Positions 1-64,000 of a stretch of 64,000 nt of DNA are shown piece by piece; the stretch's first letter is position 1, and every line of letters starts with the position of its first letter. The position numbers and the translations under genes were made by a program. The notes under the pieces were generated by a model. That model saw only the letters and a list, made by a program, of their open reading frames with translations, ran no database searches and was not told the DNA's origin. The stretch comes from Candidatus Rifleibacteriota bacterium (GTDB taxonomy: Bacteria; Riflebacteria; Ozemobacteria; Ozemobacterales; Ozemobacteraceae). The stretch spans positions 1 through 64,000 of the forward strand of contig JAKQOH010000097.1 in NCBI GenBank assembly GCA_029565415.1, given 5' to 3'.

Positions 1-279
1 GCGTGCATGAGGAAGATGCTTCACATCATCTACGGATGCTGGATTTCCGGAAAACCTTTTGATGCCGCCCATGAGAAGGGGCGGCAGGCAGCAAAGCCGC
101 GCCCCGAAGCGGAAGCGGCCACCACAGAACCCCCGCAGCCAACCCCTGCTCGCACGGTGACTGCCCCCGTCTCCCGTCGAGAAGCGGCGAAAAGAAGAAA
201 GGCGACAACCATGCCACAGACGGTTATCTGCCGTCGGGAACGTGGTCCCGGTGTCGCCTCTGTATCCCATCCTACATGA
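1..279 (+). CDS. IS110-family transposase, C-terminal end (partial)
   Basis: The frame is open from the window edge and begins ACMRKMLHIIYG...SGKPFD, which resembles the conserved C-terminal end of IS110/IS116-type transposases (AC-MRKLLHIIYG-LKSGKPF). In those enzymes this segment follows the serine-containing transposase domain. The remaining 70 residues are a low-complexity Ala/Pro/Arg tail and look unconserved. The catalytic DEDD part would lie left of the window. IS110 elements usually lack clear terminal inverted repeats, so I cannot mark the right end; it must lie before the repeat fragment near 310. The identification rests on about 20 residues and is tentative. Confidence 0.55.
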   Translation, partial: ACMRKMLHIIYGCWISGKPFDAAHEKGRQAAKPRPEAEAATTEPPQPTPARTVTAPVSRREAAKRRKATTMPQTVICRRERGPGVASVSHPT

Positions 280-303
280 CCTCAAAAAGGGATTCAAGGA
301 ATG

Positions 304-393
304 CAAAAATTCGATTGCATTTCAACGGAGTATCTCTGTGGTAAATCGTATCCTGCTATCCCGAAAACGGTTCGGGCGCATCGCGATGCGCCT
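304..393. repeat. Interspersed repeat fragment plus palindrome
   Basis: Positions 314-335 contain TTCAACGGAGTATCTCTGTG, the reverse complement of a motif found at other gaps (about 5318, 7956, 10750, 42064, 51728). At 375-392 lies a perfect palindrome, GGCGCATCGCGATGCGCC, of the class found throughout this window. The mobB stop codon falls at the edge of this palindrome, so the hairpin sits directly at the 3' end of the mobB transcript. Confidence 0.7.
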
Positions 394-828
394 CTACGGG
401 CGGGAGGGTGGCGGTAGGTGCTGCGAGAGGTCGGGGAGGACATCGGGACGAACGGGCAAACGAAGTATTATATTATTAGCGATAGAATATTCGGGGAGAT
501 CGCCGAGGAGGACCGTCGGAGCGTCGTATTCACGGGCGCCTTCGATGAACACGAGATCGACGCGGTCCGCCACGAACGCGATCATCGCATCGATGCCGAT
601 CTCGGCTCCCTGGACAAACAGTTCGGCACGGCCAGGTGAGATGCCGGCGCTGACGACTGCCCCCGCGGCCAGGTGGCAGGCGGTGTCCTTGCCCGATGCC
701 GGCGGGTCGAGCGGGTGGCGTGTGTGCTTGATGACGGCGATCCGAAGGTGTGAAAGCCGCTTCACCAGAGCATCGATCAGCGTCGTCTTCCCACTCCCCG
801 ACTTCCCCAGAACCCGTATAATGCGCAT
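394..828 (-). CDS. mobB: Molybdopterin-guanine dinucleotide biosynthesis protein MobB
   Basis: A 144-residue P-loop GTPase-like protein. The mature N-terminus MRIIRVLGKSGSGKTTLIDAL carries the Walker A motif, followed by a VIKHTRH motif typical of MobB, which assists MobA in attaching GMP to molybdopterin. An in-frame start nine codons upstream is rejected because it lies inside an interspersed repeat. The length is slightly short of the usual 160-175 residues. Codons near 464-492 (residues EYSIANNIIL) are unusually AT-rich for this gene. The moaC-MOSC gene lies just upstream on the same strand, beyond a repeat, consistent with molybdenum cofactor function. Confidence 0.85.
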   Translation of the reverse strand: MRIIRVLGKSGSGKTTLIDALVKRLSHLRIAVIKHTRHPLDPPASGKDTACHLAAGAVVSAGISPGRAELFVQGAEIGIDAMIAFVADRVDLVFIEGAREYDAPTVLLGDLPEYSIANNIILRLPVRPDVLPDLSQHLPPPSRP

Positions 829-840
829 CGAAGCCTCAAC

Positions 841-915
841 GAACCACAGAGACACAGAGACACAGAGAATAATTCTTCTTCAAGCGCTTACTCTGTGTCT
901 CTGTGCCTCTGTGGT
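841..915. repeat. Intergenic inverted repeat, CACAGAGA type
   Basis: Left arm ACCACAGAGACACAGAGACA (starting at 843) and its near-perfect complement ending at 915 form 25-base arms around a 23-base AT-rich loop. The unit separates mobB from moaC and belongs to the interspersed family seen in most large gaps of this window. Confidence 0.85.
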
Positions 916-933
916 GCACCCTCGTCATCACAC

Positions 934-1845
934 TCACGTCCTGATGGCGAGGAGGGGGTTGGCGGTGCGCAGGGGGCCGCCGGCGAGGACGCGGGCGAAG
1001 ATGCCCTCGCGGGGCATGACGCAGTCGCCGGCCTTGTGGTAGACGGCGCACTTTGTGTGACACTCCTTGCCGATCTGCGTCACCTCGAGCAGGACCCCGC
1101 CGCCACTCCAGATCAGAGAGCCGACGGGCAGTTCATACAGCAGGATTCCGGAGGTGGCGATATTCTCGGCAAACGAGCCGAAATCCACCTTCAGTCCCTT
1201 CTCCTGCATCTTCCGGATGCTCTCGATACCGAGCAGGGAAACCTGTCGATGCCAGTCGCCGCCGTGGGCATCGCCCTCGACGCCGAATCCGAGTTTGATC
1301 ATGACCTCGTCGGTCGGGTCTTTGGGAATCCCCTTTGCGCGGCTGGTCGCCAGCTTTTCGATCCTGCCGGCCTCGACGCCGTCGCCGATCCAGTCGCCGC
1401 TTTTGCCGCCGGTTTTGAGCAGCAGGCGACAGCCTTCGAGCGCGACGCCCTTCGTCACGCCTTTGACCATGTCATACAGGTTCAGCTGGGCTACTGAAAC
1501 GGCCGTCATGGCCTCCATCTCGACGCCGGTCCGATCGCTCGCCAGGGCTTCGGCAACGATGGCGACGCGCTCCGTACCCCAGGGGGCGAGGGTGATATTC
1601 ACCGCATCGAGGCGGATCGGATGGGTCAGGGGAATGAGATCGGACGTGCGCTTGGCCGCCATGATGGCCGCCACACGGGTCGCGGCCCAGGCATCGCCCT
1701 TGGCGATCTGGCCGTCGCGCAACAGGGAGAGAGCCTTTTCGCCGACGCGCACCGAGCCGAAGGCCACGGCGCATCGCTTCGTGACGGCCTTGCCCCCCAC
1801 ATCCACCATCTTCACCCGCCCCTCACCATCCAGATGCGTCAACAT
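934..1845 (-). CDS. moaC: MoaC-MOSC fusion protein (molybdenum cofactor biosynthesis)
   Basis: Residues 1-155 match MoaC, the cyclic pyranopterin monophosphate synthase: MVDVGGK at 13-19, SDLIPLTHPI at 68-77 (the usual Cys of IPLCHP is Thr), GVEMEAMTAVS at 107-117 and YDMVKG at 124-129. Residues about 165-303 are a MOSC domain with GDAHGGDWHRQVSLL, a GSFAENI stretch and CHTKC at 262-266. MOSC domains bind the cofactor or transfer sulfur to it. The fusion is continuous, with no in-frame restart needed. An AAAGGA ribosome site precedes the ATG. Separate genes are more usual; the fusion suggests coupling of an early pathway step with a late one. Confidence 0.88.
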   Translation of the reverse strand: MLTHLDGEGRVKMVDVGGKAVTKRCAVAFGSVRVGEKALSLLRDGQIAKGDAWAATRVAAIMAAKRTSDLIPLTHPIRLDAVNITLAPWGTERVAIVAEALASDRTGVEMEAMTAVSVAQLNLYDMVKGVTKGVALEGCRLLLKTGGKSGDWIGDGVEAGRIEKLATSRAKGIPKDPTDEVMIKLGFGVEGDAHGGDWHRQVSLLGIESIRKMQEKGLKVDFGSFAENIATSGILLYELPVGSLIWSGGGVLLEVTQIGKECHTKCAVYHKAGDCVMPREGIFARVLAGGPLRTANPLLAIRT

Positions 1846-1856
1846 TGCTATCCTTT

Positions 1857-2035
1857 CACCACAAAGGCACGAAGAAATGGGAAGTTTGAATTGAATTCAC
1901 CACAAAGGCACAAAGGCACGAAGAAACAAGGAGTTTGGAATTCACCACAAAGACCAACTTTCCGAAAACATAACAATATAAATACAGCTATAAAACTATG
2001 GAAATTTCTTTGTGTCTTCGTGTCTTTGTGGTGTA
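1857..2035. repeat. Intergenic inverted repeat, CACAAAGG type
   Basis: Three direct copies of the CACCACAAAG motif (near 1858, 1899 and 1942) face a complementary right arm ending near 2035 (TCTTTGTGGTG). The middle (1965-2005) is AT-rich. This is a variant of the CACAGAGA family and fills the gap between moaC and the ADP-ribosylglycohydrolase gene. Confidence 0.8.
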
Positions 2036-2053
2036 ACGATTCTTCCGTCTTCT

Positions 2054-2998
2054 CTACTTCTGGGGGGTGGAGAGGCGGTAGAGGTCGCAGCCGAGCTGGC
2101 GGATGCGGGGGGCATTCTCGAGCCGGTCGAACCACTTGTCGGGAATGGCCGCCAGGCCGTTGAATGCGCCGAACATGGCCCCGGACATGGCCGCAATCGC
2201 GTCGGCATCGCCACCGACGTTGGCGGCGGCGACGATCATCTCATCGAACTTGCGCGGATGGCGAAGGAACCAGTACAGCGCGGCCGGCACCGCCTCCATG
2301 GCGAAGCCGCTGACACCGATCTGCTGCATGGCAACGGCCGGTTCGGCGCGAAGCGCATCCCGCATCGTCTTGAGCCGCCGGACGATCTCGGGCGCGAAAC
2401 CCTGCGCCCGCTCGATCGCCGCGTTCACGATGACATCCGCCGAGGGTTCGCTGCCCTCGAGCCCCATGCGGATCACCGTGGCCAGAACGATCGCCCCGGC
2501 CACCGCCCGCGGGTCGGTGTGCGTGATCCGGCACGACTTGTCGAGGGCATCCTTCAGCAGCCCCGGCGAACGCCACATAGCAAGAGCTATAGGAACAGCC
2601 CGGGCCGAAGCAACGACGCCGGCCGAGGGGAACCCGGCCTGCGCCCAGGGAACGCCGGCGGCGAGTTTGCGGCAGGCCTTCATCATCGTGTTTCCCGGGA
2701 ACCGCCAGGCGGTGCGCAGCTTCTGGGTCTGGTACCAGTCCACGAACCGGTGGGAAAGGTCGTCGACCGAGAACGAGCGCTTTTCGACGAGGCTCTCGGC
2801 CACGAGCAGCATAATCTGGGTTTCATCCGAATACTGGCCGGGCTCGAGATGGGCAACCGGATGGGACGGCATCGCTTTGACGTATCCCGTCACGCGCTGG
2901 TGGCCGATCGCCGGGTCGCGGATGACATCCTCGATCGGCGCGGCGAGAGCGTCACCAATCGCGTATCCGAGCAACACCGCCTGGAACTTGTCGATCAT
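2054..2998 (-). CDS. ADP-ribosylglycohydrolase family protein
   Basis: A 314-residue all-alpha protein of the ADP-ribosylglycohydrolase/DraG fold. It has the N-terminal GYAIGDALAAPIE motif (11-23), a YSDETQ motif at 56-61 in place of the usual T-D-D-T metal-binding motif, and GGDADAIAAMSGAMFGA at 262-278, matching the second metal motif GGD-D. Such enzymes remove ADP-ribose from proteins or small acceptors using two Mg ions. The start overlaps the stop of the upstream MBL/cNMP gene by ATGA, so the two are translationally coupled. Codons near 2577-2606 form an AT-rich island. The substrate cannot be predicted. Confidence 0.87.
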   Translation of the reverse strand: MIDKFQAVLLGYAIGDALAAPIEDVIRDPAIGHQRVTGYVKAMPSHPVAHLEPGQYSDETQIMLLVAESLVEKRSFSVDDLSHRFVDWYQTQKLRTAWRFPGNTMMKACRKLAAGVPWAQAGFPSAGVVASARAVPIALAMWRSPGLLKDALDKSCRITHTDPRAVAGAIVLATVIRMGLEGSEPSADVIVNAAIERAQGFAPEIVRRLKTMRDALRAEPAVAMQQIGVSGFAMEAVPAALYWFLRHPRKFDEMIVAAANVGGDADAIAAMSGAMFGAFNGLAAIPDKWFDRLENAPRIRQLGCDLYRLSTPQK

Positions 2999-5235
2999 GG
3001 GTTATCCTTTCCCGGGCGGCCGTTCCGCTCATCGACGACGATCTGGGCGCGGATCTTCGCCTCGCGCAGCAGCAGGAACACCCCCGGATTCCGCTCCAGG
3101 AAGCGATAAAACTCCATCGTGTCGATCGTATACGCCACCACGGGCCCCGCGGCCGCGAGGGTGAACCGGTGCCGCCCCCGGGCCGGGGTCGAGTAGATCC
3201 TCGTGAACAGGCTGCCGCGCCGCGCCCGGGCCACCCGGCGGCCGCAGCGGGACATCGCGACGGTGCCGGAATCGACGAGAAAGATCGTATCGCGTTCGGC
3301 GCCTTCCTTCGCGAGGATTTTCTCGTCGGGGAACTCGATCCGCGTCATGATCCCCTGGAGCTGGGTACGCTGCGTCGCCGACAGTCCGTGCAACAGCGGG
3401 GTTTCATCGAACAGCGACCAGGTGTCGTATTCGCGGTTTTCGGCGATGACCTTCATGTGCCGGGCGATCTCGGAGCCGCGAATGAAATAAAGAAAATCGT
3501 ATTTATCCATCACGAGCACTTTCAGCTCGCTCTCGGCCACGACGTCGGCATTCCGGGGCATATTCAGGATCATCGAGGTCTCGCCGAAATAATCGTTCGT
3601 GGTATAGGTCTTCAGCACGACGCCGTCGCGCCGCACCTGGGCACGGCCGCTGACAACCATGAAGAACCGCTCACCGACCGTTCCCTGCCGGAAAATGACG
3701 TCGCCCTCGTGGAAGGTCTCGACCTTGACCAGCGTCAGGAATTCCCGCGCCTTCTCGATCGGCAGCTCTGAGAACAGGTCGATGTGGCTGAGCACGTCGA
3801 GATACTGCAGCGCCTCATTGCTGACCGGGGCCGTGACGGGAATCACCAGCGTGTCGTCGGGGCCGGCCGGCGCCTTGCGCAGCTTCGTTCCCGCCGGAAT
3901 CGAGCGTTCCGACACGTGAATCAGATACAGCCGCTCCTGAACGTTCTCGGGCAGCTCGGCCAGGTTTTTGATCGGGGTGTGGATCGGCGGAATGCCGGCC
4001 TCATGGAAGATGGCCGTGTGGTGCCAGGGGAAGTTCATCAGCTCGATCATCCGGTAACGGTTGATCGAGCCCATGTCGAACAGCTTGCGCACGGTCGGCG
4101 GGTCGTAGAGCGAATCCGACGAGTAGGCGAAGCTTTTTCCCTGGAAATACACCTCGAACCCGATCGTGGGGATCGAGTGCAGCGTGTAGAAGAACCGGAA
4201 CTCGCCGCCATGGATGCGGATCGGAACTTGCAGCGTCACCGAATGAAAATGGAACAGCCCGACGAACGTCTTGTGCGACAGGCCGGTCAGCGCGCGATAC
4301 TTGCGCACGCAGCTTTCCATGATCGTCTCGGTTGTATAGAGATTGATTTTTTTCTCTTCGAGGATCTTCTGCAGGATGCCGGAGTCGTGGTCGGCATGGC
4401 AGTGGGTGAGGATGCAGTCGTCGATCAGGCGGGGGTTGATATCCATCGCCTTGAGCCAGTGGGTCGAATCGACGGGCGGGTCGACGAGGATCCCGCGGCG
4501 GTTCACCCAGACGATGAAGCCGCTCGTCATCTCCTTCGGATCGAAGCCGTGGCCCGAGCCGATGACCGTCACACCGAAGAGGGGCGGCTCGAACGGCTTT
4601 TTGCGCTCGGGGAACTGGCGGTCGCCGAACGTGACGTCGAGCGGCACTTCGGCGAGCACCCGTGCGCCGTCGACGACGCGCAGCATGCCTTTCGGCGTGC
4701 GCTCGAGAGCGAGGTTTCCGAACGGCACGCGGTTGTTCGGGCCCCAGGGGACGCCGATCGCCATGTCGCTCATTTCCATCTTCCGCAGCCCGGACGCGTC
4801 TTTCGCGCGGAAAAACTCCATCTCGGCCCGCAGATCGGGAATGAGCTCGCGGTTGACGCCGAAGGGGTATTCCCGCTGAAGGCTGATCGAGTCGGGGCCG
4901 AGCACGGCTTCTTTGAGCACGCCCATGATCGTCTCGAGCTGGTGCGTCTGGCCGATGACCTTGATGCTGCGCTTTTTGAGGAAGTAGTTGTAATAGGCGG
5001 GGAACTCGATATCGGCCAGCGAGACACCGCGCTCGGTGCTGAAGAGCCGGTTGGGCAGCACGAAGGTGTCCGGCACATCACCCATGATGTGCAGGGTGTC
5101 CTTGATGGTCTCGGGCGTCGCCCCGACCTGCAGCACACCCGCGGGGGTCCGGATGAGGGTTCCGCCGCGGGGAAGCTGTGTTACTTCGATTTCAGGCATG
5201 ACATTCGGCTTTTGTGTCGTCTCCAGCACAATCAA
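2995..5235 (-). CDS. Metallo-beta-lactamase fold protein with two cNMP-binding domains
   Basis: A 746-residue protein. Residues about 220-440 are a metallo-hydrolase domain with THCHADHD (277-284), a conserved His at 353, YSSDS with Asp 374 and His 441 as likely metal ligands. Residues 485-600 are a cyclic-nucleotide-binding domain with a phosphate-binding cassette reading FGETSMILNMPRNADV (Glu 553, Arg 562), which suggests real cAMP or cGMP binding. A second, degenerate cNMP domain follows (about 610-735) with no clear cassette. The N-terminal 200 residues are unassigned. A start at Met 13 (MPEIEV, position 5199) is an alternative. The gene is coupled by ATGA to the glycohydrolase gene. A cyclase that could supply the ligand lies at 35899-37896. 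Confidence 0.85.
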   Translation of the reverse strand: MIVLETTQKPNVMPEIEVTQLPRGGTLIRTPAGVLQVGATPETIKDTLHIMGDVPDTFVLPNRLFSTERGVSLADIEFPAYYNYFLKKRSIKVIGQTHQLETIMGVLKEAVLGPDSISLQREYPFGVNRELIPDLRAEMEFFRAKDASGLRKMEMSDMAIGVPWGPNNRVPFGNLALERTPKGMLRVVDGARVLAEVPLDVTFGDRQFPERKKPFEPPLFGVTVIGSGHGFDPKEMTSGFIVWVNRRGILVDPPVDSTHWLKAMDINPRLIDDCILTHCHADHDSGILQKILEEKKINLYTTETIMESCVRKYRALTGLSHKTFVGLFHFHSVTLQVPIRIHGGEFRFFYTLHSIPTIGFEVYFQGKSFAYSSDSLYDPPTVRKLFDMGSINRYRMIELMNFPWHHTAIFHEAGIPPIHTPIKNLAELPENVQERLYLIHVSERSIPAGTKLRKAPAGPDDTLVIPVTAPVSNEALQYLDVLSHIDLFSELPIEKAREFLTLVKVETFHEGDVIFRQGTVGERFFMVVSGRAQVRRDGVVLKTYTTNDYFGETSMILNMPRNADVVAESELKVLVMDKYDFLYFIRGSEIARHMKVIAENREYDTWSLFDETPLLHGLSATQRTQLQGIMTRIEFPDEKILAKEGAERDTIFLVDSGTVAMSRCGRRVARARRGSLFTRIYSTPARGRHRFTLAAAGPVVAYTIDTMEFYRFLERNPGVFLLLREAKIRAQIVVDERNGRPGKDNP

Positions 5236-5304
5236 GGAAAGATAATCAAACCGTCCCCGGTTTGCAACCTCCCAGAGAAGAACGTCTCATCACTAACCCT
5301 AGGA

Positions 5305-5475
5305 AGGAGACGAACCACAGAGACACTCCGTTGAAAAACACATGAATTTCAGACCAGGAAAACGAGGAAAATGCTCATCACGGAGGACACGAAGAACACA
5401 GAGGCTGCACGGAGAATGTTCCGACTCTCCGTGAATTCTCTGTGTTCTCTGTGTCCTCCGTGATGAAGCTGTTTC
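5305..5475. repeat. Interspersed repeat, full-length unit with long inverted arms
   Basis: The unit holds CACAGAGACACTCCGTTGAA, then a GAATTTCAGACCAGGAAAAC segment, then arms of about 28 bases starting TCATCACGGAGGACACGAAG near 5376 and ending CTCCGTGATG at 5465. Close copies occur at 7760-7925 and 42060-42265, and an inverted one within 23050-23160. Confidence 0.85.
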
Positions 5476-5483
5476 CCGGGGTG

Positions 5484-6338
5484 TTATCGCTCAGCGGAAG
5501 ACAGGGGGACTTCCCAGGTTGCGGGGGGGAGGGACTTCCAGTCGAGGCGGGTGTATTTTTCACGGCTCAGGATATCGATCTCCCGAGATTCGACCGGCTC
5601 ATACTCCGACCCAGCCGCCATGAGATCGAACCGCTCTGCAAGTTGCCCGGCGACCCGGTCCGGAAGGGTGCCGATTCCGTCAGCGCCGATGAAATCGCTC
5701 AGCACCGCAATATCGGGCAAGGCAGCCGAACGGGCCGTTCCGAGAAAAAGCGTGCCAGGCAGAGGGGTGCGTGTGATCGGCAGGGAGCCATGAACCGTGA
5801 GAATCTCTCCCTTCACGATGCCGGCCGCCCCCACGAGTTTTTTCGCGCCCGCGTAGACAGAGTGACCGGCCGCCGCTGCGTAGCAATGGATACGGTCCGA
5901 CCGCCCAGACTCGACCTCGTGATCCGCTGAGAACCGGGCCGGCACCCCCGCCGTAACCAAGGCATCGACGAGAGGCTGCATGACGGCCCGGAAACAGGAG
6001 AGGAAGTCGGTGCCCGGAGCGTCACCCCGGAGCAATCGTAAAGGCATCCCAATCGAGAACGTGATCTCGTCGGCATGGAACACCATCTTCCCACCGGACG
6101 AACGGCGCACCAGGCCGATCCCGGCGGCAGCTGCGACAGCCGGGTCGATCAATCGCTCGATGGGTTGAAAAAAACCGAACGACAACGTCGGCGGGCTCCA
6201 CCGGTAAAACCGGGCAAACGCCGCCCCGCCCCGAATCAGCATCGACCGCCCCAGCACCTCGTCACACGCCATGTTTTCCGCTGGGGAAAGGGCATGATCA
6301 TGAATGACTCTGAGAAGTTTCACAGGAGAGCGCTTCAC
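5484..6338 (-). CDS. Lipoate-protein ligase A / octanoyltransferase LipM family protein
   Basis: A 284-residue BPL/LplA-fold protein. The RRSSGGKMVFHADEITFS motif (78-95) corresponds to the family RR-SGGG-V-HD-G signature, with the third Gly changed to Lys. HCYAAAAGHSVYAGAKKLVG (151-170) has Cys 152 where LipM enzymes carry the acyl-accepting Cys, and a Lys near 167. It probably attaches or transfers lipoyl or octanoyl groups to lipoyl domains, but ligase and transferase cannot be separated by eye. The start overlaps the DUF2442 stop (ATGA), so translation is coupled to the upstream pair. Confidence 0.78.
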   Translation of the reverse strand: MKRSPVKLLRVIHDHALSPAENMACDEVLGRSMLIRGGAAFARFYRWSPPTLSFGFFQPIERLIDPAVAAAAGIGLVRRSSGGKMVFHADEITFSIGMPLRLLRGDAPGTDFLSCFRAVMQPLVDALVTAGVPARFSADHEVESGRSDRIHCYAAAAGHSVYAGAKKLVGAAGIVKGEILTVHGSLPITRTPLPGTLFLGTARSAALPDIAVLSDFIGADGIGTLPDRVAGQLAERFDLMAAGSEYEPVESREIDILSREKYTRLDWKSLPPATWEVPLSSAER

Positions 6339-6607
6339 CCCGTCTTCCGCATATCCCCGACGGTCTGGTCACCAAGGCCAAGAAGGAGACCCCGAACCGA
6401 GATGTCTTCATCCAAAGCCTCCCAGTGGAGACCTCGTCCGCCGCCGCTGATGACACACGTTTTGAGCTGTTCGGGAGAGGCGGCATGCAACCGCGGAAAG
6501 AATGCCAACGGGACACCAAGACGACGGCCATCGGCAAGCTGCACCCACATGGCATTCTCATCGAAATCCACCTCGAGCGCGAGAGGTTCAATGTGCGAAA
6601 TATTCAT
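6335..6607 (-). CDS. DUF2442 domain protein
   Basis: A 90-residue protein with the DUF2442 pattern: an N-terminal beta segment (EVDFDENAMWVQLADGR), a VPLAFFPRLHAASPEQL motif and GLHWEALDEDISVRGLL. DUF2442 proteins are commonly encoded beside DUF4160 proteins and are often described as putative toxin-antitoxin partners, with no firm biochemical role. The start overlaps the DUF4160 gene by 20 bases and the stop overlaps the lipoate-ligase gene by four. The base composition is less GC-rich than the neighbours, consistent with transfer. Confidence 0.85.
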   Translation of the reverse strand: MNISHIEPLALEVDFDENAMWVQLADGRRLGVPLAFFPRLHAASPEQLKTCVISGGGRGLHWEALDEDISVRGLLLGLGDQTVGDMRKTG

Positions 6608-6833
6608 TCCAAAACCCCCTGATCATCTCGCGTTTTTCTTCGGCGAGAAGCATGATCAATTTCTGCTCCGAAGGGCTGAAACCCCAGGATTCTGCAAGAA
6701 CAACCTCAGGATCCAGCCAAATCTTCGCGAGAGAATCCCCTCTCCGAACATGTATGTGAAGAGGTTCACGAGGAATTCCCTCGTTCGAAAAGAAGAAGAA
6801 CCGGTATCCTTCGTATCTGAAAACGATGGGCAT
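6588..6833 (-). CDS. DUF4160 domain protein
   Basis: An 81-residue protein starting MPIVFRYEGYRFFFFSNEG, followed by PLHIHVRRGDSLAKIWLDPEV and ESWGFSPSEQKLIMLLAEEK, the standard DUF4160 layout. An in-frame start 12 codons upstream (6869) is possible, but MPIVFRY is the usual family N-terminus. It is the first gene of an apparent three-gene unit with DUF2442 and the lipoate-ligase homolog. The pair resembles mobile toxin-antitoxin-like modules, but no toxic activity can be read from sequence. Confidence 0.83.
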   Translation of the reverse strand: MPIVFRYEGYRFFFFSNEGIPREPLHIHVRRGDSLAKIWLDPEVVLAESWGFSPSEQKLIMLLAEEKREMIRGFWNEYFAH

Positions 6834-7065
6834 GAAATCAGGATAGCACGCCGGAAATGCAGCAACCAAGCGGCATCATTCAGGGGGCTCTTCATGACGA
6901 TTCCGAGAAAATTTTTCCGTACTGCTGCGCTTGTCTTTCTCCGGGGAACGGCGGCGGTGGTTGGGGATGTTTGCGGAGGTTTATGGATGTCGCGAAAGAG
7001 ACTCTCAAGAAATCCTCGCTTCCGGGCGATAGGGATCATGGTTTTGTTTGCCTCCTTATTTTTCG

Positions 7066-7098
7066 GGCCGGGGATCACTCCCCGGTCTTCTTTTTTTT
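7066..7098 (+). terminator. Rho-independent terminator or attenuator upstream of the HD gene
   Basis: An eight-base-pair GC stem (GGCCGGGG at 7066-7073 with CCCCGGTC at 7080-7087, one G-U pair) is followed by TTCTTTTTTTT at 7088-7098. It lies between divergent genes and about 73 bases before the HD gene start, with no clear plus-strand gene to its left. It may belong to a leader of the HD gene or end an unrecognised small transcript. The whole gap 6834-7170 shows no other gene I can support. Confidence 0.6.
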
Positions 7099-7170
7099 CC
7101 GGCGTTTGCTCCGTGCCGTTCCGGCGGGTATCATGACGCGCAATCATCCCATCCATGACGGAGACGACGC

Positions 7171-7746
7171 ATGAGCTTCGATCTGACCACTCTCGACGGC
7201 CTGTTCCATGATTTTCTCAATCTCAAGAAAATCCGGCGAACCGGCTGGCAGCTTCGCGGAATCCGGGACTGCGAGTCGATCGCCGACCACGCTTTCGGGG
7301 TCGCGCTGCTGACGATGCTCCTGGCGGACAAGGTCACCAGCCACCGACTCGACCGGGCACATGCGCTCGAACTGGCGATGGTCCATGAGTTGGGCGAGTG
7401 CCGGGTGGGCGACATCCCCTACACGGCTCTGAAATACTGGACGCAGAAAGCCGAAGCCGAGCAGGCCGCGGTTTCGGACATGACGGCACCCCTGGGCGAA
7501 GCTGGTGAGCGTTACCAGGAGCTGTTCGCCGAGTTCGAGGGGAACGCATCGGTTGAGGCGCGTTTCGTCCGGGCCATCGACAAGCTCGAGATGCTCATCA
7601 CCGCCTCGGAATACGAACACACCGGCTTTCGGGCCCTGGGCGACTTCTGGGACAACGGCTCGACATTCGCGGCGTTCGACGAGTTCCCCGAGCTTGCCGC
7701 CTACGCGCGCACCCTCAAACGCCGCCACGAAGAGCGGATGAAATAA
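7171..7746 (+). CDS. HD-superfamily phosphohydrolase, YfbR/HDDC2-like nucleotidase
   Basis: A 191-residue protein with the YfbR/HDDC2 order of motifs: KKIRRTGWQLRGI (19-31), ESIADHAFGVALLTM (35-49) with metal-ligand His 40, and MVHELGECRVGDIP (70-83). The namesake His-Asp pair reads His 72-Glu 73, with Asp 81 as the distal acidic residue. Relatives hydrolyse deoxyribonucleoside 5'-monophosphates. The His-Glu substitution may be conservative or may alter metal use. It stands alone between an apparent terminator hairpin and a repeat-filled gap. Confidence 0.8.
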   Translation: MSFDLTTLDGLFHDFLNLKKIRRTGWQLRGIRDCESIADHAFGVALLTMLLADKVTSHRLDRAHALELAMVHELGECRVGDIPYTALKYWTQKAEAEQAAVSDMTAPLGEAGERYQELFAEFEGNASVEARFVRAIDKLEMLITASEYEHTGFRALGDFWDNGSTFAAFDEFPELAAYARTLKRRHEERMK

Positions 7747-7759
7747 CGGCCAACACACC

Positions 7760-7925
7760 ACAGGGGAACACGATCATCACAGAGGACACGAAGAACACAG
7801 AGGTCGCACAGAGATTGATCCGATTCTCCGTGAATTCTCTGTGTCCGCTGTGTTCTCCGTGATGAAGCTGTTTTTTCGGATCTTTCTTCCGGCTTACCCG
7901 GGCGAACATTGGCATGCCTTGATGC
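7760..7925. repeat. Interspersed repeat, full-length unit
   Basis: Arms start TCATCACAGAGGACACGAAG (7778) and end CTCCGTGATGAAGCTGTTTT (7857-7875). The right flank, TTCCGGCTTACCCGGGCG, matches the flank of the unit at 42060-42265, so the repeated unit extends beyond the hairpin. Confidence 0.85.
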
Positions 7926-7949
7926 TTGGTATGTTGGGAATCAACGCAC

Positions 7950-8225
7950 CACCAGAGATACTCCGTTGAAATCAATCTCGGTTTCAGGAACGCATCCGCA
8001 GATGGAGATCAGAGATGTACGAACGCGGGGCCTTCTGACGAGAACGAAGGAGGGCCCCTCGCTCATCATGCCGTTCATCTGCGACATCTGTGTCATCTGC
8101 GGATTCGCTTCTCGTTCTGAATTGCACCTGCCAGACGCAGAGACACAGAGAAAGAACTCCTCTTCGAACTCTGTGTCTCGGTGTCTCTGTGGTTCGTCTC
8201 TTTCGTCTCTTTCGTCTCATTGGTG
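7950..8225. repeat. Second interspersed repeat unit (CGCATCCGCAGATGGA type)
   Basis: Begins AGAGATACTCCGTTGAAATC, continues through TTTCAGGAACGCATCCGCAG, then CATCTGCGACATCTGTGTCA (8079) and a CAGAGACACAGAG / CTCTGTGTC inverted pair (8140-8190). Related units occur near 10740, 51715 and, inverted, 60720-60935. Together with the previous unit it fills 7747-8294, and I see no gene there. Confidence 0.8.
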
Positions 8226-8294
8226 GTAAAGCGTTCCCGGTATCTGGTATGGTCTCATGGATAATTGCGGGGAAGTGGGCGGAGGAGGCGGGTG

Positions 8295-9032
8295 GTGACG
8301 GGAACGGCGGAAACGATGATCGAGATCGAGCATCTGACGAAGCGGTATGGGGAGAAAGCGGCCGTTGCGGGATTGTCGCTGAGCGTGCCGCGCGGGGCGA
8401 TGTTCGGCTTTCTCGGGCCTAACGGGGCGGGGAAGACGACCACCCTGCGCATGCTGATGGGCCTGCTCCAGCCCACATCGGGAACGGCACGGATCGACGG
8501 TCTCGATGTCACACGTCAATCCGTCAAGGTGCGGGCACAGGTCGGGTATCTCCCTGACGAGGTGTTCCTGTATGATTATCTGACCGGCCGGCAGTTTCTC
8601 GAGTTCGTCGCCGACATGCGCGGCATCACCGGCGCCGCGAGCGATTCCCGCATCCGGGAGCTGCTCGACTTCTTCGACCTGGAAACGGCTGCGGGCGAAT
8701 ATACTGTCAACTATAGTTTTGGCATGAAGAAGAAACTGGCGCTCGCCGGCATCGTCCTGCACCGGCCCGCCGTCCTGCTGCTGGACGAGCCGTTCAACGG
8801 CCTCGATCCGCAGGCGGTGCGGGATTGCCGTTCGATGCTCGTGCGCATGACGGAGGAAGGCTCGACGGTATTGTTCTCGAGCCACGTGCTCGAAGTCGTC
8901 GAAAAGCTCGTGACCCACGTGGCCATCATCGATCAGGGCACGCTGCGAGCCGCCGGGCGCCTGGATGAGGTGTGCGGCCCGCATGAAAACTCGCTCGAGA
9001 AGGCCTTCTTCGCCCTCACCTCGCGGGAGTGA
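8295..9032 (+). CDS. ABC transporter ATP-binding protein (ABC-2/NatA-like), no partner permease
   Basis: An ATPase of about 240 residues. Motifs: Walker A GPNGAGKTT, Q-loop region VGYLPDEVFLYDYLT, signature NYSFGMKKKL (relaxed LSGGQ, typical of ABC-2 exporters), Walker B VLLLDEPFNGLDP and switch His in FSSH. The conserved N-terminus MIEIEHLTKRYG starts at 8316, but GGAGGAGG at 8281-8288 is placed for GTG at 8295, so I prefer the longer form. No membrane component is adjacent; 8222-8294 upstream and 9033-9203 downstream hold no permease. It must work with a permease encoded elsewhere. Confidence 0.85.
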   Translation: MTGTAETMIEIEHLTKRYGEKAAVAGLSLSVPRGAMFGFLGPNGAGKTTTLRMLMGLLQPTSGTARIDGLDVTRQSVKVRAQVGYLPDEVFLYDYLTGRQFLEFVADMRGITGAASDSRIRELLDFFDLETAAGEYTVNYSFGMKKKLALAGIVLHRPAVLLLDEPFNGLDPQAVRDCRSMLVRMTEEGSTVLFSSHVLEVVEKLVTHVAIIDQGTLRAAGRLDEVCGPHENSLEKAFFALTSRE

Positions 9033-9042
9033 ACCACCGCGG

Positions 9043-9130
9043 AGATTGCTCACCACAAAGGCACGGAGACACGGAGGGGAGCATTGATTTTGTTGATGCA
9101 GGGGCGGGTTTGAAACCCGCCCCTCCACGA
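9043..9130. repeat. Repeat fragment plus GGGTTTGAAACCC palindrome
   Basis: TCACCACAAAGGCACGGAGA at 9050 is a half-site of the CACAAAGG family. At 9101-9123 lies GGGGCGGGTTTGAAACCCGC continuing CCC, a perfect palindrome of the class described in the findings. The rest of the gap to 9203 shows no gene. Confidence 0.8.
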
Positions 9131-9203
9131 TGACAAAACGCCACATCACCTATTCGGTGCAATATTATATCGAACACCACACGCCAATGGTCATGGGTGC
9201 GGG

Positions 9204-10658
9204 TCAGGGGGTGTCGTTCGGGTCTTTGTGATCTTTCGGAGGAGTATCCGGCGGCTGCTGGGGGGCGGGGGTCTTTTTCTTGCGGGGCCGGATATTGATG
9301 GCCTGCTCGATCGGTTTGTCGGAGAGGCCGATTACGGTTTTCGTCTCGAACAGCACCTCGCGGCCGATCTCGACGTTTTCCATCAGATCCTGGGAGAGCG
9401 AGGCGAAGGGGAACATGATCTCGCGGTCGCCCATCGTCCTGATGATGCCGATGCGGAGCTTGGGATCATACCGGACGATCGTTCCGGGAAGCGTATCCGA
9501 ATCGGGAGTCGAGCCCAGGCGCTCGATCTGGACGGCGACGGGGCCGATCTTGTCCTTCACCACGCCGAAACGCACGGCATCGCCCTTCGCGAGCGTCTCC
9601 TGGTCAGCCGGCTGAAGCGCCGTGAAGTGCAGAAGCACCTCGGGATACTCGGGGCAGGTCAGAACGCCCATTCCCGTCTCGACGTTGTACCATTTCACCG
9701 TTCCCTCGACGACGGCGTCGGGCTCGGGCTGGTAGGTGATCTCCTCGACGGTGTGGCCGATCTGGGCCTGGACCTCGCGGATCTTCTCGACAAGATGGAT
9801 CGTCTCGGGCTGGTCGGGGTTCCGGTCGATCGAGGCCTCGAGCGTCTGAACGGCCAGCGTCAGCAGCCGGCGCTTGTAGTAGACGAGGCCCAGAAACAGC
9901 AGCGCCGAAGCGTCGTCGGCCTCGATGCGCAGCGCCTCGAGAAGCTGTTCCTCGGCATCCGCGAGCTCGTCGAGCTCGTAGAGAACGCCACCCAGATCGC
10001 GGTGGTAGCCGGCCTTGTAGGGATACTGCTCGACGAGCTGCATGTAGACGTCACGCGACTCCTCGAACCATTTCATCTTCGCATAGGTGTCGGCCATGAG
10101 CTCGAGCGCCTGGGCGTTGCGCGGATCGACCTCGAGGATTTTCTTGAACCCCTCGGCGGCGTCGAGATAATGCGTATCGGCCTTCTCGTCGTCGTGCAGC
10201 CCGCGGAACAGATCACCGAGATACCAGTGGAACTGGGGATTCTTCGGATCGATCTGCAATCCCTGCTGGAACGCCCTGACCGCCTCGTCAAGACGTTTCG
10301 AAAGCTGATAGGCAAGTCCCATCGCCTCGTAGAAATCCGGCTCGCGCGGGTTCTCGCGGATACACTCTTTCAGGATCTCGATGCAGTCCTGATACCGGTC
10401 TTCGGAAAGGGCCTGTGTCGCTTCCCCGAAGCGCTTCTCGAGCTGCTCGATGAACTCGCGCAGCCGGGTATCGTATTCCTCGCGCCGCGCGGGATCGAGC
10501 ATCATGTCGAACGCGTCTTTCAGCTCTTTCAGCCGCGGGATGTTCGCGAGGGGGCTGTCGCCGGTGAACAGTTCGGCGTACATGCGGTTATACGCCTTCT
10601 GGATCTCGTCCAGACCGGCGAAATTCGGCACACCGAAGAGTTGATAATAGTTCTGCAT
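9204..10658 (-). CDS. J-like, TPR and tandem cold-shock-like domain protein
   Basis: A 484-residue protein. Residues 1-65 resemble a J domain (NYYQLFGVP, EIQKAYNRMY, LKELKDAFDMMLDPARREEYD), but the His-Pro-Asp tripeptide that activates DnaK is absent. Residues about 75-290 are TPR helices (for example AMGLAYQLSKRLDEAVRAFQQGLQIDP). Residues 316-380 (VEGTVKWYNVETGMGVL...HFTAL) match the cold-shock fold G-VKWFN---G-GFI, and 391-458 look like a second, diverged OB-type domain. The C-terminus is Lys/Pro-rich. A cytoplasmic scaffold that also binds RNA is a reasonable inference. It stands alone. Confidence 0.7.
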   Translation of the reverse strand: MQNYYQLFGVPNFAGLDEIQKAYNRMYAELFTGDSPLANIPRLKELKDAFDMMLDPARREEYDTRLREFIEQLEKRFGEATQALSEDRYQDCIEILKECIRENPREPDFYEAMGLAYQLSKRLDEAVRAFQQGLQIDPKNPQFHWYLGDLFRGLHDDEKADTHYLDAAEGFKKILEVDPRNAQALELMADTYAKMKWFEESRDVYMQLVEQYPYKAGYHRDLGGVLYELDELADAEEQLLEALRIEADDASALLFLGLVYYKRRLLTLAVQTLEASIDRNPDQPETIHLVEKIREVQAQIGHTVEEITYQPEPDAVVEGTVKWYNVETGMGVLTCPEYPEVLLHFTALQPADQETLAKGDAVRFGVVKDKIGPVAVQIERLGSTPDSDTLPGTIVRYDPKLRIGIIRTMGDREIMFPFASLSQDLMENVEIGREVLFETKTVIGLSDKPIEQAINIRPRKKKTPAPQQPPDTPPKDHKDPNDTP

Positions 10659-10739
10659 GTGATGGCTGGTCGTGCGCCGCGATTATACCACACTCCCTCC
10701 GTGAGGGCGCGGAGATCTTTTCGGATGGGATAAAGAGAG

Positions 10740-11030
10740 ACGCACCACCGAGATACTCCGTTGAACTACCCCTCGGATTTAAGAACGCATCCGCAGATGG
10801 AGGGCAGATGACGCAGATGTCGTATTTCCTGTATGAGTCGAAAACGCCATGGTTGAAGACGCTCAGGCACAGAGACACAGAGCAAGAAGAATTTTCTCGC
10901 TGTGACTGCTATGGAGAGGACCGAGTCCTCAGATGCATGTTGAAAGTGAACCCAGACATTCGTTTCTCGCTGTATCATCTGCGACATCTGTGTCATCTGT
11001 GGATTCCGTCTTCCCTCTCGTTTCCCTCTC
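10740..11030. repeat. Interspersed repeat unit of CGCATCCGCAGATGGA type
   Basis: Starts ACCGAGATACTCCGTTGAAC, then AAGAACGCATCCGCAGATGG, GTATTTCCTGTATGAGTCGA and CATGGTTGAAGACGCTCAGG. The last segments reappear in reverse complement at 60777-60826. A CATCTGCGACATCTGTGTCA half-site ends the unit at about 11000. It fills most of 10659-11083. Confidence 0.85.
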
Positions 11031-11042
11031 GAGGTGGCGGGG

Positions 11043-11071
11043 TTGCAATCCGGGGGCGGGCACGGTACAGT
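11043..11071 (+). promoter_or_regulatory. Sigma-70-like promoter for the lptF/G-argS operon
   Basis: TTGCAA (11043-11048), 17 bases, TACAGT (11066-11071). The predicted transcription start near 11078 would leave only about six bases before the ATG at 11084, so the first gene may be read from an almost leaderless mRNA; no Shine-Dalgarno motif is visible there. Confidence 0.5.
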
Positions 11072-11083
11072 GTGCCGCGACCC

Positions 11084-12178
11084 ATGTTCAAAACCATCGA
11101 CCGGTATATCCTTTCGGAGCTCCTGCAGCCGTTCCTGTTCGGAATGGCGTTTTTCGTCGCCATCTGGCTGATCGATCTGATGATGGAGCTGATCAATCTG
11201 ATCTTCTCCAAGGGAGTCCCTCTGTCCGTCGTTTTCCTGTTCTTCGTGTATAACCTGCCTCCGACCCTCGTGATCAGCTTTCCCATGGCCATCCTGCTGG
11301 GCACGCTCGTCGCGTTCGGCCGTCTCTCGTCGGATTCGGAAGTCATCGCAATGAAGGCGGGCGGGTACAGTTTTTCCCGCATCGCGGCCCCGGCCGTCGT
11401 ATCGGGGCTGGCGATCACGGCGATCACGTTCCTGTTCAACGAAAAGGTGGTGCCGGTCGCGAACGACAAGTTCAGCAAGCTGTTCCGGCGTGAGGTGACG
11501 CTGAAACGGCCGCTTCCGAAGATCGCGGCGAACCGGTTCTTCGAGGCCGGCCCCGGCCGCAAGTTTTTCGTGCGCGAGTTCAACAAGGACACGCGGGATA
11601 TGTTCGGGGTGATCATGTATGAAGGCCAGCCCAAGAACTACCCCCGCGTGATCGAGGCCTCGAAAGCCCGCATCGACGATGGCAAATGCGTCTTCTGGGA
11701 CGGCCGGATCTCGGACATCCGAAGCACCGGCGCCGATTACCATTACACCTACTTCGACACGCTCGATTACCCGATCGACACGCATTACGTGAACCCCGAC
11801 GACGTGCCCGACAACAAGGACCCACGCCGCATGAACATCGGCGAGCTCTACGGGTATATCCAGGAGATGCAAAAGAAGGGCCTGTCGGGCAAGGCCCTGA
11901 AGCAGAACTGGATCGAGTTCTGGACGAAAACCTCGATCCCGTTCGCGGCGCTGATCTTCGTCCTGCTCGGCGCCCCGCTCGGAACGCAGACCAGCCGGTC
12001 CGGCACCAGCATCGGCATCGGCATGTCGGTCGTCATCATTTTCCTGTACTACGTCTTCTTCGCCGCCGGAAAAGCGTTCGCGACCGGGGGCTACGTGTCG
12101 CCCTTCCTGGGCGTCTGGCTGCCGAACTTCATCATCGGCAGCATCGGCGTGTGGCTGATCATGCGCGCCAAAGCCTGA
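11084..12178 (+). CDS. LptF/LptG family lipopolysaccharide export permease
   Basis: A 364-residue YjgP/YjgQ-family permease. It starts MFKTIDRYILSELLQPFLFG, the classic first helix, with two more membrane segments by residue 110, a periplasmic beta-rich domain (about 120-250) and three C-terminal helices (IPFAALIFVLLGAPLG, GIGMSVVIIFLYYVFFAAG, FIIGSIGVWLIM). With LptB and LptC it extracts lipopolysaccharide from the inner membrane. LptF and LptG cannot be told apart here, and only one copy is present. Longer in-frame starts run into the repeat and are rejected. argS follows after 18 bases. Confidence 0.85.
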   Translation: MFKTIDRYILSELLQPFLFGMAFFVAIWLIDLMMELINLIFSKGVPLSVVFLFFVYNLPPTLVISFPMAILLGTLVAFGRLSSDSEVIAMKAGGYSFSRIAAPAVVSGLAITAITFLFNEKVVPVANDKFSKLFRREVTLKRPLPKIAANRFFEAGPGRKFFVREFNKDTRDMFGVIMYEGQPKNYPRVIEASKARIDDGKCVFWDGRISDIRSTGADYHYTYFDTLDYPIDTHYVNPDDVPDNKDPRRMNIGELYGYIQEMQKKGLSGKALKQNWIEFWTKTSIPFAALIFVLLGAPLGTQTSRSGTSIGIGMSVVIIFLYYVFFAAGKAFATGGYVSPFLGVWLPNFIIGSIGVWLIMRAKA

Positions 12179-12196
12179 ATCCACAGGAGACCGTCC

Positions 12197-13972
12197 GTGA
12201 AAAAACACCTGCTCGCCCTGATCTCGTCGAAACTGACGGAAACCGTGCACCGGTATGGCGTCGATCCGGCCGGCGTGTTCGAGCTCCAGACGCCGCCCGA
12301 CCGGACCAAGGGCGATTTCGCCCTGAACACGGCGATGCGGCTGGCCAAGCCCGCGAAGAAACGGCCCCTCGAGCTCGCCGAAGAGATCGCGGGAATCCTG
12401 CGCGCCGAGACCGCGTGGTTCGCCCGCGTCGAGGTCGCCCCGCCCGGCTTCGTGAACCTGTTCGTGAACACCCCGGTCATCAGCCGCATCCTGGACGAAA
12501 CCGCCCGCCGGGACGATCTCGGGTTGCGCCGCGAGGACAAGCCCCAGACCGTCGTCGTCGATTATTCCAGCGTAAATATAGCAAAGCAAATGCATGTCGG
12601 CCACCTGCGGTCGACGATCATCGGCGACGTGCTTTCGCGCGTGCTCGAAGCCCGCGGCGAGACCGTCATCCGGCAGAATCATCTCGGCGACTGGGGTCTG
12701 CCGATCGCCATGGTGCTGTGGAAGGCCTGCCCGGTACTGCGCGATCTGGAAGCGCGGGGCGTGGCCATCGAGTCCGAGCTGACCCTGGCGCGCCTCGAAG
12801 GTCTGTACCGCGAGGCGAGCGCCGCCTGCAAGGAAGATCCGGCCGCCGCTTCCGCCTGTCATGAGATTCTCGTGAAGCTCCAGAACGGGGATGCCGGCCT
12901 CGTCGCCGACTGGCACACCGTGACCCGCGTCTCGATGGCCGAGGTGTATCGCGTCTACGACGAGCTGCGCGTGAAGCTGGCTCCGGAGCACGAGCGGGGC
13001 GAGAGCTTCTACCGCGACCGGCTCGCGGCAACCGTCGAGGCCGTCCGCGGGCGCGGCAAGCTGGTCGAGTCGCAGGGCGCCCAGTGCGTGTTTCTCGAGC
13101 ATTTCAAGGCCAAGGACGGAAGCCCGCTGCCCGTCATCATCCAGAAGTCCGACGGGGGCTTCAACTACGAGACGTTCGATCTGGCCGCCATCCGGTACCG
13201 GGTCGAGGAGCTGGGGGCCGACCGCGTGATCTACGTCACCGATGCCCGCCAGGCCCTGCATTTCGCCCAGGTGTTCGACGTGGCGGCGGTGTGCGGCTGG
13301 ACCTCGCGGGCCGACGGAAGTGCCGTGAAGTTCGAGCACGTGCCGTTCGGCAGCGTTCTGGGCGAGGACAACAAGCCGCTCAAGACCCGCACCGGCGAAA
13401 ACGTCAAACTCTCGGATCTGCTCGCCGAGGCGGTCGAACGGGCCTACGCGGTGGTCTGCGAAAAGAACGCCGATCTGGCCGAGGAGACGAAGCGCCGCGT
13501 CGCGAAAGCCGTCGGGATCGGCGCGATCAAGTATGCCGACCTGAGCCAGAACCGGAACAACGATTATGTGTTCTCGTTCGACCGCATGCTGGCCCTGCAG
13601 GGCAACACCGCGCCGTATCTCCAGTATGCCCATGCGCGCATCTGCTCGATCTTCCGGAAAGGCGGCATCGCCGAATCCGAGGATCTGGGAAGCCCCGATC
13701 TCGTCGAGCCGGCCGAGCGGGCGCTCGGCGTGAAACTGCTCGAGTTCGCCGACGTCGTGACCTCGGTCGAATCGGAGCTGCGGCCCCACACGCTGTGCAC
13801 GTATCTGTACGATCTCGCCACGGCGTTTTCGGCCTTCTACGACCAGTGCCCCGTGCTGATCGCGGCGGATGCCGGCCAGCGCCGGGCCCGGCTTGCCCTC
13901 TGCCGCATCACGCGCCGCACGTTGGCGCTCGGCCTGGACCTTCTGGGAATCGAAGCACCGCAGGAGATGTGA
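12197..13972 (+). CDS. argS: Arginyl-tRNA synthetase
   Basis: A 591-residue class I synthetase. The N-terminal Arg-tRNA additional domain covers about 1-90. The HIGH motif reads HVGH at 133-136 within VDYSSVNIAKQMHVGHLRST. The catalytic domain continues with QNHLGDWG and VIYVTDARQALHFAQVF, and the anticodon-binding domain includes NNDYVFSFDRMLALQGNTAPYLQYAHAR. The KMSKS element is relaxed (KPLKTRTGE), as in many ArgRS enzymes. The start codon is GTG with CAGGAGA seven bases upstream. The codons spelling SVNIAKQM (12566-12594) are a strikingly AT-rich island. The TPR gene follows after three bases. Confidence 0.96.
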   Translation: MKKHLLALISSKLTETVHRYGVDPAGVFELQTPPDRTKGDFALNTAMRLAKPAKKRPLELAEEIAGILRAETAWFARVEVAPPGFVNLFVNTPVISRILDETARRDDLGLRREDKPQTVVVDYSSVNIAKQMHVGHLRSTIIGDVLSRVLEARGETVIRQNHLGDWGLPIAMVLWKACPVLRDLEARGVAIESELTLARLEGLYREASAACKEDPAAASACHEILVKLQNGDAGLVADWHTVTRVSMAEVYRVYDELRVKLAPEHERGESFYRDRLAATVEAVRGRGKLVESQGAQCVFLEHFKAKDGSPLPVIIQKSDGGFNYETFDLAAIRYRVEELGADRVIYVTDARQALHFAQVFDVAAVCGWTSRADGSAVKFEHVPFGSVLGEDNKPLKTRTGENVKLSDLLAEAVERAYAVVCEKNADLAEETKRRVAKAVGIGAIKYADLSQNRNNDYVFSFDRMLALQGNTAPYLQYAHARICSIFRKGGIAESEDLGSPDLVEPAERALGVKLLEFADVVTSVESELRPHTLCTYLYDLATAFSAFYDQCPVLIAADAGQRRARLALCRITRRTLALGLDLLGIEAPQEM

Positions 13973-13975
13973 AAC

Positions 13976-16723
13976 ATGCCGGTCTGTCCGAACTGCTCGC
14001 AGCAGAATGAGCCGAACCGCCGCTACTGCGGCTCCTGTGGAGCCCGCATGGAGAGCGTCATCCCCCCCGCGTCACCCTCCGCCGCCCGGGCTGGTGGAGC
14101 CGGCCGGGCCGACGCCGACCGCTCTGCCCCGACACCGGCCGAGCTGGAGGCGCTGACCGCCGAGGTGAAGCGTTCCCCGACCTCTCCGGATGCGTATCTT
14201 CGGCTGGGAATGGCCCAGCTCACGGCGGGGAAGGCTGAGCGAGCGTTCTCGACTTACCGGGCCGGGAAGGCGATCGCCCCCGACGAGATCCGTATCCACC
14301 GCCTTGGCGCCAAAGTATTCGAGGCGTTGGGCCGGAGCGACGAGGCCCTTGCCGCGCTCGACGCGGTCATCCGCCTGAGCAGGAGCGGCGACATCGAGGC
14401 AACCCTGCATGCAGCACGCCTTCTGCACGATTCCGGCCGGCGTCAGAAGGCGCTCGAACGGCTCCAGACATTGCGCGAAGCGGCCCCCCGGCGGCCCGAG
14501 ATCCTGTTGCGGCTCGCCGAGATCGAGCTGAGCCTCGGGGATGCGATCTCGGCCCAGAACGATCTGTCGGCCTACCGGAAACAGGCCGGCGAGTCTCGCG
14601 AGATGTTCCTGCTGCTGGGCCGCGCGATGATGGCCCAGGCCTTCCATGATGGCGCGGTTCGGCATTACCGCGAGGCCCTCGCCCTGTATCCGGAGGATTT
14701 CGAATTGCGACTGGGTCTGGGGCGGGCGTATCTGGGTACCGGAGAACGCGGCCAGGCGCTGCTCGAGTTCGAACGGGCCCTGTCGGCCGCGCCTTCGAAC
14801 GTCGAGATCCTGCTCGAGATGGGCCGGCTCTACGGCGACATGGGCATGACCGACAAATCCGAGGAGATGTTCGAACGGATCCGAAAGCAGCCGGCCCGGG
14901 ACGGCGACGTCTTCCTCGCGATGGCGACCCATTATCGGAGCCGGCGGCAGATGGCCCAGGCCCGCGCCGATCTCGAGCGGGCCCGCGCATGCAGCCCGCA
15001 TCACCCCGACGTGATCCGCACCCTGTGCGAGATCCTCGAATCCGAGAACGATCAGGGCCGGGCCCTGGCCGAGTATGAGCAGTTCCTCGAGGGACTTCCG
15101 GGAACCTCCTGGGCCCTCCAGGGCGTGATCCGGTGCGCCCGGGCGCAGGGCGAGTTCGCCCGCGTCGCGAAGGCGCAGAAGGCCGTCATCGAAGCCGGCC
15201 AGGCAACGCCGGATGCCTGGTGCGACCTGGGCGAGACCCTGATCCGGCTGGGCCGGTTCCCCGAGGCAGAGAAGGCGTTCGAAACCGCGGCCCGGCTCGA
15301 TCCGACCTGCGTGCGCGCCTACCAGGCACCGGAACTGATCCGGATCGAGAAGGCCCGTTCCGACGGCGAAAAACTGGTGCAGCAGGCCCGCGAGGCCGTC
15401 CAGAAGAAGTTCCTGCTCACGGCGGTCGAGCGGATCGAGCGGGCTCTCGAGCTCGTCCCGCGTGAAACGTCGTGGATGCGGCTGCTGGCCGAGGTCTGCC
15501 TGCGCATCGGCTCGTTCGGCCGCGCGGCGGATCTGCTGTCGAAAGTGCGGGCGGCCGAGCCCCGCGACGCCTGGGTCAGCCGCCAACTGGCGAGGGTCTA
15601 CGAAAACGAGGAGAAACAGACGCTCGCCATCGAGCTCTTGAACTCGGCCCTCAAGGACCAGCCGGCCGACGTCGAGGCACAGATCACCGTTCTGCGACTG
15701 AAGCGGGGCCAGATCAAAGGCGACCGGTTCGAGCGGGACATGCTCGTCTCGACGCTGCGCAGCCTCCAGGCCGAGCTCGCCCCCCTGGGAAAAGCCAGTC
15801 CCGTCCCGGCCATCGTCGAGGGGTTCGCATACTATATTTTTGGCTATGGAACGAAATCACAGGACGAGTCGCTGAGCCGGGCCGCCGAACTGTTCGAAGA
15901 GGCGTTGTATCGCGATGCCGACAATGCCTGGGGCCATCGCGGCTTGTCGCTCGTCTTCCGGGCGCGCGGGGACGTCAAGAAAGCCGCGCATCATCTCCAG
16001 GAGCTGGTGCGGCAGAGTTCCGACCCGACGCTGCTCCATTCGCTGGCCCGGCTGCACGAGAATTTCCAGTTCTACACCGAGGCCGGAAGGTGCTACGCCT
16101 CGCTGAAGAGCCTGTTCCCCGACAACGGCCTGTACCGGCGCCGGATCATCGAGATGCTGGCCCACCAGAGCGAGTCGGGCGGCAAGAATCTGCTGATGGA
16201 GTTCCTGGCGACGGCCCAGGAAAGCGTCAAAGCCTCTCAGATCGACGTCTGGGCGGCATTCGACCTGGCCACGGCGCAGACGATCGTGACGCGCCGCTCG
16301 CCCCAGCGCGACGAGTGGTCGCGGCGGGCGCTGCTGAGCTGGAACAAGGCGGCCTCGATGACGGATGCGCCGCCCTGGTCGCGGTGGGGGCTGATGGAAG
16401 CGCAGCTCGAGTTTCTGAAGGGCGCGGACCGGCTGAAAGCCCTGAACCAGAATCTGAAGGCCTGCGAGAAGATCGCCCGCGAGCACCCCGACATGGCAGC
16501 CGCGCATGCTGCCGTCGCCCGGTGTTACCTCGGCTTCGAGGATCTGGCCCAGACCGACCGGGCAGCCAAGCATCTCGAGACGGCGGTGTTCCTCGAGCCC
16601 CACTCGGCCGAGCAGCTTTTGCTGCTGGCAAAAACCTACCGCGAGCTGGGCCGGTCGGCACGGGTGGACGCGGTACGTCAGGCCGTGATACTATCGGAGC
16701 CGGAGTTGTCCCTGAAGATATAA
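13976..16723 (+). CDS. Zinc-ribbon and TPR-repeat protein
   Basis: A 915-residue cytoplasmic protein with an N-terminal zinc ribbon (Cys 4, 7, 18, 21; CPNC and CGSC), a short Ala/Pro linker and then TPR-type helical repeats over nearly the whole length, with frequent ALxLxPxxxxxxxxLGRAY patterns. No signal peptide or membrane helix is seen. It lies between argS and an anti-sigma-type kinase gene in a compact operon, so a scaffold for the downstream switch is possible but not shown. The zinc-ribbon/TPR layout matches no named protein I know. Confidence 0.78.
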   Translation: MPVCPNCSQQNEPNRRYCGSCGARMESVIPPASPSAARAGGAGRADADRSAPTPAELEALTAEVKRSPTSPDAYLRLGMAQLTAGKAERAFSTYRAGKAIAPDEIRIHRLGAKVFEALGRSDEALAALDAVIRLSRSGDIEATLHAARLLHDSGRRQKALERLQTLREAAPRRPEILLRLAEIELSLGDAISAQNDLSAYRKQAGESREMFLLLGRAMMAQAFHDGAVRHYREALALYPEDFELRLGLGRAYLGTGERGQALLEFERALSAAPSNVEILLEMGRLYGDMGMTDKSEEMFERIRKQPARDGDVFLAMATHYRSRRQMAQARADLERARACSPHHPDVIRTLCEILESENDQGRALAEYEQFLEGLPGTSWALQGVIRCARAQGEFARVAKAQKAVIEAGQATPDAWCDLGETLIRLGRFPEAEKAFETAARLDPTCVRAYQAPELIRIEKARSDGEKLVQQAREAVQKKFLLTAVERIERALELVPRETSWMRLLAEVCLRIGSFGRAADLLSKVRAAEPRDAWVSRQLARVYENEEKQTLAIELLNSALKDQPADVEAQITVLRLKRGQIKGDRFERDMLVSTLRSLQAELAPLGKASPVPAIVEGFAYYIFGYGTKSQDESLSRAAELFEEALYRDADNAWGHRGLSLVFRARGDVKKAAHHLQELVRQSSDPTLLHSLARLHENFQFYTEAGRCYASLKSLFPDNGLYRRRIIEMLAHQSESGGKNLLMEFLATAQESVKASQIDVWAAFDLATAQTIVTRRSPQRDEWSRRALLSWNKAASMTDAPPWSRWGLMEAQLEFLKGADRLKALNQNLKACEKIAREHPDMAAAHAAVARCYLGFEDLAQTDRAAKHLETAVFLEPHSAEQLLLLAKTYRELGRSARVDAVRQAVILSEPELSLKI

Positions 16724-16749
16724 TGCGCCCGGAAAGGATCTGAACGACC

Positions 16750-17241
16750 GTGCCCGGTTCCGGCGAACCCGATGTCAAACACGTGATTGCCGCCGCGCCC
16801 GACAAGACGACCCTCGTCGATCTCGAGCTGAGCGGGAATCCGCGCTGTCTTGCGCTCGTCCGACGTCTGCTCGAGGCGAGCGCGCACTCCCTGCCGCTCG
16901 GGCAGACGCTGTTGAACGACATCAAGATCGCCGTCACCGAAGCCTGCACGAATGTGATCAAGCATGCCTTCAAATACGATGCGAGCCGGCGATTCGGGGT
17001 GAGTCTCCGCATCTCCCCGGCCCGGTATCAGATCAACGTCGTTTACGAGGATGCCGGTTTCGATCCGGCCGCCATCCCGCTTCCCGACCTGAACAACGTC
17101 CGGGAGGGCGGGCTCGGCGTCTACATCATCCGCAACATCATGGACGACGTGGTATATTCAACGGATCCCCCCACGGGGACGGTCACCCTGAGTATGGTAA
17201 AATTGCTGAAAACCACGTCCGCCACCGGAGGCCAGATGTGA
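16750..17241 (+). CDS. RsbW-like anti-sigma factor / serine kinase
   Basis: A 163-residue GHKL ATPase of the HATPase_c_2 type. The N-box reads EACTNVIKHAF (64-74), the G1 box region DAGFDPAAIP (101-110) and the glycine lid GGLGVYIIRNIMD (120-132). Such kinases bind a sigma factor or phosphorylate a STAS partner on Ser. The partner is encoded immediately downstream with overlapping stop and start codons. The start is GTG with GGAAAGGA 11 bases upstream. No sigma factor gene is nearby, so the target is unknown. Confidence 0.85.
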   Translation: MPGSGEPDVKHVIAAAPDKTTLVDLELSGNPRCLALVRRLLEASAHSLPLGQTLLNDIKIAVTEACTNVIKHAFKYDASRRFGVSLRISPARYQINVVYEDAGFDPAAIPLPDLNNVREGGLGVYIIRNIMDDVVYSTDPPTGTVTLSMVKLLKTTSATGGQM

Positions 17242-17549
17242 AAATCGAATGTCAGACAGATAACGCCAACCACCGCAAGACATTTGTCCTCGACGGGGAA
17301 CTGGACGTTCACCAGGCCAAGACGCTCAAAGCGACCGTCATGGAAGCCCTCGAACCGGATGACGTCTGGACCTACGTCATCGACATGGCCCGCGTCGGCT
17401 ACATCGACAGCTCGGGCCTGGGCATGCTGGTGTATCTCAAGAAGGAAATCCTGCGCAACCAGGGCCGGCTGATGATCGAGAAGCCGACGGATGCCGTCCT
17501 GAACGTCTTCCGCCTGACCAAGCTGAACGAGTTTTTCGAACTGAGCTGA
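17238..17549 (+). CDS. STAS domain anti-sigma factor antagonist
   Basis: A 103-residue SpoIIAA/RsbV-type STAS domain. GELDVHQAKTL (20-30) is the usual first strand and helix; DSSGLGMLVYL (57-67) holds the phospho-acceptor Ser at 58 or 59. It is translated from a GTG overlapping the kinase stop, so kinase and substrate are coupled one to one. The usual role is partner switching: the unphosphorylated form titrates the kinase away from its target. Confidence 0.9.
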   Translation: MKIECQTDNANHRKTFVLDGELDVHQAKTLKATVMEALEPDDVWTYVIDMARVGYIDSSGLGMLVYLKKEILRNQGRLMIEKPTDAVLNVFRLTKLNEFFELS

Positions 17550-17564
17550 CCAGACAGGGAACCG

Positions 17565-18260
17565 ATGAACGCACCCCCGACAAACGGCGCACCGCCCTCC
17601 GCAGCAGGCCTTCTCATCACCTTTGAAGGCCCGGAAGGCAGCGGCAAGAGCACGCAGATCCGACACCTGGCCGCGTCTCTGGAATCGGCCGGCCGGAGCG
17701 TTCTCGTGACGCGCGAGCCGGGCGGGACGCCGGCCGGCGACCGGATGCGCGGCATCCTCCTCGACCGGACAGGCGACCGCCTGGAAGCCGAGACGGAGCT
17801 GTTCCTGATGCTCGCCCAGCGCACGGAGCACTGGCGCAAGGTGATCTGCCCGGCCAAAGCCGAGGGCCGGATCGTCCTGTGCGACCGGTATTTCGACAGC
17901 AGCCTGGCCTATCAGGGATTCGGCCGGGAACTGGGCCTCGACGTCGTCCGGCGGCTCCATCTCGAGTTTCTCGGCCCCGCGTTCCTGCCCGACCTGACGC
18001 TGTTGTTCGACCTGCCGCCCGAGCTGGGTCTCGAGCGCGTGCGCACGGCCGGCCGCGGAGCCCCGGATCGCATGGAATCCGAGATCATCGGGTTCCACAA
18101 GCGCGTCCGGGAAGGGTATCTGACGGCAGCCCGCGAAGAACCGCACCGATTCCGGATTCTTCAGGCCGACCGTGATGTCCGCGACGTTTCCCGGCAGATG
18201 GCCGAGGTTCTGAACGCCCGGTTCGGCTGGAACCTGGCGTCCGGGGGGTCTGCGGCATGA
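17565..18260 (+). CDS. tmk: Thymidylate kinase
   Basis: A 231-residue dTMP kinase. P-loop EGPEGSGKST (21-30), TREPGGTPAGDRMR with the DRX-type dTMP-binding region, the CDRYFDSSLAYQG motif and LFDLPPELGLERVRTAGR. It makes dTDP for DNA synthesis. It has a 15-residue N-terminal extension before the first strand, and the next gene overlaps its stop by ATGA. Confidence 0.95.
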   Translation: MNAPPTNGAPPSAAGLLITFEGPEGSGKSTQIRHLAASLESAGRSVLVTREPGGTPAGDRMRGILLDRTGDRLEAETELFLMLAQRTEHWRKVICPAKAEGRIVLCDRYFDSSLAYQGFGRELGLDVVRRLHLEFLGPAFLPDLTLLFDLPPELGLERVRTAGRGAPDRMESEIIGFHKRVREGYLTAAREEPHRFRILQADRDVRDVSRQMAEVLNARFGWNLASGGSAA

Positions 18261-20149
18261 GTTTCACGCTGAGATTCCTCGCCTGCCTGGTGTCGTTCTG
18301 GACAGCGGGCTGGCTGGTTTTCTCCGCGTTCGGCACCGTCATTCCGCTGATCCCCTATATAGCTATTGGGATAGCAACATCCCTGATCGTCGCCGTCGTC
18401 ATCCATCGTCGGATCACGATGCCGCTGCGCCGGTTCGTGGAGATCTCCGACAACATCGCGGATGGGGACGTGGACCAGGATCTCGGGACGGTCACGTTCG
18501 ACGCGGTCGAGGACGTTCACGAGGGCTTCTCGAAGATCGTCAGCACGCTGGTCGAGTCGCGGGGCGCCATCGAGCATTACATGCAGACGATCAGCGACAT
18601 GAACCGGGAACTCGCGCAGAAGGTCGATTCCCTGTCGGTGCTGTACTCGGCCAGCCGGTCGATGGGCACGTCGCTGAGCATCGACACTCTCGTGCGAACC
18701 CTGCTGACCCTGTTCATGGAGCGGATCGGCACGGCAGGCGCGGCGATCATGCTGTACAACGACCGCACCGACATGGTCACGGTCAAGGACCTGCTGGGCT
18801 TCCAGCCGGAGCTGTTCGCGAAGTACCGGTTCTACTCGGACAACAAGATCGTCACGACGCTGTTTTCGGAAGAGGAGTGCTGGGCCCCCGACGAGGCGGC
18901 CCGGACGCTGATGGCGGCCGAGTTCGAGACGGATGCCGTACGCTCGATCCGGCTGCTGTTCCCGATGCGCATCAAGGACCACTTCGTAGGCATCATCGTT
19001 CTCGGCGAGAAGCGGGACGAGTCGCCATATACGACGGCCGACCGGCAACTGATCCAGGCCGTAGCCGGCCTCGCCGGCACCTCGATCAACAACGCGGCCC
19101 TGTACGAGAAATCCGAGTCCACGAAAAACGAGCTGGACCGGAAGGTGTTCAACCTGATGGCGCTCCAGCAGGCGGGCAAGGTGCTCAGCTCGACCCTCAA
19201 CCTCGACGAGCTGATCAAGAGCTCGATCGACATGTTCCTCGAGACCGTCTGGTCGAACAAGGGCGTGCTGATGCTGTTCGCCGAGGACCGGCCCGAGCTC
19301 GAGGTGAAGGCGTTCAAGGGGCTGTCGGGCGAGGAGGTCGAGGCGCTGGCGATGGATCCGGCCGAGACGTGGGCGATGACGACGCTCGAAAAGGAGAAGA
19401 AGCCGATCCTGGCCCGCGAGCTCGCCTCGGCGTCGAATTTCCAGAGCTATACCACCGTGAACCGGCAGATCCCGTTCGCGGTCTATATCCCGCTTCTCAA
19501 GGAAGGCGAGATCTACGGCGTGATGAAGATCGGCCCCAAGATCAACGCCGAGCCGTTCACCGAAAACGATCTCGAGTTCTTCATCACCCTCGCCTCGCAG
19601 GCCGTCATCGCTTACGAAAACGCGCGCCTGTATTCGCTCGCCATCACCGACTCGATCACCAAGCTGTATGTGCACCGCTATTTCCAGCTCCGCCTCGACG
19701 AAGAGGTGAAGCGTAGCAGGCGCTATAACTCCACCCTTTCTCTGCTGCTGTGCGACATCGATCATTTCAAGCTGATCAACGACCAGTACGGTCACCAGCA
19801 GGGCGACATCATCCTGCGCGAGGTGAGCCAGATCCTGCGCCGCAACATCCGTTCGACGGACATCGCGGCCCGGTACGGCGGCGAGGAGTTCGTCATCATC
19901 CTGCCCGAGACGACCCAGTCGGATGCGCGCATCGTGGCCGAGCGGATCCGGCGCGACACCGCGAAATACGATTTCCCGGCGCTCGCCCCGGGCCAGCCGC
20001 CGTTGCACTGCACCATCTCGATCGGCGTGGCCGGCTTCCCGCTGAATGCCGACTCAAAGGACGAACTGATCCAGAAGGCAGACAGTTCGATGTATCAGGC
20101 GAAGGGCATGGGCCGCAACCGCGTGGTGCTGTGCGGCACGGACGCCTGA
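18257..20149 (+). CDS. Membrane-anchored GAF-GAF-GGDEF diguanylate cyclase
   Basis: A 630-residue protein: two membrane helices (about 5-50), a HAMP-like linker (RRITMPLRRFVEISDNIADGD), a first GAF-like domain (about 130-285), a second (about 310-465) and a C-terminal GGDEF domain with GGEEF at 541-545. The inhibitory I-site RSTD sits at 532-535, exactly five residues ahead, so product inhibition by c-di-GMP is likely. Codons at 18352-18387 in the second helix form an AT-rich island. It is coupled to tmk by ATGA. The GAF ligands are unknown. Confidence 0.92.
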   Translation: MSFTLRFLACLVSFWTAGWLVFSAFGTVIPLIPYIAIGIATSLIVAVVIHRRITMPLRRFVEISDNIADGDVDQDLGTVTFDAVEDVHEGFSKIVSTLVESRGAIEHYMQTISDMNRELAQKVDSLSVLYSASRSMGTSLSIDTLVRTLLTLFMERIGTAGAAIMLYNDRTDMVTVKDLLGFQPELFAKYRFYSDNKIVTTLFSEEECWAPDEAARTLMAAEFETDAVRSIRLLFPMRIKDHFVGIIVLGEKRDESPYTTADRQLIQAVAGLAGTSINNAALYEKSESTKNELDRKVFNLMALQQAGKVLSSTLNLDELIKSSIDMFLETVWSNKGVLMLFAEDRPELEVKAFKGLSGEEVEALAMDPAETWAMTTLEKEKKPILARELASASNFQSYTTVNRQIPFAVYIPLLKEGEIYGVMKIGPKINAEPFTENDLEFFITLASQAVIAYENARLYSLAITDSITKLYVHRYFQLRLDEEVKRSRRYNSTLSLLLCDIDHFKLINDQYGHQQGDIILREVSQILRRNIRSTDIAARYGGEEFVIILPETTQSDARIVAERIRRDTAKYDFPALAPGQPPLHCTISIGVAGFPLNADSKDELIQKADSSMYQAKGMGRNRVVLCGTDA

Positions 20150-20167
20150 AAGGAGCCGGTCCCACCG

Positions 20168-20623
20168 ATGGTCGATCTCAAGGTCAAGGGCAACGGTCTC
20201 GATCCCGCGCGGAACGAGGCCGCGAAGCGTTCCGCCACCCCGGCCGGCGGAACGGGGAAAGCCGCGTTCGGCAGTTCCCTGAAAACGGCCCGGCGCCAGG
20301 TGCTCGACGGTGATCTTCGCCAGATGCTCGACCAGGTGCGCGGCTTCGGAGACCGGTTCCTCAAATCGCCGGACGAGGAGAAGCTGGACGCCTACAAAGA
20401 CGCGATTTCCCAGTATCTCGAACGGGTCTCGAAGGAGACGTTCTCGCTCCGCCAGGAGCTCGGCGAGATGCGGGACGGGCAGCAGAAAGTGTATCAGCTC
20501 GTCGAGACCGTGAAGCAGGATATCGACGGACTGACGCGGGATACGCTCCAGAAGGACAAGGCACTCGGGCTGCTCGGCTCGCTCGATGATATCCGGGGCC
20601 TCGTTCTCGATCTGTTCACCTGA
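20168..20623 (+). CDS. YaaR family (DUF327) protein
   Basis: A 151-residue helical protein matching the YaaR/DUF327 pattern: FGSSLKTARRQVLDGDLRQMLDQVRGFGDRFLKSPDEEKLDAYKDAI, then SQYLERVSKETFSLRQE and a long coiled-coil tail with KVYQLVETVKQDIDGLTRDTLQ. The family is common in Firmicutes and spirochaete-like genomes and has no settled function. AAGGAG lies 13 bases before the ATG. It sits between the diguanylate cyclase gene and rapZ. Confidence 0.8.
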   Translation: MVDLKVKGNGLDPARNEAAKRSATPAGGTGKAAFGSSLKTARRQVLDGDLRQMLDQVRGFGDRFLKSPDEEKLDAYKDAISQYLERVSKETFSLRQELGEMRDGQQKVYQLVETVKQDIDGLTRDTLQKDKALGLLGSLDDIRGLVLDLFT

Positions 20624-21561
20624 TGTCAACACGACAGCGACGGGACGACACGACCATGGACATACCGAACCCCCTCCAGACACCCCCCACCACGCCGCCG
20701 GTGCTGATGATGACGATCATCACCGGCCTCTCCGGCGCAGGCAAGACGAAGGCGAGCCGGTTCTTCGAGGATGCCGGCCATTTCCTGGTCGACAACCTGC
20801 CGCCCGCGCTGCTGCCGAAGTTCGCCCAGCTCTGCTATGACACGCACGGGAAGATCACGCGCGTGGCGATCGTCATCGACATCCGCGGCGGCAAGTTCTT
20901 CGAGAGCATGAGCGAGGCGTTGCAGCAGCTCGAGAACATGGGCGTGAAAGTGCGCATCCTCTTTCTCGAAGCCGAGGACGACGTGCTGGTGCGGCGGTTC
21001 TCGGAGACCCGGCGCAAGCACCCACTCAGCTCGGGCGGCCGCATCATCGACGACATCAAGTTTGAGCGGAAGCGGCTCGCCGAGATCCGGGCGAAGGCCG
21101 ATTTCATCGTGAACACCTCGGATCTCTCGTCGCACGAGCTGTATGACGAGATCCGCAAGATCATCGAGCACGAGTCGTCGTCCCAGTCGATGTCGCTGGT
21201 GATCGTCAGTTTCGGGTTCAAACACGGCATTCCGCTGGATGCCGACCTGGTGTTCGACGTGCGGTTTTTGCCGAACCCTTATTACGTGCCCGAGATGAAG
21301 TATCTGTCGGGGCTGGACAAGCCGGTCGCCGACTTCGTCCTGGGTTCTGAGGTCGGGGTGCAGTTCATCAAGCGGCTGAAGGATTTTCTCGAGTATCTGC
21401 TGCCCCAGTTCGTGCAGGAGCCCAAAACCCGTGTCCAGATCGCGATCGGCTGCACCGGAGGCCGTCACCGGTCTGTGGCGATCGCCGAGTATCTCGCCGA
21501 GACGCTCGAGCACCCCCAGGTGCTCGTTTCGCGCCGGCACCGCGACCTCGAGCTGGACTGA
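20623..21561 (+). CDS. rapZ: RapZ/YvcJ family nucleotide-binding protein
   Basis: A 312-residue protein. Walker A GLSGAGKT (35-42), EDAGHFLVDNLPP, LEAEDDVLVRRFSETRRKHPL, the C-terminal VSFGFKHGIPLDADLVFDVRFLPNP and GCTGGRHRSV. In enteric bacteria RapZ steers decay of GlmZ RNA and so controls glucosamine-6-phosphate synthesis; in Bacillus it is a GTPase-like protein of broad effect. The ATG overlaps the yaaR stop by one base; an alternative start is Met 12 (20656). A glmU gene lies 1.9 kb downstream. Confidence 0.93.
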   Translation: MSTRQRRDDTTMDIPNPLQTPPTTPPVLMMTIITGLSGAGKTKASRFFEDAGHFLVDNLPPALLPKFAQLCYDTHGKITRVAIVIDIRGGKFFESMSEALQQLENMGVKVRILFLEAEDDVLVRRFSETRRKHPLSSGGRIIDDIKFERKRLAEIRAKADFIVNTSDLSSHELYDEIRKIIEHESSSQSMSLVIVSFGFKHGIPLDADLVFDVRFLPNPYYVPEMKYLSGLDKPVADFVLGSEVGVQFIKRLKDFLEYLLPQFVQEPKTRVQIAIGCTGGRHRSVAIAEYLAETLEHPQVLVSRRHRDLELD

Positions 21562-21574
21562 CCGCCGAAATACC

Positions 21575-21602
21575 TTGCCAAACAGGGTTTTCCGGGTATA
21601 TT
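21575..21602 (+). promoter_or_regulatory. Sigma-70-like promoter upstream of the secreted protein and spoVG
   Basis: TTGCCA (21575-21580), 16 bases, TATATT (21597-21602), with TATTAT two bases further as an 18-base-spaced alternative. It lies in the 63-base gap after rapZ and would start transcription near 21610, ahead of GGAGA and the ATG at 21625. Confidence 0.5.
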
Positions 21603-21624
21603 ATGATACCTGGAGAGATATTCC

Positions 21625-22545
21625 ATGTTTCGGCATCTGGTGACGCGATTTCTGCTGCCTGCCGCGGTGGCGCTCGTTCTGAGCACTTCCGGGGCGGTTT
21701 TTGCGCAGTCCGTTTCCGGCATGGAGTTCGATCTCGCAGGGGATGAGGCTGCCCGGGCGGCGGCAGCGGCACAAGACAGCGAAAATCTCGGCGAGTTCAA
21801 AATCTCCCTCGACAGCCAGCTTCTCACGCCGCGCGTCGAGCAGACCGTGGCCGAGCGGTTTCAGCTTCCCGAGGCCCATTCCCAGCCGTTCACCGGCGAG
21901 TTCGTTCTGCGCAGCTCTTCGCTTGGAGGGGAAGACACCTCGGTGTTCGATCCCTCTGCGCGCCGCCTGCGCGAGACGCGCAAGACTGATTCCCGCACCT
22001 TCGACACGACGTTGACGCTGACGGCGGGGTATGTTCACGACCACGACGGAGAACCGTCGCGGCTCACCGCGGGCCGCCGGGTCGGCCGCCTGTCGCTGTA
22101 CGGCGAGTTCGAGAAGGACACGGTCTCGAAGATGACATTCAAGACAGCCCCCGAAGCGAACCGGGTCGATCCGGTGCCGCTGTCGAACCTCGCGGCGCGC
22201 GCCGTCCGGGGAAGCTCCGCCGCCCAGGATCCGGCCGCCCGGCTGACCCGCCCCCTCGATGCCCACGCGGCCACCGAGGACGTTTCGGCGCTGGCCCTCA
22301 AAAACTATTATCTCGAAGCGATCTACAGCTTTCTGCCTGCCGTTCAGGGCAAGGTTTCCTACAAGCGCTCCGAGATCGAGACGCTGAACCCGAACGAGAA
22401 CGTGCAGGTCGAAGGCATCGTCGAGGCCGGCCAGGACGTCATCATCAAGGCCGGCTACCGCAACGAGACCACCGTCTCGGATCAGAAAGACCGGCGGCCG
22501 GCGAGCGACAAGAAAGTCTGGACCGAGTTCATCCTCAAGTTTTGA
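21625..22545 (+). CDS. Secreted, possibly outer-membrane-associated protein of unknown function
   Basis: A 306-residue protein with a signal peptide (about 1-27, cleavage after AVFA). The middle is hydrophilic and partly low-complexity. Alternating patterns such as TFDTTLTLTAGYVHD, RLSLYGEFEKD, NYYLEAIYSF and VIIKAGYRNETTV suggest beta strands, and it ends VWTEFILKF, with the C-terminal Phe seen in outer membrane barrels. It is too short and irregular for me to call a full barrel. spoVG starts within its stop codon. I do not recognise a family. Confidence 0.6.
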   Translation: MFRHLVTRFLLPAAVALVLSTSGAVFAQSVSGMEFDLAGDEAARAAAAAQDSENLGEFKISLDSQLLTPRVEQTVAERFQLPEAHSQPFTGEFVLRSSSLGGEDTSVFDPSARRLRETRKTDSRTFDTTLTLTAGYVHDHDGEPSRLTAGRRVGRLSLYGEFEKDTVSKMTFKTAPEANRVDPVPLSNLAARAVRGSSAAQDPAARLTRPLDAHAATEDVSALALKNYYLEAIYSFLPAVQGKVSYKRSEIETLNPNENVQVEGIVEAGQDVIIKAGYRNETTVSDQKDRRPASDKKVWTEFILKF

Positions 22546-22817
22546 ACATCACCGCGATCCGCATCATCCGGCTGAAAGAGCCCAAGGGCCAGACGCGCGC
22601 GTTCGCCGAGGTCGTCTTCGACGGGGAACTGGCGCTGCGTGATTTCCGCGTGATCGAGACGCCGCGCGGCCTGTTCGTCGGCATGCCCGCCCGCCGCGCC
22701 CCCGACGGCACGTTTCACGACCTCGCGATCCCGATCACAACCGAGTTCCGTGAGCGCATTCAGGCCCAGATCCTGCGCGCCTACGAGGACGAGGCCGCCC
22801 GCCCCGGGCCCGGATAA
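22542..22817 (+). CDS. spoVG: SpoVG family protein
   Basis: A 91-residue protein with the SpoVG core: MNITAIRIIRL, FAEVVFDGELALRDFRVIE, RGLFVGMPARRAPDGTFHD and ITTEFRERIQAQILRAYED. SpoVG proteins bind DNA or RNA and affect division, sporulation or virulence regulation in different phyla. The start is TTG overlapping the upstream TGA stop (TTGA), with no independent ribosome site, so translation probably depends on the preceding gene. No downstream terminator is evident. Confidence 0.92.
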   Translation: MNITAIRIIRLKEPKGQTRAFAEVVFDGELALRDFRVIETPRGLFVGMPARRAPDGTFHDLAIPITTEFRERIQAQILRAYEDEAARPGPG

Positions 22818-22859
22818 AGATCACAATATAATATTATGTATTTCAATTTTCATGACGCC

Positions 22860-23255
22860 GGGACAGGGAACACGAACCACAGAGACACGGAGACACAGAG
22901 GTTTTTACGGTTACCGGGCCAGAACCGAACTTTTTCCACGATGGTGCAGATGTGATCCCATCACAACGACTCCCTTGAACCAATCGGGGTTCACAGGGCC
23001 GTATTCGCAGATGTAAGGGCGGATCGTCATTTCACGGCCCCCTTCTCTTCGGTGTCTCGGTGCAACTCCGGGTCGTTCTTCTTCGTGTCCTCTGTGATGA
23101 GAGTTTTCCTCGTTTTCCTGATCTGAAATTCCTGCATTTTTTCAACGGAGGATCTTTGTCGTGGTCCATTCCCGGGCGGGTTTGAAACCCGCCCCTACAG
23201 CGACAATAGAGGTGATTCGTGAAATCTCGGTGTCTCCGTGGCTCTGTGGTGAACG
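22860..23255. repeat. Composite interspersed repeat block with an inverted full-length unit
   Basis: CCACAGAGACACGGAGACAC at 22876 opens the block. CTTCGTGTCCTCTGTGATGA (23084) to TTCAACGGAGGATCTTTG (23139) is the reverse complement of the unit at 5311-5390. A GGGCGGGTTTGAAACCCGCC palindrome lies at 23174-23194, and GTCTCCGTGGCTCTGTGGTG closes the block at about 23250. It fills the 530-base gap between spoVG and the tRNA, and I see no gene in it. Confidence 0.8.
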
Positions 23256-23348
23256 CTATCTGGCACGGCGGGCGTGCGGGGGCGTTGCAGGCGCTCAGGA
23301 TTTATGATAGCGTGTGATACGGCGCCTGGCGCCGGTTTATCCGTTCTT

Positions 23349-23420
23349 TGGGGCGTCGTCAAGCGGTAAGACACATGCCTTTGGAGCATGCATTCCCAGG
23401 TTCGAATCCTGGCGCCCCAG
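23349..23420 (+). tRNA. tRNA-Gln (TTG anticodon)
   Basis: A 72-base cloverleaf. Acceptor stem TGGGGCG pairs with CGCCCCA and the discriminator is G. The anticodon arm is CATGC-CTTTGGA-GCATG with anticodon TTG. The T arm is CCAGG-TTCGAAT-CCTGG. The 3' CCA is not encoded. A TATGAT at 23303-23308 is a candidate -10 element. glmU starts 44 bases further with no terminator between. Confidence 0.95.
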
Positions 23421-23463
23421 TTGTTGTTTCCCACCCAACATCCGTCCGGGAGGTACCGCCGGC

Positions 23464-24489
23464 ATGAACGCCGACGCCATCACCGCTCTCGTTCTCGCCG
23501 CCGGGAAGGGGGTCCGGATGAAATCCGACCTCCCGAAAGTGCTGCACCCGATCCTCGGCCGGCCCATGGTCCGGTATGTCATCGACACCGTGCGCGCCGT
23601 CGGCGCCGAGCCGGTTCACGTCGTGGTCGGATTCGGCAAGGAGCGGTTGACGGCCGCCCTCCGCGAAGACCGGGTTTCGTTCGTCGAGCAGCCCGAACAG
23701 CTCGGAACGGGCCACGCGGCCCAGTGTTTCGCCCGGGCCTGCCCGACTCCGCCGGCTCATCTGCTGGTCGTCTGCGGCGACACGCCGCTCTTGTCGCGCG
23801 AAACCCTCCAGACCATGGTGGACACGCATCTCAAAGAGCGGCCCGCCTGCACGATGATGACGCTCGAGATGGCCGAGCCAGGTGGCTACGGCCGCATCCT
23901 GCGCGATCCCGCCGGCAACGTCCTGGGCATCCGCGAGGCGAAGGACTGCACCCCCGAGCAGAAGAAGATCCGCGAAGTGAACCTCGCCATCTACCTGTTC
24001 GACGGCCCGGCCCTTTATGAGCGGCTGTTCAAGCTGACGAACCGGAACAACCAGAAGGAATACTACCTGACCGACATCGTCGAGATGCTGACATCCGACG
24101 GCCTCCGCGTTCTCGCCGTGCGCGAACGGGACGAACAGTCGACGCTCGGCATCAACAGCCGCGCCGACCTCGCGATGGTGGCCGATATCCTGCGCCGGCA
24201 GATCCTCGCGCGGCACATGTCGGCCGGGGTCAGCATCATGGACCCGCACCAGACCTGGATCGAGCCGGACGTGACGATCGGAGCCGAAACGGTGGTCTGG
24301 CCGGGAACGACGCTGACGGGCACGACGGCGATCGGCGGCAGGGCCGTGATCGGCCCCCAGGCCATGATCGCCGATTCCCGCGTGGAAGACGGCGCCACGG
24401 TTCGGTTCAGCGTGCTCCGGAACGCGCACATTCCGGCGGGCACCGACGTTCCGCCCTTTTCGAACTACCCGGGGACCCAGCCCGCCTGA
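23464..24489 (+). CDS. glmU: GlmU-type N-acetylglucosamine-1-phosphate uridylyltransferase, short form
   Basis: A 341-residue protein. The pyrophosphorylase domain is intact: LAAGKGVRMKSDLPKVLHP (11-29), EQLGTGHAAQCF, VCGDTPLL with the Mg-binding Asp, GGYGRI and IREVNLAIYLF. Only a short left-handed beta-helix remains (about 250-335; WIEPDVTIGAETVVWPGTTL). Full GlmU is about 456 residues, and the acetyl-CoA site and catalytic His lie in the missing part, so this enzyme should make UDP-GlcNAc but not acetylate glucosamine-1-phosphate. GGGAGG precedes the ATG. prs follows after 37 bases, as in many bacteria. Confidence 0.88.
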   Translation: MNADAITALVLAAGKGVRMKSDLPKVLHPILGRPMVRYVIDTVRAVGAEPVHVVVGFGKERLTAALREDRVSFVEQPEQLGTGHAAQCFARACPTPPAHLLVVCGDTPLLSRETLQTMVDTHLKERPACTMMTLEMAEPGGYGRILRDPAGNVLGIREAKDCTPEQKKIREVNLAIYLFDGPALYERLFKLTNRNNQKEYYLTDIVEMLTSDGLRVLAVRERDEQSTLGINSRADLAMVADILRRQILARHMSAGVSIMDPHQTWIEPDVTIGAETVVWPGTTLTGTTAIGGRAVIGPQAMIADSRVEDGATVRFSVLRNAHIPAGTDVPPFSNYPGTQPA

Positions 24490-24526
24490 GCCGGACCCCC
24501 GAACGAGCCAACGGAGGCATCGAACC

Positions 24527-25474
24527 ATGGTCAACGGCAAGCAGGTGAAGATCTTCTCGGGCATCGCCAATCCGGCTCTCGTCCAGTCGATCTGCAGCTA
24601 TCTCGAGGTGCGGGAAGGCAAGATCATGCACTCCCAGTTCGCCGACGGCGAGCTTTACTGCCGGATCGACGAGTCGGTGCGCGGCTGCGACACGTTCATC
24701 ATCCAGCCGACCTGTCCGCCGGTGACGGACAACCTGATGCGCCTTCTGATCACGATCGACGCGTTGCGCCGCGCATCGGCCGGCAGCGTGACGGCCGTCG
24801 TGCCGTATTTCGGCTACAGCCGCCAGGAAAAGAAGAGCACCGGCCGCGAGCCGATCACGGCCAAACTGGTCGCGAACCTGATCTGCACGGCGGGCGCCGG
24901 CCGGATCCTCTCGGTCGACATGCACGACCCGGCCCTCCAGGGCTTCTTCGACATCCCGGTCGATCACCTTTCGGCGGCGCCGCTGCTGGCCGAGTATTTC
25001 CGGGCCACGAACCTCTCGAACACCGTCGTCGTCTCCCCCGACACGGGCGGCGTGCACCGCGCCCGTTCGTTCGCCAACCGCCTCGGCCTGCCGCTCGCGA
25101 TCATCGACAAACGCCGGCCCGAAGCGAACAAGGCCGTCGTGATGAACGTCATCGGTGAGGTGAAGGGCCGGGACGTGGTCATCATCGACGACATCGTCGA
25201 CACGGCCGGCACGCTGGTGCGGGTCGCGGAAGCCCTCGTCGAGAAGGGCGCGAAGAAGATCACGGCTTGCTGCACCCACGCCCTCCTCTCGGATCCGGCC
25301 ACCGAGCGGATCATGAAGTCCTCGATCACCGAAATCGTCACCACCGACTCGATCCCGCTCGGCGAGGAAAAGCGCAAGGCTTGCCGGGTCCATACGATCT
25401 CGCTTTCCAAGCTGATCGGCGAGGCCATCCAGCGCATCTACGACAAGCGGTCCGTCAGCGAACTGTTCATCTGA
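24527..25474 (+). CDS. prs: Ribose-phosphate pyrophosphokinase
   Basis: A 315-residue class I PRPP synthase. FADGELYCRIDESVRG, VVPYFGYSRQEKK, SVDMHDPALQGFFDIP (metal-binding DMHD) and the PRPP loop VVIIDDIVDTAGT are all present. It makes PRPP for nucleotide, His and Trp synthesis. GGAGG lies upstream of the ATG. A TPR lipoprotein gene follows after 38 bases. Confidence 0.96.
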   Translation: MVNGKQVKIFSGIANPALVQSICSYLEVREGKIMHSQFADGELYCRIDESVRGCDTFIIQPTCPPVTDNLMRLLITIDALRRASAGSVTAVVPYFGYSRQEKKSTGREPITAKLVANLICTAGAGRILSVDMHDPALQGFFDIPVDHLSAAPLLAEYFRATNLSNTVVVSPDTGGVHRARSFANRLGLPLAIIDKRRPEANKAVVMNVIGEVKGRDVVIIDDIVDTAGTLVRVAEALVEKGAKKITACCTHALLSDPATERIMKSSITEIVTTDSIPLGEEKRKACRVHTISLSKLIGEAIQRIYDKRSVSELFI

Positions 25475-25512
25475 ACCCAGACCAGCAGCCCCTCACGGAG
25501 GTTTTTTCCGTC

Positions 25513-28014
25513 ATGCGTTTCTTCTCGAACCGACTCCTGATCGGGGGGCTCGCAACGGCCCTCCTTGCAACCTCTCTCGCGGGCTGCGGCGGTGGCAAGC
25601 GGCGCAATCCGGTTGCGGCACCGGCCGATCGGCCGGAAAAAACCGAAAACGAGGCACCGGCCAGTGAGGCCAATGCCCGTATCCGGGCCGCCCTCGACCG
25701 GGGCGACGCAAAGACGGCCGAGCGCCTGGCCCGCGCGCGCATCGCCGCTCACCCGGCGGACGGGGAAGCACATCGGCTTCTGGCCCGCGCCCTTTCCGAG
25801 CAGAAAAAGCCTTCCGGCGAGGTTCGCCAGGCCCTGGAAAAAGCCGAGGCGCTCCAGCCGGGCGATGCAGCAGGGCGGCGCGACCTGGCCGCGATGCTCG
25901 ACCGGCAGGCGCAGGAGGCGATTTCCGCCGACGACCCGGACAAGGCGATCCCGCTCTGGAAGCGATGTCTCGCCCTCAAATTCAAACCCCGCCAGACGGA
26001 AAAGCAGCTTGCCGAAGCCTATCGTCGGCAGGGTGAACAGCGGGCCGCGGCCGGCAAGCCCGCCGACGCCGAAAAATCCTTCCGGGAAGCGGTCTCGCTG
26101 CTCCCCGACAATCCCGTGCCGCGTCTCGATCTCGCGCGTCTTCTGATGGACGGCGACCGCCTGGTCGAAGCCCAGCGCGAACTGAAGGAGCTGACCGACG
26201 CGCATCCGAACTTCGAGGCGGGGCTCGTCGCCTACGCGCATCTCTTGCGCCGCATGGGCGACGTGCGCGGCGCCACGAAGCAGGTGGAACGCGTTCTCGA
26301 GTATGCCCCGGGAAATCCCGAGGCGCTGGCTCTCCAGAAAGATCTCGCGAACACGGTTCCGATCCGGCAGGCGGCCGAGCCGGCAGCCGCGGCGTTCGAT
26401 GAGCCCGATCCCGACACCCTCCGGGAGCTCACCCGCCTCGAGTCGGCAGGCGATCCCGCAGCCCAGCAGGCGTTTCTCGAAAGCTACCTGGCCGCGCATC
26501 CCGAGGCGTCGTGGGCAAAACTGCGTCAGGCCATGCTGTATGAGCGCCAGGGCAAGCCCGAGGATGCGATGGCACTACTCGAGACGTATCTGGCCGGCTC
26601 CCCGGAAGATTTCCGCGCCCGTTTCCTGCATGCGCGGTGTCTCCTGGCGACGGGCCGCACCGCCGATGCCCTTTCGGCGCTGAAGGCGCTCGAAGCCGAC
26701 AACCGTGCGAACCATCAGGTCCAGGACGAGATGGGGCAGGCCTATGCGAAGCTCGGCAGGTTCAACGAGGCCCGGACCGCCTGGAAGCGCATCATTGAGG
26801 CAAATCCGACCTTCGCCCCCTCCCTGTTCAATCTCGGCCAGCTCGCGATGGAGCAGGGTCTGGCCGACGAGGCGCGCGACTGGTTCGACCAGGCCCTGCG
26901 CCAGGAGCCCGCGAACCCGAAATTCCGATATTTTGCCGGCCTCAACCTCAAGCAGGCCGGCATGGAGCCCGAAGCCCGGGCCGTCTGGGAAAGCGGCAAA
27001 GCCTATCTGACGCCGTCCGACCCCTACGCGACCCGCATCGCCGCCGCGCTCGGCAAGCCTCTCCCGCCGGCAGCGGCTGCAGCGCCAGCCTTGTCCCCGC
27101 TCACGCGGCCCCCCGCCATCGAGCCGCCGGCCCCGGTGAGCCCGGTCGCCGCGGCCCAGCCGACCTCGGTTGGAGGGGTCGTCGTCCAGCCGGTGGCCCC
27201 CGCCGCCTCTGACATGGCGGATCCGGGGTACCAGGCGGCCCTCGAGGCGGCCCGGGCCGGGCAGTATGCCGATGCCGTGACGGGCTTCCAGGAGGTTCTG
27301 GAGCGGTATCCGGCCGGATTCAACGCCCGCATGAATCTCGGCAACGTGTATATGGCCACGAACCGCCCCGGAGAGGCGGCTGCCCAGTATCTGCACGCCG
27401 TCCGGCTGGAAAAGAACAATTCCAACGCCCTGCGGGCCCTTTCCCGCGCTTACGACGAGCTCGGTCTCCGCGGCCATGCGGCCGGTCTCGCAGCCCGCGC
27501 GGACGGGAAGGAGAATGCCGGAGGCGCCGCAACGACACGCAGCAATCCCCGCGCGTTCGAACCGGTGACGACCGCCCTTCTGTCGAACGGGCTTCCGGAG
27601 GAGGCTCTCGCGATCATCAATGCAGGGGTTGCCGAAAACCCCGACTCTCCCGACCTGGTCGTCCTGCAAGGGGACGTGCTGACCGCCCTCCGCCAGGATG
27701 CCCAGGCGGAAACGGTGTATCGGCGCGCCCTGACGCTCGATGCCCAGAATCCCGCGCCGATGATCCGGCTCGGCAACCTGTATGCCGGCCGTCAGCAGAC
27801 GGATGCGGCCATCGCCCAGTATCAGGCGGCTCTCAAGAGCCCCCTGATCGATCCCGACGGGATGTTCTCCATCGCCGACCAGTTCGTTCGTCTCGGCCGG
27901 CGCACGGAAGCCACCGAGGTTCTGAATCGTCTCAAGGGAATGAACCTGTCCGAGGCGCAGCTCGCCAAGCTGCATGAACGCACCGGCACCCCCGCCCCCG
28001 CTTCGGCCGAGTGA
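25513..28014 (+). CDS. TPR-repeat lipoprotein
   Basis: An 833-residue protein with a lipoprotein signal (MRFFSNRLLIGGLATALLATSLAGC, lipobox LAGC) and TPR repeats in two blocks (about 55-330 and 560-830), separated by an Ala/Pro-rich linker near residues 515-565. The mature lipoprotein would sit in the periplasm or at the outer membrane inner face. GGAGG supports this start over longer open frames inside prs. The partner is unknown; TPR lipoproteins in diderms often assist secretion, pilus or barrel-assembly machinery. Confidence 0.8.
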   Translation: MRFFSNRLLIGGLATALLATSLAGCGGGKRRNPVAAPADRPEKTENEAPASEANARIRAALDRGDAKTAERLARARIAAHPADGEAHRLLARALSEQKKPSGEVRQALEKAEALQPGDAAGRRDLAAMLDRQAQEAISADDPDKAIPLWKRCLALKFKPRQTEKQLAEAYRRQGEQRAAAGKPADAEKSFREAVSLLPDNPVPRLDLARLLMDGDRLVEAQRELKELTDAHPNFEAGLVAYAHLLRRMGDVRGATKQVERVLEYAPGNPEALALQKDLANTVPIRQAAEPAAAAFDEPDPDTLRELTRLESAGDPAAQQAFLESYLAAHPEASWAKLRQAMLYERQGKPEDAMALLETYLAGSPEDFRARFLHARCLLATGRTADALSALKALEADNRANHQVQDEMGQAYAKLGRFNEARTAWKRIIEANPTFAPSLFNLGQLAMEQGLADEARDWFDQALRQEPANPKFRYFAGLNLKQAGMEPEARAVWESGKAYLTPSDPYATRIAAALGKPLPPAAAAAPALSPLTRPPAIEPPAPVSPVAAAQPTSVGGVVVQPVAPAASDMADPGYQAALEAARAGQYADAVTGFQEVLERYPAGFNARMNLGNVYMATNRPGEAAAQYLHAVRLEKNNSNALRALSRAYDELGLRGHAAGLAARADGKENAGGAATTRSNPRAFEPVTTALLSNGLPEEALAIINAGVAENPDSPDLVVLQGDVLTALRQDAQAETVYRRALTLDAQNPAPMIRLGNLYAGRQQTDAAIAQYQAALKSPLIDPDGMFSIADQFVRLGRRTEATEVLNRLKGMNLSEAQLAKLHERTGTPAPASAE

Positions 28015-28046
28015 ATCCACGATCAACCGCCACGAAGGAGTGACGC

Positions 28047-28301
28047 ATGTTCGACCCCAACACCATCAAAGGGCTCGATGGAGCCATGACGGATCTGAAC
28101 AAGGCCATCGATGCCCTCCCCGACGGGCCGCTCAAGCGCCAGTTGTCCCAACGGCTGAACCGGATGCAGCATGTCCGCGACCATCTCGATGAGGAGACCG
28201 ATATCCACGAAACGCGCTCGCCGTTGAGGTATGTCGTGTTCGGCTTCGTCCTCGCCCTCGCCTTCATCCTGGTCTGGAAAATGCGACCATCCTGCAAGTG
28301 A
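28047..28301 (+). CDS. Small tail-anchored membrane protein
   Basis: An 84-residue protein with a soluble helical N-terminus (about 1-60, LNKAIDALPDGPLKRQLSQRLNRMQHVRDHLDEE) and one C-terminal membrane helix, YVVFGFVLALAFILVWK, followed by a short basic tail. GAAGGAG lies well placed for the ATG. It follows the TPR lipoprotein by 32 bases. No family is recognised; the coiled-coil plus anchor could pair with a neighbouring envelope protein. Confidence 0.7.
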   Translation: MFDPNTIKGLDGAMTDLNKAIDALPDGPLKRQLSQRLNRMQHVRDHLDEETDIHETRSPLRYVVFGFVLALAFILVWKMRPSCK

Positions 28302-28341
28302 AAAAGGATCGCTGATATATATGACATATTATACATTCACC

Positions 28342-28968
28342 ATGAAATATCACACGTTCGTCCTTCCCTGTTCGCTCCTTCTGTTCCTGCTGCTGATCAC
28401 CCCAGGGGCGTTCGCGGAGGGAGAATCCTCCAAGCCGGCATCGGGCACGCCGGTTCTCGAGAAGGTGTCTCCCGAGTTCGGGGCGCGGTGGTTCCGCAAG
28501 GATGGGTACAAGGATTTCTTCGAGCCGCGCGTGTCGTTCGTCAAGCGCAAGAGCGGCTACTCGGAGGTCATCGAGTATTCCTGGCGGCCGATGGTGCCGT
28601 TCGGCATGAGGAACGACGAGCGCATCGACCGCGTCCAGTTCTCGTTCAGCCGGTATTACTACAGCGGCCCGAAGATCTTTTACGGTGCCGGCGTCGGCGG
28701 GAACATCATCCTGTTCACCGATGGGCTGAAAGACCTGGCCAAGACCCGGTATAACCTCGATGTCAAGGATGGCGTCAACGGCCTCGGCCGCGTATTCGCC
28801 GGGTACAAGCTCCGCGATTTCTCGTTCGGAAAATACAAGTTTCCCCTGACGCTGCGCATCGATGCCGTCTTTTCGCCCGACTACAAGTTCGGCGGCGAGA
28901 TGGGCCGGGCCGGGGACAAGATCGAGCTGACCGAGATCACCGGCGGCTTCGCCTTCAGTGTCGAATGA
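28342..28968 (+). CDS. Secreted protein, possible eight-strand-type small barrel
   Basis: A 208-residue protein with a signal peptide (MKYHTFVLPCSLLLFLLLITPGAFA) and repeated short amphipathic strands: EVIEYSWRPMVPFG, RVQFSFSRYYYSG, KIFYGAGVGGNIILF, GRVFAGYKLRDFSFG, PLTLRIDAVFSPDYKFGG, KIELTEITGGFAFSV. This layout resembles small outer membrane or lipocalin-like barrels. An in-frame ATG at 28321 is an alternative start in an AT-rich stretch. Function unknown. Confidence 0.65.
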   Translation: MKYHTFVLPCSLLLFLLLITPGAFAEGESSKPASGTPVLEKVSPEFGARWFRKDGYKDFFEPRVSFVKRKSGYSEVIEYSWRPMVPFGMRNDERIDRVQFSFSRYYYSGPKIFYGAGVGGNIILFTDGLKDLAKTRYNLDVKDGVNGLGRVFAGYKLRDFSFGKYKFPLTLRIDAVFSPDYKFGGEMGRAGDKIELTEITGGFAFSVE

Positions 28969-28978
28969 GCGGCCGGTG

Positions 28979-29908
28979 ATGGCAGCGCGCGTCTTCGGTC
29001 CCGTTCCGTCACGCCGGCTCGGCAGATCCCTGGGCCTCGACCTCACCCCGGCGAAAACCTGCACGTACGACTGCCGGTACTGCCAGCTCTCGGCGACGGA
29101 CCACCCGGCCACCGGGCGGAGCATGTTCTTCCCCCCCGAAGAACTCCTTGCAGAGCTGCGCGCAACCCTTTCCCGGATCGAGACCCCCGACTGGATCACC
29201 TGTTCGGGAACGGGCGAGCCGACGTTGTATGCCGGTCTCGGCACGGTTCTGCGCGGCATCCGGGAACTGAGCCAGGTTCCCATCTGCGTCATCACCAACG
29301 GCTCCCTGCTCGGCCGCCCCGACGTGCGGGCCGACCTGTGTTTCGCGGACCGCGTTCTGCCGACCCTGTGCAGCGTCCGTGAAGACACCTGGCGGGCGAT
29401 CCACCGGCCGGCGGCGGGAATTAAATTTCCAGAACTATTGAACGGGTTGAAAGCCTTCGGCGCGATGTATCCGGGCATGCTCGAGCTCGAAGTGTTCATC
29501 TGCCCCGGACTCAACGACACCCCGGAAGAGGTCGCGGCCCTCGGAGCATGGCTGCGCGAGCTGCCGGGACTCGATGCCGTGTATCTGAACGCGGCCGTGC
29601 GAAGCCCGATCGACGCCTCGCTACCCCAGGCGGACGCCGCGCATCTCGATGGCATCCGCCATGCCCTGGGCCTTCAGGTCCCCGTCACGACCGCATTCGA
29701 TCACACCCCGCTCCCGCGCGCCGTGAACTCGAAACGGCCACCCACGGCTCGCGAGTTGCTCGAGCTGCTCAAGCGCCACCCCTGCACCATCGAGCAGCTC
29801 CACCGCGTTTTCGGCGGCGAACGGGAGTTCCTGCAGCGGCTCGCCGCCGACCTGCTCGAGACGAAGACCGTCGAACTGCGGCCGGACGGCACTCTGGCCC
29901 CGCTCTGA
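28979..29908 (+). CDS. Radical SAM protein (COG0731-like)
   Basis: A 309-residue radical SAM enzyme. The cluster motif CTYDCRYC has Cys 28, 32 and 35. FGPVPSRRLGRSLGLDLTP before it and ITCSGTGEPTLY after it match the COG0731 Fe-S oxidoreductase group, whose substrates are mostly unknown. The last 60 residues look like a winged-helix-type domain (PTARELLELLKRHPCTIEQLHRVFG). It starts 10 bases after the secreted protein gene. A GTG 21 bases upstream could also be used. Confidence 0.83.
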   Translation: MAARVFGPVPSRRLGRSLGLDLTPAKTCTYDCRYCQLSATDHPATGRSMFFPPEELLAELRATLSRIETPDWITCSGTGEPTLYAGLGTVLRGIRELSQVPICVITNGSLLGRPDVRADLCFADRVLPTLCSVREDTWRAIHRPAAGIKFPELLNGLKAFGAMYPGMLELEVFICPGLNDTPEEVAALGAWLRELPGLDAVYLNAAVRSPIDASLPQADAAHLDGIRHALGLQVPVTTAFDHTPLPRAVNSKRPPTARELLELLKRHPCTIEQLHRVFGGEREFLQRLAADLLETKTVELRPDGTLAPL

Positions 29909-29915
29909 AAACCTC

Positions 29916-30956
29916 TCAGGAAGCGGGAAGCCGGATCGTGTGCCGGGTTCCTTCTTCCGAGACACTGATCAGCTGCGACACCGGCCGCGCATCCGCCAGG
30001 GCGGCATGGAGGCGGTAATACCCCGGTTTCAGGCCGCGCATCCGCGCCACACCGTCCCCGCCCGTCACGGCACCGCCGGCCTGTTCGAGGGTGATATGGG
30101 CACCGGTGACGGGCTTCCCGTCGGCCGTCGTCACCCGCACCTCCAGCGGCGCCCGGAAAGGCCGCAGCGACAGCTTCAACTCGGAGCGGACGGCGGGATT
30201 CCAGCGCAGCGACAGGCTCCGATACCCGTCAACGGCGACGAATACGTCGCGCACGCCGGTGTTCTCCGACATCCCAACCGGGAATTCTCCCCGTTCGTCC
30301 GTCGAGAAGGGAAGACCGTCGATCGTTCCGACAGCCCCACGAATCGGTTTTCCGGTCACGGCATCGACGACGCGGCCGGGCATGACGGCCCGATCCGGCG
30401 TCCCGTTCTGCGCTCCGCTCGATACGGCCGAGCAACCGGCATCCGGCATCGGCAGGAAGCGCCAGAACCCTGGAGTGGCGTATTCATCCGGCGAAAGGGC
30501 CGCCACTCCGGCAGCCGCCGTCGCATCGACCCGGGCCAGCAACGATAACTCCTCGCCGCCCCAGCGCCAGGCTGCGGCAACCCCCGGTCGGTTCACACCG
30601 GCACACCCGGCAATCCCCGCTCCCCGGGAAACGCGCTTCCAGACGCGGGCCCAGACGGTCAGAACCTCACCCACCCGCATCGGTTCGGCAGGCCGGAACC
30701 TTCCATCGGGATACAACCCCATGGCCCCGGCAGCCAGGACCGAGGAAATTTGCGACTCGATTCCGACATCCGATCCCGTCGGCAGGGAAACGGCCGCGGC
30801 GCCCGCAGGCAGCGCGCGACCAAGGTGGAGAGCGACGTCCCGGCGCGTCAGAACATCGACCGGCGGCCCATCGACCGGGACGCACCAGCCGCCGGCAATG
30901 AGCGCGGTGATCCCGACGAGGCAGAAGCCGGCAAACCGGCGCAGGAGGGACGGCAT
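29916..30956 (-). CDS. Secreted protein with SLH-like region and carboxypeptidase-regulatory-like domain
   Basis: A 346-residue protein with an N-terminal hydrophobic export segment. Residues about 35-110 (LTRRDVALHLGRALP, YPDGRFRPAEPMRVGEVLTVWARV) resemble S-layer homology repeats. Residues 190-345 contain GRVVDAVTGKPIRGAVGTIDG and RVTTADGKPVTGAHITLEQAGG, the beta-sandwich pattern of carboxypeptidase-regulatory-like domains. It is the last gene of a three-gene unit and its ATG overlaps the upstream stop by one base. A surface or cell-wall-linked role is likely. Confidence 0.65.
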   Translation of the reverse strand: MPSLLRRFAGFCLVGITALIAGGWCVPVDGPPVDVLTRRDVALHLGRALPAGAAAVSLPTGSDVGIESQISSVLAAGAMGLYPDGRFRPAEPMRVGEVLTVWARVWKRVSRGAGIAGCAGVNRPGVAAAWRWGGEELSLLARVDATAAAGVAALSPDEYATPGFWRFLPMPDAGCSAVSSGAQNGTPDRAVMPGRVVDAVTGKPIRGAVGTIDGLPFSTDERGEFPVGMSENTGVRDVFVAVDGYRSLSLRWNPAVRSELKLSLRPFRAPLEVRVTTADGKPVTGAHITLEQAGGAVTGGDGVARMRGLKPGYYRLHAALADARPVSQLISVSEEGTRHTIRLPAS

Positions 30957-31873
30957 CAGTTGTCCCCCCTCAGGTGCTGCGCGGCGGCCCGGGGCGACAG
31001 GCCGTCGGGCAAAGCCGCCGCCATCATGCGCAGGCGTTCTGCGGGAACCCCTTTTTCGAGGTGCCTGGCCAGACCGTCACCGCTGAGCCGACGCAGCGCT
31101 TCGGCGACGGTCACTCCCTGAAGCGTGTCCGGAACCACCTCACCGGCGGCCGGAAGCTTCAGCAGCGGATTCTTCTTCGAACTCAGCCACCAGTCGGCTC
31201 CCTCATGCGTCAGCACCATGCCAATGCGCTTTGCCAGACGCTCCAGAGCGGCCATGGCAGACTCGCTCCGGCTGCGGAACGTGACGATCGCGGGAGGATC
31301 GTCGCGCATGCGAAGCGAAATGCCGGCGCGGCCGGCAAGCTCGGCAAGCAGCGGCAGGACAGGGGATCGTTTCACGTCGATGACGACGGCCCCCCCCCCG
31401 TGGCCGGGGAGCAGCAGGGACTCGGGAAGGGGCCCAGCATCCGCCCGGCGGCCGCTTCCCGCGCCACCTGCGTCGGCTCGGAGACGGATCGACAAGCCGC
31501 CGGCCGTGCGCGTGAGTTTCATCCCGGTTCCGGGAGCGACATACAGGTTCAACCGCTGCACGGGGGGATCGGCATGCACCTGGCCCTGCCACACCTGTCG
31601 GAGCGGGCCCCGGAAGGCCGTCACGGCAGGCATGGGAGAGCCCGATTCGGTTTCGGGCAGATCGAGCCGCCAGCAGGAGTCGGCGGCAATCCAGCGCATG
31701 ACGGGCTCGACGGGCGTGGCAAGCCGGATGTCGATGCGGCCTTCGGTGTCGGAGGTTTCGACCGTGACCGTCTCGACACGGGCTGGAGCAGCCGAGACAG
31801 CGGTCACCGGCGGCATTCCCAGGAACAGGGATGCCAGCAGGAGCGCGTGCAGCGGCCGGCCGTCGCTCATCAT
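30956..31873 (-). CDS. AMIN / secretin N-terminal-like periplasmic protein
   Basis: A 305-residue exported protein (signal near 8-30, VSAAP). Residues 32-135 have an AMIN-like beta pattern (VETVTVETSDTEGRIDIRL, WRLDLPETES, VQRLNLYVAP). Residues about 165-240 (VVIDVKRSPVLPLLAELAGRAGI...AMAALERLAKRIGMVL) match the secretin/TonB short N-terminal domain. Both occur in PilQ-type secretins, but the pore domain is absent. ATGATG at the start overlaps the upstream stop. It may be a periplasmic partner of a type IV pilus or secretion system encoded elsewhere. Confidence 0.6.
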   Translation of the reverse strand: MMSDGRPLHALLLASLFLGMPPVTAVSAAPARVETVTVETSDTEGRIDIRLATPVEPVMRWIAADSCWRLDLPETESGSPMPAVTAFRGPLRQVWQGQVHADPPVQRLNLYVAPGTGMKLTRTAGGLSIRLRADAGGAGSGRRADAGPLPESLLLPGHGGGAVVIDVKRSPVLPLLAELAGRAGISLRMRDDPPAIVTFRSRSESAMAALERLAKRIGMVLTHEGADWWLSSKKNPLLKLPAAGEVVPDTLQGVTVAEALRRLSGDGLARHLEKGVPAERLRMMAAALPDGLSPRAAAQHLRGDN

Positions 31874-33279
31874 CCCCCTCCTCCCTGGGTCAGGCCCGAG
31901 ACGAGGATGCCGGAGAGGGCCGCGAAGGCTTCCATCCGGCTCGGGGTGATGGGCGGAATCGCCCGGAAGGGGGTCTGCCCGATCTCGACACCGAGACCTG
32001 TTCCGAGCACCGAGAGAGAACGATCGAGTTCGGCGCCGGCAACGACGCCGGACCGGTCGAGCAGGAGTTCTGCCGGCGGCTCTTTCCCGGGCCGGCAGAC
32101 GCGCCAGACGGATGCCACCAGCGGCTGCCACTCCTCCCAACGCAGGGATTCGTAGGGCGCCGCCCGGTTTTCGTTCAGCATGACGGGAGGCAGGGGCCGG
32201 AGGGCAAGCAGTGCCCGCCAGGCCTCGTACAGCGGGTGGTCGAGGGGAACGTCGGCAAACGGTCCCGGTTCGGCGGCATCGGAAGCGAGATGGCGCTCCA
32301 GCAGCGGGCCGCGGAACGGGATGTTCGGGAACAGAATCAACGGGCGATCGCCGGTCTTGTTGATGACCGCCTCGAGGCCCTGGGCCCGTTCACACGTCAT
32401 CGGAGCCCGGCTGGACGGCACTTCGCCCCAGGCGGCCCGGGCGAGCACCTCAGTGTCGGAGAGGCTGACGCCCAGCTGGCGGGAGAGGAAACTCTGGAGA
32501 TCGGACCAGAACACGGGTTTCGCGGGTTCGATTCGTCCGCTGCCCCATGTTGCACTCGAGCCGGCCAGAAGCGGCCACAACCCGAACATGACCATCACGG
32601 CGAGCGTCGCGCCGATCGCAAGGCTGCGCCGGGCGGTCGGATCCTGCCGCAGACGGCCCACCAGCCATGCGCAGAACCCTGCAGGTCCCGCCACGGGGAC
32701 GGCCAGCTTTCCGGAAGCCGCCTTGATGATGATGCGGATTCTGGCAAGCCAGGCCACGCCTGAGCTCTCTTCGGCCATCGGAGTCAGCGCGGGAGCCGGA
32801 GCTGCGACCGGCGGTCGTTCCGGGCTGCGCTCATCGGCCATCGGGATCGGGGCCTCGGCTGCTGCAGGAGTGAGTTCTTTCCGCTCCGGAACCGGTGGCC
32901 GATCGACCATCACCGGCTCGGTGACCGTCGTGAAGGTTGCCACAGCCGGAACGACGCTGGCCTGTTCAGCCGGCCCCGTTCGCTCTTCGGGCGCCGAGAG
33001 CGTCGCGCCGTTCCGCAGGGTGTGCGATACGGCCTGGTGCTGCTTCTGCATCTGCTCGATCGCTTCGGGCGGAAGTGCCGTCGGAACACCGCATCCTCCG
33101 CAGAATCGGGAGATGGAGAGATTCTTCTTGCCGCAGTGGAGGCACTGCCAGGCCGTCGGCCCCCGGCCGCCCCCCGTGGGCGCAGCAGGTGCAGCCGTCG
33201 GTTTCGCAGGCGGCAGATAGGGTGACATCGGTTGTCGTTCGGCGAAAGGCATATGATCCCGGATCTTGTATCGGCGCAT
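31870..33279 (-). CDS. Zinc-ribbon membrane protein with large extracytoplasmic region
   Basis: About 469 residues. A zinc ribbon lies near the N-terminus (CLHCGKKN...FCGGCG), then a Pro/Ala-rich linker, one membrane helix (SLAIGATLAVMVMFGLWPLLA) and a C-terminal domain of about 190 residues with no recognised family. The start is uncertain: ATGs at 33279, 33252 and 33228 are in frame, and longer forms enter the palindromic repeats. It heads a minus-strand unit with the AMIN/STN-like and SLH-like genes, linked by overlaps, suggesting one envelope complex with a cytoplasmic sensing domain. Confidence 0.65.
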   Translation of the reverse strand: MRRYKIRDHMPFAERQPMSPYLPPAKPTAAPAAPTGGGRGPTAWQCLHCGKKNLSISRFCGGCGVPTALPPEAIEQMQKQHQAVSHTLRNGATLSAPEERTGPAEQASVVPAVATFTTVTEPVMVDRPPVPERKELTPAAAEAPIPMADERSPERPPVAAPAPALTPMAEESSGVAWLARIRIIIKAASGKLAVPVAGPAGFCAWLVGRLRQDPTARRSLAIGATLAVMVMFGLWPLLAGSSATWGSGRIEPAKPVFWSDLQSFLSRQLGVSLSDTEVLARAAWGEVPSSRAPMTCERAQGLEAVINKTGDRPLILFPNIPFRGPLLERHLASDAAEPGPFADVPLDHPLYEAWRALLALRPLPPVMLNENRAAPYESLRWEEWQPLVASVWRVCRPGKEPPAELLLDRSGVVAGAELDRSLSVLGTGLGVEIGQTPFRAIPPITPSRMEAFAALSGILVSGLTQGGGG

Positions 33280-33335
33280 TTCCCGAAAACGTCCACCCTT
33301 CCTCCCCTCCGTTTTCGCCAAACACCCGAGCCTGA

Positions 33336-33412
33336 TCCGGGCGGATCGCGATCCGCCCCTACAGTGCGGGTGCCGTCCCAGAGAGGCGTCGGGGCGCATC
33401 GCGATGCGCCCG
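33336..33412. repeat. Two adjacent palindromes with different centres
   Basis: GGGCGGATCGCGATCCGCCC at 33340-33359 and GGGCGCATCGCGATGCGCCC at 33393-33412. Both are perfect palindromes that share outer bases but differ by compensating changes (GGAT/ATCC against GCAT/ATGC). Confidence 0.85.
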
Positions 33413-33548
33413 GCGTGCCGCCCATGATTCCATCATCGATCGGATACAACGTTCGTGCCTGTCCCGAGAATCATTCTCTGCTTGGCTTCTCGCACCGGGT
33501 AAATGTGTTACCATAGGGGAAAAGACCGATCACGGGAGGAGAAGCCAG

Positions 33549-33980
33549 ATGCAGTCCGTTCAGTGTCCGCTGTGTCACAACCAGATGTTTTCCGAGACGT
33601 TCCGGCCGGGCGAGCGGTTTCCCTGCCCGCACTGCGAACACGAGCTGCTCGTGGAGCCGTACGAAGACACGCCGACAGTCCGCCTGCCCGAAGAGATCAG
33701 TCTCCACATGAACTGGGCCAAAGGCATCTGGAAGGACGGGCGGCTGTTCATGACCCAGCAGAAGCTGGCCGTGCTCGGCGAGATGGTCGTGAACGCGCTT
33801 CAGCTCGACCGCTGGTCGGGCGAGAGGCCGGAGCAGCTCGCCGAGCGGCTCAAACAGGCAAAAGAAGCCGAGGAGCTCCTGCTCAAAAACGGGTACCGGC
33901 CCGACATGATCGCGTTTGGCCGCACTCTGCTCGACATCTTCATCAATCTCCGGGGGTCCGAAAACGGCTCGAAACGCTGA
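33549..33980 (+). CDS. Small zinc-ribbon protein
   Basis: A 143-residue protein. CPLCHNQM and CPHCEHEL (Cys 6, 9, 26, 29 approximately) form a zinc ribbon. The rest is helical, with a coiled segment (LAERLKQAKEAEELLLKN) and no membrane helix or signal. GGGAGGAG precedes the ATG, and a weak TTCTCG-N16-TACCAT promoter can be drawn at 33487-33514. A strong terminator follows, so it is monocistronic. Function unknown; zinc ribbons recur in this window (13976, 31870, 50000). Confidence 0.75.
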   Translation: MQSVQCPLCHNQMFSETFRPGERFPCPHCEHELLVEPYEDTPTVRLPEEISLHMNWAKGIWKDGRLFMTQQKLAVLGEMVVNALQLDRWSGERPEQLAERLKQAKEAEELLLKNGYRPDMIAFGRTLLDIFINLRGSENGSKR

Positions 33981-33994
33981 CGTCGTTCGACACG

Positions 33995-34028
33995 CCGGCC
34001 CGGTCGATTCCGACCGGGCCGGTTTTAT
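33995..34028 (+). terminator. Rho-independent terminator of the zinc-ribbon gene
   Basis: A perfect 12-base-pair stem (CCGGCCCGGTCG at 33995-34006 with CGACCGGGCCGG at 34011-34022), loop ATTC, followed by TTTTATT. It ends the gene at 33549-33980 and faces the convergent HD-GYP gene. Confidence 0.85.
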
Positions 34029-34052
34029 TCTACCAATTATACATCAAAAATA

Positions 34053-35906
34053 TTATTTTCCGCCCCCCTCCGGGGGTTTCGGGGCATCGGGTGCCCCGAC
34101 GGGCGGGAACGGCTGGGACGAGGGAGTGCCACCGCCGTTGGCAGGGCCGGCGGCCGGCGCGGCACTCTTCATGCCGGGCGGCTCGTTCCCTTCGGGGATG
34201 ATCGGGGGGAACGGCTGGGACGAAGGCGTGTTCCCGAAGGCCATCATCGGCGGGTAGGGCTGGCTCTCGAGCGGCACGCCCTGGACGAACCCGTGCGGCA
34301 ACTCCTCGATCTCGGTTTCATCCTGTTTGAGGATCATGTCGCCGGTGTCGCCGACCTTCTCGAAATACTGGAACAGCTTCTTCTCGAACGCCTTCAGGAA
34401 GGCCTCGACGCACATCGGGTCGAACTGCTTGCCCGAGAACTTCTTCAGCTCGGCCACGGCCGTGTTGAAACTCAGTCCCTTGCGGTATGGGCGGTTCGTG
34501 GTCATGGCGTCGAACGCGTCGGCCACGCAGATGATGCGCGCGATCAGCGGGATATCCTCGCCCTTGAGGTGATCGGGATAGCCGCGGCCGTCAAAATACT
34601 CGTGGTGATGCTTCACGCCCGGCACCTTGTCGGCCAGGAAGTCAACGGGCCGCAGGATCTTGGCGCCGATCTCGGGATGCTTCTTGATGATCGCATACTC
34701 CTCGTCGGTCAGCCGGGCAGGCTTGCGGATGATGCTGTCATTGATGCCGATCTTGCCCACATCGTGCAGCAGGCCGGCATACCGCACCGAATCGATCTCC
34801 TTGCGCTCCATGTTGATCTCTTCGGCGATCGCGACGGAGTACTGGGTCACGCGGCGGGAATGGCCCTGCGTGTAGGGGTCTTTCGCATCGATCGCGGTCG
34901 CGAGAACCTCGATCGTGGCGAGATACACCTTCTGGATGTTCTCGTACAGGCGGGCGTTGTCGATGGCCGAAACGGCCTGGTTACCGAGCGCCTCGAGAAT
35001 TTCGACGTCGTGATCGTTGAACGGGATGTCGCCGGTGCGGTTGAGAACCTGCAGAACGCCGATCACTTCATCTTTCAGCTTCATCGGCACGCAGATCATC
35101 GACCGGGTGACGAAGCCGGACTTTTTGTCGGCGCCCTTGAAGAATCGCGGGTCTTTCGCCGTGTCGGGCACGATGACGGGCTTGTTCTCCTTCGCGCACC
35201 AGCCGGCGAGGCCGGTACCCATCGGAAGGCGGATCTCTTGCAGCTTCGAACCGACGTTCGGATCGCCCTGCACGATGTGGAAATACAGTTCGTTGGTCTG
35301 CCGGTCGACCAGGTAGACGGTCGAGGTCTCGCACCGCATGACCTTCGTGGCCATGTGCATGATCTTGCGCAGCAGGTCGTTCAGGTCGAGGGTCGAGCTG
35401 ATCGCCTTGCCGACTTCGAGCAGCGTCGCCAGCTCGGCCATCTGCAGCCGGACCAGCTCGACTTCCATGAAGCGGCCGATCGCGTCGGCAGCGATTTCCC
35501 GGAACTCGTCGATGCCCGAAACCGTGACCCCCGTGGTGGAACCGGCGGGCAGGATCAGGGCCCCAAACGGCAGCAGCGCGTCGCCGATCGGGATGAAATA
35601 CCGGCGGGCGCCTTCCAGCGTCGAGACGATCTCGCTCGAGACGGGCAGATTGCCGAGCCGCGAAGCCGTGAATGTCTTGCAGTGGGTACCGAGGGAAGCC
35701 GTGTCGAAGCCTTCCGCGAAGCGCACGCGCGTCTGCTTGGCCCCGGCATCGTAGAAAAGCACGGCAAAGCCCGGCTGGCCGGACAGCTCGTGAGCCGCCC
35801 GGCTGAGGATGGTCAGCAGCGTATCGGAATCCTTGGCGCTCGCCAGAATATCGCGCTGGGTCTTGTACAGAACCTTCAGCGTGTCGCCGCTCAGAACATC
35901 AGCCAC
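34053..35906 (-). CDS. GAF and HD-GYP domain protein (c-di-GMP phosphodiesterase candidate)
   Basis: A 617-residue cytoplasmic protein. An N-terminal GAF-like region (about 15-150) is followed by a clear GAF domain (165-325; GKAISSTLDLNDLLRKIM, MGTGLAGWCAKENKPVIVPD) and an HD-GYP domain (about 335-520) with GHSRRVTQYS, LLHDVGKIGI and HHEYFDGRGYP, all catalytic motifs intact. HD-GYP proteins degrade c-di-GMP or related dinucleotides. The last 75 residues are Pro-rich with repeated SSQPFPP-type motifs. The start overlaps the adenylate cyclase stop by eight bases. Confidence 0.9.
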   Translation of the reverse strand: MADVLSGDTLKVLYKTQRDILASAKDSDTLLTILSRAAHELSGQPGFAVLFYDAGAKQTRVRFAEGFDTASLGTHCKTFTASRLGNLPVSSEIVSTLEGARRYFIPIGDALLPFGALILPAGSTTGVTVSGIDEFREIAADAIGRFMEVELVRLQMAELATLLEVGKAISSTLDLNDLLRKIMHMATKVMRCETSTVYLVDRQTNELYFHIVQGDPNVGSKLQEIRLPMGTGLAGWCAKENKPVIVPDTAKDPRFFKGADKKSGFVTRSMICVPMKLKDEVIGVLQVLNRTGDIPFNDHDVEILEALGNQAVSAIDNARLYENIQKVYLATIEVLATAIDAKDPYTQGHSRRVTQYSVAIAEEINMERKEIDSVRYAGLLHDVGKIGINDSIIRKPARLTDEEYAIIKKHPEIGAKILRPVDFLADKVPGVKHHHEYFDGRGYPDHLKGEDIPLIARIICVADAFDAMTTNRPYRKGLSFNTAVAELKKFSGKQFDPMCVEAFLKAFEKKLFQYFEKVGDTGDMILKQDETEIEELPHGFVQGVPLESQPYPPMMAFGNTPSSQPFPPIIPEGNEPPGMKSAAPAAGPANGGGTPSSQPFPPVGAPDAPKPPEGGGK

Positions 35907-37896
35907 CCGATTCGTTCTCCTTGAGGCCTGTCACCCGCCATGCATGCACGGGTTCGGTCTTGCCCTTCACAACAAGAGGTTCAAGGGGCTGAACCTCCAC
36001 CATGCCAGTAACCAGTTCATATGTCTTCGGACCGATCACGATCTCCTGACTGCCGGCCTTTCCCTGAAGCCGGCTGGCAAGATTCACCGTGTCGCCGATG
36101 ACGGTATATTCCATTCGCTCAGTCGAACCGACGTTGCCGAGAATGGCCGCTCCTGAATTGATACCGCAACTCACGGTGAAAGGGAAGATCCCTGATGGGA
36201 GATTTGCATTAATCTTCGAAATTTCCTGACGGATTTCGAGGGCGATGCGCACCATGGAAAGCGCGTGATCCTTGTCGGGAAGCGGCACTCCGGTGGTTAT
36301 CATCATCGCGTCCCCGATGAACTTGTCGAGACAGCCCCGATGTCGGTGGATGATCGGCACCAGCCGCGAGAAGTAATAATTGAGCTGAACGAGCACCCGC
36401 TCGGGGGAGTGCTGCTCGGAAAAACTGGTGAAGCCGCACACATCGATGAAGCAGACCGAGATCTCCTGCCGGGTGGGCTCGAGGGCGCTTTGCGGCGTTT
36501 CGATCAGCACGTCGACGACCTCGGGGGAAACCTGCTTGCCGAACGCCTCGCGGATCAGCGCTTTCTCGCGTCCCTCGAACAGGTAATCGAGCCAGGCCAG
36601 CACCGCAAGCGCCACGGGGAATCCCGCGACGACGACGCCCGTGCGCAGCCGCCAGCCCTGCAGAAACACCAGAAACGCCCCGCCTTCGACGGCGCACAGG
36701 CCCACGAGAGCGAGCAGGGCGCCCAGCCACGGCCGGGAGAGGGTCTGCGCGAACAGCATCCAGACACACAGCAGGCCCAGCAGCAGTGCGGGCAGCCAGG
36801 CCCGGCCTCCCTGATCGAGGCGGCCCATGAAGCCCCGCGGCCGGGTCATCGCATCGAGCATCGCCGCATGCAGCATGATGCCCGCCACGACCGGCCGGCC
36901 GGGAATGGAGATGGTGTCGCCCAGAAAATCGTCGCTGACGCCGATCAGAACCATCGAGCCTTTCAGCATCGCCTTCTGTTCGCCGGTCAGGTTCAGACGG
37001 CCGGAATACAGATCGTACAAATCCCGGAACGCGTAGACGGCCTCCGGATCGGCCTCCCAGCGCGGGGAAGCGGCGGCCGGAGCGTTCCAGACGCTCGCCG
37101 ATGCCGGCAGCAGCTCCTGCGGAAACCGCGTTCCGTCCTCCATGCACAGCTCCTCGCCGTCGAGAACCGGGGATTCGCGCATGCCGCGGGCGGCCATCCA
37201 GACGGCCAGCGCCAGGGAAGGCACCAGGCGGCCCTCATGCGGATAGGCAATCGGGGTTTTGCGGATCACGTCGCCCCGGTTGATGCCGCGCTCGTAGGTG
37301 ATGAGCCCGAGCCCTCGCGCGGCTTCCGTGAGCACGGGAACGGACGTGTGGAGAACCGTCTTTTCCCGTTGCAGGAAGGCATACCCTTCGTCTTCATCGT
37401 CATCTCCGGAGCCATCGGCGGCGACCGCCTGGCGCTTTTCGAGAGAGGCGGCCAGGATCACCGGCATGCTTGCCGATCGCATTGCGTCGGCGAGCTCGCG
37501 CTCGTCTTCGAGGCTGCCGGGGCCGAACACCATGTCGATGCCGACGGCCGCCACCCCGAGCTCCTGGAGCATCTTCAGACACCGGGCGTACACACGGCGC
37601 GGCAGGGGCCATGTCAGCCCCTCGGATTCGAAGAAGGTTCTGACCGTTTCGGGACCGATCGAGACGACCAGGACGCGGGAAGGGGCATCGGGAGCGAGCA
37701 GAGCGGTTTTCCAGCCTTCTCTGCGGGCGGGGTCTCGGGTCGTTTCGAGCCGGTGCCGGAGACTCCAGAACAGGTCTTCGATCCCGTTGTCGAACAGTTC
37801 GAAGGCGCCGTTCGAAGCGGCTGCCGCGAAGATCGCCCAGACGAGAAGTGCCGCTGCGGCCTTTCCCCAGATTGCGTACCGCCGTGCGCCGCCCAT
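35899..37896 (-). CDS. CHASE2 adenylate cyclase (class III)
   Basis: A 665-residue protein: an N-terminal helix (about 10-28), a periplasmic CHASE2 sensor (35-355), about three membrane helices (365-460) and a class III cyclase domain (478-655). Metal-binding Asp 485 (FIDVCGFT) and Asp 529 (IGDAMM), adenine-selecting Lys 525 and Asp 602 (TVIGDTVN), and Asn 605/Arg 609 for transition-state binding are present, so cAMP production is expected. A 290-bp longer N-terminus is rejected because it overlaps the YmdB-like gene. Its ATG lies two bases after the upstream stop. Confidence 0.92.
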   Translation of the reverse strand: MGGARRYAIWGKAAAALLVWAIFAAAASNGAFELFDNGIEDLFWSLRHRLETTRDPARREGWKTALLAPDAPSRVLVVSIGPETVRTFFESEGLTWPLPRRVYARCLKMLQELGVAAVGIDMVFGPGSLEDERELADAMRSASMPVILAASLEKRQAVAADGSGDDDEDEGYAFLQREKTVLHTSVPVLTEAARGLGLITYERGINRGDVIRKTPIAYPHEGRLVPSLALAVWMAARGMRESPVLDGEELCMEDGTRFPQELLPASASVWNAPAAASPRWEADPEAVYAFRDLYDLYSGRLNLTGEQKAMLKGSMVLIGVSDDFLGDTISIPGRPVVAGIMLHAAMLDAMTRPRGFMGRLDQGGRAWLPALLLGLLCVWMLFAQTLSRPWLGALLALVGLCAVEGGAFLVFLQGWRLRTGVVVAGFPVALAVLAWLDYLFEGREKALIREAFGKQVSPEVVDVLIETPQSALEPTRQEISVCFIDVCGFTSFSEQHSPERVLVQLNYYFSRLVPIIHRHRGCLDKFIGDAMMITTGVPLPDKDHALSMVRIALEIRQEISKINANLPSGIFPFTVSCGINSGAAILGNVGSTERMEYTVIGDTVNLASRLQGKAGSQEIVIGPKTYELVTGMVEVQPLEPLVVKGKTEPVHAWRVTGLKENESGG

Positions 37897-37898
37897 GT

Positions 37899-38678
37899 TC
37901 AGCCTCCGAAGCGCAGCCGCTCGATCGAGACCGCACGGCCGGCATCGTCGAGACGCAGCCGGATGGCGTCGATCAGAAGCCTGTCGGGGGGGAGGGCGGG
38001 AGCGCCCTGGAGGTGCGCCTGCCGCTGCCACCAGACATCGGGAGCAATGCCGGAGACGGATGATTCCCCGGCGGCGATGCCGACGTCGAGGACCGAAGCC
38101 CGGCCGGTCCGGATCACGGGGTGGCCCGCGATACAGCCCAGACCGGTTCCGACGAGATGGACCGGGCGGCTCAGGGATTGAACGCGCCACGCCATCGCCT
38201 GCTTGAGCTCGAGATCGGGGCCGCTGAACAGGAGCACCAGAGGCGCATGGTCGGTCAGGCCGGCTTCGAACGCCGCAAGCGTTTCCCAGGGCGGGTCGAC
38301 GGGCAGACGGTCATCTCCGGTCTCGAGAACGACGAGCCGGCAGGCGCCGGTCGGGGTTTCGAGCAGCAGGTCCGCATCGCCGGGGGTTCCGGGCGGCAGG
38401 TTCAGCGGGCGGATCACCCGCCGGAGCGTGCCGAGAACCTCGCGGGTGGCGGGGCGGGCAAGGGATTTCGCGTCCAGAACGACAACGTCGATTCCACTGT
38501 CAAAGAGCCGTTCGAGGTGGGCCGCAGGCCGGCCGCCGGACCCCAGGAGACGCGAGGCGTTGCAGACCACGGTCTCCGGCGCGTCTTCGCCGTCGCGAAC
38601 GGACGCCAGAAGGGCGCGCAGATCCGGCGCGGGAATCTCCCGGCTCATCTCACCCAGGACGAGCAAAGACAGCGTCAT
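37899..38678 (-). CDS. Degenerate YmdB-like metallophosphoesterase homolog
   Basis: A 259-residue protein of the length of YmdB (2',3'-cyclic nucleotide phosphodiesterase). The fold landmarks are visible: VIRPLNLPPGTPG where YmdB has RPANYPPGTPG, LDVGIAAGESSVSG where YmdB has TDVGM-GP--S-IG, and the terminal AGRAVSIERL. The metal ligands are gone: NGEN is CNAS, HAEATSEK is SGPDLELK and GTHTHV is GTGLGC. It is probably catalytically dead and may bind a nucleotide or partner. The family call is by eye only. It leads directly into the adenylate cyclase gene. Confidence 0.6.
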   Translation of the reverse strand: MTLSLLVLGEMSREIPAPDLRALLASVRDGEDAPETVVCNASRLLGSGGRPAAHLERLFDSGIDVVVLDAKSLARPATREVLGTLRRVIRPLNLPPGTPGDADLLLETPTGACRLVVLETGDDRLPVDPPWETLAAFEAGLTDHAPLVLLFSGPDLELKQAMAWRVQSLSRPVHLVGTGLGCIAGHPVIRTGRASVLDVGIAAGESSVSGIAPDVWWQRQAHLQGAPALPPDRLLIDAIRLRLDDAGRAVSIERLRFGG

Positions 38679-38751
38679 TACCGGTAGTTTAGCATATCGC
38701 CCCCGCCGATCACAACTTGGATCCGGCCGGAAACCCCGTTGAGCGGCGGGG

Positions 38752-40269
38752 TTAGAAGTGGGACAGCCAGCTGAAGATGAGGGATTTCTCGGTGACGTTG
38801 TTCGCCGTGAACTCGCCGTGCCGCTCGCGCTTGCTCTGGAAACCGAGCTCGAGCCCCTGGGAGGTCGACAGCCGCTTCTCGACGCCAACGCGCCAGGTGT
38901 GCCGGACATACGAGGAATACAGGAGATCCTCGAACTCCTCGTAGCTCATGTCGATCCACTCGTCTTTCAGGTGCAGCAGCCAGGTCGGCGTGAACGGGTA
39001 ATCATACCCGAGAACCACCTGGTACTGGTTCGAATCGGCATAATACAGGCGCGGGGTGCCGTATTTCGTCAGCGTCGCCTGGAAATTGAGGCTCGCGGCG
39101 GTGCGCCCGCCCGAAAAGTAGTTTTCCCAGAGGAAGGTGTCGACGGTGTAGTCCTGATCGTCATGCACCGTGTGGGCATATCGTTCGTCGGTGAGCGTCA
39201 GGATATGCAGCAGCCGTTCGGAGGCCTGATGCCGCCCCGAAAGGGACACCCGGTTCGAGGTGTGGTTGTAGAGGTAGTAGGTGTCCGACTCGTCCTCGTG
39301 CTTGCGCGTGTAATACGTGTCCTCGAGCATCAGCTTCGTGCGGTCATCGACCTCGTAACTCGCCCGCAGGGTCGCGGACGGCTGGTAGAATCCGTTGTCG
39401 ATCGTCGTGCGCTTCTGGGTCTTCAGGTCGCCCACCAGGGTCAGATACAGGTCGCCGCGGGTGACGCGGGCCAGGAATTTCGCCTCGGGATCCGGCTCGC
39501 CGGGCCGGCGGGTCCAGTTCGTGTAATGATCGACCGCCTTCTTCGTGGCTATACCGGTTGGTATATTTTCAAAGGTGCTCCGGTCGCCGCGCGAGGTGTT
39601 GCCGACGGGGGTATACCGGATCCGCTCGGGCAGGAAGGTGGAGAGATCGAGCGAAACGATGCCTTCCTGGTAGTTCGAGGCCCGGTCGTTCTGGTATTCC
39701 CGCTCCTCGTAGGAGCCTTCCATCGCGATGCCGGTGTATTCGCCCGGCCGGTGGGTGTAGCGCAGTTTCGCGCGATTCGATGTATATTCCCAGATATTGT
39801 CGATGGGAATGCGGTAGACGTTGTTGTAATAATCGAGCTGCAATACATCGGCTTCGCCGACCGAGACCCCGTAGGTCAGATTGAACAGGTGGTCGACGGT
39901 CGTGTATTTGTATGAGTCGAGAGCATACGCGTCGTAGTCCTCGGGCCGGTAGTTCTGGTAATGCAACGTTTCCTTCACGTCGAGGAACTGGCGCTCCGAC
40001 AGATCGCCCTTCAGGGTGAAGCTCAGATCGTTCACCGAGCTGATGAACGTCTTGTCGTAGGCCTTCAGTTTCGTCACCGGGGTGTAATCCGGCTCGGCAT
40101 ACTCGACCTCGGCGTAATCCTTGCGCGTGCTGTCGACGCTCATCCGCGAATCGTAGGTCCATTCCGCGGAAAACTTCGCCGCCCGGGCGGGAATGGCGCC
40201 GCAGAACACGGCGAGAACGGCTCCCCATGCCGCCAGGCGGACCAGCGTGCGACGCAGATTGTTGGCCAT
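38752..40269 (-). CDS. Outer membrane beta-barrel protein
   Basis: A 505-residue protein with a signal peptide (cleavage near ARAA at residue 31) and a long series of alternating Tyr/Trp-rich strands (for example VLQLDYYNNVYRIP, KLMLEDTYYTRKHEDESDTYYLYN, YQVVLGYDYPFTPTWLLHLKDEWIDM), ending ...SLIFSWLSHF with the terminal Phe used for barrel assembly. The strand number suggests a barrel of 16 or more strands filling most of the protein. No plug domain or porin family is recognised. It is transcribed divergently from the sigma-54-type regulator, 181 bases away. Confidence 0.75.
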   Translation of the reverse strand: MANNLRRTLVRLAAWGAVLAVFCGAIPARAAKFSAEWTYDSRMSVDSTRKDYAEVEYAEPDYTPVTKLKAYDKTFISSVNDLSFTLKGDLSERQFLDVKETLHYQNYRPEDYDAYALDSYKYTTVDHLFNLTYGVSVGEADVLQLDYYNNVYRIPIDNIWEYTSNRAKLRYTHRPGEYTGIAMEGSYEEREYQNDRASNYQEGIVSLDLSTFLPERIRYTPVGNTSRGDRSTFENIPTGIATKKAVDHYTNWTRRPGEPDPEAKFLARVTRGDLYLTLVGDLKTQKRTTIDNGFYQPSATLRASYEVDDRTKLMLEDTYYTRKHEDESDTYYLYNHTSNRVSLSGRHQASERLLHILTLTDERYAHTVHDDQDYTVDTFLWENYFSGGRTAASLNFQATLTKYGTPRLYYADSNQYQVVLGYDYPFTPTWLLHLKDEWIDMSYEEFEDLLYSSYVRHTWRVGVEKRLSTSQGLELGFQSKRERHGEFTANNVTEKSLIFSWLSHF

Positions 40270-40406
40270 CGTGCGAGCTTCTCCGTCGGAAGAAAAAGAA
40301 TTCACCACTTCGTCTTTCGGCGTACAGAACCGAACACCGAAGTCCTTTCCCCGCGACGGATGAATTTTCGGATCCCGGTCGGGCATGTTTTTTTCGCGAC
40401 GCCGGC

Positions 40407-40436
40407 TTGCATCCGACGTTCCGGCGATTGTATGGT
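40407..40436 (+). promoter_or_regulatory. Candidate promoter of the sigma-54-type regulator
   Basis: TTGCAT (40407-40412), 18 bases, TATGGT (40431-40436), predicting a start near 40443 and only about eight bases of leader before the ATG at 40451. Confidence 0.4.
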
Positions 40437-40450
40437 GTCGGGTGCCTCAA

Positions 40451-42055
40451 ATGAAAACGCCCACCTCCCAGGTCCCGCTCCTGCCGATGCAGCCCGAACT
40501 CTTGCTGCTCCGGCGGGATTCCGGCTGGGTTGTGGGCCGCATCCCGGCCTGGCTCGCCGAGGATCTCGGCCGCCCGAAACCCTCGGAAACCGGCTTTGCA
40601 AGCGCCTCCTCCGACGACACCGACTGGCTGGAAACGGCGTTTCCCGGCGTGATCGAGCTCGCCGAGCAGGTCATGCAGACGGGAAATCCGGTTCGCGAGT
40701 TCCAGGCCCGCATCGTCGACCGGCACGACCAGCCTCATCAGATCCTCCTCGAGGCCAACCCCGAGACGCTGCCGAACGGCACGAAAGCCGTCGCGATCAG
40801 GCTCCAGGAACGGCCGGCACCGCCGGCGGAAGCGTCGGGCATCGATCTGCGCGAAGCCTCGTTCCACGGCCTCGTCGGGATCTCCGAGCCGATGCAGCGA
40901 GTGTTCAACAAGGTGCGGCTGTATGGGGCCTCGGATGCGCCGGTCCTGGTGATCGGCGAGACCGGCTCGGGCAAGGAGGGCATCGCCCGGGCGGTTCACC
41001 TCTCGAGCCGCCGCCACGAGAGCCCGTTCGTCACCCTCAACTGCAGCGCGATCACCGAGACCCTGTTCGAGAGTGAACTGTTCGGCCATGAAAAAGGCTC
41101 GTTCACCAGCGCCATCCGCTCCCACAAGGGTCGGTTCGAACGGGCCGACCGGGGGACGCTGTTCCTCGACGAGATCGGCGATCTGCCCCTCAGCTCCCAG
41201 GCGAAGCTGCTGCGCGTGCTCGAGGACCAGACGATCGAGCGCGTCGGCGGTGAAAAGCCCATCAAGGTCGACGTGCGACTCGTCGCCGCCACGAACGTCC
41301 AGCTCGAGGAGGCCGTCGCCGCGGGCCGGTTCCGGGCCGACCTGTATTATCGCATCAACGCGCTCCAGATCTACGTGCCGCCCCTGCGGGAGCGGGCCGA
41401 AGATCTCGAACTGCTGATCCGGCACTTCATCGCCATCCTCAACGAGAAATACGGCCGCCGGGTCGGCTGTCTGACCCGCGAAGCCATCCACCTGCTGAAA
41501 CAGTACCAGTGGCCCGGCAATGTCCGTGAACTGCGCAACCTGATGGAACGCCTGTTCGCCGAGACCCAGGGCGAGGTCATCGGCCTGCGCGCCCTGCGCG
41601 AATGGTATGACGAGCGGATGAACGCGGCCCGGTTCGCCCGGTATGATCCGCGCGTCACCATGCTGCCGTACCGCAGCGCCATCCCGCTCGGAACGCAGGT
41701 CGTCCCGCCCTCCGCCAGCACGCCGGCCGTCCAACGCCCCACAGAAACCCAGCAACAGCCACCCTTCGGCGTTCTCAGCGGGCCGCCCATCCCTCACGGA
41801 GCCGCCTTTCCCCAGACAACCGCCGCCGAACCTCCCGTTGAAGTGGTGGAAGTCCGTCGGATTCCGACATCCACGGGTTCTCCGTCCCGGCAAACCGGCA
41901 GCCGGATCGATCTCGATCCCGAGGCAATCCGCAGGGCGTTCGCCGAAACGGGCGGCAACATCACCCGCGCCGCGGCTATGCTCGGCGTCCACAAGGCGAC
42001 CCTCTACCGCCACCTCAAATCCCTGAACCTCTCCCGATCCGATCTCGAGCCCTGA
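40451..42055 (+). CDS. Sigma-54-type AAA+ transcriptional regulator with altered GAFTGA loop
   Basis: A 534-residue regulator. The N-terminus (15-125) is PAS-like. The AAA+ domain has Walker A GETGSGKE (169-176), Walker B GTLFLDE (235-241) and the usual downstream motifs (LLRVLEDQTIERVGG, LYYRINALQIYVPPLRER, WPGNVRELRN). The loop that contacts sigma-54 reads GSFTSA (216-221) in place of GAFTGA. A Pro-rich linker of about 80 residues precedes a Fis-type helix-turn-helix (GGNITRAAAMLGVHKATLYRHL). It is divergent from the barrel gene. A start at GTG 40442 is possible. Confidence 0.88.
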   Translation: MKTPTSQVPLLPMQPELLLLRRDSGWVVGRIPAWLAEDLGRPKPSETGFASASSDDTDWLETAFPGVIELAEQVMQTGNPVREFQARIVDRHDQPHQILLEANPETLPNGTKAVAIRLQERPAPPAEASGIDLREASFHGLVGISEPMQRVFNKVRLYGASDAPVLVIGETGSGKEGIARAVHLSSRRHESPFVTLNCSAITETLFESELFGHEKGSFTSAIRSHKGRFERADRGTLFLDEIGDLPLSSQAKLLRVLEDQTIERVGGEKPIKVDVRLVAATNVQLEEAVAAGRFRADLYYRINALQIYVPPLRERAEDLELLIRHFIAILNEKYGRRVGCLTREAIHLLKQYQWPGNVRELRNLMERLFAETQGEVIGLRALREWYDERMNAARFARYDPRVTMLPYRSAIPLGTQVVPPSASTPAVQRPTETQQQPPFGVLSGPPIPHGAAFPQTTAAEPPVEVVEVRRIPTSTGSPSRQTGSRIDLDPEAIRRAFAETGGNITRAAAMLGVHKATLYRHLKSLNLSRSDLEP

Positions 42056-42059
42056 CCCA

Positions 42060-42265
42060 CACCCCAGAGATACTCCGTTGAAAAAAGCATGAATTTCAAA
42101 CCAGAGAAAACGGGGAACACGCTCATCACAGAGAACACAAAGATCACAGAGGCTTCACGGAGAGTGATCAGATCCTCCGTGAATTCTCCGTGCCCTCTGT
42201 GTTCTCAGTGATGAAGCTGTTTCCTGGAGTGGTTCTTCCGGTTTTCCCGGGCGGATATTGGGAAG
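42060..42265. repeat. Interspersed repeat, full-length unit
   Basis: AGAGATACTCCGTTGAAAAA, GAATTTCAAACCAGAGAAAA, then arms starting TCATCACAGAGAACACAAAG (42123) and ending CAGTGATGAAGCTGTTTCC (to about 42227), with the flank TTCCGGTTTTCCCGGGCG shared with 7760-7925. It fills the gap after the regulator gene, and no gene is seen up to 42318. Confidence 0.85.
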
Positions 42266-42318
42266 GAACACATATCAGGCACAGAGCCAAACGAAGCCTC
42301 ACCTTATCTATTGCTATA

Positions 42319-43107
42319 TTATAGTGAATCCATAAGACGGGGCAGGGAGGCGAAGGCGTCGAGGATGTGGGAAGGCAGCCGTTCCAGGGCGGATTCGGCA
42401 CCGGCGAGGTATTTTCCCGTACGGACCAGGATCCCCGTCAGGCCCTGGCGCATCGGGGCCGCCACGTCGAACTCGGCATCGTCCCCGATGATGGCGAGGC
42501 GCGCGAGCCGGGTTCCGTGATCCGCGGCGATGCTTTCGAACAGCGTCGCCGAGGGCTTTCCGAACACCGTCGCGGTCTGGCCGCTGGCATACTCGAGAGC
42601 CGCCGTCAGCGGGCCGAGGTCGAGACAGAGGCCGTCCGAGCCCCGGTAATACCGGTTCCGCTGGAGCGTGTAGAGTTTTGCCCCCCGCATCAGCAGCCGG
42701 AAGGCGTCCTGCACCTGCCGGAACGTCGCATCGAGCGACTCGTCGCCGACGAGAACGGCGCTGCCGCCCTGTTCGTCGATCGTGAACCAGTCGGCTTCGC
42801 TGCGGTCGCGGGGCGGCAGGAATGCATAGCCGCTCGTATGACCCGCGGCCTGCATCACCTTGCGGGCGACCGCCCAGGGCGTATACACCTCCCCGAGCTC
42901 GCAGGGGAACCCGAGGTCGTTCATGAGCTGATGGATGGCCTTCTGAGACTGGGAGGTGGTGTTCGTGACGAACACCGTGCGCACCCGGCGGCGGACTTCT
43001 TTCAGGGCTTCACACGCTCCTGGAAACGCAGTCCAGGAGCCCGAAGCGTTTTTTCCCATCAGCGTCCCGTCGATATCGCACAGCAGCACATCCCAGGGAA
43101 CGGTCAT
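42319..43107 (-). CDS. HAD-superfamily hydrolase, NagD/HAD-IIA-like
   Basis: A 262-residue phosphatase-like protein. Motif I is LLCDIDGTL (8-16); motif II is TVFVTNTTS; a cap lies between motifs II and III; motif III/IV is VFGKPSATLFESIA...LAIIGDDAEFDVAAP. The layout with a C2-type cap and a final GILVRTGKY matches HAD-IIA enzymes such as NagD or PLP-phosphatase-like proteins. The substrate is unknown. GGAGGAG lies upstream of the ATG. The diguanylate cyclase gene ends 70 bases before it on the same strand. Confidence 0.85.
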   Translation of the reverse strand: MTVPWDVLLCDIDGTLMGKNASGSWTAFPGACEALKEVRRRVRTVFVTNTTSQSQKAIHQLMNDLGFPCELGEVYTPWAVARKVMQAAGHTSGYAFLPPRDRSEADWFTIDEQGGSAVLVGDESLDATFRQVQDAFRLLMRGAKLYTLQRNRYYRGSDGLCLDLGPLTAALEYASGQTATVFGKPSATLFESIAADHGTRLARLAIIGDDAEFDVAAPMRQGLTGILVRTGKYLAGAESALERLPSHILDAFASLPRLMDSL

Positions 43108-43177
43108 CCGACAGCTCCTCCCCCCCGGCGGCCGGGAGCGTTGTATTGTTGAAAATTTTCTTCGATCTCCGACGTTT

Positions 43178-45490
43178 TCAGGCCGTCGGTGCCGGGGCAT
43201 CGGCGGGCGGCTCCCCGTTTTCCTCGGCCGGGGCGGGCGGCTCGGTCACGTTCGAGACACCGACGCGGTTGCGGCCGGCATGTTTGGCTTCGTAGAGGGC
43301 CTCGTCGGCGATTTTCATCATCTCAACCGTCGTCTCGGCATAGTTGTAGGGCAGGGCGCTGAGACCGAGGCTGATCGTCACCCGCAGATCGCCCTTCGGC
43401 CCCTGGAAGATCGAGGACTCGACCTTCTGCCGCAGGCGCTCGGCGAACAGCCGGCCACCTTCGAGATCGGTTTCGGGAAGGATCACGCAGAACTCCTCGC
43501 CGCCATACCGGGCCGCCACGTCGGTGTCGCGGATGGTGGCCTGAACGATCTTCGCGACCTCGCGCAGCACCATGTCGCCGGTCTGATGGCCCCAGGTGTC
43601 ATTGAACTTCTTGAAATGATCTATATCGGTCATGATAAAAGAGAGCGGCTTCTCATAGCGTTTCGCCCGCCGGAACTCTTCCTCCATGCGCGACTGGAAA
43701 TGGCGGCGCACGATAAGCCCCGTCAGGCCGTCGATCGTGGCGAGGTTGAACAGCCGGGACTTCTCGATGACGACGGCGGCCTGGTTCGCCATGGTCAGGG
43801 CCATCTGGAGATCTTCATGATCGAAGGCGTCCGTCGTCTTGTTCACGATATTCATGACGCCGATCGATGTATCCCGCACCAGCAGAGGCACACACAGGAT
43901 CGAGCGCACGACGCCGGGGCTGCCATCCATATGCTCGAATTTTTTATCGATGCGCACATCGATGATCAGGCGCGGCTCACCTTTCGCGAACACTTCGCCG
44001 GCGACTCCTTCGCCGACCTTGAACTTCTCTTTGAGAGCCGGGTTCACCGATGCGGCACCCTCGACGCCAACCACGACCGCCGCTTCGACGAGGCTCTCGT
44101 ACCGTTCGTCGAGCATGAACAGCGAGCCGCGTTCGGCACCCAGGACCTGCACGCATTTGGCGAGAATCGTGTCCAGGGTCCGGTTCAGATCCCCCATGAA
44201 GTTCACGGCGTGTATGACTTCGTTGACCATCGAAAGTTCGCGGACCTTTCGTGCGAGTTCCCGGTTCCGCTGCCGGAGATCGCGGAGCTGCTGTCCGAGC
44301 CGCATCAGGGCCCACTGGACCGGCCCGAGGAACAGGAACGGAACCGTCTCGAGCACCAGATCCCATCGGAAGACGGCCACGGCGGCCAGCGGCCAGGCCA
44401 GCCACAGCGCCAGAATCGCGAGGTTGCCGGCCGTGCTGCCGGTACGCCAGATGATCCAGGCCAGCAGCAGCGCGACGCCGAGCAGCAGCACGCAGGTCCA
44501 GGGCGGCGGCATGCGCCGCAGGATCCTGCCGCTGACGATGTTGTGGACGAGATTCGCATGGATTTCCATGCCGGAAATCGCTCCATACGGGGAAAACTTC
44601 ACGTCCTCGGACGTGCCCTTGGCGCGCGTCCCGACGATCACGGCCTTGCCCCGCATCAGCCCGCTCTGGAACCGGCCTTCGAGCACCTCGTGGTAGGCGA
44701 CGTCGTCGAAATAGCCCGTCTTTCCGCCGTAGTTGAGCATCAGCGAGCTGATCGGCACCCCGGGGCGGGATCGTTCCCGTCGGGTATAGAAACCGAGCAG
44801 CCGATCGCCGATTTTCATCCCCTCCGGGATCGATTCGATGACCACATCGAGCAGGCTGGCCGCGATGACAAGGCCGAAACACCGGTAGGTCTCGTCGCCG
44901 AGTCTCTTTTCGAGGAACAGGTGGCGCATGACGCCGTCGGTGTTCGTGTCCACGTGCTCCATGTCGATGAAGCCCTCGGAAGCGACGGGGGCACGCAGCG
45001 CCGGGATAGGCCGGTCCGCCACGAGCCGCTCGATCATCTCGCACGACTCGTTGTCGAGCACCGTCTTTTTCACCATCACGAGGGGCAGCACGACGCGGCC
45101 GAACGAGGCGACGGCACGCGCGAACACGGCATCGTCTTCCGGCCCGGCCAGCGACGGCTCGCTGAACATGACGTCGAACGCCGCGACCCGCGCCCCCGCC
45201 GAGGCGAGCACGTCGAGCAGCCGGGCATGCATGGCCCGGGGCCATGGCCAGGGGCCGAGCTTCGCGATGCACTCGTCGGTGATCGAGACCAGTACGACAT
45301 TCCGGCTCGCGGGCAGTTCCCCGCGGGAGCGGAACCGGAGGTCGATGCTGCCGTTCTCGAGATCGGTAAAGTATCCGTTATAGAACAACAGGACGGAAAG
45401 CAGGCCGAACACGAGGCCCGCCAGCGCCTCGGCGCTCGTGAAGAACCGGCCCCGTCCCCGGAACGACGCGCTCAGATCAGTCATGTCCAC
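43178..45490 (-). CDS. CHASE2-GAF-GGDEF diguanylate cyclase
   Basis: A 770-residue protein: a first helix (about 22-40), a periplasmic CHASE2 domain (45-320, with VLVSITDECIAKLGPWPWPR and AFDVMFSEPS), three membrane helices (330-400), a short coiled coil, a GAF domain (about 430-590) and a GGDEF domain with GGEEF at 663-667. The I-site RDTD is at 654-657, so product inhibition is expected. The tail is Pro/Ala/Glu-rich. It shares the CHASE2 sensor type with the adenylate cyclase at 35899-37896, so the two may sense related signals through different messengers. Confidence 0.93.
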   Translation of the reverse strand: MDMTDLSASFRGRGRFFTSAEALAGLVFGLLSVLLFYNGYFTDLENGSIDLRFRSRGELPASRNVVLVSITDECIAKLGPWPWPRAMHARLLDVLASAGARVAAFDVMFSEPSLAGPEDDAVFARAVASFGRVVLPLVMVKKTVLDNESCEMIERLVADRPIPALRAPVASEGFIDMEHVDTNTDGVMRHLFLEKRLGDETYRCFGLVIAASLLDVVIESIPEGMKIGDRLLGFYTRRERSRPGVPISSLMLNYGGKTGYFDDVAYHEVLEGRFQSGLMRGKAVIVGTRAKGTSEDVKFSPYGAISGMEIHANLVHNIVSGRILRRMPPPWTCVLLLGVALLLAWIIWRTGSTAGNLAILALWLAWPLAAVAVFRWDLVLETVPFLFLGPVQWALMRLGQQLRDLRQRNRELARKVRELSMVNEVIHAVNFMGDLNRTLDTILAKCVQVLGAERGSLFMLDERYESLVEAAVVVGVEGAASVNPALKEKFKVGEGVAGEVFAKGEPRLIIDVRIDKKFEHMDGSPGVVRSILCVPLLVRDTSIGVMNIVNKTTDAFDHEDLQMALTMANQAAVVIEKSRLFNLATIDGLTGLIVRRHFQSRMEEEFRRAKRYEKPLSFIMTDIDHFKKFNDTWGHQTGDMVLREVAKIVQATIRDTDVAARYGGEEFCVILPETDLEGGRLFAERLRQKVESSIFQGPKGDLRVTISLGLSALPYNYAETTVEMMKIADEALYEAKHAGRNRVGVSNVTEPPAPAEENGEPPADAPAPTA

Positions 45491-45545
45491 CCATCATGGC
45501 GAGAGGTATCATAGTTGCTATTTCGCAAAATATATACCGACATGC

Positions 45546-45573
45546 GTAGGGGCGGGTTTCAAACCCGCCCCCA
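45546..45573. repeat. Palindrome, GGGTTTCAAACCC centre
   Basis: GTAGGGGCGGGTTTCAAACC continuing CGCCCCC, a near-perfect palindrome in the 107-base gap between the TPR gene stop (45598) and the diguanylate cyclase start (45490). Confidence 0.85.
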
Positions 45574-45597
45574 TGCATCGATACAATCCCGGCCGGA

Positions 45598-46689
45598 TCA
45601 GGCCGAAGCCGGGGCAATCTGGGCGCGCAGCTTCTTCATCTCGCGGAACGTGTCGTAAAACGCCTTGTCCGAGCGCGGGAACAGCTTCAGCGCTTCACGA
45701 TACTGGCGAATCGCCTTGTCGAACACCGCCTTGTCGCGGAACCGGTCGCCCCGCTGACGATACAGGGTCGCGAGCTTGCGCCGCGACTGGACGAACTTGT
45801 CCTCGTAGATGTTCGCGCCCGCATACGCCGGCGACAGCGGATCGGTCTGGGTGAACGACGAGTACAGGTCGAGCGCCTCTTCATACTCGGCGACGGCCTT
45901 CGACCAGACGTCGGCGGATTCGCCCTCGTCGCTCTCCTCGATCTCCTTCAGGTCTTTCTTCGTCAGCTTCGCCGCGATCTCCTGACCGATCTGGTCGATG
46001 AACGCCCGGTAAATCAGATCGTTCTCGTCGATCAGCAGCTGGGCGCGCTTCAGCAGCGCAAACGCCTGCCGGTCCCGGCCGGCCTGGGACGCCCGATGGA
46101 TGCGGGCCAGATACGGCTTCACGAGATGGCGGCGACACTCGCGGAGCACCTCGCGCACGTAAACGACATACCGGTGCTCGGCCGGCAGGCCGGCCAACGC
46201 CTTGATGGCTTCCTGATACTCGAGAATCGCCTCGCCGAAGTTCTCGGCGCGCCGGAAGTTGTCGCCCCGCTCGACCAGCGGCGTGATCTCGTCGTGGATG
46301 TGCCGGTCACGGGTCTTCACACGGGCCTTGTCCAGCATCGGCTTGATCTGCTCGAGAAACGCGACATCGTCGTCGCCGGCCAGCTCGGTGGCCATCTCGA
46401 GCTCTTCGAGAGCCCGTTCCCAGTCACGCCGCTCGTAGGCGGTCTTCCCCCACTCGAAGTGAGACCGCGCCAGCCGCGCATCGACCGCGCCGAGGTGGGC
46501 CTCGATCTCCTTGCGCAGCGCCAGATCATCGGCGGTCAGGGGCATCTCGGTGTCGTCCCCCCCGATGCGCTCGAACTCCTCGATCGCCTTGGCATAGGCC
46601 GCCTTCGCGGCACCCCAGTCCTCGGCTTCCCGACGGTTGTCCCCGTCGGCCTGCAACGCTTCGATCAACTGCCGGCTCTCGATATTCAT
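45598..46689 (-). CDS. TPR-type helical repeat protein
   Basis: A 363-residue soluble helical protein with TPR-like repeats (AAYAKAIEEFERIGG, AYERRDWERALEELEMATEL, AENFGEAILEYQEAIKALAGLP, KAIRQYREALKLFPRSDKAF). There is no signal or membrane helix. Its ATG overlaps the stop of the upstream TPR gene (ATGA). Together with the two genes before it, it forms a tightly coupled trio with one Cache-like membrane protein. Function unknown. Confidence 0.75.
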   Translation of the reverse strand: MNIESRQLIEALQADGDNRREAEDWGAAKAAYAKAIEEFERIGGDDTEMPLTADDLALRKEIEAHLGAVDARLARSHFEWGKTAYERRDWERALEELEMATELAGDDDVAFLEQIKPMLDKARVKTRDRHIHDEITPLVERGDNFRRAENFGEAILEYQEAIKALAGLPAEHRYVVYVREVLRECRRHLVKPYLARIHRASQAGRDRQAFALLKRAQLLIDENDLIYRAFIDQIGQEIAAKLTKKDLKEIEESDEGESADVWSKAVAEYEEALDLYSSFTQTDPLSPAYAGANIYEDKFVQSRRKLATLYRQRGDRFRDKAVFDKAIRQYREALKLFPRSDKAFYDTFREMKKLRAQIAPASA

Positions 46690-48542
46690 TCGTTCCCTCC
46701 TTCGCGGGTCGATGACGGTTTCGATTTTTTCGACGAACGTTCCATGCGGCGCGCCGCGGTCTGCGAGTCGAAGAACTTCAGCCCCTCGCTCTCGGTTGCA
46801 CCTGCCTGCCGGTAATCGGCGGCCGCCTGGTTGTAATCCTTCTGATGGTAATGCACGTAGCCCAGCAGCGACCGGGCATCCTGATTGTCGGGCTGGAGCG
46901 AGAGAAGCCTGTCGAGGCTCTTCTCGGCCTCGTCATACTGCTGGAGCTGGATCTGGACGAGCGCGAGTTCCCACCACAGCACCGGAACATCCGGGTGCGC
47001 ATCGGTCAGCACCTGGAAATCGTTCATCGCGAGCGCGAACCGGTTGTCGGCAATGCGCCGTTTCGCCTGGCGGAACCGGGGATCCGACTCGGGATCGAAC
47101 TCCCCCTTCGTGGCCCGCTCGGAACCGGCGCCGCCGGCTTTCGCGGAACGGGCCGGGCCCGCCCCTGCCGTCGCCGCCTTCTTCGCCGGGGAAGGCGCGT
47201 TGCGGGCCCAGGTGATGAGCCGCTGGACATCGCCTGTCCGGCGCGATTTCGGGAAACTGCGGAGGAACACCTCGCCCCACTGGGCGACGGCCGGCCGAAG
47301 GCCGATCACGGCGCGCAGGCGGATGGCCTCAAAGTAGGCGCGCTCGATATGTTTCGATTTGGGGAAGCCGGTCAGCACGCGATCATAGGTCTTGCACGCC
47401 TCGACCGGCTCGCCGAACCGCGCCGTCGCCTCGGCGATGCGCATCAGCACTTCATCCGAACCGGCAGACGAGGGATCGGCCTTGATCTTTTCCTGGTCAT
47501 GCAGGATCTGGGTCGCCAGAGCCTCCCGTTCGTCGCTGGAAAGCGGGGGCAGCGTCAGCAGATCCGAGACGTCGGGAACGGCGGCACTCCTGGCCGGACG
47601 GGCAGGCGCCGTCGGAGCCTGCGCTTCCACAGGCGCTTCCTCTTCTTCGTTGGAAGCAGCCTTGGGGGCCGGACGTTTCGGTTGTGCCGAAACGGCAGGC
47701 TGGGCAATCGGCTTCGCCGGAGCGGCGACGGGCTTGGCCGGGCTTGCGGCAGGCGCCGGCGCGACGGGGGCCGGTGCCGGGGCGGCGGTGCGTGGTTCGA
47801 CCGCCGGCCGGCGAACGGGCTCCCGAACGGGAGTCGTTGGCTGAACCGCTTCGGGTGCGGCTTTCGCCTGAGCCGCCGCGACGGTTTCGGGATCGACGCC
47901 TTCATACTGCGGCACGGGGCGGGTCGTCCGGGCAGGCGGCCTGGCCGCCGGAGCCGGACCGGGAACAGGGGCGGCCGCCACAGGCTCAGCGGGAGTCGCG
48001 GCAACGGCCGTCGCTTCCCCGGACTCGGCGGGAGGTTCCGTCGGTTCGGCCGCCCGGGCGGCCTCGGAACTCTTCAGCAGCAGCCGGGCAAGCTCGGCAT
48101 AGGCGGTGTCGCCATGATCGGCCGCAATCTGGCGGCACAGCTTCTTTACGCCCGCATGGTCTCCCAGGGCCTGACGGCACTGGGCAAGCCGGAACAGAGC
48201 CTCGGCGCGTTCCTCGTCGGCCGGCTGGCGTTCGAGAATGCCGCGATAGATCTCGACCGCCTCGGCATGCTTGCGCGACTCGATCAGGCAGTCGCCGAGC
48301 ATGAAGCTGGCGAGACTGCGCTGGGCCGCGACTTCGGAGGCATCGACGGCCTTGCGCAGATTGCGGATGGCCCCGTCGAGATCGCCGGCAGAGCGCTGTT
48401 TGATCGCTCGCTCCATGCTCTCCGTCGCGGCAGGGCCGGCAGACAGGGGGCCGGGCACGGCAAAGCCCAGGCACACCGCGAGGGCGGCGGGCAGCAGCAG
48501 GGCGCCAGCGCGGGAAAAGCGGTTGTTCCGTTCGTGATTCAT
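46686..48542 (-). CDS. Exported TPR protein with Ala/Pro-rich linker
   Basis: A 618-residue protein with an N-terminal signal (AALAVCLGFAVPGPLSA). A first TPR block (about 45-165) is followed by an Ala/Pro/Val-rich linker (about 170-335) and a second helical block (345-600), including HIERAYFEAIRLRAVIG and LALVQIQLQQYDEAEKSLDRLLSLQPDN. The linker composition suggests a flexible spacer across the envelope. Start and stop both overlap neighbours by ATGA. A non-exported form cannot be excluded. Confidence 0.72.
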   Translation of the reverse strand: MNHERNNRFSRAGALLLPAALAVCLGFAVPGPLSAGPAATESMERAIKQRSAGDLDGAIRNLRKAVDASEVAAQRSLASFMLGDCLIESRKHAEAVEIYRGILERQPADEERAEALFRLAQCRQALGDHAGVKKLCRQIAADHGDTAYAELARLLLKSSEAARAAEPTEPPAESGEATAVAATPAEPVAAAPVPGPAPAARPPARTTRPVPQYEGVDPETVAAAQAKAAPEAVQPTTPVREPVRRPAVEPRTAAPAPAPVAPAPAASPAKPVAAPAKPIAQPAVSAQPKRPAPKAASNEEEEAPVEAQAPTAPARPARSAAVPDVSDLLTLPPLSSDEREALATQILHDQEKIKADPSSAGSDEVLMRIAEATARFGEPVEACKTYDRVLTGFPKSKHIERAYFEAIRLRAVIGLRPAVAQWGEVFLRSFPKSRRTGDVQRLITWARNAPSPAKKAATAGAGPARSAKAGGAGSERATKGEFDPESDPRFRQAKRRIADNRFALAMNDFQVLTDAHPDVPVLWWELALVQIQLQQYDEAEKSLDRLLSLQPDNQDARSLLGYVHYHQKDYNQAAADYRQAGATESEGLKFFDSQTAARRMERSSKKSKPSSTREGGNE

Positions 48543-49918
48543 GCTTCGGCATCCTCTTCGAATGCGGTTTCGATCAAACCGGACAGATAAAATAATGCAC
48601 CGAGCGCCAGGGAAGCAAGCAGAACCGTCAGAAGCACGGTACGGAAGCTTCCGGGGGCCAGCTCCGATACGGGCACCAGGCAGACGACCGCCCATCCCGG
48701 CAGCCGGTGCCGTTCGTTGCCGCGCAGCGAGCGCCAGGCGGCGACATACGAAATACCGGTCAGCCGGATTTCCTGTTCGCCGGCTTCTCCCTCGAGCGCG
48801 GCCGCCACGAGCGGGTTCGTGTGACGCAGGTTGACCTGGCTGACCACGACGGACGGCCGGTGATGGCCGATGACGACCCCTTCCTCGTCGGTCACGATCA
48901 GCATCGATCCCGGCGTCAGGCGGGCGGTGTCGGCCAGATCGCCGAGGAAGCCCAGGTCGACCCTGGCGGTCAGGAGCCCCGCGGGTTCACGAGCCGCATC
49001 GCGCAGCGGCGCCCCTGCCATCCAGAGGGGGCGGCCGAGACTCTCGTCGAACAGGGCCGGACCGGCGTAAAACGGGCGGTTGCCGCGCAGACCGCGACGC
49101 CACCAGCCTCCGCCGAATGCGGTAATCCCGCCGATCTCGGAAACGCCCGTCAGTTCCTTCCCGTCGAGGCCGCGGATCGAGACAGATCGGATCAGATCAC
49201 GATCGTTCAGGGTCGCGGCAAGCAGACGGCCGCTTTCCTGCGGATCGGGAAGAATGATGCCCCCCCAGCCGAGCGCCAGATCGAGGAACCTGCCCGTCGT
49301 GATCAGGGCGGGTTCGAGACATGCGGTGAAAAACGCCGCGACATCGGCCCAGCTCGGCGTTCCAACGGCGTTTCGACCGGTCGGCACGGCCGGCGGCTCG
49401 AAGGTTTCGGGGATCGGCAGGGTCTCGAGAACCCCCAGCAGGCCCACCTCATACGCCACGCGGCGGACGGCGGCGAGGTGATACTCGAACACCGGAGCAG
49501 CCGCCTTCCAGAGCGAGACGAACTCCCGCAGCCTATCCGGTTCGGCCGGCGCGGGCCGGGCGGCGTTCGTGGAATACGCCAGATCCGAGATCGTGGTGAG
49601 AAGGGCCGAGTTTGCCCGTTCCGCCAGTTCGGATGCAGGCCCGAACCGGTGCATGCCGCGCAACTCCGGCAGGCGCGACAGCAGTTGCAGAGCGTCTGCG
49701 GCGCCGGTGAGGGCCGTACGGATCTCCGAGACGGCGAGATCGGCAGTCACCGCGACCTGCCGGCGGGCGGCCTCGTCGCGCGCGGCCCCGTCTTCCTGCA
49801 GGAAGTCCCAGGCGAGCCAGACGATCAGCACCGCCACCAGGCCGACGATGCCCTGAACGAGGGCAACGGCGCCGGCAGAGCGGCCGGAGCGGGCTTTGTT
49901 CTCGGAAGGGGGGTTCAT
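48539..49918 (-). CDS. Cache-like sensor membrane protein without output domain
   Basis: A 459-residue protein: an N-terminal membrane helix (about 18-38), a long extracytoplasmic region (40-420) and a C-terminal helix (430-450), then only an acidic stub. The extracytoplasmic part has a dCache-like pattern (LLAATLNDRDLIRSVSIRGLDGKE, GLLTARVDLGFLGDLADTARLTPGSMLIVTDEEGVVIGHH, WAVVCLVPVSE). Most such sensors end in a kinase, cyclase or methyl-acceptor; here none follows, and two TPR genes are coupled downstream instead. A GTG at 49924 is an alternative start. Confidence 0.7.
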   Translation of the reverse strand: MNPPSENKARSGRSAGAVALVQGIVGLVAVLIVWLAWDFLQEDGAARDEAARRQVAVTADLAVSEIRTALTGAADALQLLSRLPELRGMHRFGPASELAERANSALLTTISDLAYSTNAARPAPAEPDRLREFVSLWKAAAPVFEYHLAAVRRVAYEVGLLGVLETLPIPETFEPPAVPTGRNAVGTPSWADVAAFFTACLEPALITTGRFLDLALGWGGIILPDPQESGRLLAATLNDRDLIRSVSIRGLDGKELTGVSEIGGITAFGGGWWRRGLRGNRPFYAGPALFDESLGRPLWMAGAPLRDAAREPAGLLTARVDLGFLGDLADTARLTPGSMLIVTDEEGVVIGHHRPSVVVSQVNLRHTNPLVAAALEGEAGEQEIRLTGISYVAAWRSLRGNERHRLPGWAVVCLVPVSELAPGSFRTVLLTVLLASLALGALFYLSGLIETAFEEDAEA

Positions 49919-49999
49919 CTGCACTCTCAGCCTTTTACGCTTTCATGCCGATATATCGAGTAGGGCTTGTTGGAAATCGATGTAACAGGAGGTAACGCC

Positions 50000-50134
50000 A
50001 TGCTGTGCCCACAATGCAGCGCCCCGATGGTCCAGAAAACGCATGCCGGACGCCAGTCCCCGTATTTCACGCTCAACTGCACCCACTGCAAGTTCGTCAT
50101 TTTCTATCGCGGTCGGATCCAGCAGGAGGAGTGA
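50000..50134 (+). CDS. Very small zinc-ribbon protein (44 residues)
   Basis: An ideal AGGAGG (49987-49992) lies seven bases before ATG. The 44-residue product begins MLCPQCSAPMVQKTHAGRQS and has CPQC and CTHC (Cys 3, 6, 27, 30), a complete zinc-ribbon four-Cys set with a beta-hairpin in between and an acidic end. Its last 38 bases run antisense to the 3' end of the STAS gene. It is divergent from the Cache-like gene, 81 bases away. Role unknown; rubredoxin-like or nucleic-acid-binding knuckles are the usual options. Confidence 0.7.
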   Translation: MLCPQCSAPMVQKTHAGRQSPYFTLNCTHCKFVIFYRGRIQQEE

Positions 50135-50486
50135 AGGGTGCCTCGATGACGCACCGGGCAGCTTCCTCCCGGGTGTTCATCACCTTCAGCAGGCGATCCG
50201 CATTCGTCACGCGGAACACCTCGCGAACCGCGGCCGACGGCCCCGTCACGATCAGGCGGCCGCGAGCCTTTTCGAGCTGTTTGTGAAGCCCCAGCAGCAG
50301 TCCCAGGCCGGATGAATCCATGTAGGTGACGCCCCCGAGGTCGATGACCAGGTGGGCCAGTCCCGTGGACAGCGCCATCGTCACCGCTTCTTTCAGTTTG
50401 CCGAGCGTGTAGACGTCGACTTCCCCGTCGGCGGCGATCGTCACCACCCCGAGAACCTGCTCAGCAGTTATCTGCAGCCGGCTCAT
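50097..50486 (-). CDS. STAS domain protein (anti-sigma factor antagonist-like)
   Basis: A 129-residue STAS protein. VTIAADGEVDVYTLGKLKEAV and MDSSGLGLLLGL carry the fold and the phospho-acceptor Ser. It has a C-terminal extension of about 20 residues beyond the usual domain. GGGAGG precedes the ATG; an upstream in-frame ATG (50549) is rejected as it lacks a ribosome site. No kinase gene is adjacent, unlike the STAS gene at 17238-17549. Its 3' end overlaps the small zinc-ribbon gene in the opposite direction. Confidence 0.88.
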   Translation of the reverse strand: MSRLQITAEQVLGVVTIAADGEVDVYTLGKLKEAVTMALSTGLAHLVIDLGGVTYMDSSGLGLLLGLHKQLEKARGRLIVTGPSAAVREVFRVTNADRLLKVMNTREEAARCVIEAPFTPPAGSDRDRK

Positions 50487-50552
50487 ATCCAGCCTCCCAT
50501 CGCGCCCCAAGCGTACCGTACGCGCCCCCCTTTTGCAACCGCCCCGCACCTC

Positions 50553-50640
50553 GATGCTCCGGGCGCATCACGATGCGCCCCTACGCATGAAAGAGCACTC
50601 AGGCGACTGTAGGAGCGGGTTTGAAACCCGCCCCTACATC
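50553..50640. repeat. Two palindromes, CATCACGATG and GGTTTGAAACC centres
   Basis: GGGCGCATCACGATGCGCCC at 50561-50580 and GTAGGAGCGGGTTTGAAACC continuing to CTAC at 50636. The first has one mismatch at its centre and the second one mismatch in an arm. Confidence 0.85.
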
Positions 50641-50731
50641 AGATTGGCGATGTTTGCATCACGTCAAAGAGATGCGTTGACACCGGGAAAAATCCGTGGG
50701 AAACACCCATTCAACAGGCGGGGCGGCGGCG

Positions 50732-50760
50732 TTGTCAGGGGGGGGCGGGCGTGCTACACT
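50732..50760 (+). promoter_or_regulatory. Sigma-70-like promoter for the YitT-family gene
   Basis: TTGTCA (50732-50737), 17 bases consisting mostly of G, TACACT (50755-50760). It predicts a start near 50767 and a 49-base leader before GTG at 50816. The region 50640-50731 shows nothing else. Confidence 0.55.
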
Positions 50761-50815
50761 GCGACCGCTTTCCGCAGGCGATGCGGATGGCCAGCATCTT
50801 CCCGGAGGCTTTCCC

Positions 50816-51697
50816 GTGGCGCGCACAACGAACGTCCGGACGTCCGACGTCCTGCTCATCCTGTTCAGCTCGTTTCTCCTGTCGGTCGGCCTGGTCTGTT
50901 TCACGGCGCCGAACAAGATCGCCTCGGGCGGCCTGACCGGCCTCGCGACGGTCCTGTATTTCGCGATCGGCACCCCGATCGGAACGGTCGTGCTCATCGG
51001 CAACCTCATCCTGCTCGGAATCCAGGCAAAACTGGTCGGCACGGGGTCGGTCTGGAAGACGATCCTGTCGGTCGTCGTCTCGTCCGTGCTCACGGATCTG
51101 ATGATGGGCCCTCTCGCCATCGCGCCGCTCGCGAAGGATCCGCTACTGGCCTGTCTCTACGGAGGCATTCTCGGGGGAATCGGCGTCGGGCTCACGTTCC
51201 GCGCTGGGGGAACGACGGGAGGCATCGATATTGTGGCCCTGATTCTGCATCACCGCTGGCACATTCCCATCGGCGACACGATTCTGGCCGCCAACTTCCT
51301 GATCACGCTTATCGCGGGCGCCGTCTTCGGCCCCGACCTGGCGCTCTACGGCCTCATCACCGTCTTCTTCAGCGGCCGCGTCATCGACACGGTGCTCGAA
51401 GGCATGTCGGTCTATCGGTCAGTGCTGATCATCTCGAAGCAGTCCGACGAAATCTCCTGGGCCATCATCGAGGAGCTGCACCGCGGCGTGACGCGGCTGG
51501 ACGGGCTGGGCATGTACACCAGCCGACCGACCCACATCCTGCTCGTGGCCGTGCGGCGCCAGGAGATGCCGACGTTGCGCTGTCTCATCCACGAGTTCGA
51601 TCCCAACGCCTTCGTCATCGTCGGCGAGACGCGCCAGATTCTCGGAAAGGGGTTCATCGACCTCGGCGAACAGGTCCGCCGCGAATCCGCCGCCTGA
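50816..51697 (+). CDS. YitT family membrane protein (DUF161/DUF2179)
   Basis: A 293-residue protein with five or six membrane helices (VLLILFSSFLLSVGLVCF, GTVVLIGNLILLGIQ, ACLYGGILGGIGVGLTF with RAGGTTGGIDIVALIL, ILAANFLITLIAGAVFG) and a cytoplasmic DUF2179 domain at the end (ITRQ-like region, GLGMYTSRPTHILLVAVRRQEMPTLRCLIHEFDPNAFVIV). The family is widespread, probably transport-related, without a fixed substrate. GGAGG at 50804-50808 sets the GTG start; longer frames run through the promoter. No partner gene is adjacent. Confidence 0.9.
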   Translation: MARTTNVRTSDVLLILFSSFLLSVGLVCFTAPNKIASGGLTGLATVLYFAIGTPIGTVVLIGNLILLGIQAKLVGTGSVWKTILSVVVSSVLTDLMMGPLAIAPLAKDPLLACLYGGILGGIGVGLTFRAGGTTGGIDIVALILHHRWHIPIGDTILAANFLITLIAGAVFGPDLALYGLITVFFSGRVIDTVLEGMSVYRSVLIISKQSDEISWAIIEELHRGVTRLDGLGMYTSRPTHILLVAVRRQEMPTLRCLIHEFDPNAFVIVGETRQILGKGFIDLGEQVRRESAA

Positions 51698-51714
51698 CCC
51701 CGAAACGCCTCCAT

Positions 51715-52045
51715 TCCACCCCAGAGGCGCTCCGTTGAAGGAAACCTCGGGTATAGGAACGCATCCGCAGATGGAGGATGGAGGGCAGATGAACGCAGAT
51801 GAAATACCGTAGGGAACATCCGCCTGGATTCATCTGGGATTCTGTTTGCAGCGGAAAACCCATACCCTAAAGACGTTCATGTTCTCATCTGTGCCATCTG
51901 CGTCATCTGCGGATCGGTTCTCGTAACGAAATCCGCAAATCACGTCCTGAGGCACGAAGAATCCTTCACCCGTTATCCGTAGGGGCGGATCGTGATCCGC
52001 CCGGGTCGCCAAACCGCGGGCGGGTTTGAAACCCGCCCCCACAGC
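51715..52045. repeat. Composite interspersed repeat block with two palindromes
   Basis: AGAGGCGCTCCGTTGAAGGA, then AGGAACGCATCCGCAGATGG (51757), CATCTGTGCCATCTGCGTCA (51890), and palindromes GGGGCGGATCGTGATCCGCC (51982-52001) and CGGGCGGGTTTGAAACCCGC (52020-52039). It fills the 368-base gap between two convergent genes, with no gene seen. Confidence 0.85.
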
Positions 52046-52065
52046 AGATTGGGCGATATCCGGTT

Positions 52066-53907
52066 TTACCGGCGGGTGGGGGTTTTCTTTTTCGGAAGGG
52101 CGGCGGCAAGGCGTTCGGCCTCGTCGACCATCTCGGACAGCAGACCGATGCCGGCTTTCCAGAAGGCGGGTTTCGTGATGTCGATGCCCAGGCGTTTCGT
52201 CAGCTCTTCGGGGCTTTCCGAGCCGCCCGCGGCGAGCAGCTCCATATATTTCGGCACGAATGCCGAGCCCTGTTTCCGATAGAGGGCATACAGCGAGAGC
52301 ACGAGCAGCTCACCGAAAGCATAGGCATAACAATAGAACGGCGAATGGATGAAGTGGGTGATATAGCACCACCAGCGCCGGTAGCCCGGGGTCAGTTCGA
52401 CCGAGTCGCCGAACATCGACCGGTTCGCCTCGAGCCAGAGGTCGCTCATCTGGTCGGCGGTCAGCTCGCCCCCCTCGCGGCGCGCCGCATGGAGTTTCTG
52501 CTCGAAGCGGGTCATGCAGACCTGCCGGAACACCGTGGCGAAGGCATCCTCGATCTTGCCGCACAAGAGCGCCAGCTTGACCTCGGGCTTCTTCTGCCGC
52601 TCGAGCAGCTCCTGGAACACGAGCATCTCTCCAAACACGCTCGCCGTCTCGGCCAGGGTGAGCGGGGTGTCCGACTGGATGTAGCCGCGTTCCTGGGAAA
52701 GATACTGATGGATGCCGTGGCCGAGCTCGTGGGCGACGGTGCTCACGTCGCGCAGCCGCTCGCTGTAATTCACGAGGATATAGGGGTGGGCATCGGGCGT
52801 GCCGGGCGCGCTGAACGCCCCGCCGCGCTTTCCCGCCCGCAACTCGGCGTCGATCCAGCGTTTGGCGAAGAACGTCTCGGCGATCAGGCCGGCTTTCGGG
52901 GAAAACGCCCGGTAGGTTGAAACGACCAGTTCGCGGCACTCGTCCCAGGTGCAGCCTGGCATCTCGCGGGAAACCGGGGCATACCGGTCGTAATCGAACA
53001 GCTTTTTGAGGCCGAGCAGCCGGGCCTTCAGCCGGTAATACCGGCCAACCATGCCGGTGTTCTCGTCGCAGATGCGCAGCAGGGTGTCGACCGTCTTCGC
53101 GTCGATCTCGTTCGAGAGGTTCCGGCTGGCCATCGGGTGGGGATAGCTGCGCAGCCGGTCGATCGTGGCGTGATCCTGCACCAGGGTGTTGAACATGAAG
53201 GTCAGGGGCCGCAGATTCGCCTCGAATCCCTCGGTGAGGCCTTCCGCAGCCGCGCGCCGCACGTCGCGGTCGGGGTCATACAGCATCGCCAGGGCTTCCT
53301 GCTCGGTCAGCTCGCGGCTTTTCCCCCCGGTTTTCACGGGGAATTTCATCGCCCCGAGCGTCTCGTCGAACAGGCGTACGAATGCGCGTGAGCCGGTATT
53401 CTCGAGCTCCTCGACGATGCGTTCTTCGGGCTCCGACAGCACGTGCGGCCGGTACCGGCGGGCCGCCTCGAGGAAGTGCCGCCATCGGGCGACGGCCTTG
53501 TGGCCGATCAGGGCCGCGGCGGTCTTCTCGTCGAGGGCACACCATTCGAGCATGAAAAACAGCAGATGGGTGTGAATCCCCGTCGCGCGCTCCTGGACAC
53601 TCTGCATCAGGCGGCCGTAGGCGGGGTTCTGGGTGTCGCCCGAAAACAGCAGGTTCGCGTAGATGGCCGGCCGATCGCGCAGGACGAGGATCTCCTCGTA
53701 TTCCCGCACCGCCTCGGCCAGCTTCGCCCCGGTGAGGCCGCGCTTCAACGCGCCTTTCCAGCTTTTCTCGAACGCCGTCGCCCGTTTCTCGGCCTGCTTC
53801 AGATCGCGCTCGATCCGGGGGTCGGAAGGTGAGGCATACAGATCGGCCAGGTTCCAGCACACGCCGGCCGCCGAGTTCGTCGGGCTAGCCGTTTTCTTGG
53901 TCTTCAT
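52066..53907 (-). CDS. pepF: Oligoendopeptidase F (M3 family)
   Basis: A 613-residue cytoplasmic zinc peptidase. The HELGHGIHQ motif is at 393-401 with zinc ligands His 393 and His 397, and the third ligand Glu lies in TPLTLAETASVFGE. The conserved GGAFS...HPYILVNY and ELTPGYRRWWCYITHFIHSPFYCYAYAFGELL regions match M3B oligoendopeptidases, which degrade peptides of about 5-20 residues. Length is typical (about 600). It stands alone between repeat blocks and a short AT-rich gap. Confidence 0.95.
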   Translation of the reverse strand: MKTKKTASPTNSAAGVCWNLADLYASPSDPRIERDLKQAEKRATAFEKSWKGALKRGLTGAKLAEAVREYEEILVLRDRPAIYANLLFSGDTQNPAYGRLMQSVQERATGIHTHLLFFMLEWCALDEKTAAALIGHKAVARWRHFLEAARRYRPHVLSEPEERIVEELENTGSRAFVRLFDETLGAMKFPVKTGGKSRELTEQEALAMLYDPDRDVRRAAAEGLTEGFEANLRPLTFMFNTLVQDHATIDRLRSYPHPMASRNLSNEIDAKTVDTLLRICDENTGMVGRYYRLKARLLGLKKLFDYDRYAPVSREMPGCTWDECRELVVSTYRAFSPKAGLIAETFFAKRWIDAELRAGKRGGAFSAPGTPDAHPYILVNYSERLRDVSTVAHELGHGIHQYLSQERGYIQSDTPLTLAETASVFGEMLVFQELLERQKKPEVKLALLCGKIEDAFATVFRQVCMTRFEQKLHAARREGGELTADQMSDLWLEANRSMFGDSVELTPGYRRWWCYITHFIHSPFYCYAYAFGELLVLSLYALYRKQGSAFVPKYMELLAAGGSESPEELTKRLGIDITKPAFWKAGIGLLSEMVDEAERLAAALPKKKTPTRR

Positions 53908-53970
53908 CGTTCGTCGCTCTTTCTTATATATTTCACAGTATTATATTTCAGGGTTTTGCCGGAGCGGCAT

Positions 53971-54879
53971 TCATTTCCCGAGCAGGGGTTTGTCGAGATT
54001 CTTTTCGGAAACGGCATCGGGCCCGATGTCATCGCCGACCCCGGACCCCTCGGCAGGCGTCTTTTCCGGAGTTTCCCCGGGGTTTCCCGCAGGAGGGGCG
54101 TCGGAGGGCTCCGAGACGGGAATGGGGGGCGCCTCGGCCGGAATCACGTTGGCGGGGGTGGCGCCGTCGAACCCATTCGCCATGCGCAGCCGTATGACCC
54201 GCTTCAGATAGACGCTCTGTTTCGAAAGCGGCATGAACACCTGTTTGGAAACGGCCTGCCAGATCAGCTCCATCTCGATCAGGGCTTCGCGCTTCCGGCC
54301 CTGGTCCTCCAGCACGTAGCTGCGGCCCATGCGCGCATCGAGGGAGCCGGGATCGAGTTTCAGCGCATGTTCGAAGTCGGCCATCGCCTTTTCGGGCGCC
54401 TTTTTCATCAGATGGATGCTGCCGCGGCTGATATAGCGCTTCGCGAGGGACGCGCTTTTCGACTCGCCCTTCGGGTCGGCGATCTCGAGCCCGCGGGAGA
54501 TGTCGGCCAGCGCGCGGTCGAAATCCCCCGCATGCAGCAGCAGATCGCCCCGCTCGAGATACCCGCCGGCATACTCCGGCCGCATCGACACCACGCGGTT
54601 CATATCCTCGAGAGCCTGATCGTACCGGTTCTTCTGGGAACTCGCTTTTGCACGGCACTCGTACGCCGAGCTGAGCTTTTCCCCCGAAAGCCCCCCGAAG
54701 GTGATGGCCCGCGTCGAGAACCGGATGGCCTGATTCAGATCCTCTTTTTTCAGCGCGCTCCAGGCGACGTCGAGATCGCTTTCCCCGTCGAAGACGCAGC
54801 CGGAGAGGCCGAGCGTCAGAACGGCGCAGCAGAAGAGCAGAACGAGTTTTCCCGAGATGCGCAGAGACGGTGCCTTCAT
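53971..54879 (-). CDS. TPR-repeat lipoprotein
   Basis: A 302-residue protein with a lipoprotein signal (LVLLFCCAVLTLGLSGC, lipobox LSGC), then TPR repeats (AWSALKKEDLNQAIRFSTRAITF, DQALEDMNRVVSMRPEYAGGYLERGDLLLHAGDFDRALADISRGLEI, AMADFEHALKLDPGSLDARMGRSYVLEDQG) and a Pro/Glu-rich tail. Its ATG overlaps the upstream stop (ATGA), so it is coupled to the acidic-tailed membrane protein. Envelope scaffold is the likely role. Confidence 0.82.
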   Translation of the reverse strand: MKAPSLRISGKLVLLFCCAVLTLGLSGCVFDGESDLDVAWSALKKEDLNQAIRFSTRAITFGGLSGEKLSSAYECRAKASSQKNRYDQALEDMNRVVSMRPEYAGGYLERGDLLLHAGDFDRALADISRGLEIADPKGESKSASLAKRYISRGSIHLMKKAPEKAMADFEHALKLDPGSLDARMGRSYVLEDQGRKREALIEMELIWQAVSKQVFMPLSKQSVYLKRVIRLRMANGFDGATPANVIPAEAPPIPVSEPSDAPPAGNPGETPEKTPAEGSGVGDDIGPDAVSEKNLDKPLLGK

Positions 54880-55451
54880 CGCCGGTCCTCCTCTTTCCTG
54901 GAATCCCCGGCAGTTTTGCCGGACTCGCCATCTTCGTTTTCCTCTTCCTCGTCCGCCTCATCCTCCGACACATTCCCCTCGCCCTCGTGCCGGGCGCCGG
55001 GCTCGTCGTCGCGCAGGAAGACGGCGGTCAGGATCAGCATGATGACGGCATCGAGCAGCACGCAGAACGCCCACATGAAGCCGGACATGCCGCCCCCGTA
55101 GGAGCGAACCTGGCCCATCGCGAGGAACGTCTCGATCCCTTTGCCGGCCAGGATGCCGCCATAATAGTCGAGCGGATCGAACCAGGGCTGGGCGAGGCCG
55201 GTTCCCGCGAATTGACCAAGCCAGAAGATCGCGATCAGCGGAAACGACCAGCGCCACGCCTGGGCGTTCGACTCGTCGAAGTTCCCGGCCGGGATCGGCC
55301 GGACCCGATGGAACAGCCAGCCGATGATTCCGGCACACGCGGCCCCGTGGAAGATCACGACGAACCCGATCCAGTAGCGGAGCCAGCCGGCCGCCACCCC
55401 GACCAGCAACGCCACGCCCATGGCCGTCAACACGTTTCTGAAATGATTCAC
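54876..55451 (-). CDS. Multi-span membrane protein with acidic tail
   Basis: A 191-residue protein with four membrane segments (NVLTAMGVALLVGVAAGWLRYWIGFVVIFHGAACAGIIGWLFH, SFPLIAIFWLGQFAG, FMWAFCVLLDAVIMLILTAVFL) and a strongly acidic C-terminus (SEDEADEEEENEDGE). The start is GTG at 55451 with GGAGAG upstream; longer frames lack a ribosome site. It is coupled by ATGA to the TPR lipoprotein gene. No family recognised. Confidence 0.7.
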   Translation of the reverse strand: MNHFRNVLTAMGVALLVGVAAGWLRYWIGFVVIFHGAACAGIIGWLFHRVRPIPAGNFDESNAQAWRWSFPLIAIFWLGQFAGTGLAQPWFDPLDYYGGILAGKGIETFLAMGQVRSYGGGMSGFMWAFCVLLDAVIMLILTAVFLRDDEPGARHEGEGNVSEDEADEEEENEDGESGKTAGDSRKEEDRR

Positions 55452-55506
55452 CGAACTCTCCTCGTTCCCGTCCGTGACGGGTTGATCACCGACAGTGTAC
55501 CAGAAC

Positions 55507-56808
55507 TCACTCCCTCGCGAACAATCCCGCCTGCTCCGACCTCCCGCCCTCCGGGGGTCGATTCTCGAGGAATGCCCGGAACTCGCGCTCGGCATCCTGA
55601 GCCGAAGCCTCCAGAAGGAAGCCGCGGGTCAGCTCCACGACGCCCTCTCCGGGAATCGCGCAGCCGAGCGCGTAGCACGTCTGTTTTCCGCGCTTCGACG
55701 GAACCACCGAAAGCCCCGCCAGCCGATCGAGCCGGACCAGTTGCTTTCGCTCGGTCGAGAAGAGGTTTCGATGGATCCGGTACAGATACCCGTCCCGCCG
55801 GTCTGCGACGTAGAAGTATTCTATACTTTTTGATATATGGATCACGAGCGTCCAGGCCAGATACACGGTGGCAAGGATCGTCAGACGCTCATGCCAGTGC
55901 GGAATCTCGACCAGCAAAAGCCCCGCGCCGAGAAGCGTCAGGGCCGGAATGACGGCGATCAGGAGCATCGCGGTCTTTTCGCCGCCCCCGACGGGGTCGA
56001 GCACGAAAAAATCCCGGGGGAACTGCTCGCAACTCCGCCGGAGGGAGTGTTTCCACGGCACGAGGAGCGACCAGAGGCCGTAGCCGACCGCGAGAAACGC
56101 CGCGATCGCCGCGACCCAGAGGCCCTCGATCAGCTTGGCCGGAGAAAGTTCCGAAACGAGCACCGGCCATCCGGCCTCACCTGTGATGACCGGGCGACCA
56201 TCCGCCCCCCGGGACGCCCGGCCGACCACATACAGCCACGGCACGGAAAACCAGGTCACGCTCAGGCGGGTCGCATCGGGAGCGATGTTCCGATAGGCTC
56301 CGATCTCGCGTGTCACCGTTTCCCGGGGGGAGTAGAACCAGACGGCAGCAGGATCGACGCCGACAAGACTGCCGGCGGTTTTCACCGCGATGCCGCAGGA
56401 CATCCTCAGCCGCTCGTCGAGCACCGTGCGGGTCGATTTGCCGCGCTTCACCTCGTGGGTGAACTCGGCCTCGAACCAGAGAGGCCAGGCCCCGTGTCCC
56501 GCGAAAAACCGGGACTCGAACTGGCTTGCCGCCAGCGGAAGGTCGGTGGGAACCGTGCGCTCAGGGCTGCCGGAAACGCAGGCCCACTGCCCGGGAACGG
56601 GACTCTGCGTTTCCCCGGCCGTCTCCAGGCGTTTCAGGAACCGGTAAGCCTGGACTCCCGCGGCCACCAGCCAGGCCCCGAGACCCACCTGGAAACAGAA
56701 CGCGAAGGCGAGGAAGATCCGGAATCCATCCCATTTCGCAGAACGCACATCGGCGCCCATCGCTTCGCCAGCCCCCGTTTTCGTCGTGATCGCACCGCTT
56801 CCGCCCAT
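55507..56808 (-). CDS. Membrane protein, paralog of the protein at 63186-64000
   Basis: About 433 residues. A first helix (FRIFLAFAFCFQVGLGAWLVAAG), a soluble part of about 150 residues (residues 60-200), then further helices around VAAIAAFLAVGYGLWSLLVPWKHSLRR and a C-terminal soluble domain with VHISKSIEYFYVADRRDGYLY. The last motif and VPWKxSxR are shared with the gene at the right window edge. Starts at 56937, 56808 and 56760 are all in frame and none has a clear ribosome site. No known family recognised. Confidence 0.65.
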   Translation of the reverse strand: MGGSGAITTKTGAGEAMGADVRSAKWDGFRIFLAFAFCFQVGLGAWLVAAGVQAYRFLKRLETAGETQSPVPGQWACVSGSPERTVPTDLPLAASQFESRFFAGHGAWPLWFEAEFTHEVKRGKSTRTVLDERLRMSCGIAVKTAGSLVGVDPAAVWFYSPRETVTREIGAYRNIAPDATRLSVTWFSVPWLYVVGRASRGADGRPVITGEAGWPVLVSELSPAKLIEGLWVAAIAAFLAVGYGLWSLLVPWKHSLRRSCEQFPRDFFVLDPVGGGEKTAMLLIAVIPALTLLGAGLLLVEIPHWHERLTILATVYLAWTLVIHISKSIEYFYVADRRDGYLYRIHRNLFSTERKQLVRLDRLAGLSVVPSKRGKQTCYALGCAIPGEGVVELTRGFLLEASAQDAEREFRAFLENRPPEGGRSEQAGLFARE

Positions 56809-57004
56809 CGCAGACACCGCATGATATACCGAGGGAAGGGCGAAGCGCCAAAACTTCGACACCCGGTGCCGCTTTTTTGCCACCCCCCCGTCATCCTCCG
56901 GCACCCGCCGCCCCTCGAAGGCTGCCACACATGGCATGGTATTTGCTTTCTTTCGTTTTCCTCTTCCCGAACGAGAAACGCATTGAATTTTGGAGGCTCT
57001 TCCC

Positions 57005-57568
57005 ATGAAATCCCTGTTCAGAACCGGCTGGTGTCTCGTCCTCATCGCGTCCCTGGTGTTCCAGGCGGCGCCCCAGGTGTTTGCCCAGTCCTGCGACGTG
57101 TATGGCATTCTCAACCAGATCCACGCGAACCTCGAAGCCGCCCGCTGCACGATCGCCCACGGGGGCGGCTACATGGCCCTCCAGGCCGCCAACCGGCCTC
57201 TCGACAACGTGAAATCGATTGCCGGCAGCTACCCCTTCGCCCGTTGTTATCCGGGCCTCGCCGGCGAGATCCGGCGCGGTGCCGACAAGGCGAAACTCCA
57301 GCTTCTCTGGCACGACGAAGGCGATGCCCTCGAGATCGTGAACCGGCTGCTGGGCACGGTCGAGCGGGCCCAGGCCAATCCGGCCGGCCACGCCGGCGGC
57401 CGCTCCCGGTCCGGCGCCGGCGCCCTCGTCGCGGCCCCCGTCGCGGCGGGTCTCGGCGCGCTGCTGTGGGGCCTGTTCCGCGGATGGAACTGGGGCATGG
57501 TTTCCAACGGCGGCAACGGGTTCCAGCTCAGCAACATCCGGGGCCACCTCACCGTCCCCACCCGCTGA
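57005..57568 (+). CDS. Small secreted protein of unknown function
   Basis: A 187-residue protein with a signal peptide (MKSLFRTGWCLVLIASLVFQAAPQVFA), two Cys pairs (Cys residues in SCDVYG, ARCTIAH and ARCYPG) and a C-terminal hydrophobic Ala/Gly stretch (GALVAAPVAAGLGALLWGLFRGW) that may be a second helix or membrane anchor. GGAGG precedes the ATG. It is divergent from the membrane protein gene. No family recognised. Confidence 0.65.
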   Translation: MKSLFRTGWCLVLIASLVFQAAPQVFAQSCDVYGILNQIHANLEAARCTIAHGGGYMALQAANRPLDNVKSIAGSYPFARCYPGLAGEIRRGADKAKLQLLWHDEGDALEIVNRLLGTVERAQANPAGHAGGRSRSGAGALVAAPVAAGLGALLWGLFRGWNWGMVSNGGNGFQLSNIRGHLTVPTR

Positions 57569-57579
57569 CGGCGCATCCG

Positions 57580-57619
57580 CAAACCCCCATTGGCGCGCTC
57601 CCGTGCCGATGGGGGTTTG
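57580..57619 (+). terminator. Terminator-like hairpin after the secreted protein
   Basis: An 11-base perfect stem (CAAACCCCCAT at 57580-57590 with ATGGGGGTTTG at 57609-57619) with an 18-base loop, 11 bases after the stop codon. No T-run follows, so it may be a transcript-end stabiliser rather than an intrinsic terminator. Confidence 0.45.
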
Positions 57620-57675
57620 ACGTTTCGCGGCGGTTGCACGACAATGCAGAAAACCGCCGATGAGGAGCACTCCCG

Positions 57676-58506
57676 ATGACCCGCCGCAATCCCCCTTCCG
57701 CAACGGCTCTCCTTGCCCTGTTCCTGGTGCTCGCGCCTGCTCTTCTGACGGCCGCCGGCTTCCGCAACGTCGCCTCCGAGACCGCGTTCTGGGATGGCCT
57801 CGAAACGTCGGTCGCCTCGGCACTCCTTCCGATCGCCCCCGCCATGGATGCCCTGCACCTCGATCTGAGCGTGAAGGAAGGCGAGAACGTCCGGGGCAGC
57901 GGCAGCATCCGTCTCCGGAACGGCGATCACGCGCTGCTTTCCCTTTCCTCCCGGGATGCCGCGTTCCGTTACCTGGCCGTCGGCGCCTCAGCGAGCTGTC
58001 TCCTCGAGCTGGCCGGCGAGCGCACGCTGTTCGTCTCGGGGCCGGACCGCGAGGTTCCGATCCCCACGGTCCGGATCGACCGCTCACCCGACGGCGAGTT
58101 CAACCTGAATCTGGTGATGAACCTCGCCGTCCTGATTGCCACGCGCCCCATCGATCTTGGGGTCGACCCGGGCACCCCCGCTCACATTGCGAAGAAGCTG
58201 CGCACGAACCTTCCCTGGTGCCGGGAAACATCGGGCATGCTCGAGTTTTCCGCCCGGGAAACGGCCTCCCCGACCGTGCTGCTGCTGCGCGGCCCGGTGG
58301 GCATCACCGGCTTCGAGCTCCGGTTCCCCCGAGAACAGGGCCCCGAGATCCGGGTGCGGGTCGACCCGCTCGCCGTCGGGCCCGCCGCCCCCGTCAGCCG
58401 TGTCGAGCCGTTTCCGGAAGCCCGACAGGCCCAACCCGGTGCGGACACGCTCATCACGTTCATGCGGGGGTTTTACGCCGTTCTCTCGTCGATGATCCCC
58501 CAGTGA
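57676..58506 (+). CDS. Secreted protein of unknown function
   Basis: A 276-residue protein with a signal peptide (SATALLALFLVLAPALLTAAG). The rest is mixed alpha/beta, with strands such as DALHLDLSVKEG, GSGSIRLRNGDHALLSLSSRD and TVLLLRGPVGITGFELRFPRE. The middle resembles lipid- or lipoprotein-carrier-type beta folds only vaguely. GAGGAG lies before the ATG. Secreted proteins surround it on both sides. No family recognised. Confidence 0.65.
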   Translation: MTRRNPPSATALLALFLVLAPALLTAAGFRNVASETAFWDGLETSVASALLPIAPAMDALHLDLSVKEGENVRGSGSIRLRNGDHALLSLSSRDAAFRYLAVGASASCLLELAGERTLFVSGPDREVPIPTVRIDRSPDGEFNLNLVMNLAVLIATRPIDLGVDPGTPAHIAKKLRTNLPWCRETSGMLEFSARETASPTVLLLRGPVGITGFELRFPREQGPEIRVRVDPLAVGPAAPVSRVEPFPEARQAQPGADTLITFMRGFYAVLSSMIPQ

Positions 58507-58530
58507 CCCCGTACCCCCGGGGTTCCTGCG

Positions 58531-58536
58531 TATAAT
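58531..58536 (+). promoter_or_regulatory. Candidate -10 element of the metallopeptidase gene
   Basis: A perfect TATAAT, 44 bases before the ATG at 58580, in a GC-rich setting. No convincing -35 element lies 16-18 bases upstream, so this may be an activator-dependent promoter or chance. Confidence 0.35.
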
Positions 58537-58579
58537 CAGATGATCATTTCGCCCATCGCACCCTTCACGGAGGCATCTC

Positions 58580-59917
58580 ATGCGAACGCTCCGAACCATC
58601 GCCCTGCTGCTGACGATCTGCCTTCTGGCCACCCCCTCCTTTGCGGCAAGGCGCACCAAGCCTGCGACGCCGGCTCCGGTGCCCGTCGAGACCCCCCAGG
58701 AGCGATTTGAGTTCACCTTCTATTATCAGCGCATCGACGAGGTCGTCACCGTTCAGCGCGGCACCCCGGCAGCGGCGAAAGCGGCGATCCAGGAACGGAT
58801 CGACGGCGCGAAACGCGTTCCCGCCTCGGATTTCCGGAAAAAGCTTCTGAAAGCCGATCTCACGAAGGAAGGCCGTCAGGAGATCCCGTCCGACGACACC
58901 ACCACCCGGTATAAGGTGTTCGTCACCAAGATTCGCGACGAGGCCCATCTGCTGCAACTGATGGGGGTCGCGACGGACACGGCGCGCCTCTCGGACGGCC
59001 AGCGGGGTCTGCTCGCCGCCTACCGTCAGGCAAAAGAGCAGTATCTGCTCGACCGCATGAAACAGGGCTGCCGGGACCGGGTCGAGATCGTGCTCACCGA
59101 TACGAACGGCCACGACAGCGACAAGGTGCTGCGCGACTTCTGGCCTTACAGCAACGGCCTGTTGATTCAGCTCAACTCGATGCGCTACAACAACCCCGAC
59201 GGTGAGGCGGATGCCCGCTCCACGCTGGTTCACGAGGCCGCCCACTCGATGGACCGGACGGCGGGGGAAGCGGATGAACCGTATGGCCCCGACGGCGTGC
59301 ATCACATCAACGAAGTCACGAAGCCCCGCGCGGCGTTTCTCGAAGGCTGGGCCGAGTTCATGCAGATGCACGACTCGCCCGATCTCGCGAGCTGGTGGCC
59401 CCGCGTTTTCGAAGAGGTGAAGATCGAGCGGTCGAAGGGCGTCTACGAGGTGGCCTCGGCCAGTGCCGTCGACGGCCTCACCCTCACCCGGGTCGAGGGG
59501 ATCAACGCCCTGATCATTCTCGAGATTTCGAAGCTGCCGGATGGGATGAGCCGCCTCTATACCTCGTTCCGGGCCACCAACCAGCGCGAACGGACGCTGG
59601 CCAATCTGCTCACCGATTACGTCGGCCGCAACCCCGACCAGGCCTCGGCCGTCGCGCGCATCTTCGACGAGCGCACCTACGGCAAGCTCACGGATGCCCA
59701 GCTCATCTCGTTCCTGGGCGACTCCGCTGGGGTGAAGGGGTATCTCACCGCCCGTGCCGAGGCAGCCCGAGCCGCTCTCGTGACCACGACTCCCGCCGAA
59801 CCGCTTGCAAATCAGGTGCCGGAAGCGGTACCATCAACGGAGACCCCGGCGGCTGCCGAAGTCGAAGTCCGCTCGAACGGCGGAACGAATCCCTTCACAG
59901 GAGGCACATCGGAGTAA
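58580..59917 (+). CDS. Secreted HExxH metallopeptidase candidate
   Basis: A 445-residue exported protein (signal peptide about 1-23, cleavage after SFA). VHEAAHSMD at 217-225 gives the HExxH zinc motif (218-222), and EGWAEF at 255-260 supplies a glutamate 33-37 residues further, the spacing expected for a gluzincin. The N-terminal 180 residues are helical and unassigned; the tail is Ala/Glu/Pro-rich. GGAGG lies before the ATG. I cannot name the family. Substrates are unknown. Confidence 0.7.
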   Translation: MRTLRTIALLLTICLLATPSFAARRTKPATPAPVPVETPQERFEFTFYYQRIDEVVTVQRGTPAAAKAAIQERIDGAKRVPASDFRKKLLKADLTKEGRQEIPSDDTTTRYKVFVTKIRDEAHLLQLMGVATDTARLSDGQRGLLAAYRQAKEQYLLDRMKQGCRDRVEIVLTDTNGHDSDKVLRDFWPYSNGLLIQLNSMRYNNPDGEADARSTLVHEAAHSMDRTAGEADEPYGPDGVHHINEVTKPRAAFLEGWAEFMQMHDSPDLASWWPRVFEEVKIERSKGVYEVASASAVDGLTLTRVEGINALIILEISKLPDGMSRLYTSFRATNQRERTLANLLTDYVGRNPDQASAVARIFDERTYGKLTDAQLISFLGDSAGVKGYLTARAEAARAALVTTTPAEPLANQVPEAVPSTETPAAAEVEVRSNGGTNPFTGGTSE

Positions 59918-59957
59918 CGGAGTATCGCATTGCAAATATAATACATGGTGATATGAT

Positions 59958-60509
59958 ATGAAGCTAAATAAAAAAAAGAGACACACGGGCTTGTTGCTTT
60001 TCCTGGCGTCATCGCTGGCGCTTTTCGCCCTGACGATCGGGGCGACGGCTTCCGAGTTCCGGTATCTGCTCCCGGGCAATATCGTGATGACGCTCGAAGA
60101 GACCCCGCGAGGTCCCGATAAGGAAGCGCTCAATCTCGTTGCAACCCTGCGGGCGAAATTCGGCACGCCGAAAAACATCGAGGTCTATTTCGAATCGACC
60201 CCCAATTTCCGGGTGACTCCCGAAAAGACCAGTCTCGCGCATCTGGCGACAGAGCCGCTCCGGGCGCACCTCACCGTGGAATCCGTTCCGGGCGCCGCGC
60301 CGGCCGACAACGAGTCGTGGATCCGGATGCGGGTCGTCTACGAGCCCGATTACGACAGGCTCGCCCAGCTCGTCTCGAACGAAAAGCGCTACCCGGATCC
60401 GGCGGAACGGCAGCGCCTCATCGACCGGATCACGAAGAACGCGCAGACGCATGCCCGCCAGACCGACGCCGTCCGCTACTTCCCGCCCCCGATCGCCACG
60501 GGCAACTGA
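59958..60509 (+). CDS. Secreted protein of unknown function
   Basis: A 183-residue protein with a basic start (MKLNKKKRHTG) and a signal or anchor helix (LLLFLASSLALFALTIGATA), then a single beta-rich domain (FRYLLPGNIVMTLEETPRG, NLVATLRAKFG, HLTVESVPG, WIRMRVVYEPDYD) and a helical end. The start region is very AT-rich, with TATAAT at 59937, unlike the rest of the gene. It follows the metallopeptidase gene by 40 bases. No family recognised. Confidence 0.65.
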   Translation: MKLNKKKRHTGLLLFLASSLALFALTIGATASEFRYLLPGNIVMTLEETPRGPDKEALNLVATLRAKFGTPKNIEVYFESTPNFRVTPEKTSLAHLATEPLRAHLTVESVPGAAPADNESWIRMRVVYEPDYDRLAQLVSNEKRYPDPAERQRLIDRITKNAQTHARQTDAVRYFPPPIATGN

Positions 60510-60539
60510 GCCGCGAACACCCGAAGCAATCTCCACGAA

Positions 60540-61005
60540 AACACCCAGAGAACGAACCACAGAGTCACAGAGACACCGAGACGAAGACTGTCCCCACAAA
60601 GGCACGAAGAACCACGGATAATTCATCGCCAGGAAAGCTTCGTGTTTTTTGTGCCTTGGCGGTGAAAACCCTCCGTGACTCGGCGTCTCTGTGGTTCGTC
60701 ATCTTTCCGCATCCTGGTGCCTGGCATATCTGATTCAGAACGGGAACCGAATCCGCAGATGGCGCAGATGAAATCCTGAGCGTCTTCAACCATGGAGTAT
60801 TCGGCGCATACAGGAAATACGGTGGTCCCAGGCGTTCGTTCCTCTTTGTTTTTTTCATCTGCGTTCATCTGCCCTCCATCTGCGGATGCGTTCTTGAATC
60901 CGAGGGGTATTTCAACGGGGTATCTTGGTGGTGAAAAATTCTCCGTGACTCGGTGCCTCTGCGGTTCGTCATCTTTCCGTATCTCTCGTGCCTTTGTGGT
61001 GAATC
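60540..61005. repeat. Composite interspersed repeat block, largely inverted
   Basis: AACCACAGAGTCACAGAGAC (60555) to GCGTCTCTGTGGTTCGTC (60681) forms one inverted pair. 60720-60935 is the reverse complement of the unit at 10740-10870 (for example GTCTTCAACCATGGAGTA and TCCATCTGCGGATGCGTTCT), ending TTTCAACGGGGTATCTTGG. GTGCCTTTGTGGTGAATCC closes the block near 61005. It accounts for the 568-base gap, and no gene is seen. Confidence 0.85.
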
Positions 61006-61040
61006 CTGTCGCTGGTACTCCGTGTTGGGGGATTGGCGGG

Positions 61041-61046
61041 TATAAT
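61041..61046 (+). promoter_or_regulatory. Candidate -10 element of the phospholipase C-like gene
   Basis: TATAAT preceded by GGCGGG, immediately after the repeat block, giving a predicted start near 61053 and a leader that contains GGAGGG before the ATG at 61078. The -35 region is weak. Confidence 0.4.
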
Positions 61047-61077
61047 GAGAGAAACCATGTCGTATCGGAGGGTGATC

Positions 61078-63168
61078 ATGCGCCGTTCGACCGCCAACAG
61101 ACTGCTCGTTCTCCTGGTCCTTGGGCTGTTCGCCGCGCCGCTTGCCGCGTGGGGGCCGATGACGCACCTGACGATCAACGCCCGGGCGTATGCCCGGTCG
61201 GGCATTGCCGCGAAAAGCCTGTCGGCCGTTCCCAAGAGTCTCGAACGGCTCTTCATCGGCGGCGGGCCGGCCCCCGACATCAAGTTCAACGCGGGCGAGG
61301 GCTTCCCCCGGGAGTTCCATTTCGACACCGCGGCGATTCTGCGCATGGTCGATCGGGCGAAATCCGATCCGAAATTCGGTCTCCAGGATGTCGCGATGGC
61401 TCTCGGCTGGGCCGGCCATCTGTTCGCCGAGGTTCCTTCCGCCCACCAGGCCGAGGGGTATCCCAACGCGAAAATCACGGCCCCCCTGCCGAATGCGGGC
61501 TATATCAACCACCAGCTCTCGGAGCTGTGCGTCGACATCCTGCTGTATCGCGAAGAGAAAGAGCTGCTCCGGCACCAGTCCCTGAATCTCCCCGTCCGGC
61601 TGCTCGAAGCCTCGATGAAAGCCGAGCGGGAGCGCGACCCGGAACGGTCGGCCCTGACCGCGGAACGGATCAAAGCCGCCGGCAACGCGTTCCTGCCGAC
61701 CGTCGTCGGGGTCCGCACGATCGCCGATTACCTGCTCGAGGAACGCCCCGAGCTGCTCGAAGAAATGGATGCCTTCTACGCCGACCGCGCCTCGCACCTC
61801 GAGCGCAGCGTCGGGGATGTGGCCGAGATGCTGGGTGAACACGGGTTCGTCCCATCCGGGAAGGCGCCGGGCGAGGGCGCCGACAAGGCCGACCGTGTCC
61901 GGGTGCCGCTGACGGGCAGTTTCAAGGACAAGGCAAAGACTCTAGTATATAACGCTTTATATAATTCTCTTCGCTCCGGCGCGACCAACGACATTTTCAC
62001 GCTCGTCGCCTGCCACACGATGGACGGGATCATCACGAACGGGCTGAAGGAGAAGTTCGCCCGTCTCGCCGGCAAGGCCGTCGGCGGCAGCATCGCCGAC
62101 GACAAGCGGCACCAGCAGGTGGTCACCCGGTTCGTCGAGGGGCTGCTCTGCCGGCACGACCTGACCTTCCCCGAGATCATCGCCTATGCGACGGAGGGGC
62201 TCGAGCGGGATTCCGCGAGCGTGACGAAACAGCATACGCAGTTCTCCGCCCTCGGGCTGGCCGAGGACGGCCGCAAGCGCGTGACGGAAGCCGACGTGAC
62301 GAAGGCGATCGCCGAGGTGCGGCGCGTCGAGGATGTGCGGCGCGACTGGCCGTGGTTCTGGCCGTTCCGCCCCTCGACCGAGAAGCTGTCCGAAGCCCGG
62401 TCGAAAGCCGCACGGCTGATGGCCTGGCGCATCATCGACGATGCGACCGCGGCAGCCCCGCTGAAAGCACGCGCCCAGGCTCTGCTGAAAGCCGACCGGG
62501 GAGTTCGGTCGGCCCTCTGGACATCACGCTCGACGAGCTGGTTCACCCCGATCTCGAAATGGAAGAATCGCAAGGCGCTCGAACAGGCCGAAGCGGCCAT
62601 CGCTCCCGAGGAGCGGCTGTTCGCGCAGATCATCGATATCCGCCTCCGTATCGGCGACGGCGCCGACGCCTCCGCCCGTGTCCAGACGCTTCTGACCCAG
62701 GCGCGCAGCCGCCTCGCCGAGCTGACGAGCAGTCTTGCCAACGCCAGAGCCGGTCTGGAGCGGGTTTCCCGGCTTCAGATCGCCACCCGGGGCAAGCTGA
62801 AGGACGAGATCAAGCACATCGAGACCCTGGTCACGGCCGAACGCGACCACATTGCGGCTCTCGAGCTGATCCAGGGCCTTCCCGCCGACGGCGAAACCGG
62901 CACGGAACCGGCGGCGACAACCGCCGACGTCATGGCCGCCGCAGCATTGCCGCAGGAGCCACAGGCCGCGATCGCGATGCCCGAGAAATACGCGGGCCAT
63001 TCCGACCAGGCCCTGCGCCGACTGCGTGAGGATGCGTATCGCCGCTACACGAGCCTGACCCAGAGCGGGAAAACGGCTGACGCCGAGGCTCTCGCCGCCC
63101 TGCGCGAACTGCGCGAAATCGACCAGGCACGCCAGGCTCTCGCAGCCCGGTCCGGCAGCGGCCGGTAA
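61078..63168 (+). CDS. Zinc-dependent phospholipase C-like secreted protein
   Basis: A 696-residue protein. Signal cleavage after PLAA would expose Trp 25 as the first mature residue (WGPMTH), as in zinc-dependent phospholipase C, where the N-terminal Trp binds zinc. Further ligands line up: His 30, Asp 67 (GPAPDI), His 81 (FHFDTAAIL), His 114-Glu 118-His 123 (GHLFAEVPSAH, with Glu in place of Asp) and His 145/Glu 149 (NHQLSEL). The catalytic part covers about 250 residues; the remaining 440 are helical, with coiled coils near 570-620. GGAGGG sets the start. Confidence 0.72.
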   Translation: MRRSTANRLLVLLVLGLFAAPLAAWGPMTHLTINARAYARSGIAAKSLSAVPKSLERLFIGGGPAPDIKFNAGEGFPREFHFDTAAILRMVDRAKSDPKFGLQDVAMALGWAGHLFAEVPSAHQAEGYPNAKITAPLPNAGYINHQLSELCVDILLYREEKELLRHQSLNLPVRLLEASMKAERERDPERSALTAERIKAAGNAFLPTVVGVRTIADYLLEERPELLEEMDAFYADRASHLERSVGDVAEMLGEHGFVPSGKAPGEGADKADRVRVPLTGSFKDKAKTLVYNALYNSLRSGATNDIFTLVACHTMDGIITNGLKEKFARLAGKAVGGSIADDKRHQQVVTRFVEGLLCRHDLTFPEIIAYATEGLERDSASVTKQHTQFSALGLAEDGRKRVTEADVTKAIAEVRRVEDVRRDWPWFWPFRPSTEKLSEARSKAARLMAWRIIDDATAAAPLKARAQALLKADRGVRSALWTSRSTSWFTPISKWKNRKALEQAEAAIAPEERLFAQIIDIRLRIGDGADASARVQTLLTQARSRLAELTSSLANARAGLERVSRLQIATRGKLKDEIKHIETLVTAERDHIAALELIQGLPADGETGTEPAATTADVMAAAALPQEPQAAIAMPEKYAGHSDQALRRLREDAYRRYTSLTQSGKTADAEALAALRELREIDQARQALAARSGSGR

Positions 63169-63185
63169 CGACCTCGCGCGCGCCC

Positions 63186-64000
63186 TCAGCCCGGCGCCGA
63201 CGAGGAGAACGCGAGGCCGGTTCCCGTCGGACGGCGGCCCCGGAACTGGTCGAACTCGTTCTTGATATCGATCAGCGTCGCCTCGGACGAGCCGCTTCCG
63301 CCGACGTCGTAGACCTTGCCGCCCGGCACGCCGGCTTTCAGGTAGTAGCTCTTCTGGCCCTTGCTGTTGCGCTGGACGTCGATCCAGAGGCGCAGATCGG
63401 CGATGGGCGCAAGCCGGACCTTGGTGAACGCGAAAAAGCCGCGGGAATACTCGTACAGATACCCGTCACGCTTGTCGGCCACATACAGGAATTCGACGCT
63501 GCGCGAGATATGCACCAGCATGCAGAAGCCCATGAACGCGACCGCCGAGAACTGGTCGGCATAAAACGGGTGATCGCTGCCGAAATACGCGTTGATCAGC
63601 CCGAAGCCGATGCCGTAGAGCACGAAGAACAAGATGGCAAGCCCCTCGGAGCCGCCGGTCACGTCGAAAATATAGCAGACGGAAGGCAGTTTTTCGATCT
63701 GCTCGCGGATCGAGGCCTTCCACGGCACGAACAGGGTCGTGAGAAAATACACGATCGCCGCGCCGGCCAGCCCGACGGCCATCATCGTGTTCGAGACCAG
63801 CGTGCTTCGCGGCACCTCTGAAACGATCACGGGCCGCTTGTGCGCCCCGGCCAGCGAGATCGCCCCGTCCGGAGCGACACGCGCGACGCCGAAGACATGC
63901 ACCCGGCGCGGCGCGAAATACGTCACGCCCAGGCGCCGCGACACGGGGCTGTAGCGCATCAGCCCGTCGCCCGAGCCAAAACCCGTGCGGTGATACGAGT
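63186..64000 (-). CDS. Membrane protein, paralog of the 55507-56808 protein (partial)
   Basis: The frame stays open to the window edge, giving 270 visible residues and no start. Membrane helices lie at SNTMMAVGLAGAAIVYFLTTL and LAILFFVLYGIGFGLINAYF, followed by a soluble C-terminus. VPWKASIREQIEKLP, DVTGGSEGLA and LVHISRSVEFLYVADKRDGY align with VPWKHSLRRSCEQFP, DPVGGGEKTA and LVIHISKSIEYFYVADRRDGY of the other copy. The end of the phospholipase-like gene is 17 bases away, convergent. No known family recognised. Confidence 0.72.
   Translation of the reverse strand, partial: SYHRTGFGSGDGLMRYSPVSRRLGVTYFAPRRVHVFGVARVAPDGAISLAGAHKRPVIVSEVPRSTLVSNTMMAVGLAGAAIVYFLTTLFVPWKASIREQIEKLPSVCYIFDVTGGSEGLAILFFVLYGIGFGLINAYFGSDHPFYADQFSAVAFMGFCMLVHISRSVEFLYVADKRDGYLYEYSRGFFAFTKVRLAPIADLRLWIDVQRNSKGQKSYYLKAGVPGGKVYDVGGSGSSEATLIDIKNEFDQFRGRRPTGTGLAFSSSAPG

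Follow-up and report, generated by a model that had tools for sequence, protein, structure and literature searches.

A YmdB-like protein with a fully replaced metal site is encoded beside a GAF/HD-GYP phosphodiesterase-type protein in Riflebacteria

What is the role of a YmdB-like protein that has lost its metal ligands and is encoded directly ahead of a nucleotide cyclase and an HD-GYP protein? The locus that raises this question lies in a stretch of 64,000 nucleotides from a Candidatus Rifleibacteriota bacterium, here called the window, and comprises the following features.

34053-35906, minus strand: GAF/HD-GYP phosphodiesterase-type protein, 617 aa, GTG start (Pfam GAF, HD_5)
34056-34270, minus strand: Pro-rich C-terminal tail of the above protein, SQP[YF]PP repeated three times
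35899-37896, minus strand: CHASE2 class III nucleotide cyclase, 665 aa (CHASE2, Guanylate_cyc)
37899-38678, minus strand: YmdB-like protein (pseudo-YmdB), 259 aa (PF13277)
38752 to about 40269, minus strand: probable outer-membrane beta-barrel protein, upstream of pseudo-YmdB
40385-42055, plus strand: sigma-54-type AAA+ activator with HTH_8, divergent
43178-45490, minus strand: CHASE2-GAF-GGDEF protein, diguanylate cyclase type

The first-pass annotation had described three back-to-back genes, and the coordinates (all on the minus strand) and Pfam domains agree with this description. The YmdB-like and cyclase genes are separated by a 2-base gap and the cyclase and HD-GYP genes overlap by 8 bases, with longer starts being possible for the YmdB-like and cyclase frames. 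The Pfam matches had E values of 4.5e-14 (PF13277), 6.9e-27 (CHASE2), 1.6e-27 (Guanylate_cyc), 1.2e-22 (GAF) and 5.9e-38 (HD_5). Synteny between the window and L001 (Candidatus Ozemobacteraceae) extends across many genes. A 143-aa zinc-ribbon-like protein is encoded convergently with the HD-GYP gene (33549-33980, plus strand), with relatives at the equivalent place in L001, L003, L077 and L078, and besides the CHASE2-GAF-GGDEF protein (43178-45490, minus strand), the window carries a second GGDEF protein of GAF-GGDEF type (18257-20149, plus strand). A 1007-aa open frame at 10766-13789 (minus strand) is without any Pfam family, and none of the five downstream frames tried between 23359 and 29655 matched one.

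The 259-residue protein had been proposed to be related to YmdB, and this was supported both by its PF13277 match (52.8 bits, above the curated cut-off of 27) and by a confident structure prediction, according to which pseudo-YmdB has the YmdB fold. Its score for the TIGR00282 equivalog was 27.7 bits, below the cut-off of 254.15. The proposed loss of metal ligands was found to be complete. At D8, E39, N40, N67, H68, H150, H175 and H177 (B. subtilis numbering), which we take to be the dinuclear metal ligands of YmdB, the window protein has E, S, R, A, K, S, G and G, respectively; that is, 8/8 positions are replaced. Among the aligned pseudo-YmdB rows, H175 was changed to G in 27/27, H177 to G in 24/27, N67 to E in 17/27 and H68 to Q in 17/27. 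The replacements at the former metal site are not random, being position-specific and conserved inside family subgroups, with E-Q versus A-K between the subgroups. In a Spirochaetales MAG, another YmdB-family protein (P0158) has E, E, G, E, K, H, H and K at the ligand positions; judged from these residues, its metal site was probably lost independently.

A family profile search, covering the 7999 candidates with the most words in common, yielded at least 34 proteins at an E value of 8e-50 or better, followed by a drop to 3e-16. The two organism-named members of the 34, P0011 and P0006, carry the names Riflebacteria and Ozemobacteraceae; P0011 is identical to L003 and was excluded from the ligand alignment and the second YmdB tree. 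A new, family-specific PxxWW signature (P213-x-x-W216-W217 in the window) was present in 29/34 database members and in 22/22 pseudo-YmdB rows of alignment A6, from which L078, L081, L084, L087 and L094 were left out. Purifying selection acts on pseudo-YmdB, with dN/dS values of 0.10-0.31 in 6 pairs, and its frame is open at 23/23 loci. The window and L001 share 63% identity in pseudo-YmdB and 85% in the neighbouring HD-GYP protein, revealing pseudo-YmdB to be the faster-evolving of the two.

All ligands were kept in free or fused YmdB at 30/30 loci that were read without a motif filter. The 21 free and three of the fused YmdB rows of the ligand alignment and first tree were pre-picked by YmdB motifs, and their kept ligands are partly built in. 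A free YmdB (279-309 bits) is encoded as a separate gene in 22/23 pseudo-YmdB genomes; it is absent from G026, perhaps through genome incompleteness. One extra weak YmdB match each, below the cut-off, was seen in G018 and G023.

For gene order, 39 genomes of the phylum were searched, and six relatives (L001-L006) were taken from the genome collection. A clear pseudo-YmdB (E value of 1e-30 or better) was detected in 22/39 genomes, and a very degenerate one in G012, recognised by its position and a weak match, brings the count to 23/39. The latter copy (L094:7207-7998, minus strand) is too degenerate for Pfam, yet lies directly upstream of the HD-GYP gene. At 23/23 loci, pseudo-YmdB is followed on the same strand by the same GAF/HD-GYP gene, either directly or with only the cyclase between. 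G007, with two contig-end fragments that are 52% and 57% like the window HD-GYP protein, was counted as neither split nor fused. The gene order expected in relatives was thus conserved for pseudo-YmdB and HD-GYP (23/23), while the cyclase lies between them in 3/23; its absence from that place in 20/23 relatives does not support an invariable three-gene cassette. Since the cyclase is optional at the 23 loci and intact YmdB is fused to the orthologous HD-GYP protein elsewhere (see below), the constant partner of pseudo-YmdB is the HD-GYP protein and not the cyclase.

Aligned with 6fht, the cyclase keeps two Asp, the Lys, the Asn and the Arg positions, which we take to be the two metal Asp and the active-site residues, and contains FIDVCGFT, DKFIGD and TVIGDTVNLASRL; judging from these motifs, it may be catalytically active. 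The joining of cAMP synthesis to c-di-GMP-type hydrolysis, as proposed by the first-pass annotation, stands as far as catalytic motifs in the cyclase and HD-GYP proteins are concerned, but the cyclase is optional. Besides the window, it lies between the pseudo-YmdB and HD-GYP genes in L002, L003 and L082 (3/23 relatives). Two-frame cyclase matches were located at L002:1223-3132 and L003:10956-12927, in two different MAGs. The reading frame of these matches changes near residue 240 of the window protein, reflecting either an assembly error or a true break, and these changes further argue for the cyclase being optional; in L082, it is one open frame. At the locus of the closest fetched relative (L001, genome G001), the cyclase is absent, and no ortholog was seen elsewhere in G001, where the best match was 46% over the catalytic part only. 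The best cyclase matches reached 408-473 bits in G002, G003 and G013 and 198 bits in the next best genome. On the HD-GYP tree, where L001, the nearest row to the window, is without the cyclase, cyclase presence required four changes, of which starred branches forced three; its clustering was no greater than with shuffled labels. As a conserved partner of pseudo-YmdB, the cyclase is ruled out by the gene order in relatives.

In 6/39 genomes (G008, G009, G010 and G037-G039), YmdB is encoded ahead of GAF-like, GAF and HD-GYP parts in one frame, five of these frames being open and that of G010 having one stop inside the YmdB part. The family profile detected no pseudo-YmdB in the six genomes, and their only other YmdB matches were free YmdBs in G008-G010 (332-340 bits). 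Eleven YmdB-HD-GYP fusions were contained among 96 protein-database matches of the YmdB part, two of which (P0038 and P0039) are named Candidatus Wallbacteria. The fused YmdB keeps the 8 ligands in 14/14 aligned rows. For the window HD-GYP protein, the best match was the fused protein in 6/6 fusion genomes (53-58% identity, 414-462 bits), with the next best matches in those genomes at 49% or less and 373 bits or less. Many YmdB matches in the range P0049-P0133 carry further domains, mostly of FolD type (PF00763/PF02882), and in P0132, YmdB is joined to RNase Y-type domains.

In an HD-GYP tree of 58 rows, not including L081, the split proteins (22 rows) were grouped with a support of 100 and the fused ones (12 rows) with a support of 97; split, fused and L131 together were set apart from 22 others with a support of 97. 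By these sequence comparisons, the fused HD-GYP half is orthologous to the unfused HD-GYP protein of the window. In the YmdB tree, pseudo-YmdB (28 rows) and fused YmdB (14 rows) each formed one group with a support of 100. A second YmdB tree, computed after dropping 13 of its 71 rows, placed pseudo-YmdB firmly with neither fused nor free YmdB: support was 16, and a grouping of pseudo-YmdB with free YmdB was not rejected (p-AU 0.354). We do not propose a single origin of fusion and split, as the YmdB trees do not settle it and the HD-GYP tree gives the kinship of the two HD-GYP groups only.

The window HD-GYP protein, aligned with 4mcw, which we take to be PmGH, keeps the HD, HHExxDGxGYP and downstream Asp motifs and has a Tyr where 4mcw has a Glu, presumably the ligand of the third metal. 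The kept motifs suggest that it is catalytically active in c-di-GMP-type hydrolysis. Its N-terminus contains an extra degenerate GAF-like part. A low-complexity tail with QP[YF]PP was found in 22/22 unfused relatives as well as in the window and in 0/11 fused proteins; the window has three copies and the unfused relatives have one to four, with S or T mostly before the motif. L005, whose contig ends within its HD-GYP gene, was left out of this count and of the HD-GYP trees, and the contig of L092 ends after one complete repeat. In a scan of 7 genomes with a degenerate DNA pattern, the HD-GYP gene was the sole site with at least two matches within a few hundred bases in 7/7, while total pattern counts were near those of a reversed-pattern control. 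In the literature searched, confined to partial records, SQPYPP did not occur and QPYPP appeared in three papers, under groundnut, gluten peptide and Theileria titles. We know of no reader of this motif. We read the tail as a putative multivalent docking motif of the unfused HD-GYP protein; the confinement of the tail to one clade may go back to a single evolutionary event.

The YmdB-like gene had also been taken to lead the unit. A same-strand barrel-like gene lies 73 bases before pseudo-YmdB and has a relative upstream on the same strand at 15/23 related loci; hence, pseudo-YmdB is probably not the first gene of the unit. In this count, the contig of L002 stops at that place, and the sequence ahead of pseudo-YmdB in L082 and L087 is only 1.2-1.5 kb long. 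In L094, the barrel-like gene is inverted. The window protein has a signal-peptide-like N-terminus, about 20 long strands and a terminal Phe, but its model is of low confidence (pLDDT 50.8); its start was set at an internal ATG, with the longest frame beginning at 40386. The pseudo-YmdB/HD-GYP unit is presumably co-transcribed. Relatives of the sigma-54-type activator and of the CHASE2-GAF-GGDEF protein are nearby at 9/23 and 7/23 related loci, respectively. No sigma-54 (-24/-12) promoter match was found before the window barrel gene, the two matches in the window lying elsewhere, with 3.0 expected. For 14/15 upstream regions, including that of the window, the best sigma-54 site was equalled by more than 5% of shuffles (L081 at 0.03). 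In view of these negative searches, we make no claim that the divergent activator controls the unit. Flagellar genes lie near the pseudo-YmdB/HD-GYP pair in L092 (flagellin and FliW, L092:3686-7321) and in L094 (FlgM and FlgN, L094:12032-12924); being seen in two related loci out of a scanned subset, they are only suggestive.

Pseudoenzymes that partner active relatives are familiar, as are HD-GYP proteins that carry sensory parts. Our preferred reading, which we consider an even call, is that pseudo-YmdB is a catalytically dead YmdB serving the neighbouring GAF/HD-GYP protein, a phosphodiesterase of c-di-GMP type, as a dedicated subunit for regulation or docking. It would most likely bind the HD-GYP protein, either at the degenerate GAF-like part of its N-terminus or at the QP[YF]PP repeats of its tail, and a ligand or partner in the remodelled YmdB pocket would change HD-GYP activity or location. 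The upstream outer-membrane barrel might supply an envelope-derived input, which in some lineages could come from the CHASE2 cyclase. Such binding is putative, as are the function of the tail, the ligand and the direction in which regulation would run. The conserved adjacency and the fusions in relatives suggest that, for the HD-GYP enzyme, the dead protein turned into a helper or regulator. Against this subunit role, one and the same clade is marked by the tail, by split genes and by lost catalysis, so that a single event may account for their correlation; the YmdB tree does not place pseudo-YmdB nearer to fused than to free YmdB, a constant neighbourhood can also reflect shared regulation without contact, pseudo-YmdB is the faster-evolving protein, and the L094 copy is extremely degenerate. 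The faster evolution would suit a scaffold for another protein, tied to the HD-GYP gene by co-expression alone, with the HD-GYP protein using its tail for a different partner. This is doubtful but carries some weight, given that we are aware of nothing that reads the tail and that a barrel gene lies upstream at 15/23 loci, whereas adjacency at 23/23 loci and the fusion of YmdB to the orthologous HD-GYP protein elsewhere speak against it. In a bolder and unlikely version of the subunit role, YmdB was captured by HD-GYP, giving a two-enzyme fusion in one lineage and, in the other, a separate dead subunit that reads the multivalent QP[YF]PP tail with its remodelled pocket and switches c-di-GMP hydrolysis; if true, second-messenger modules under pseudoenzyme control would gain a new example, and the YmdB family would be tied to c-di-GMP control.

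The conserved, position-specific replacements within subgroups could also be expected if pseudo-YmdB had remained an enzyme, or sensed a ligand on its own, through a metal-free site rebuilt from a Gly-rich loop (GTGxG) and the E-Q pair. We regard this as quite improbable, as the ligands of the fold's known chemistry are gone and the difference between subgroups (E-Q versus A-K) fits a lost catalytic demand. Slightly fainter still is the prospect of a cyclic-nucleotide sensor or brake on the neighbouring cyclase that couples cAMP to HD-GYP output. The brake had been the initial proposal, and the 2-base gap in the window, the cyclase motifs and the same order in L002, L003 and L082 are in its favour; it gave way to HD-GYP as the constant partner. 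A cyclase missing between the genes in 20/23 relatives makes it less likely than the HD-GYP subunit, and the frame change in two of three carriers, the four changes on the HD-GYP tree and G001 being without an ortholog elsewhere weigh in the same direction. Ligand loss and the one extreme copy in L094 might indicate a decaying relic without function, which is hardly credible for a protein with an open frame at 23/23 loci, dN/dS of 0.10-0.31, a confident fold and invariant residues of its own.

The YmdB/TIGR00282 phosphodiesterases of known structure (B. subtilis YmdB 4b2o, TTHA0625 2cv9, Deinococcus 1t70 and M. pneumoniae 1t71) differ from pseudo-YmdB in that the ligands are lost only in the latter. 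In an excerpt of PMC6123443, B. subtilis YmdB and its enzymatic activity are described as needed for the biofilm/motility switch, and the physiological substrate of YmdB as unknown. CHASE2 class III adenylate cyclases of Sinorhizobium meliloti, as far as an excerpt of PMC13001267 describes them, share the CHASE2 and cyclase domains with the window protein, which, unlike them, is encoded between pseudo-YmdB and HD-GYP genes and in a minority of lineages. Neither a YmdB-derived pseudoenzyme beside HD-GYP nor an intact YmdB fused to it was described in the titles and abstract parts searched, most subscription papers being outside their scope; YmdB and HD-GYP occur together in one paper of that literature, once each. 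The window HD-GYP protein and 4mcw have GAF and HD-GYP in common over 352 residues (E value of 2.3e-66); the extra GAF-like part, the repeat tail, the Tyr for Glu and the pseudo-YmdB neighbour set the window protein apart. At the genomic level, the fusions and the dead paralogue kept next to this HD-GYP enzyme hint at cooperation between YmdB-type proteins and c-di-GMP-type hydrolysis, and the pseudo-YmdB/HD-GYP pair is a concrete, cheap test case for a pseudoenzyme regulator. The YmdB-GAF-like-GAF-HD-GYP fusions have the same module order as the window pair and an orthologous HD-GYP half, but are one polypeptide with intact ligands and no QP[YF]PP tail.
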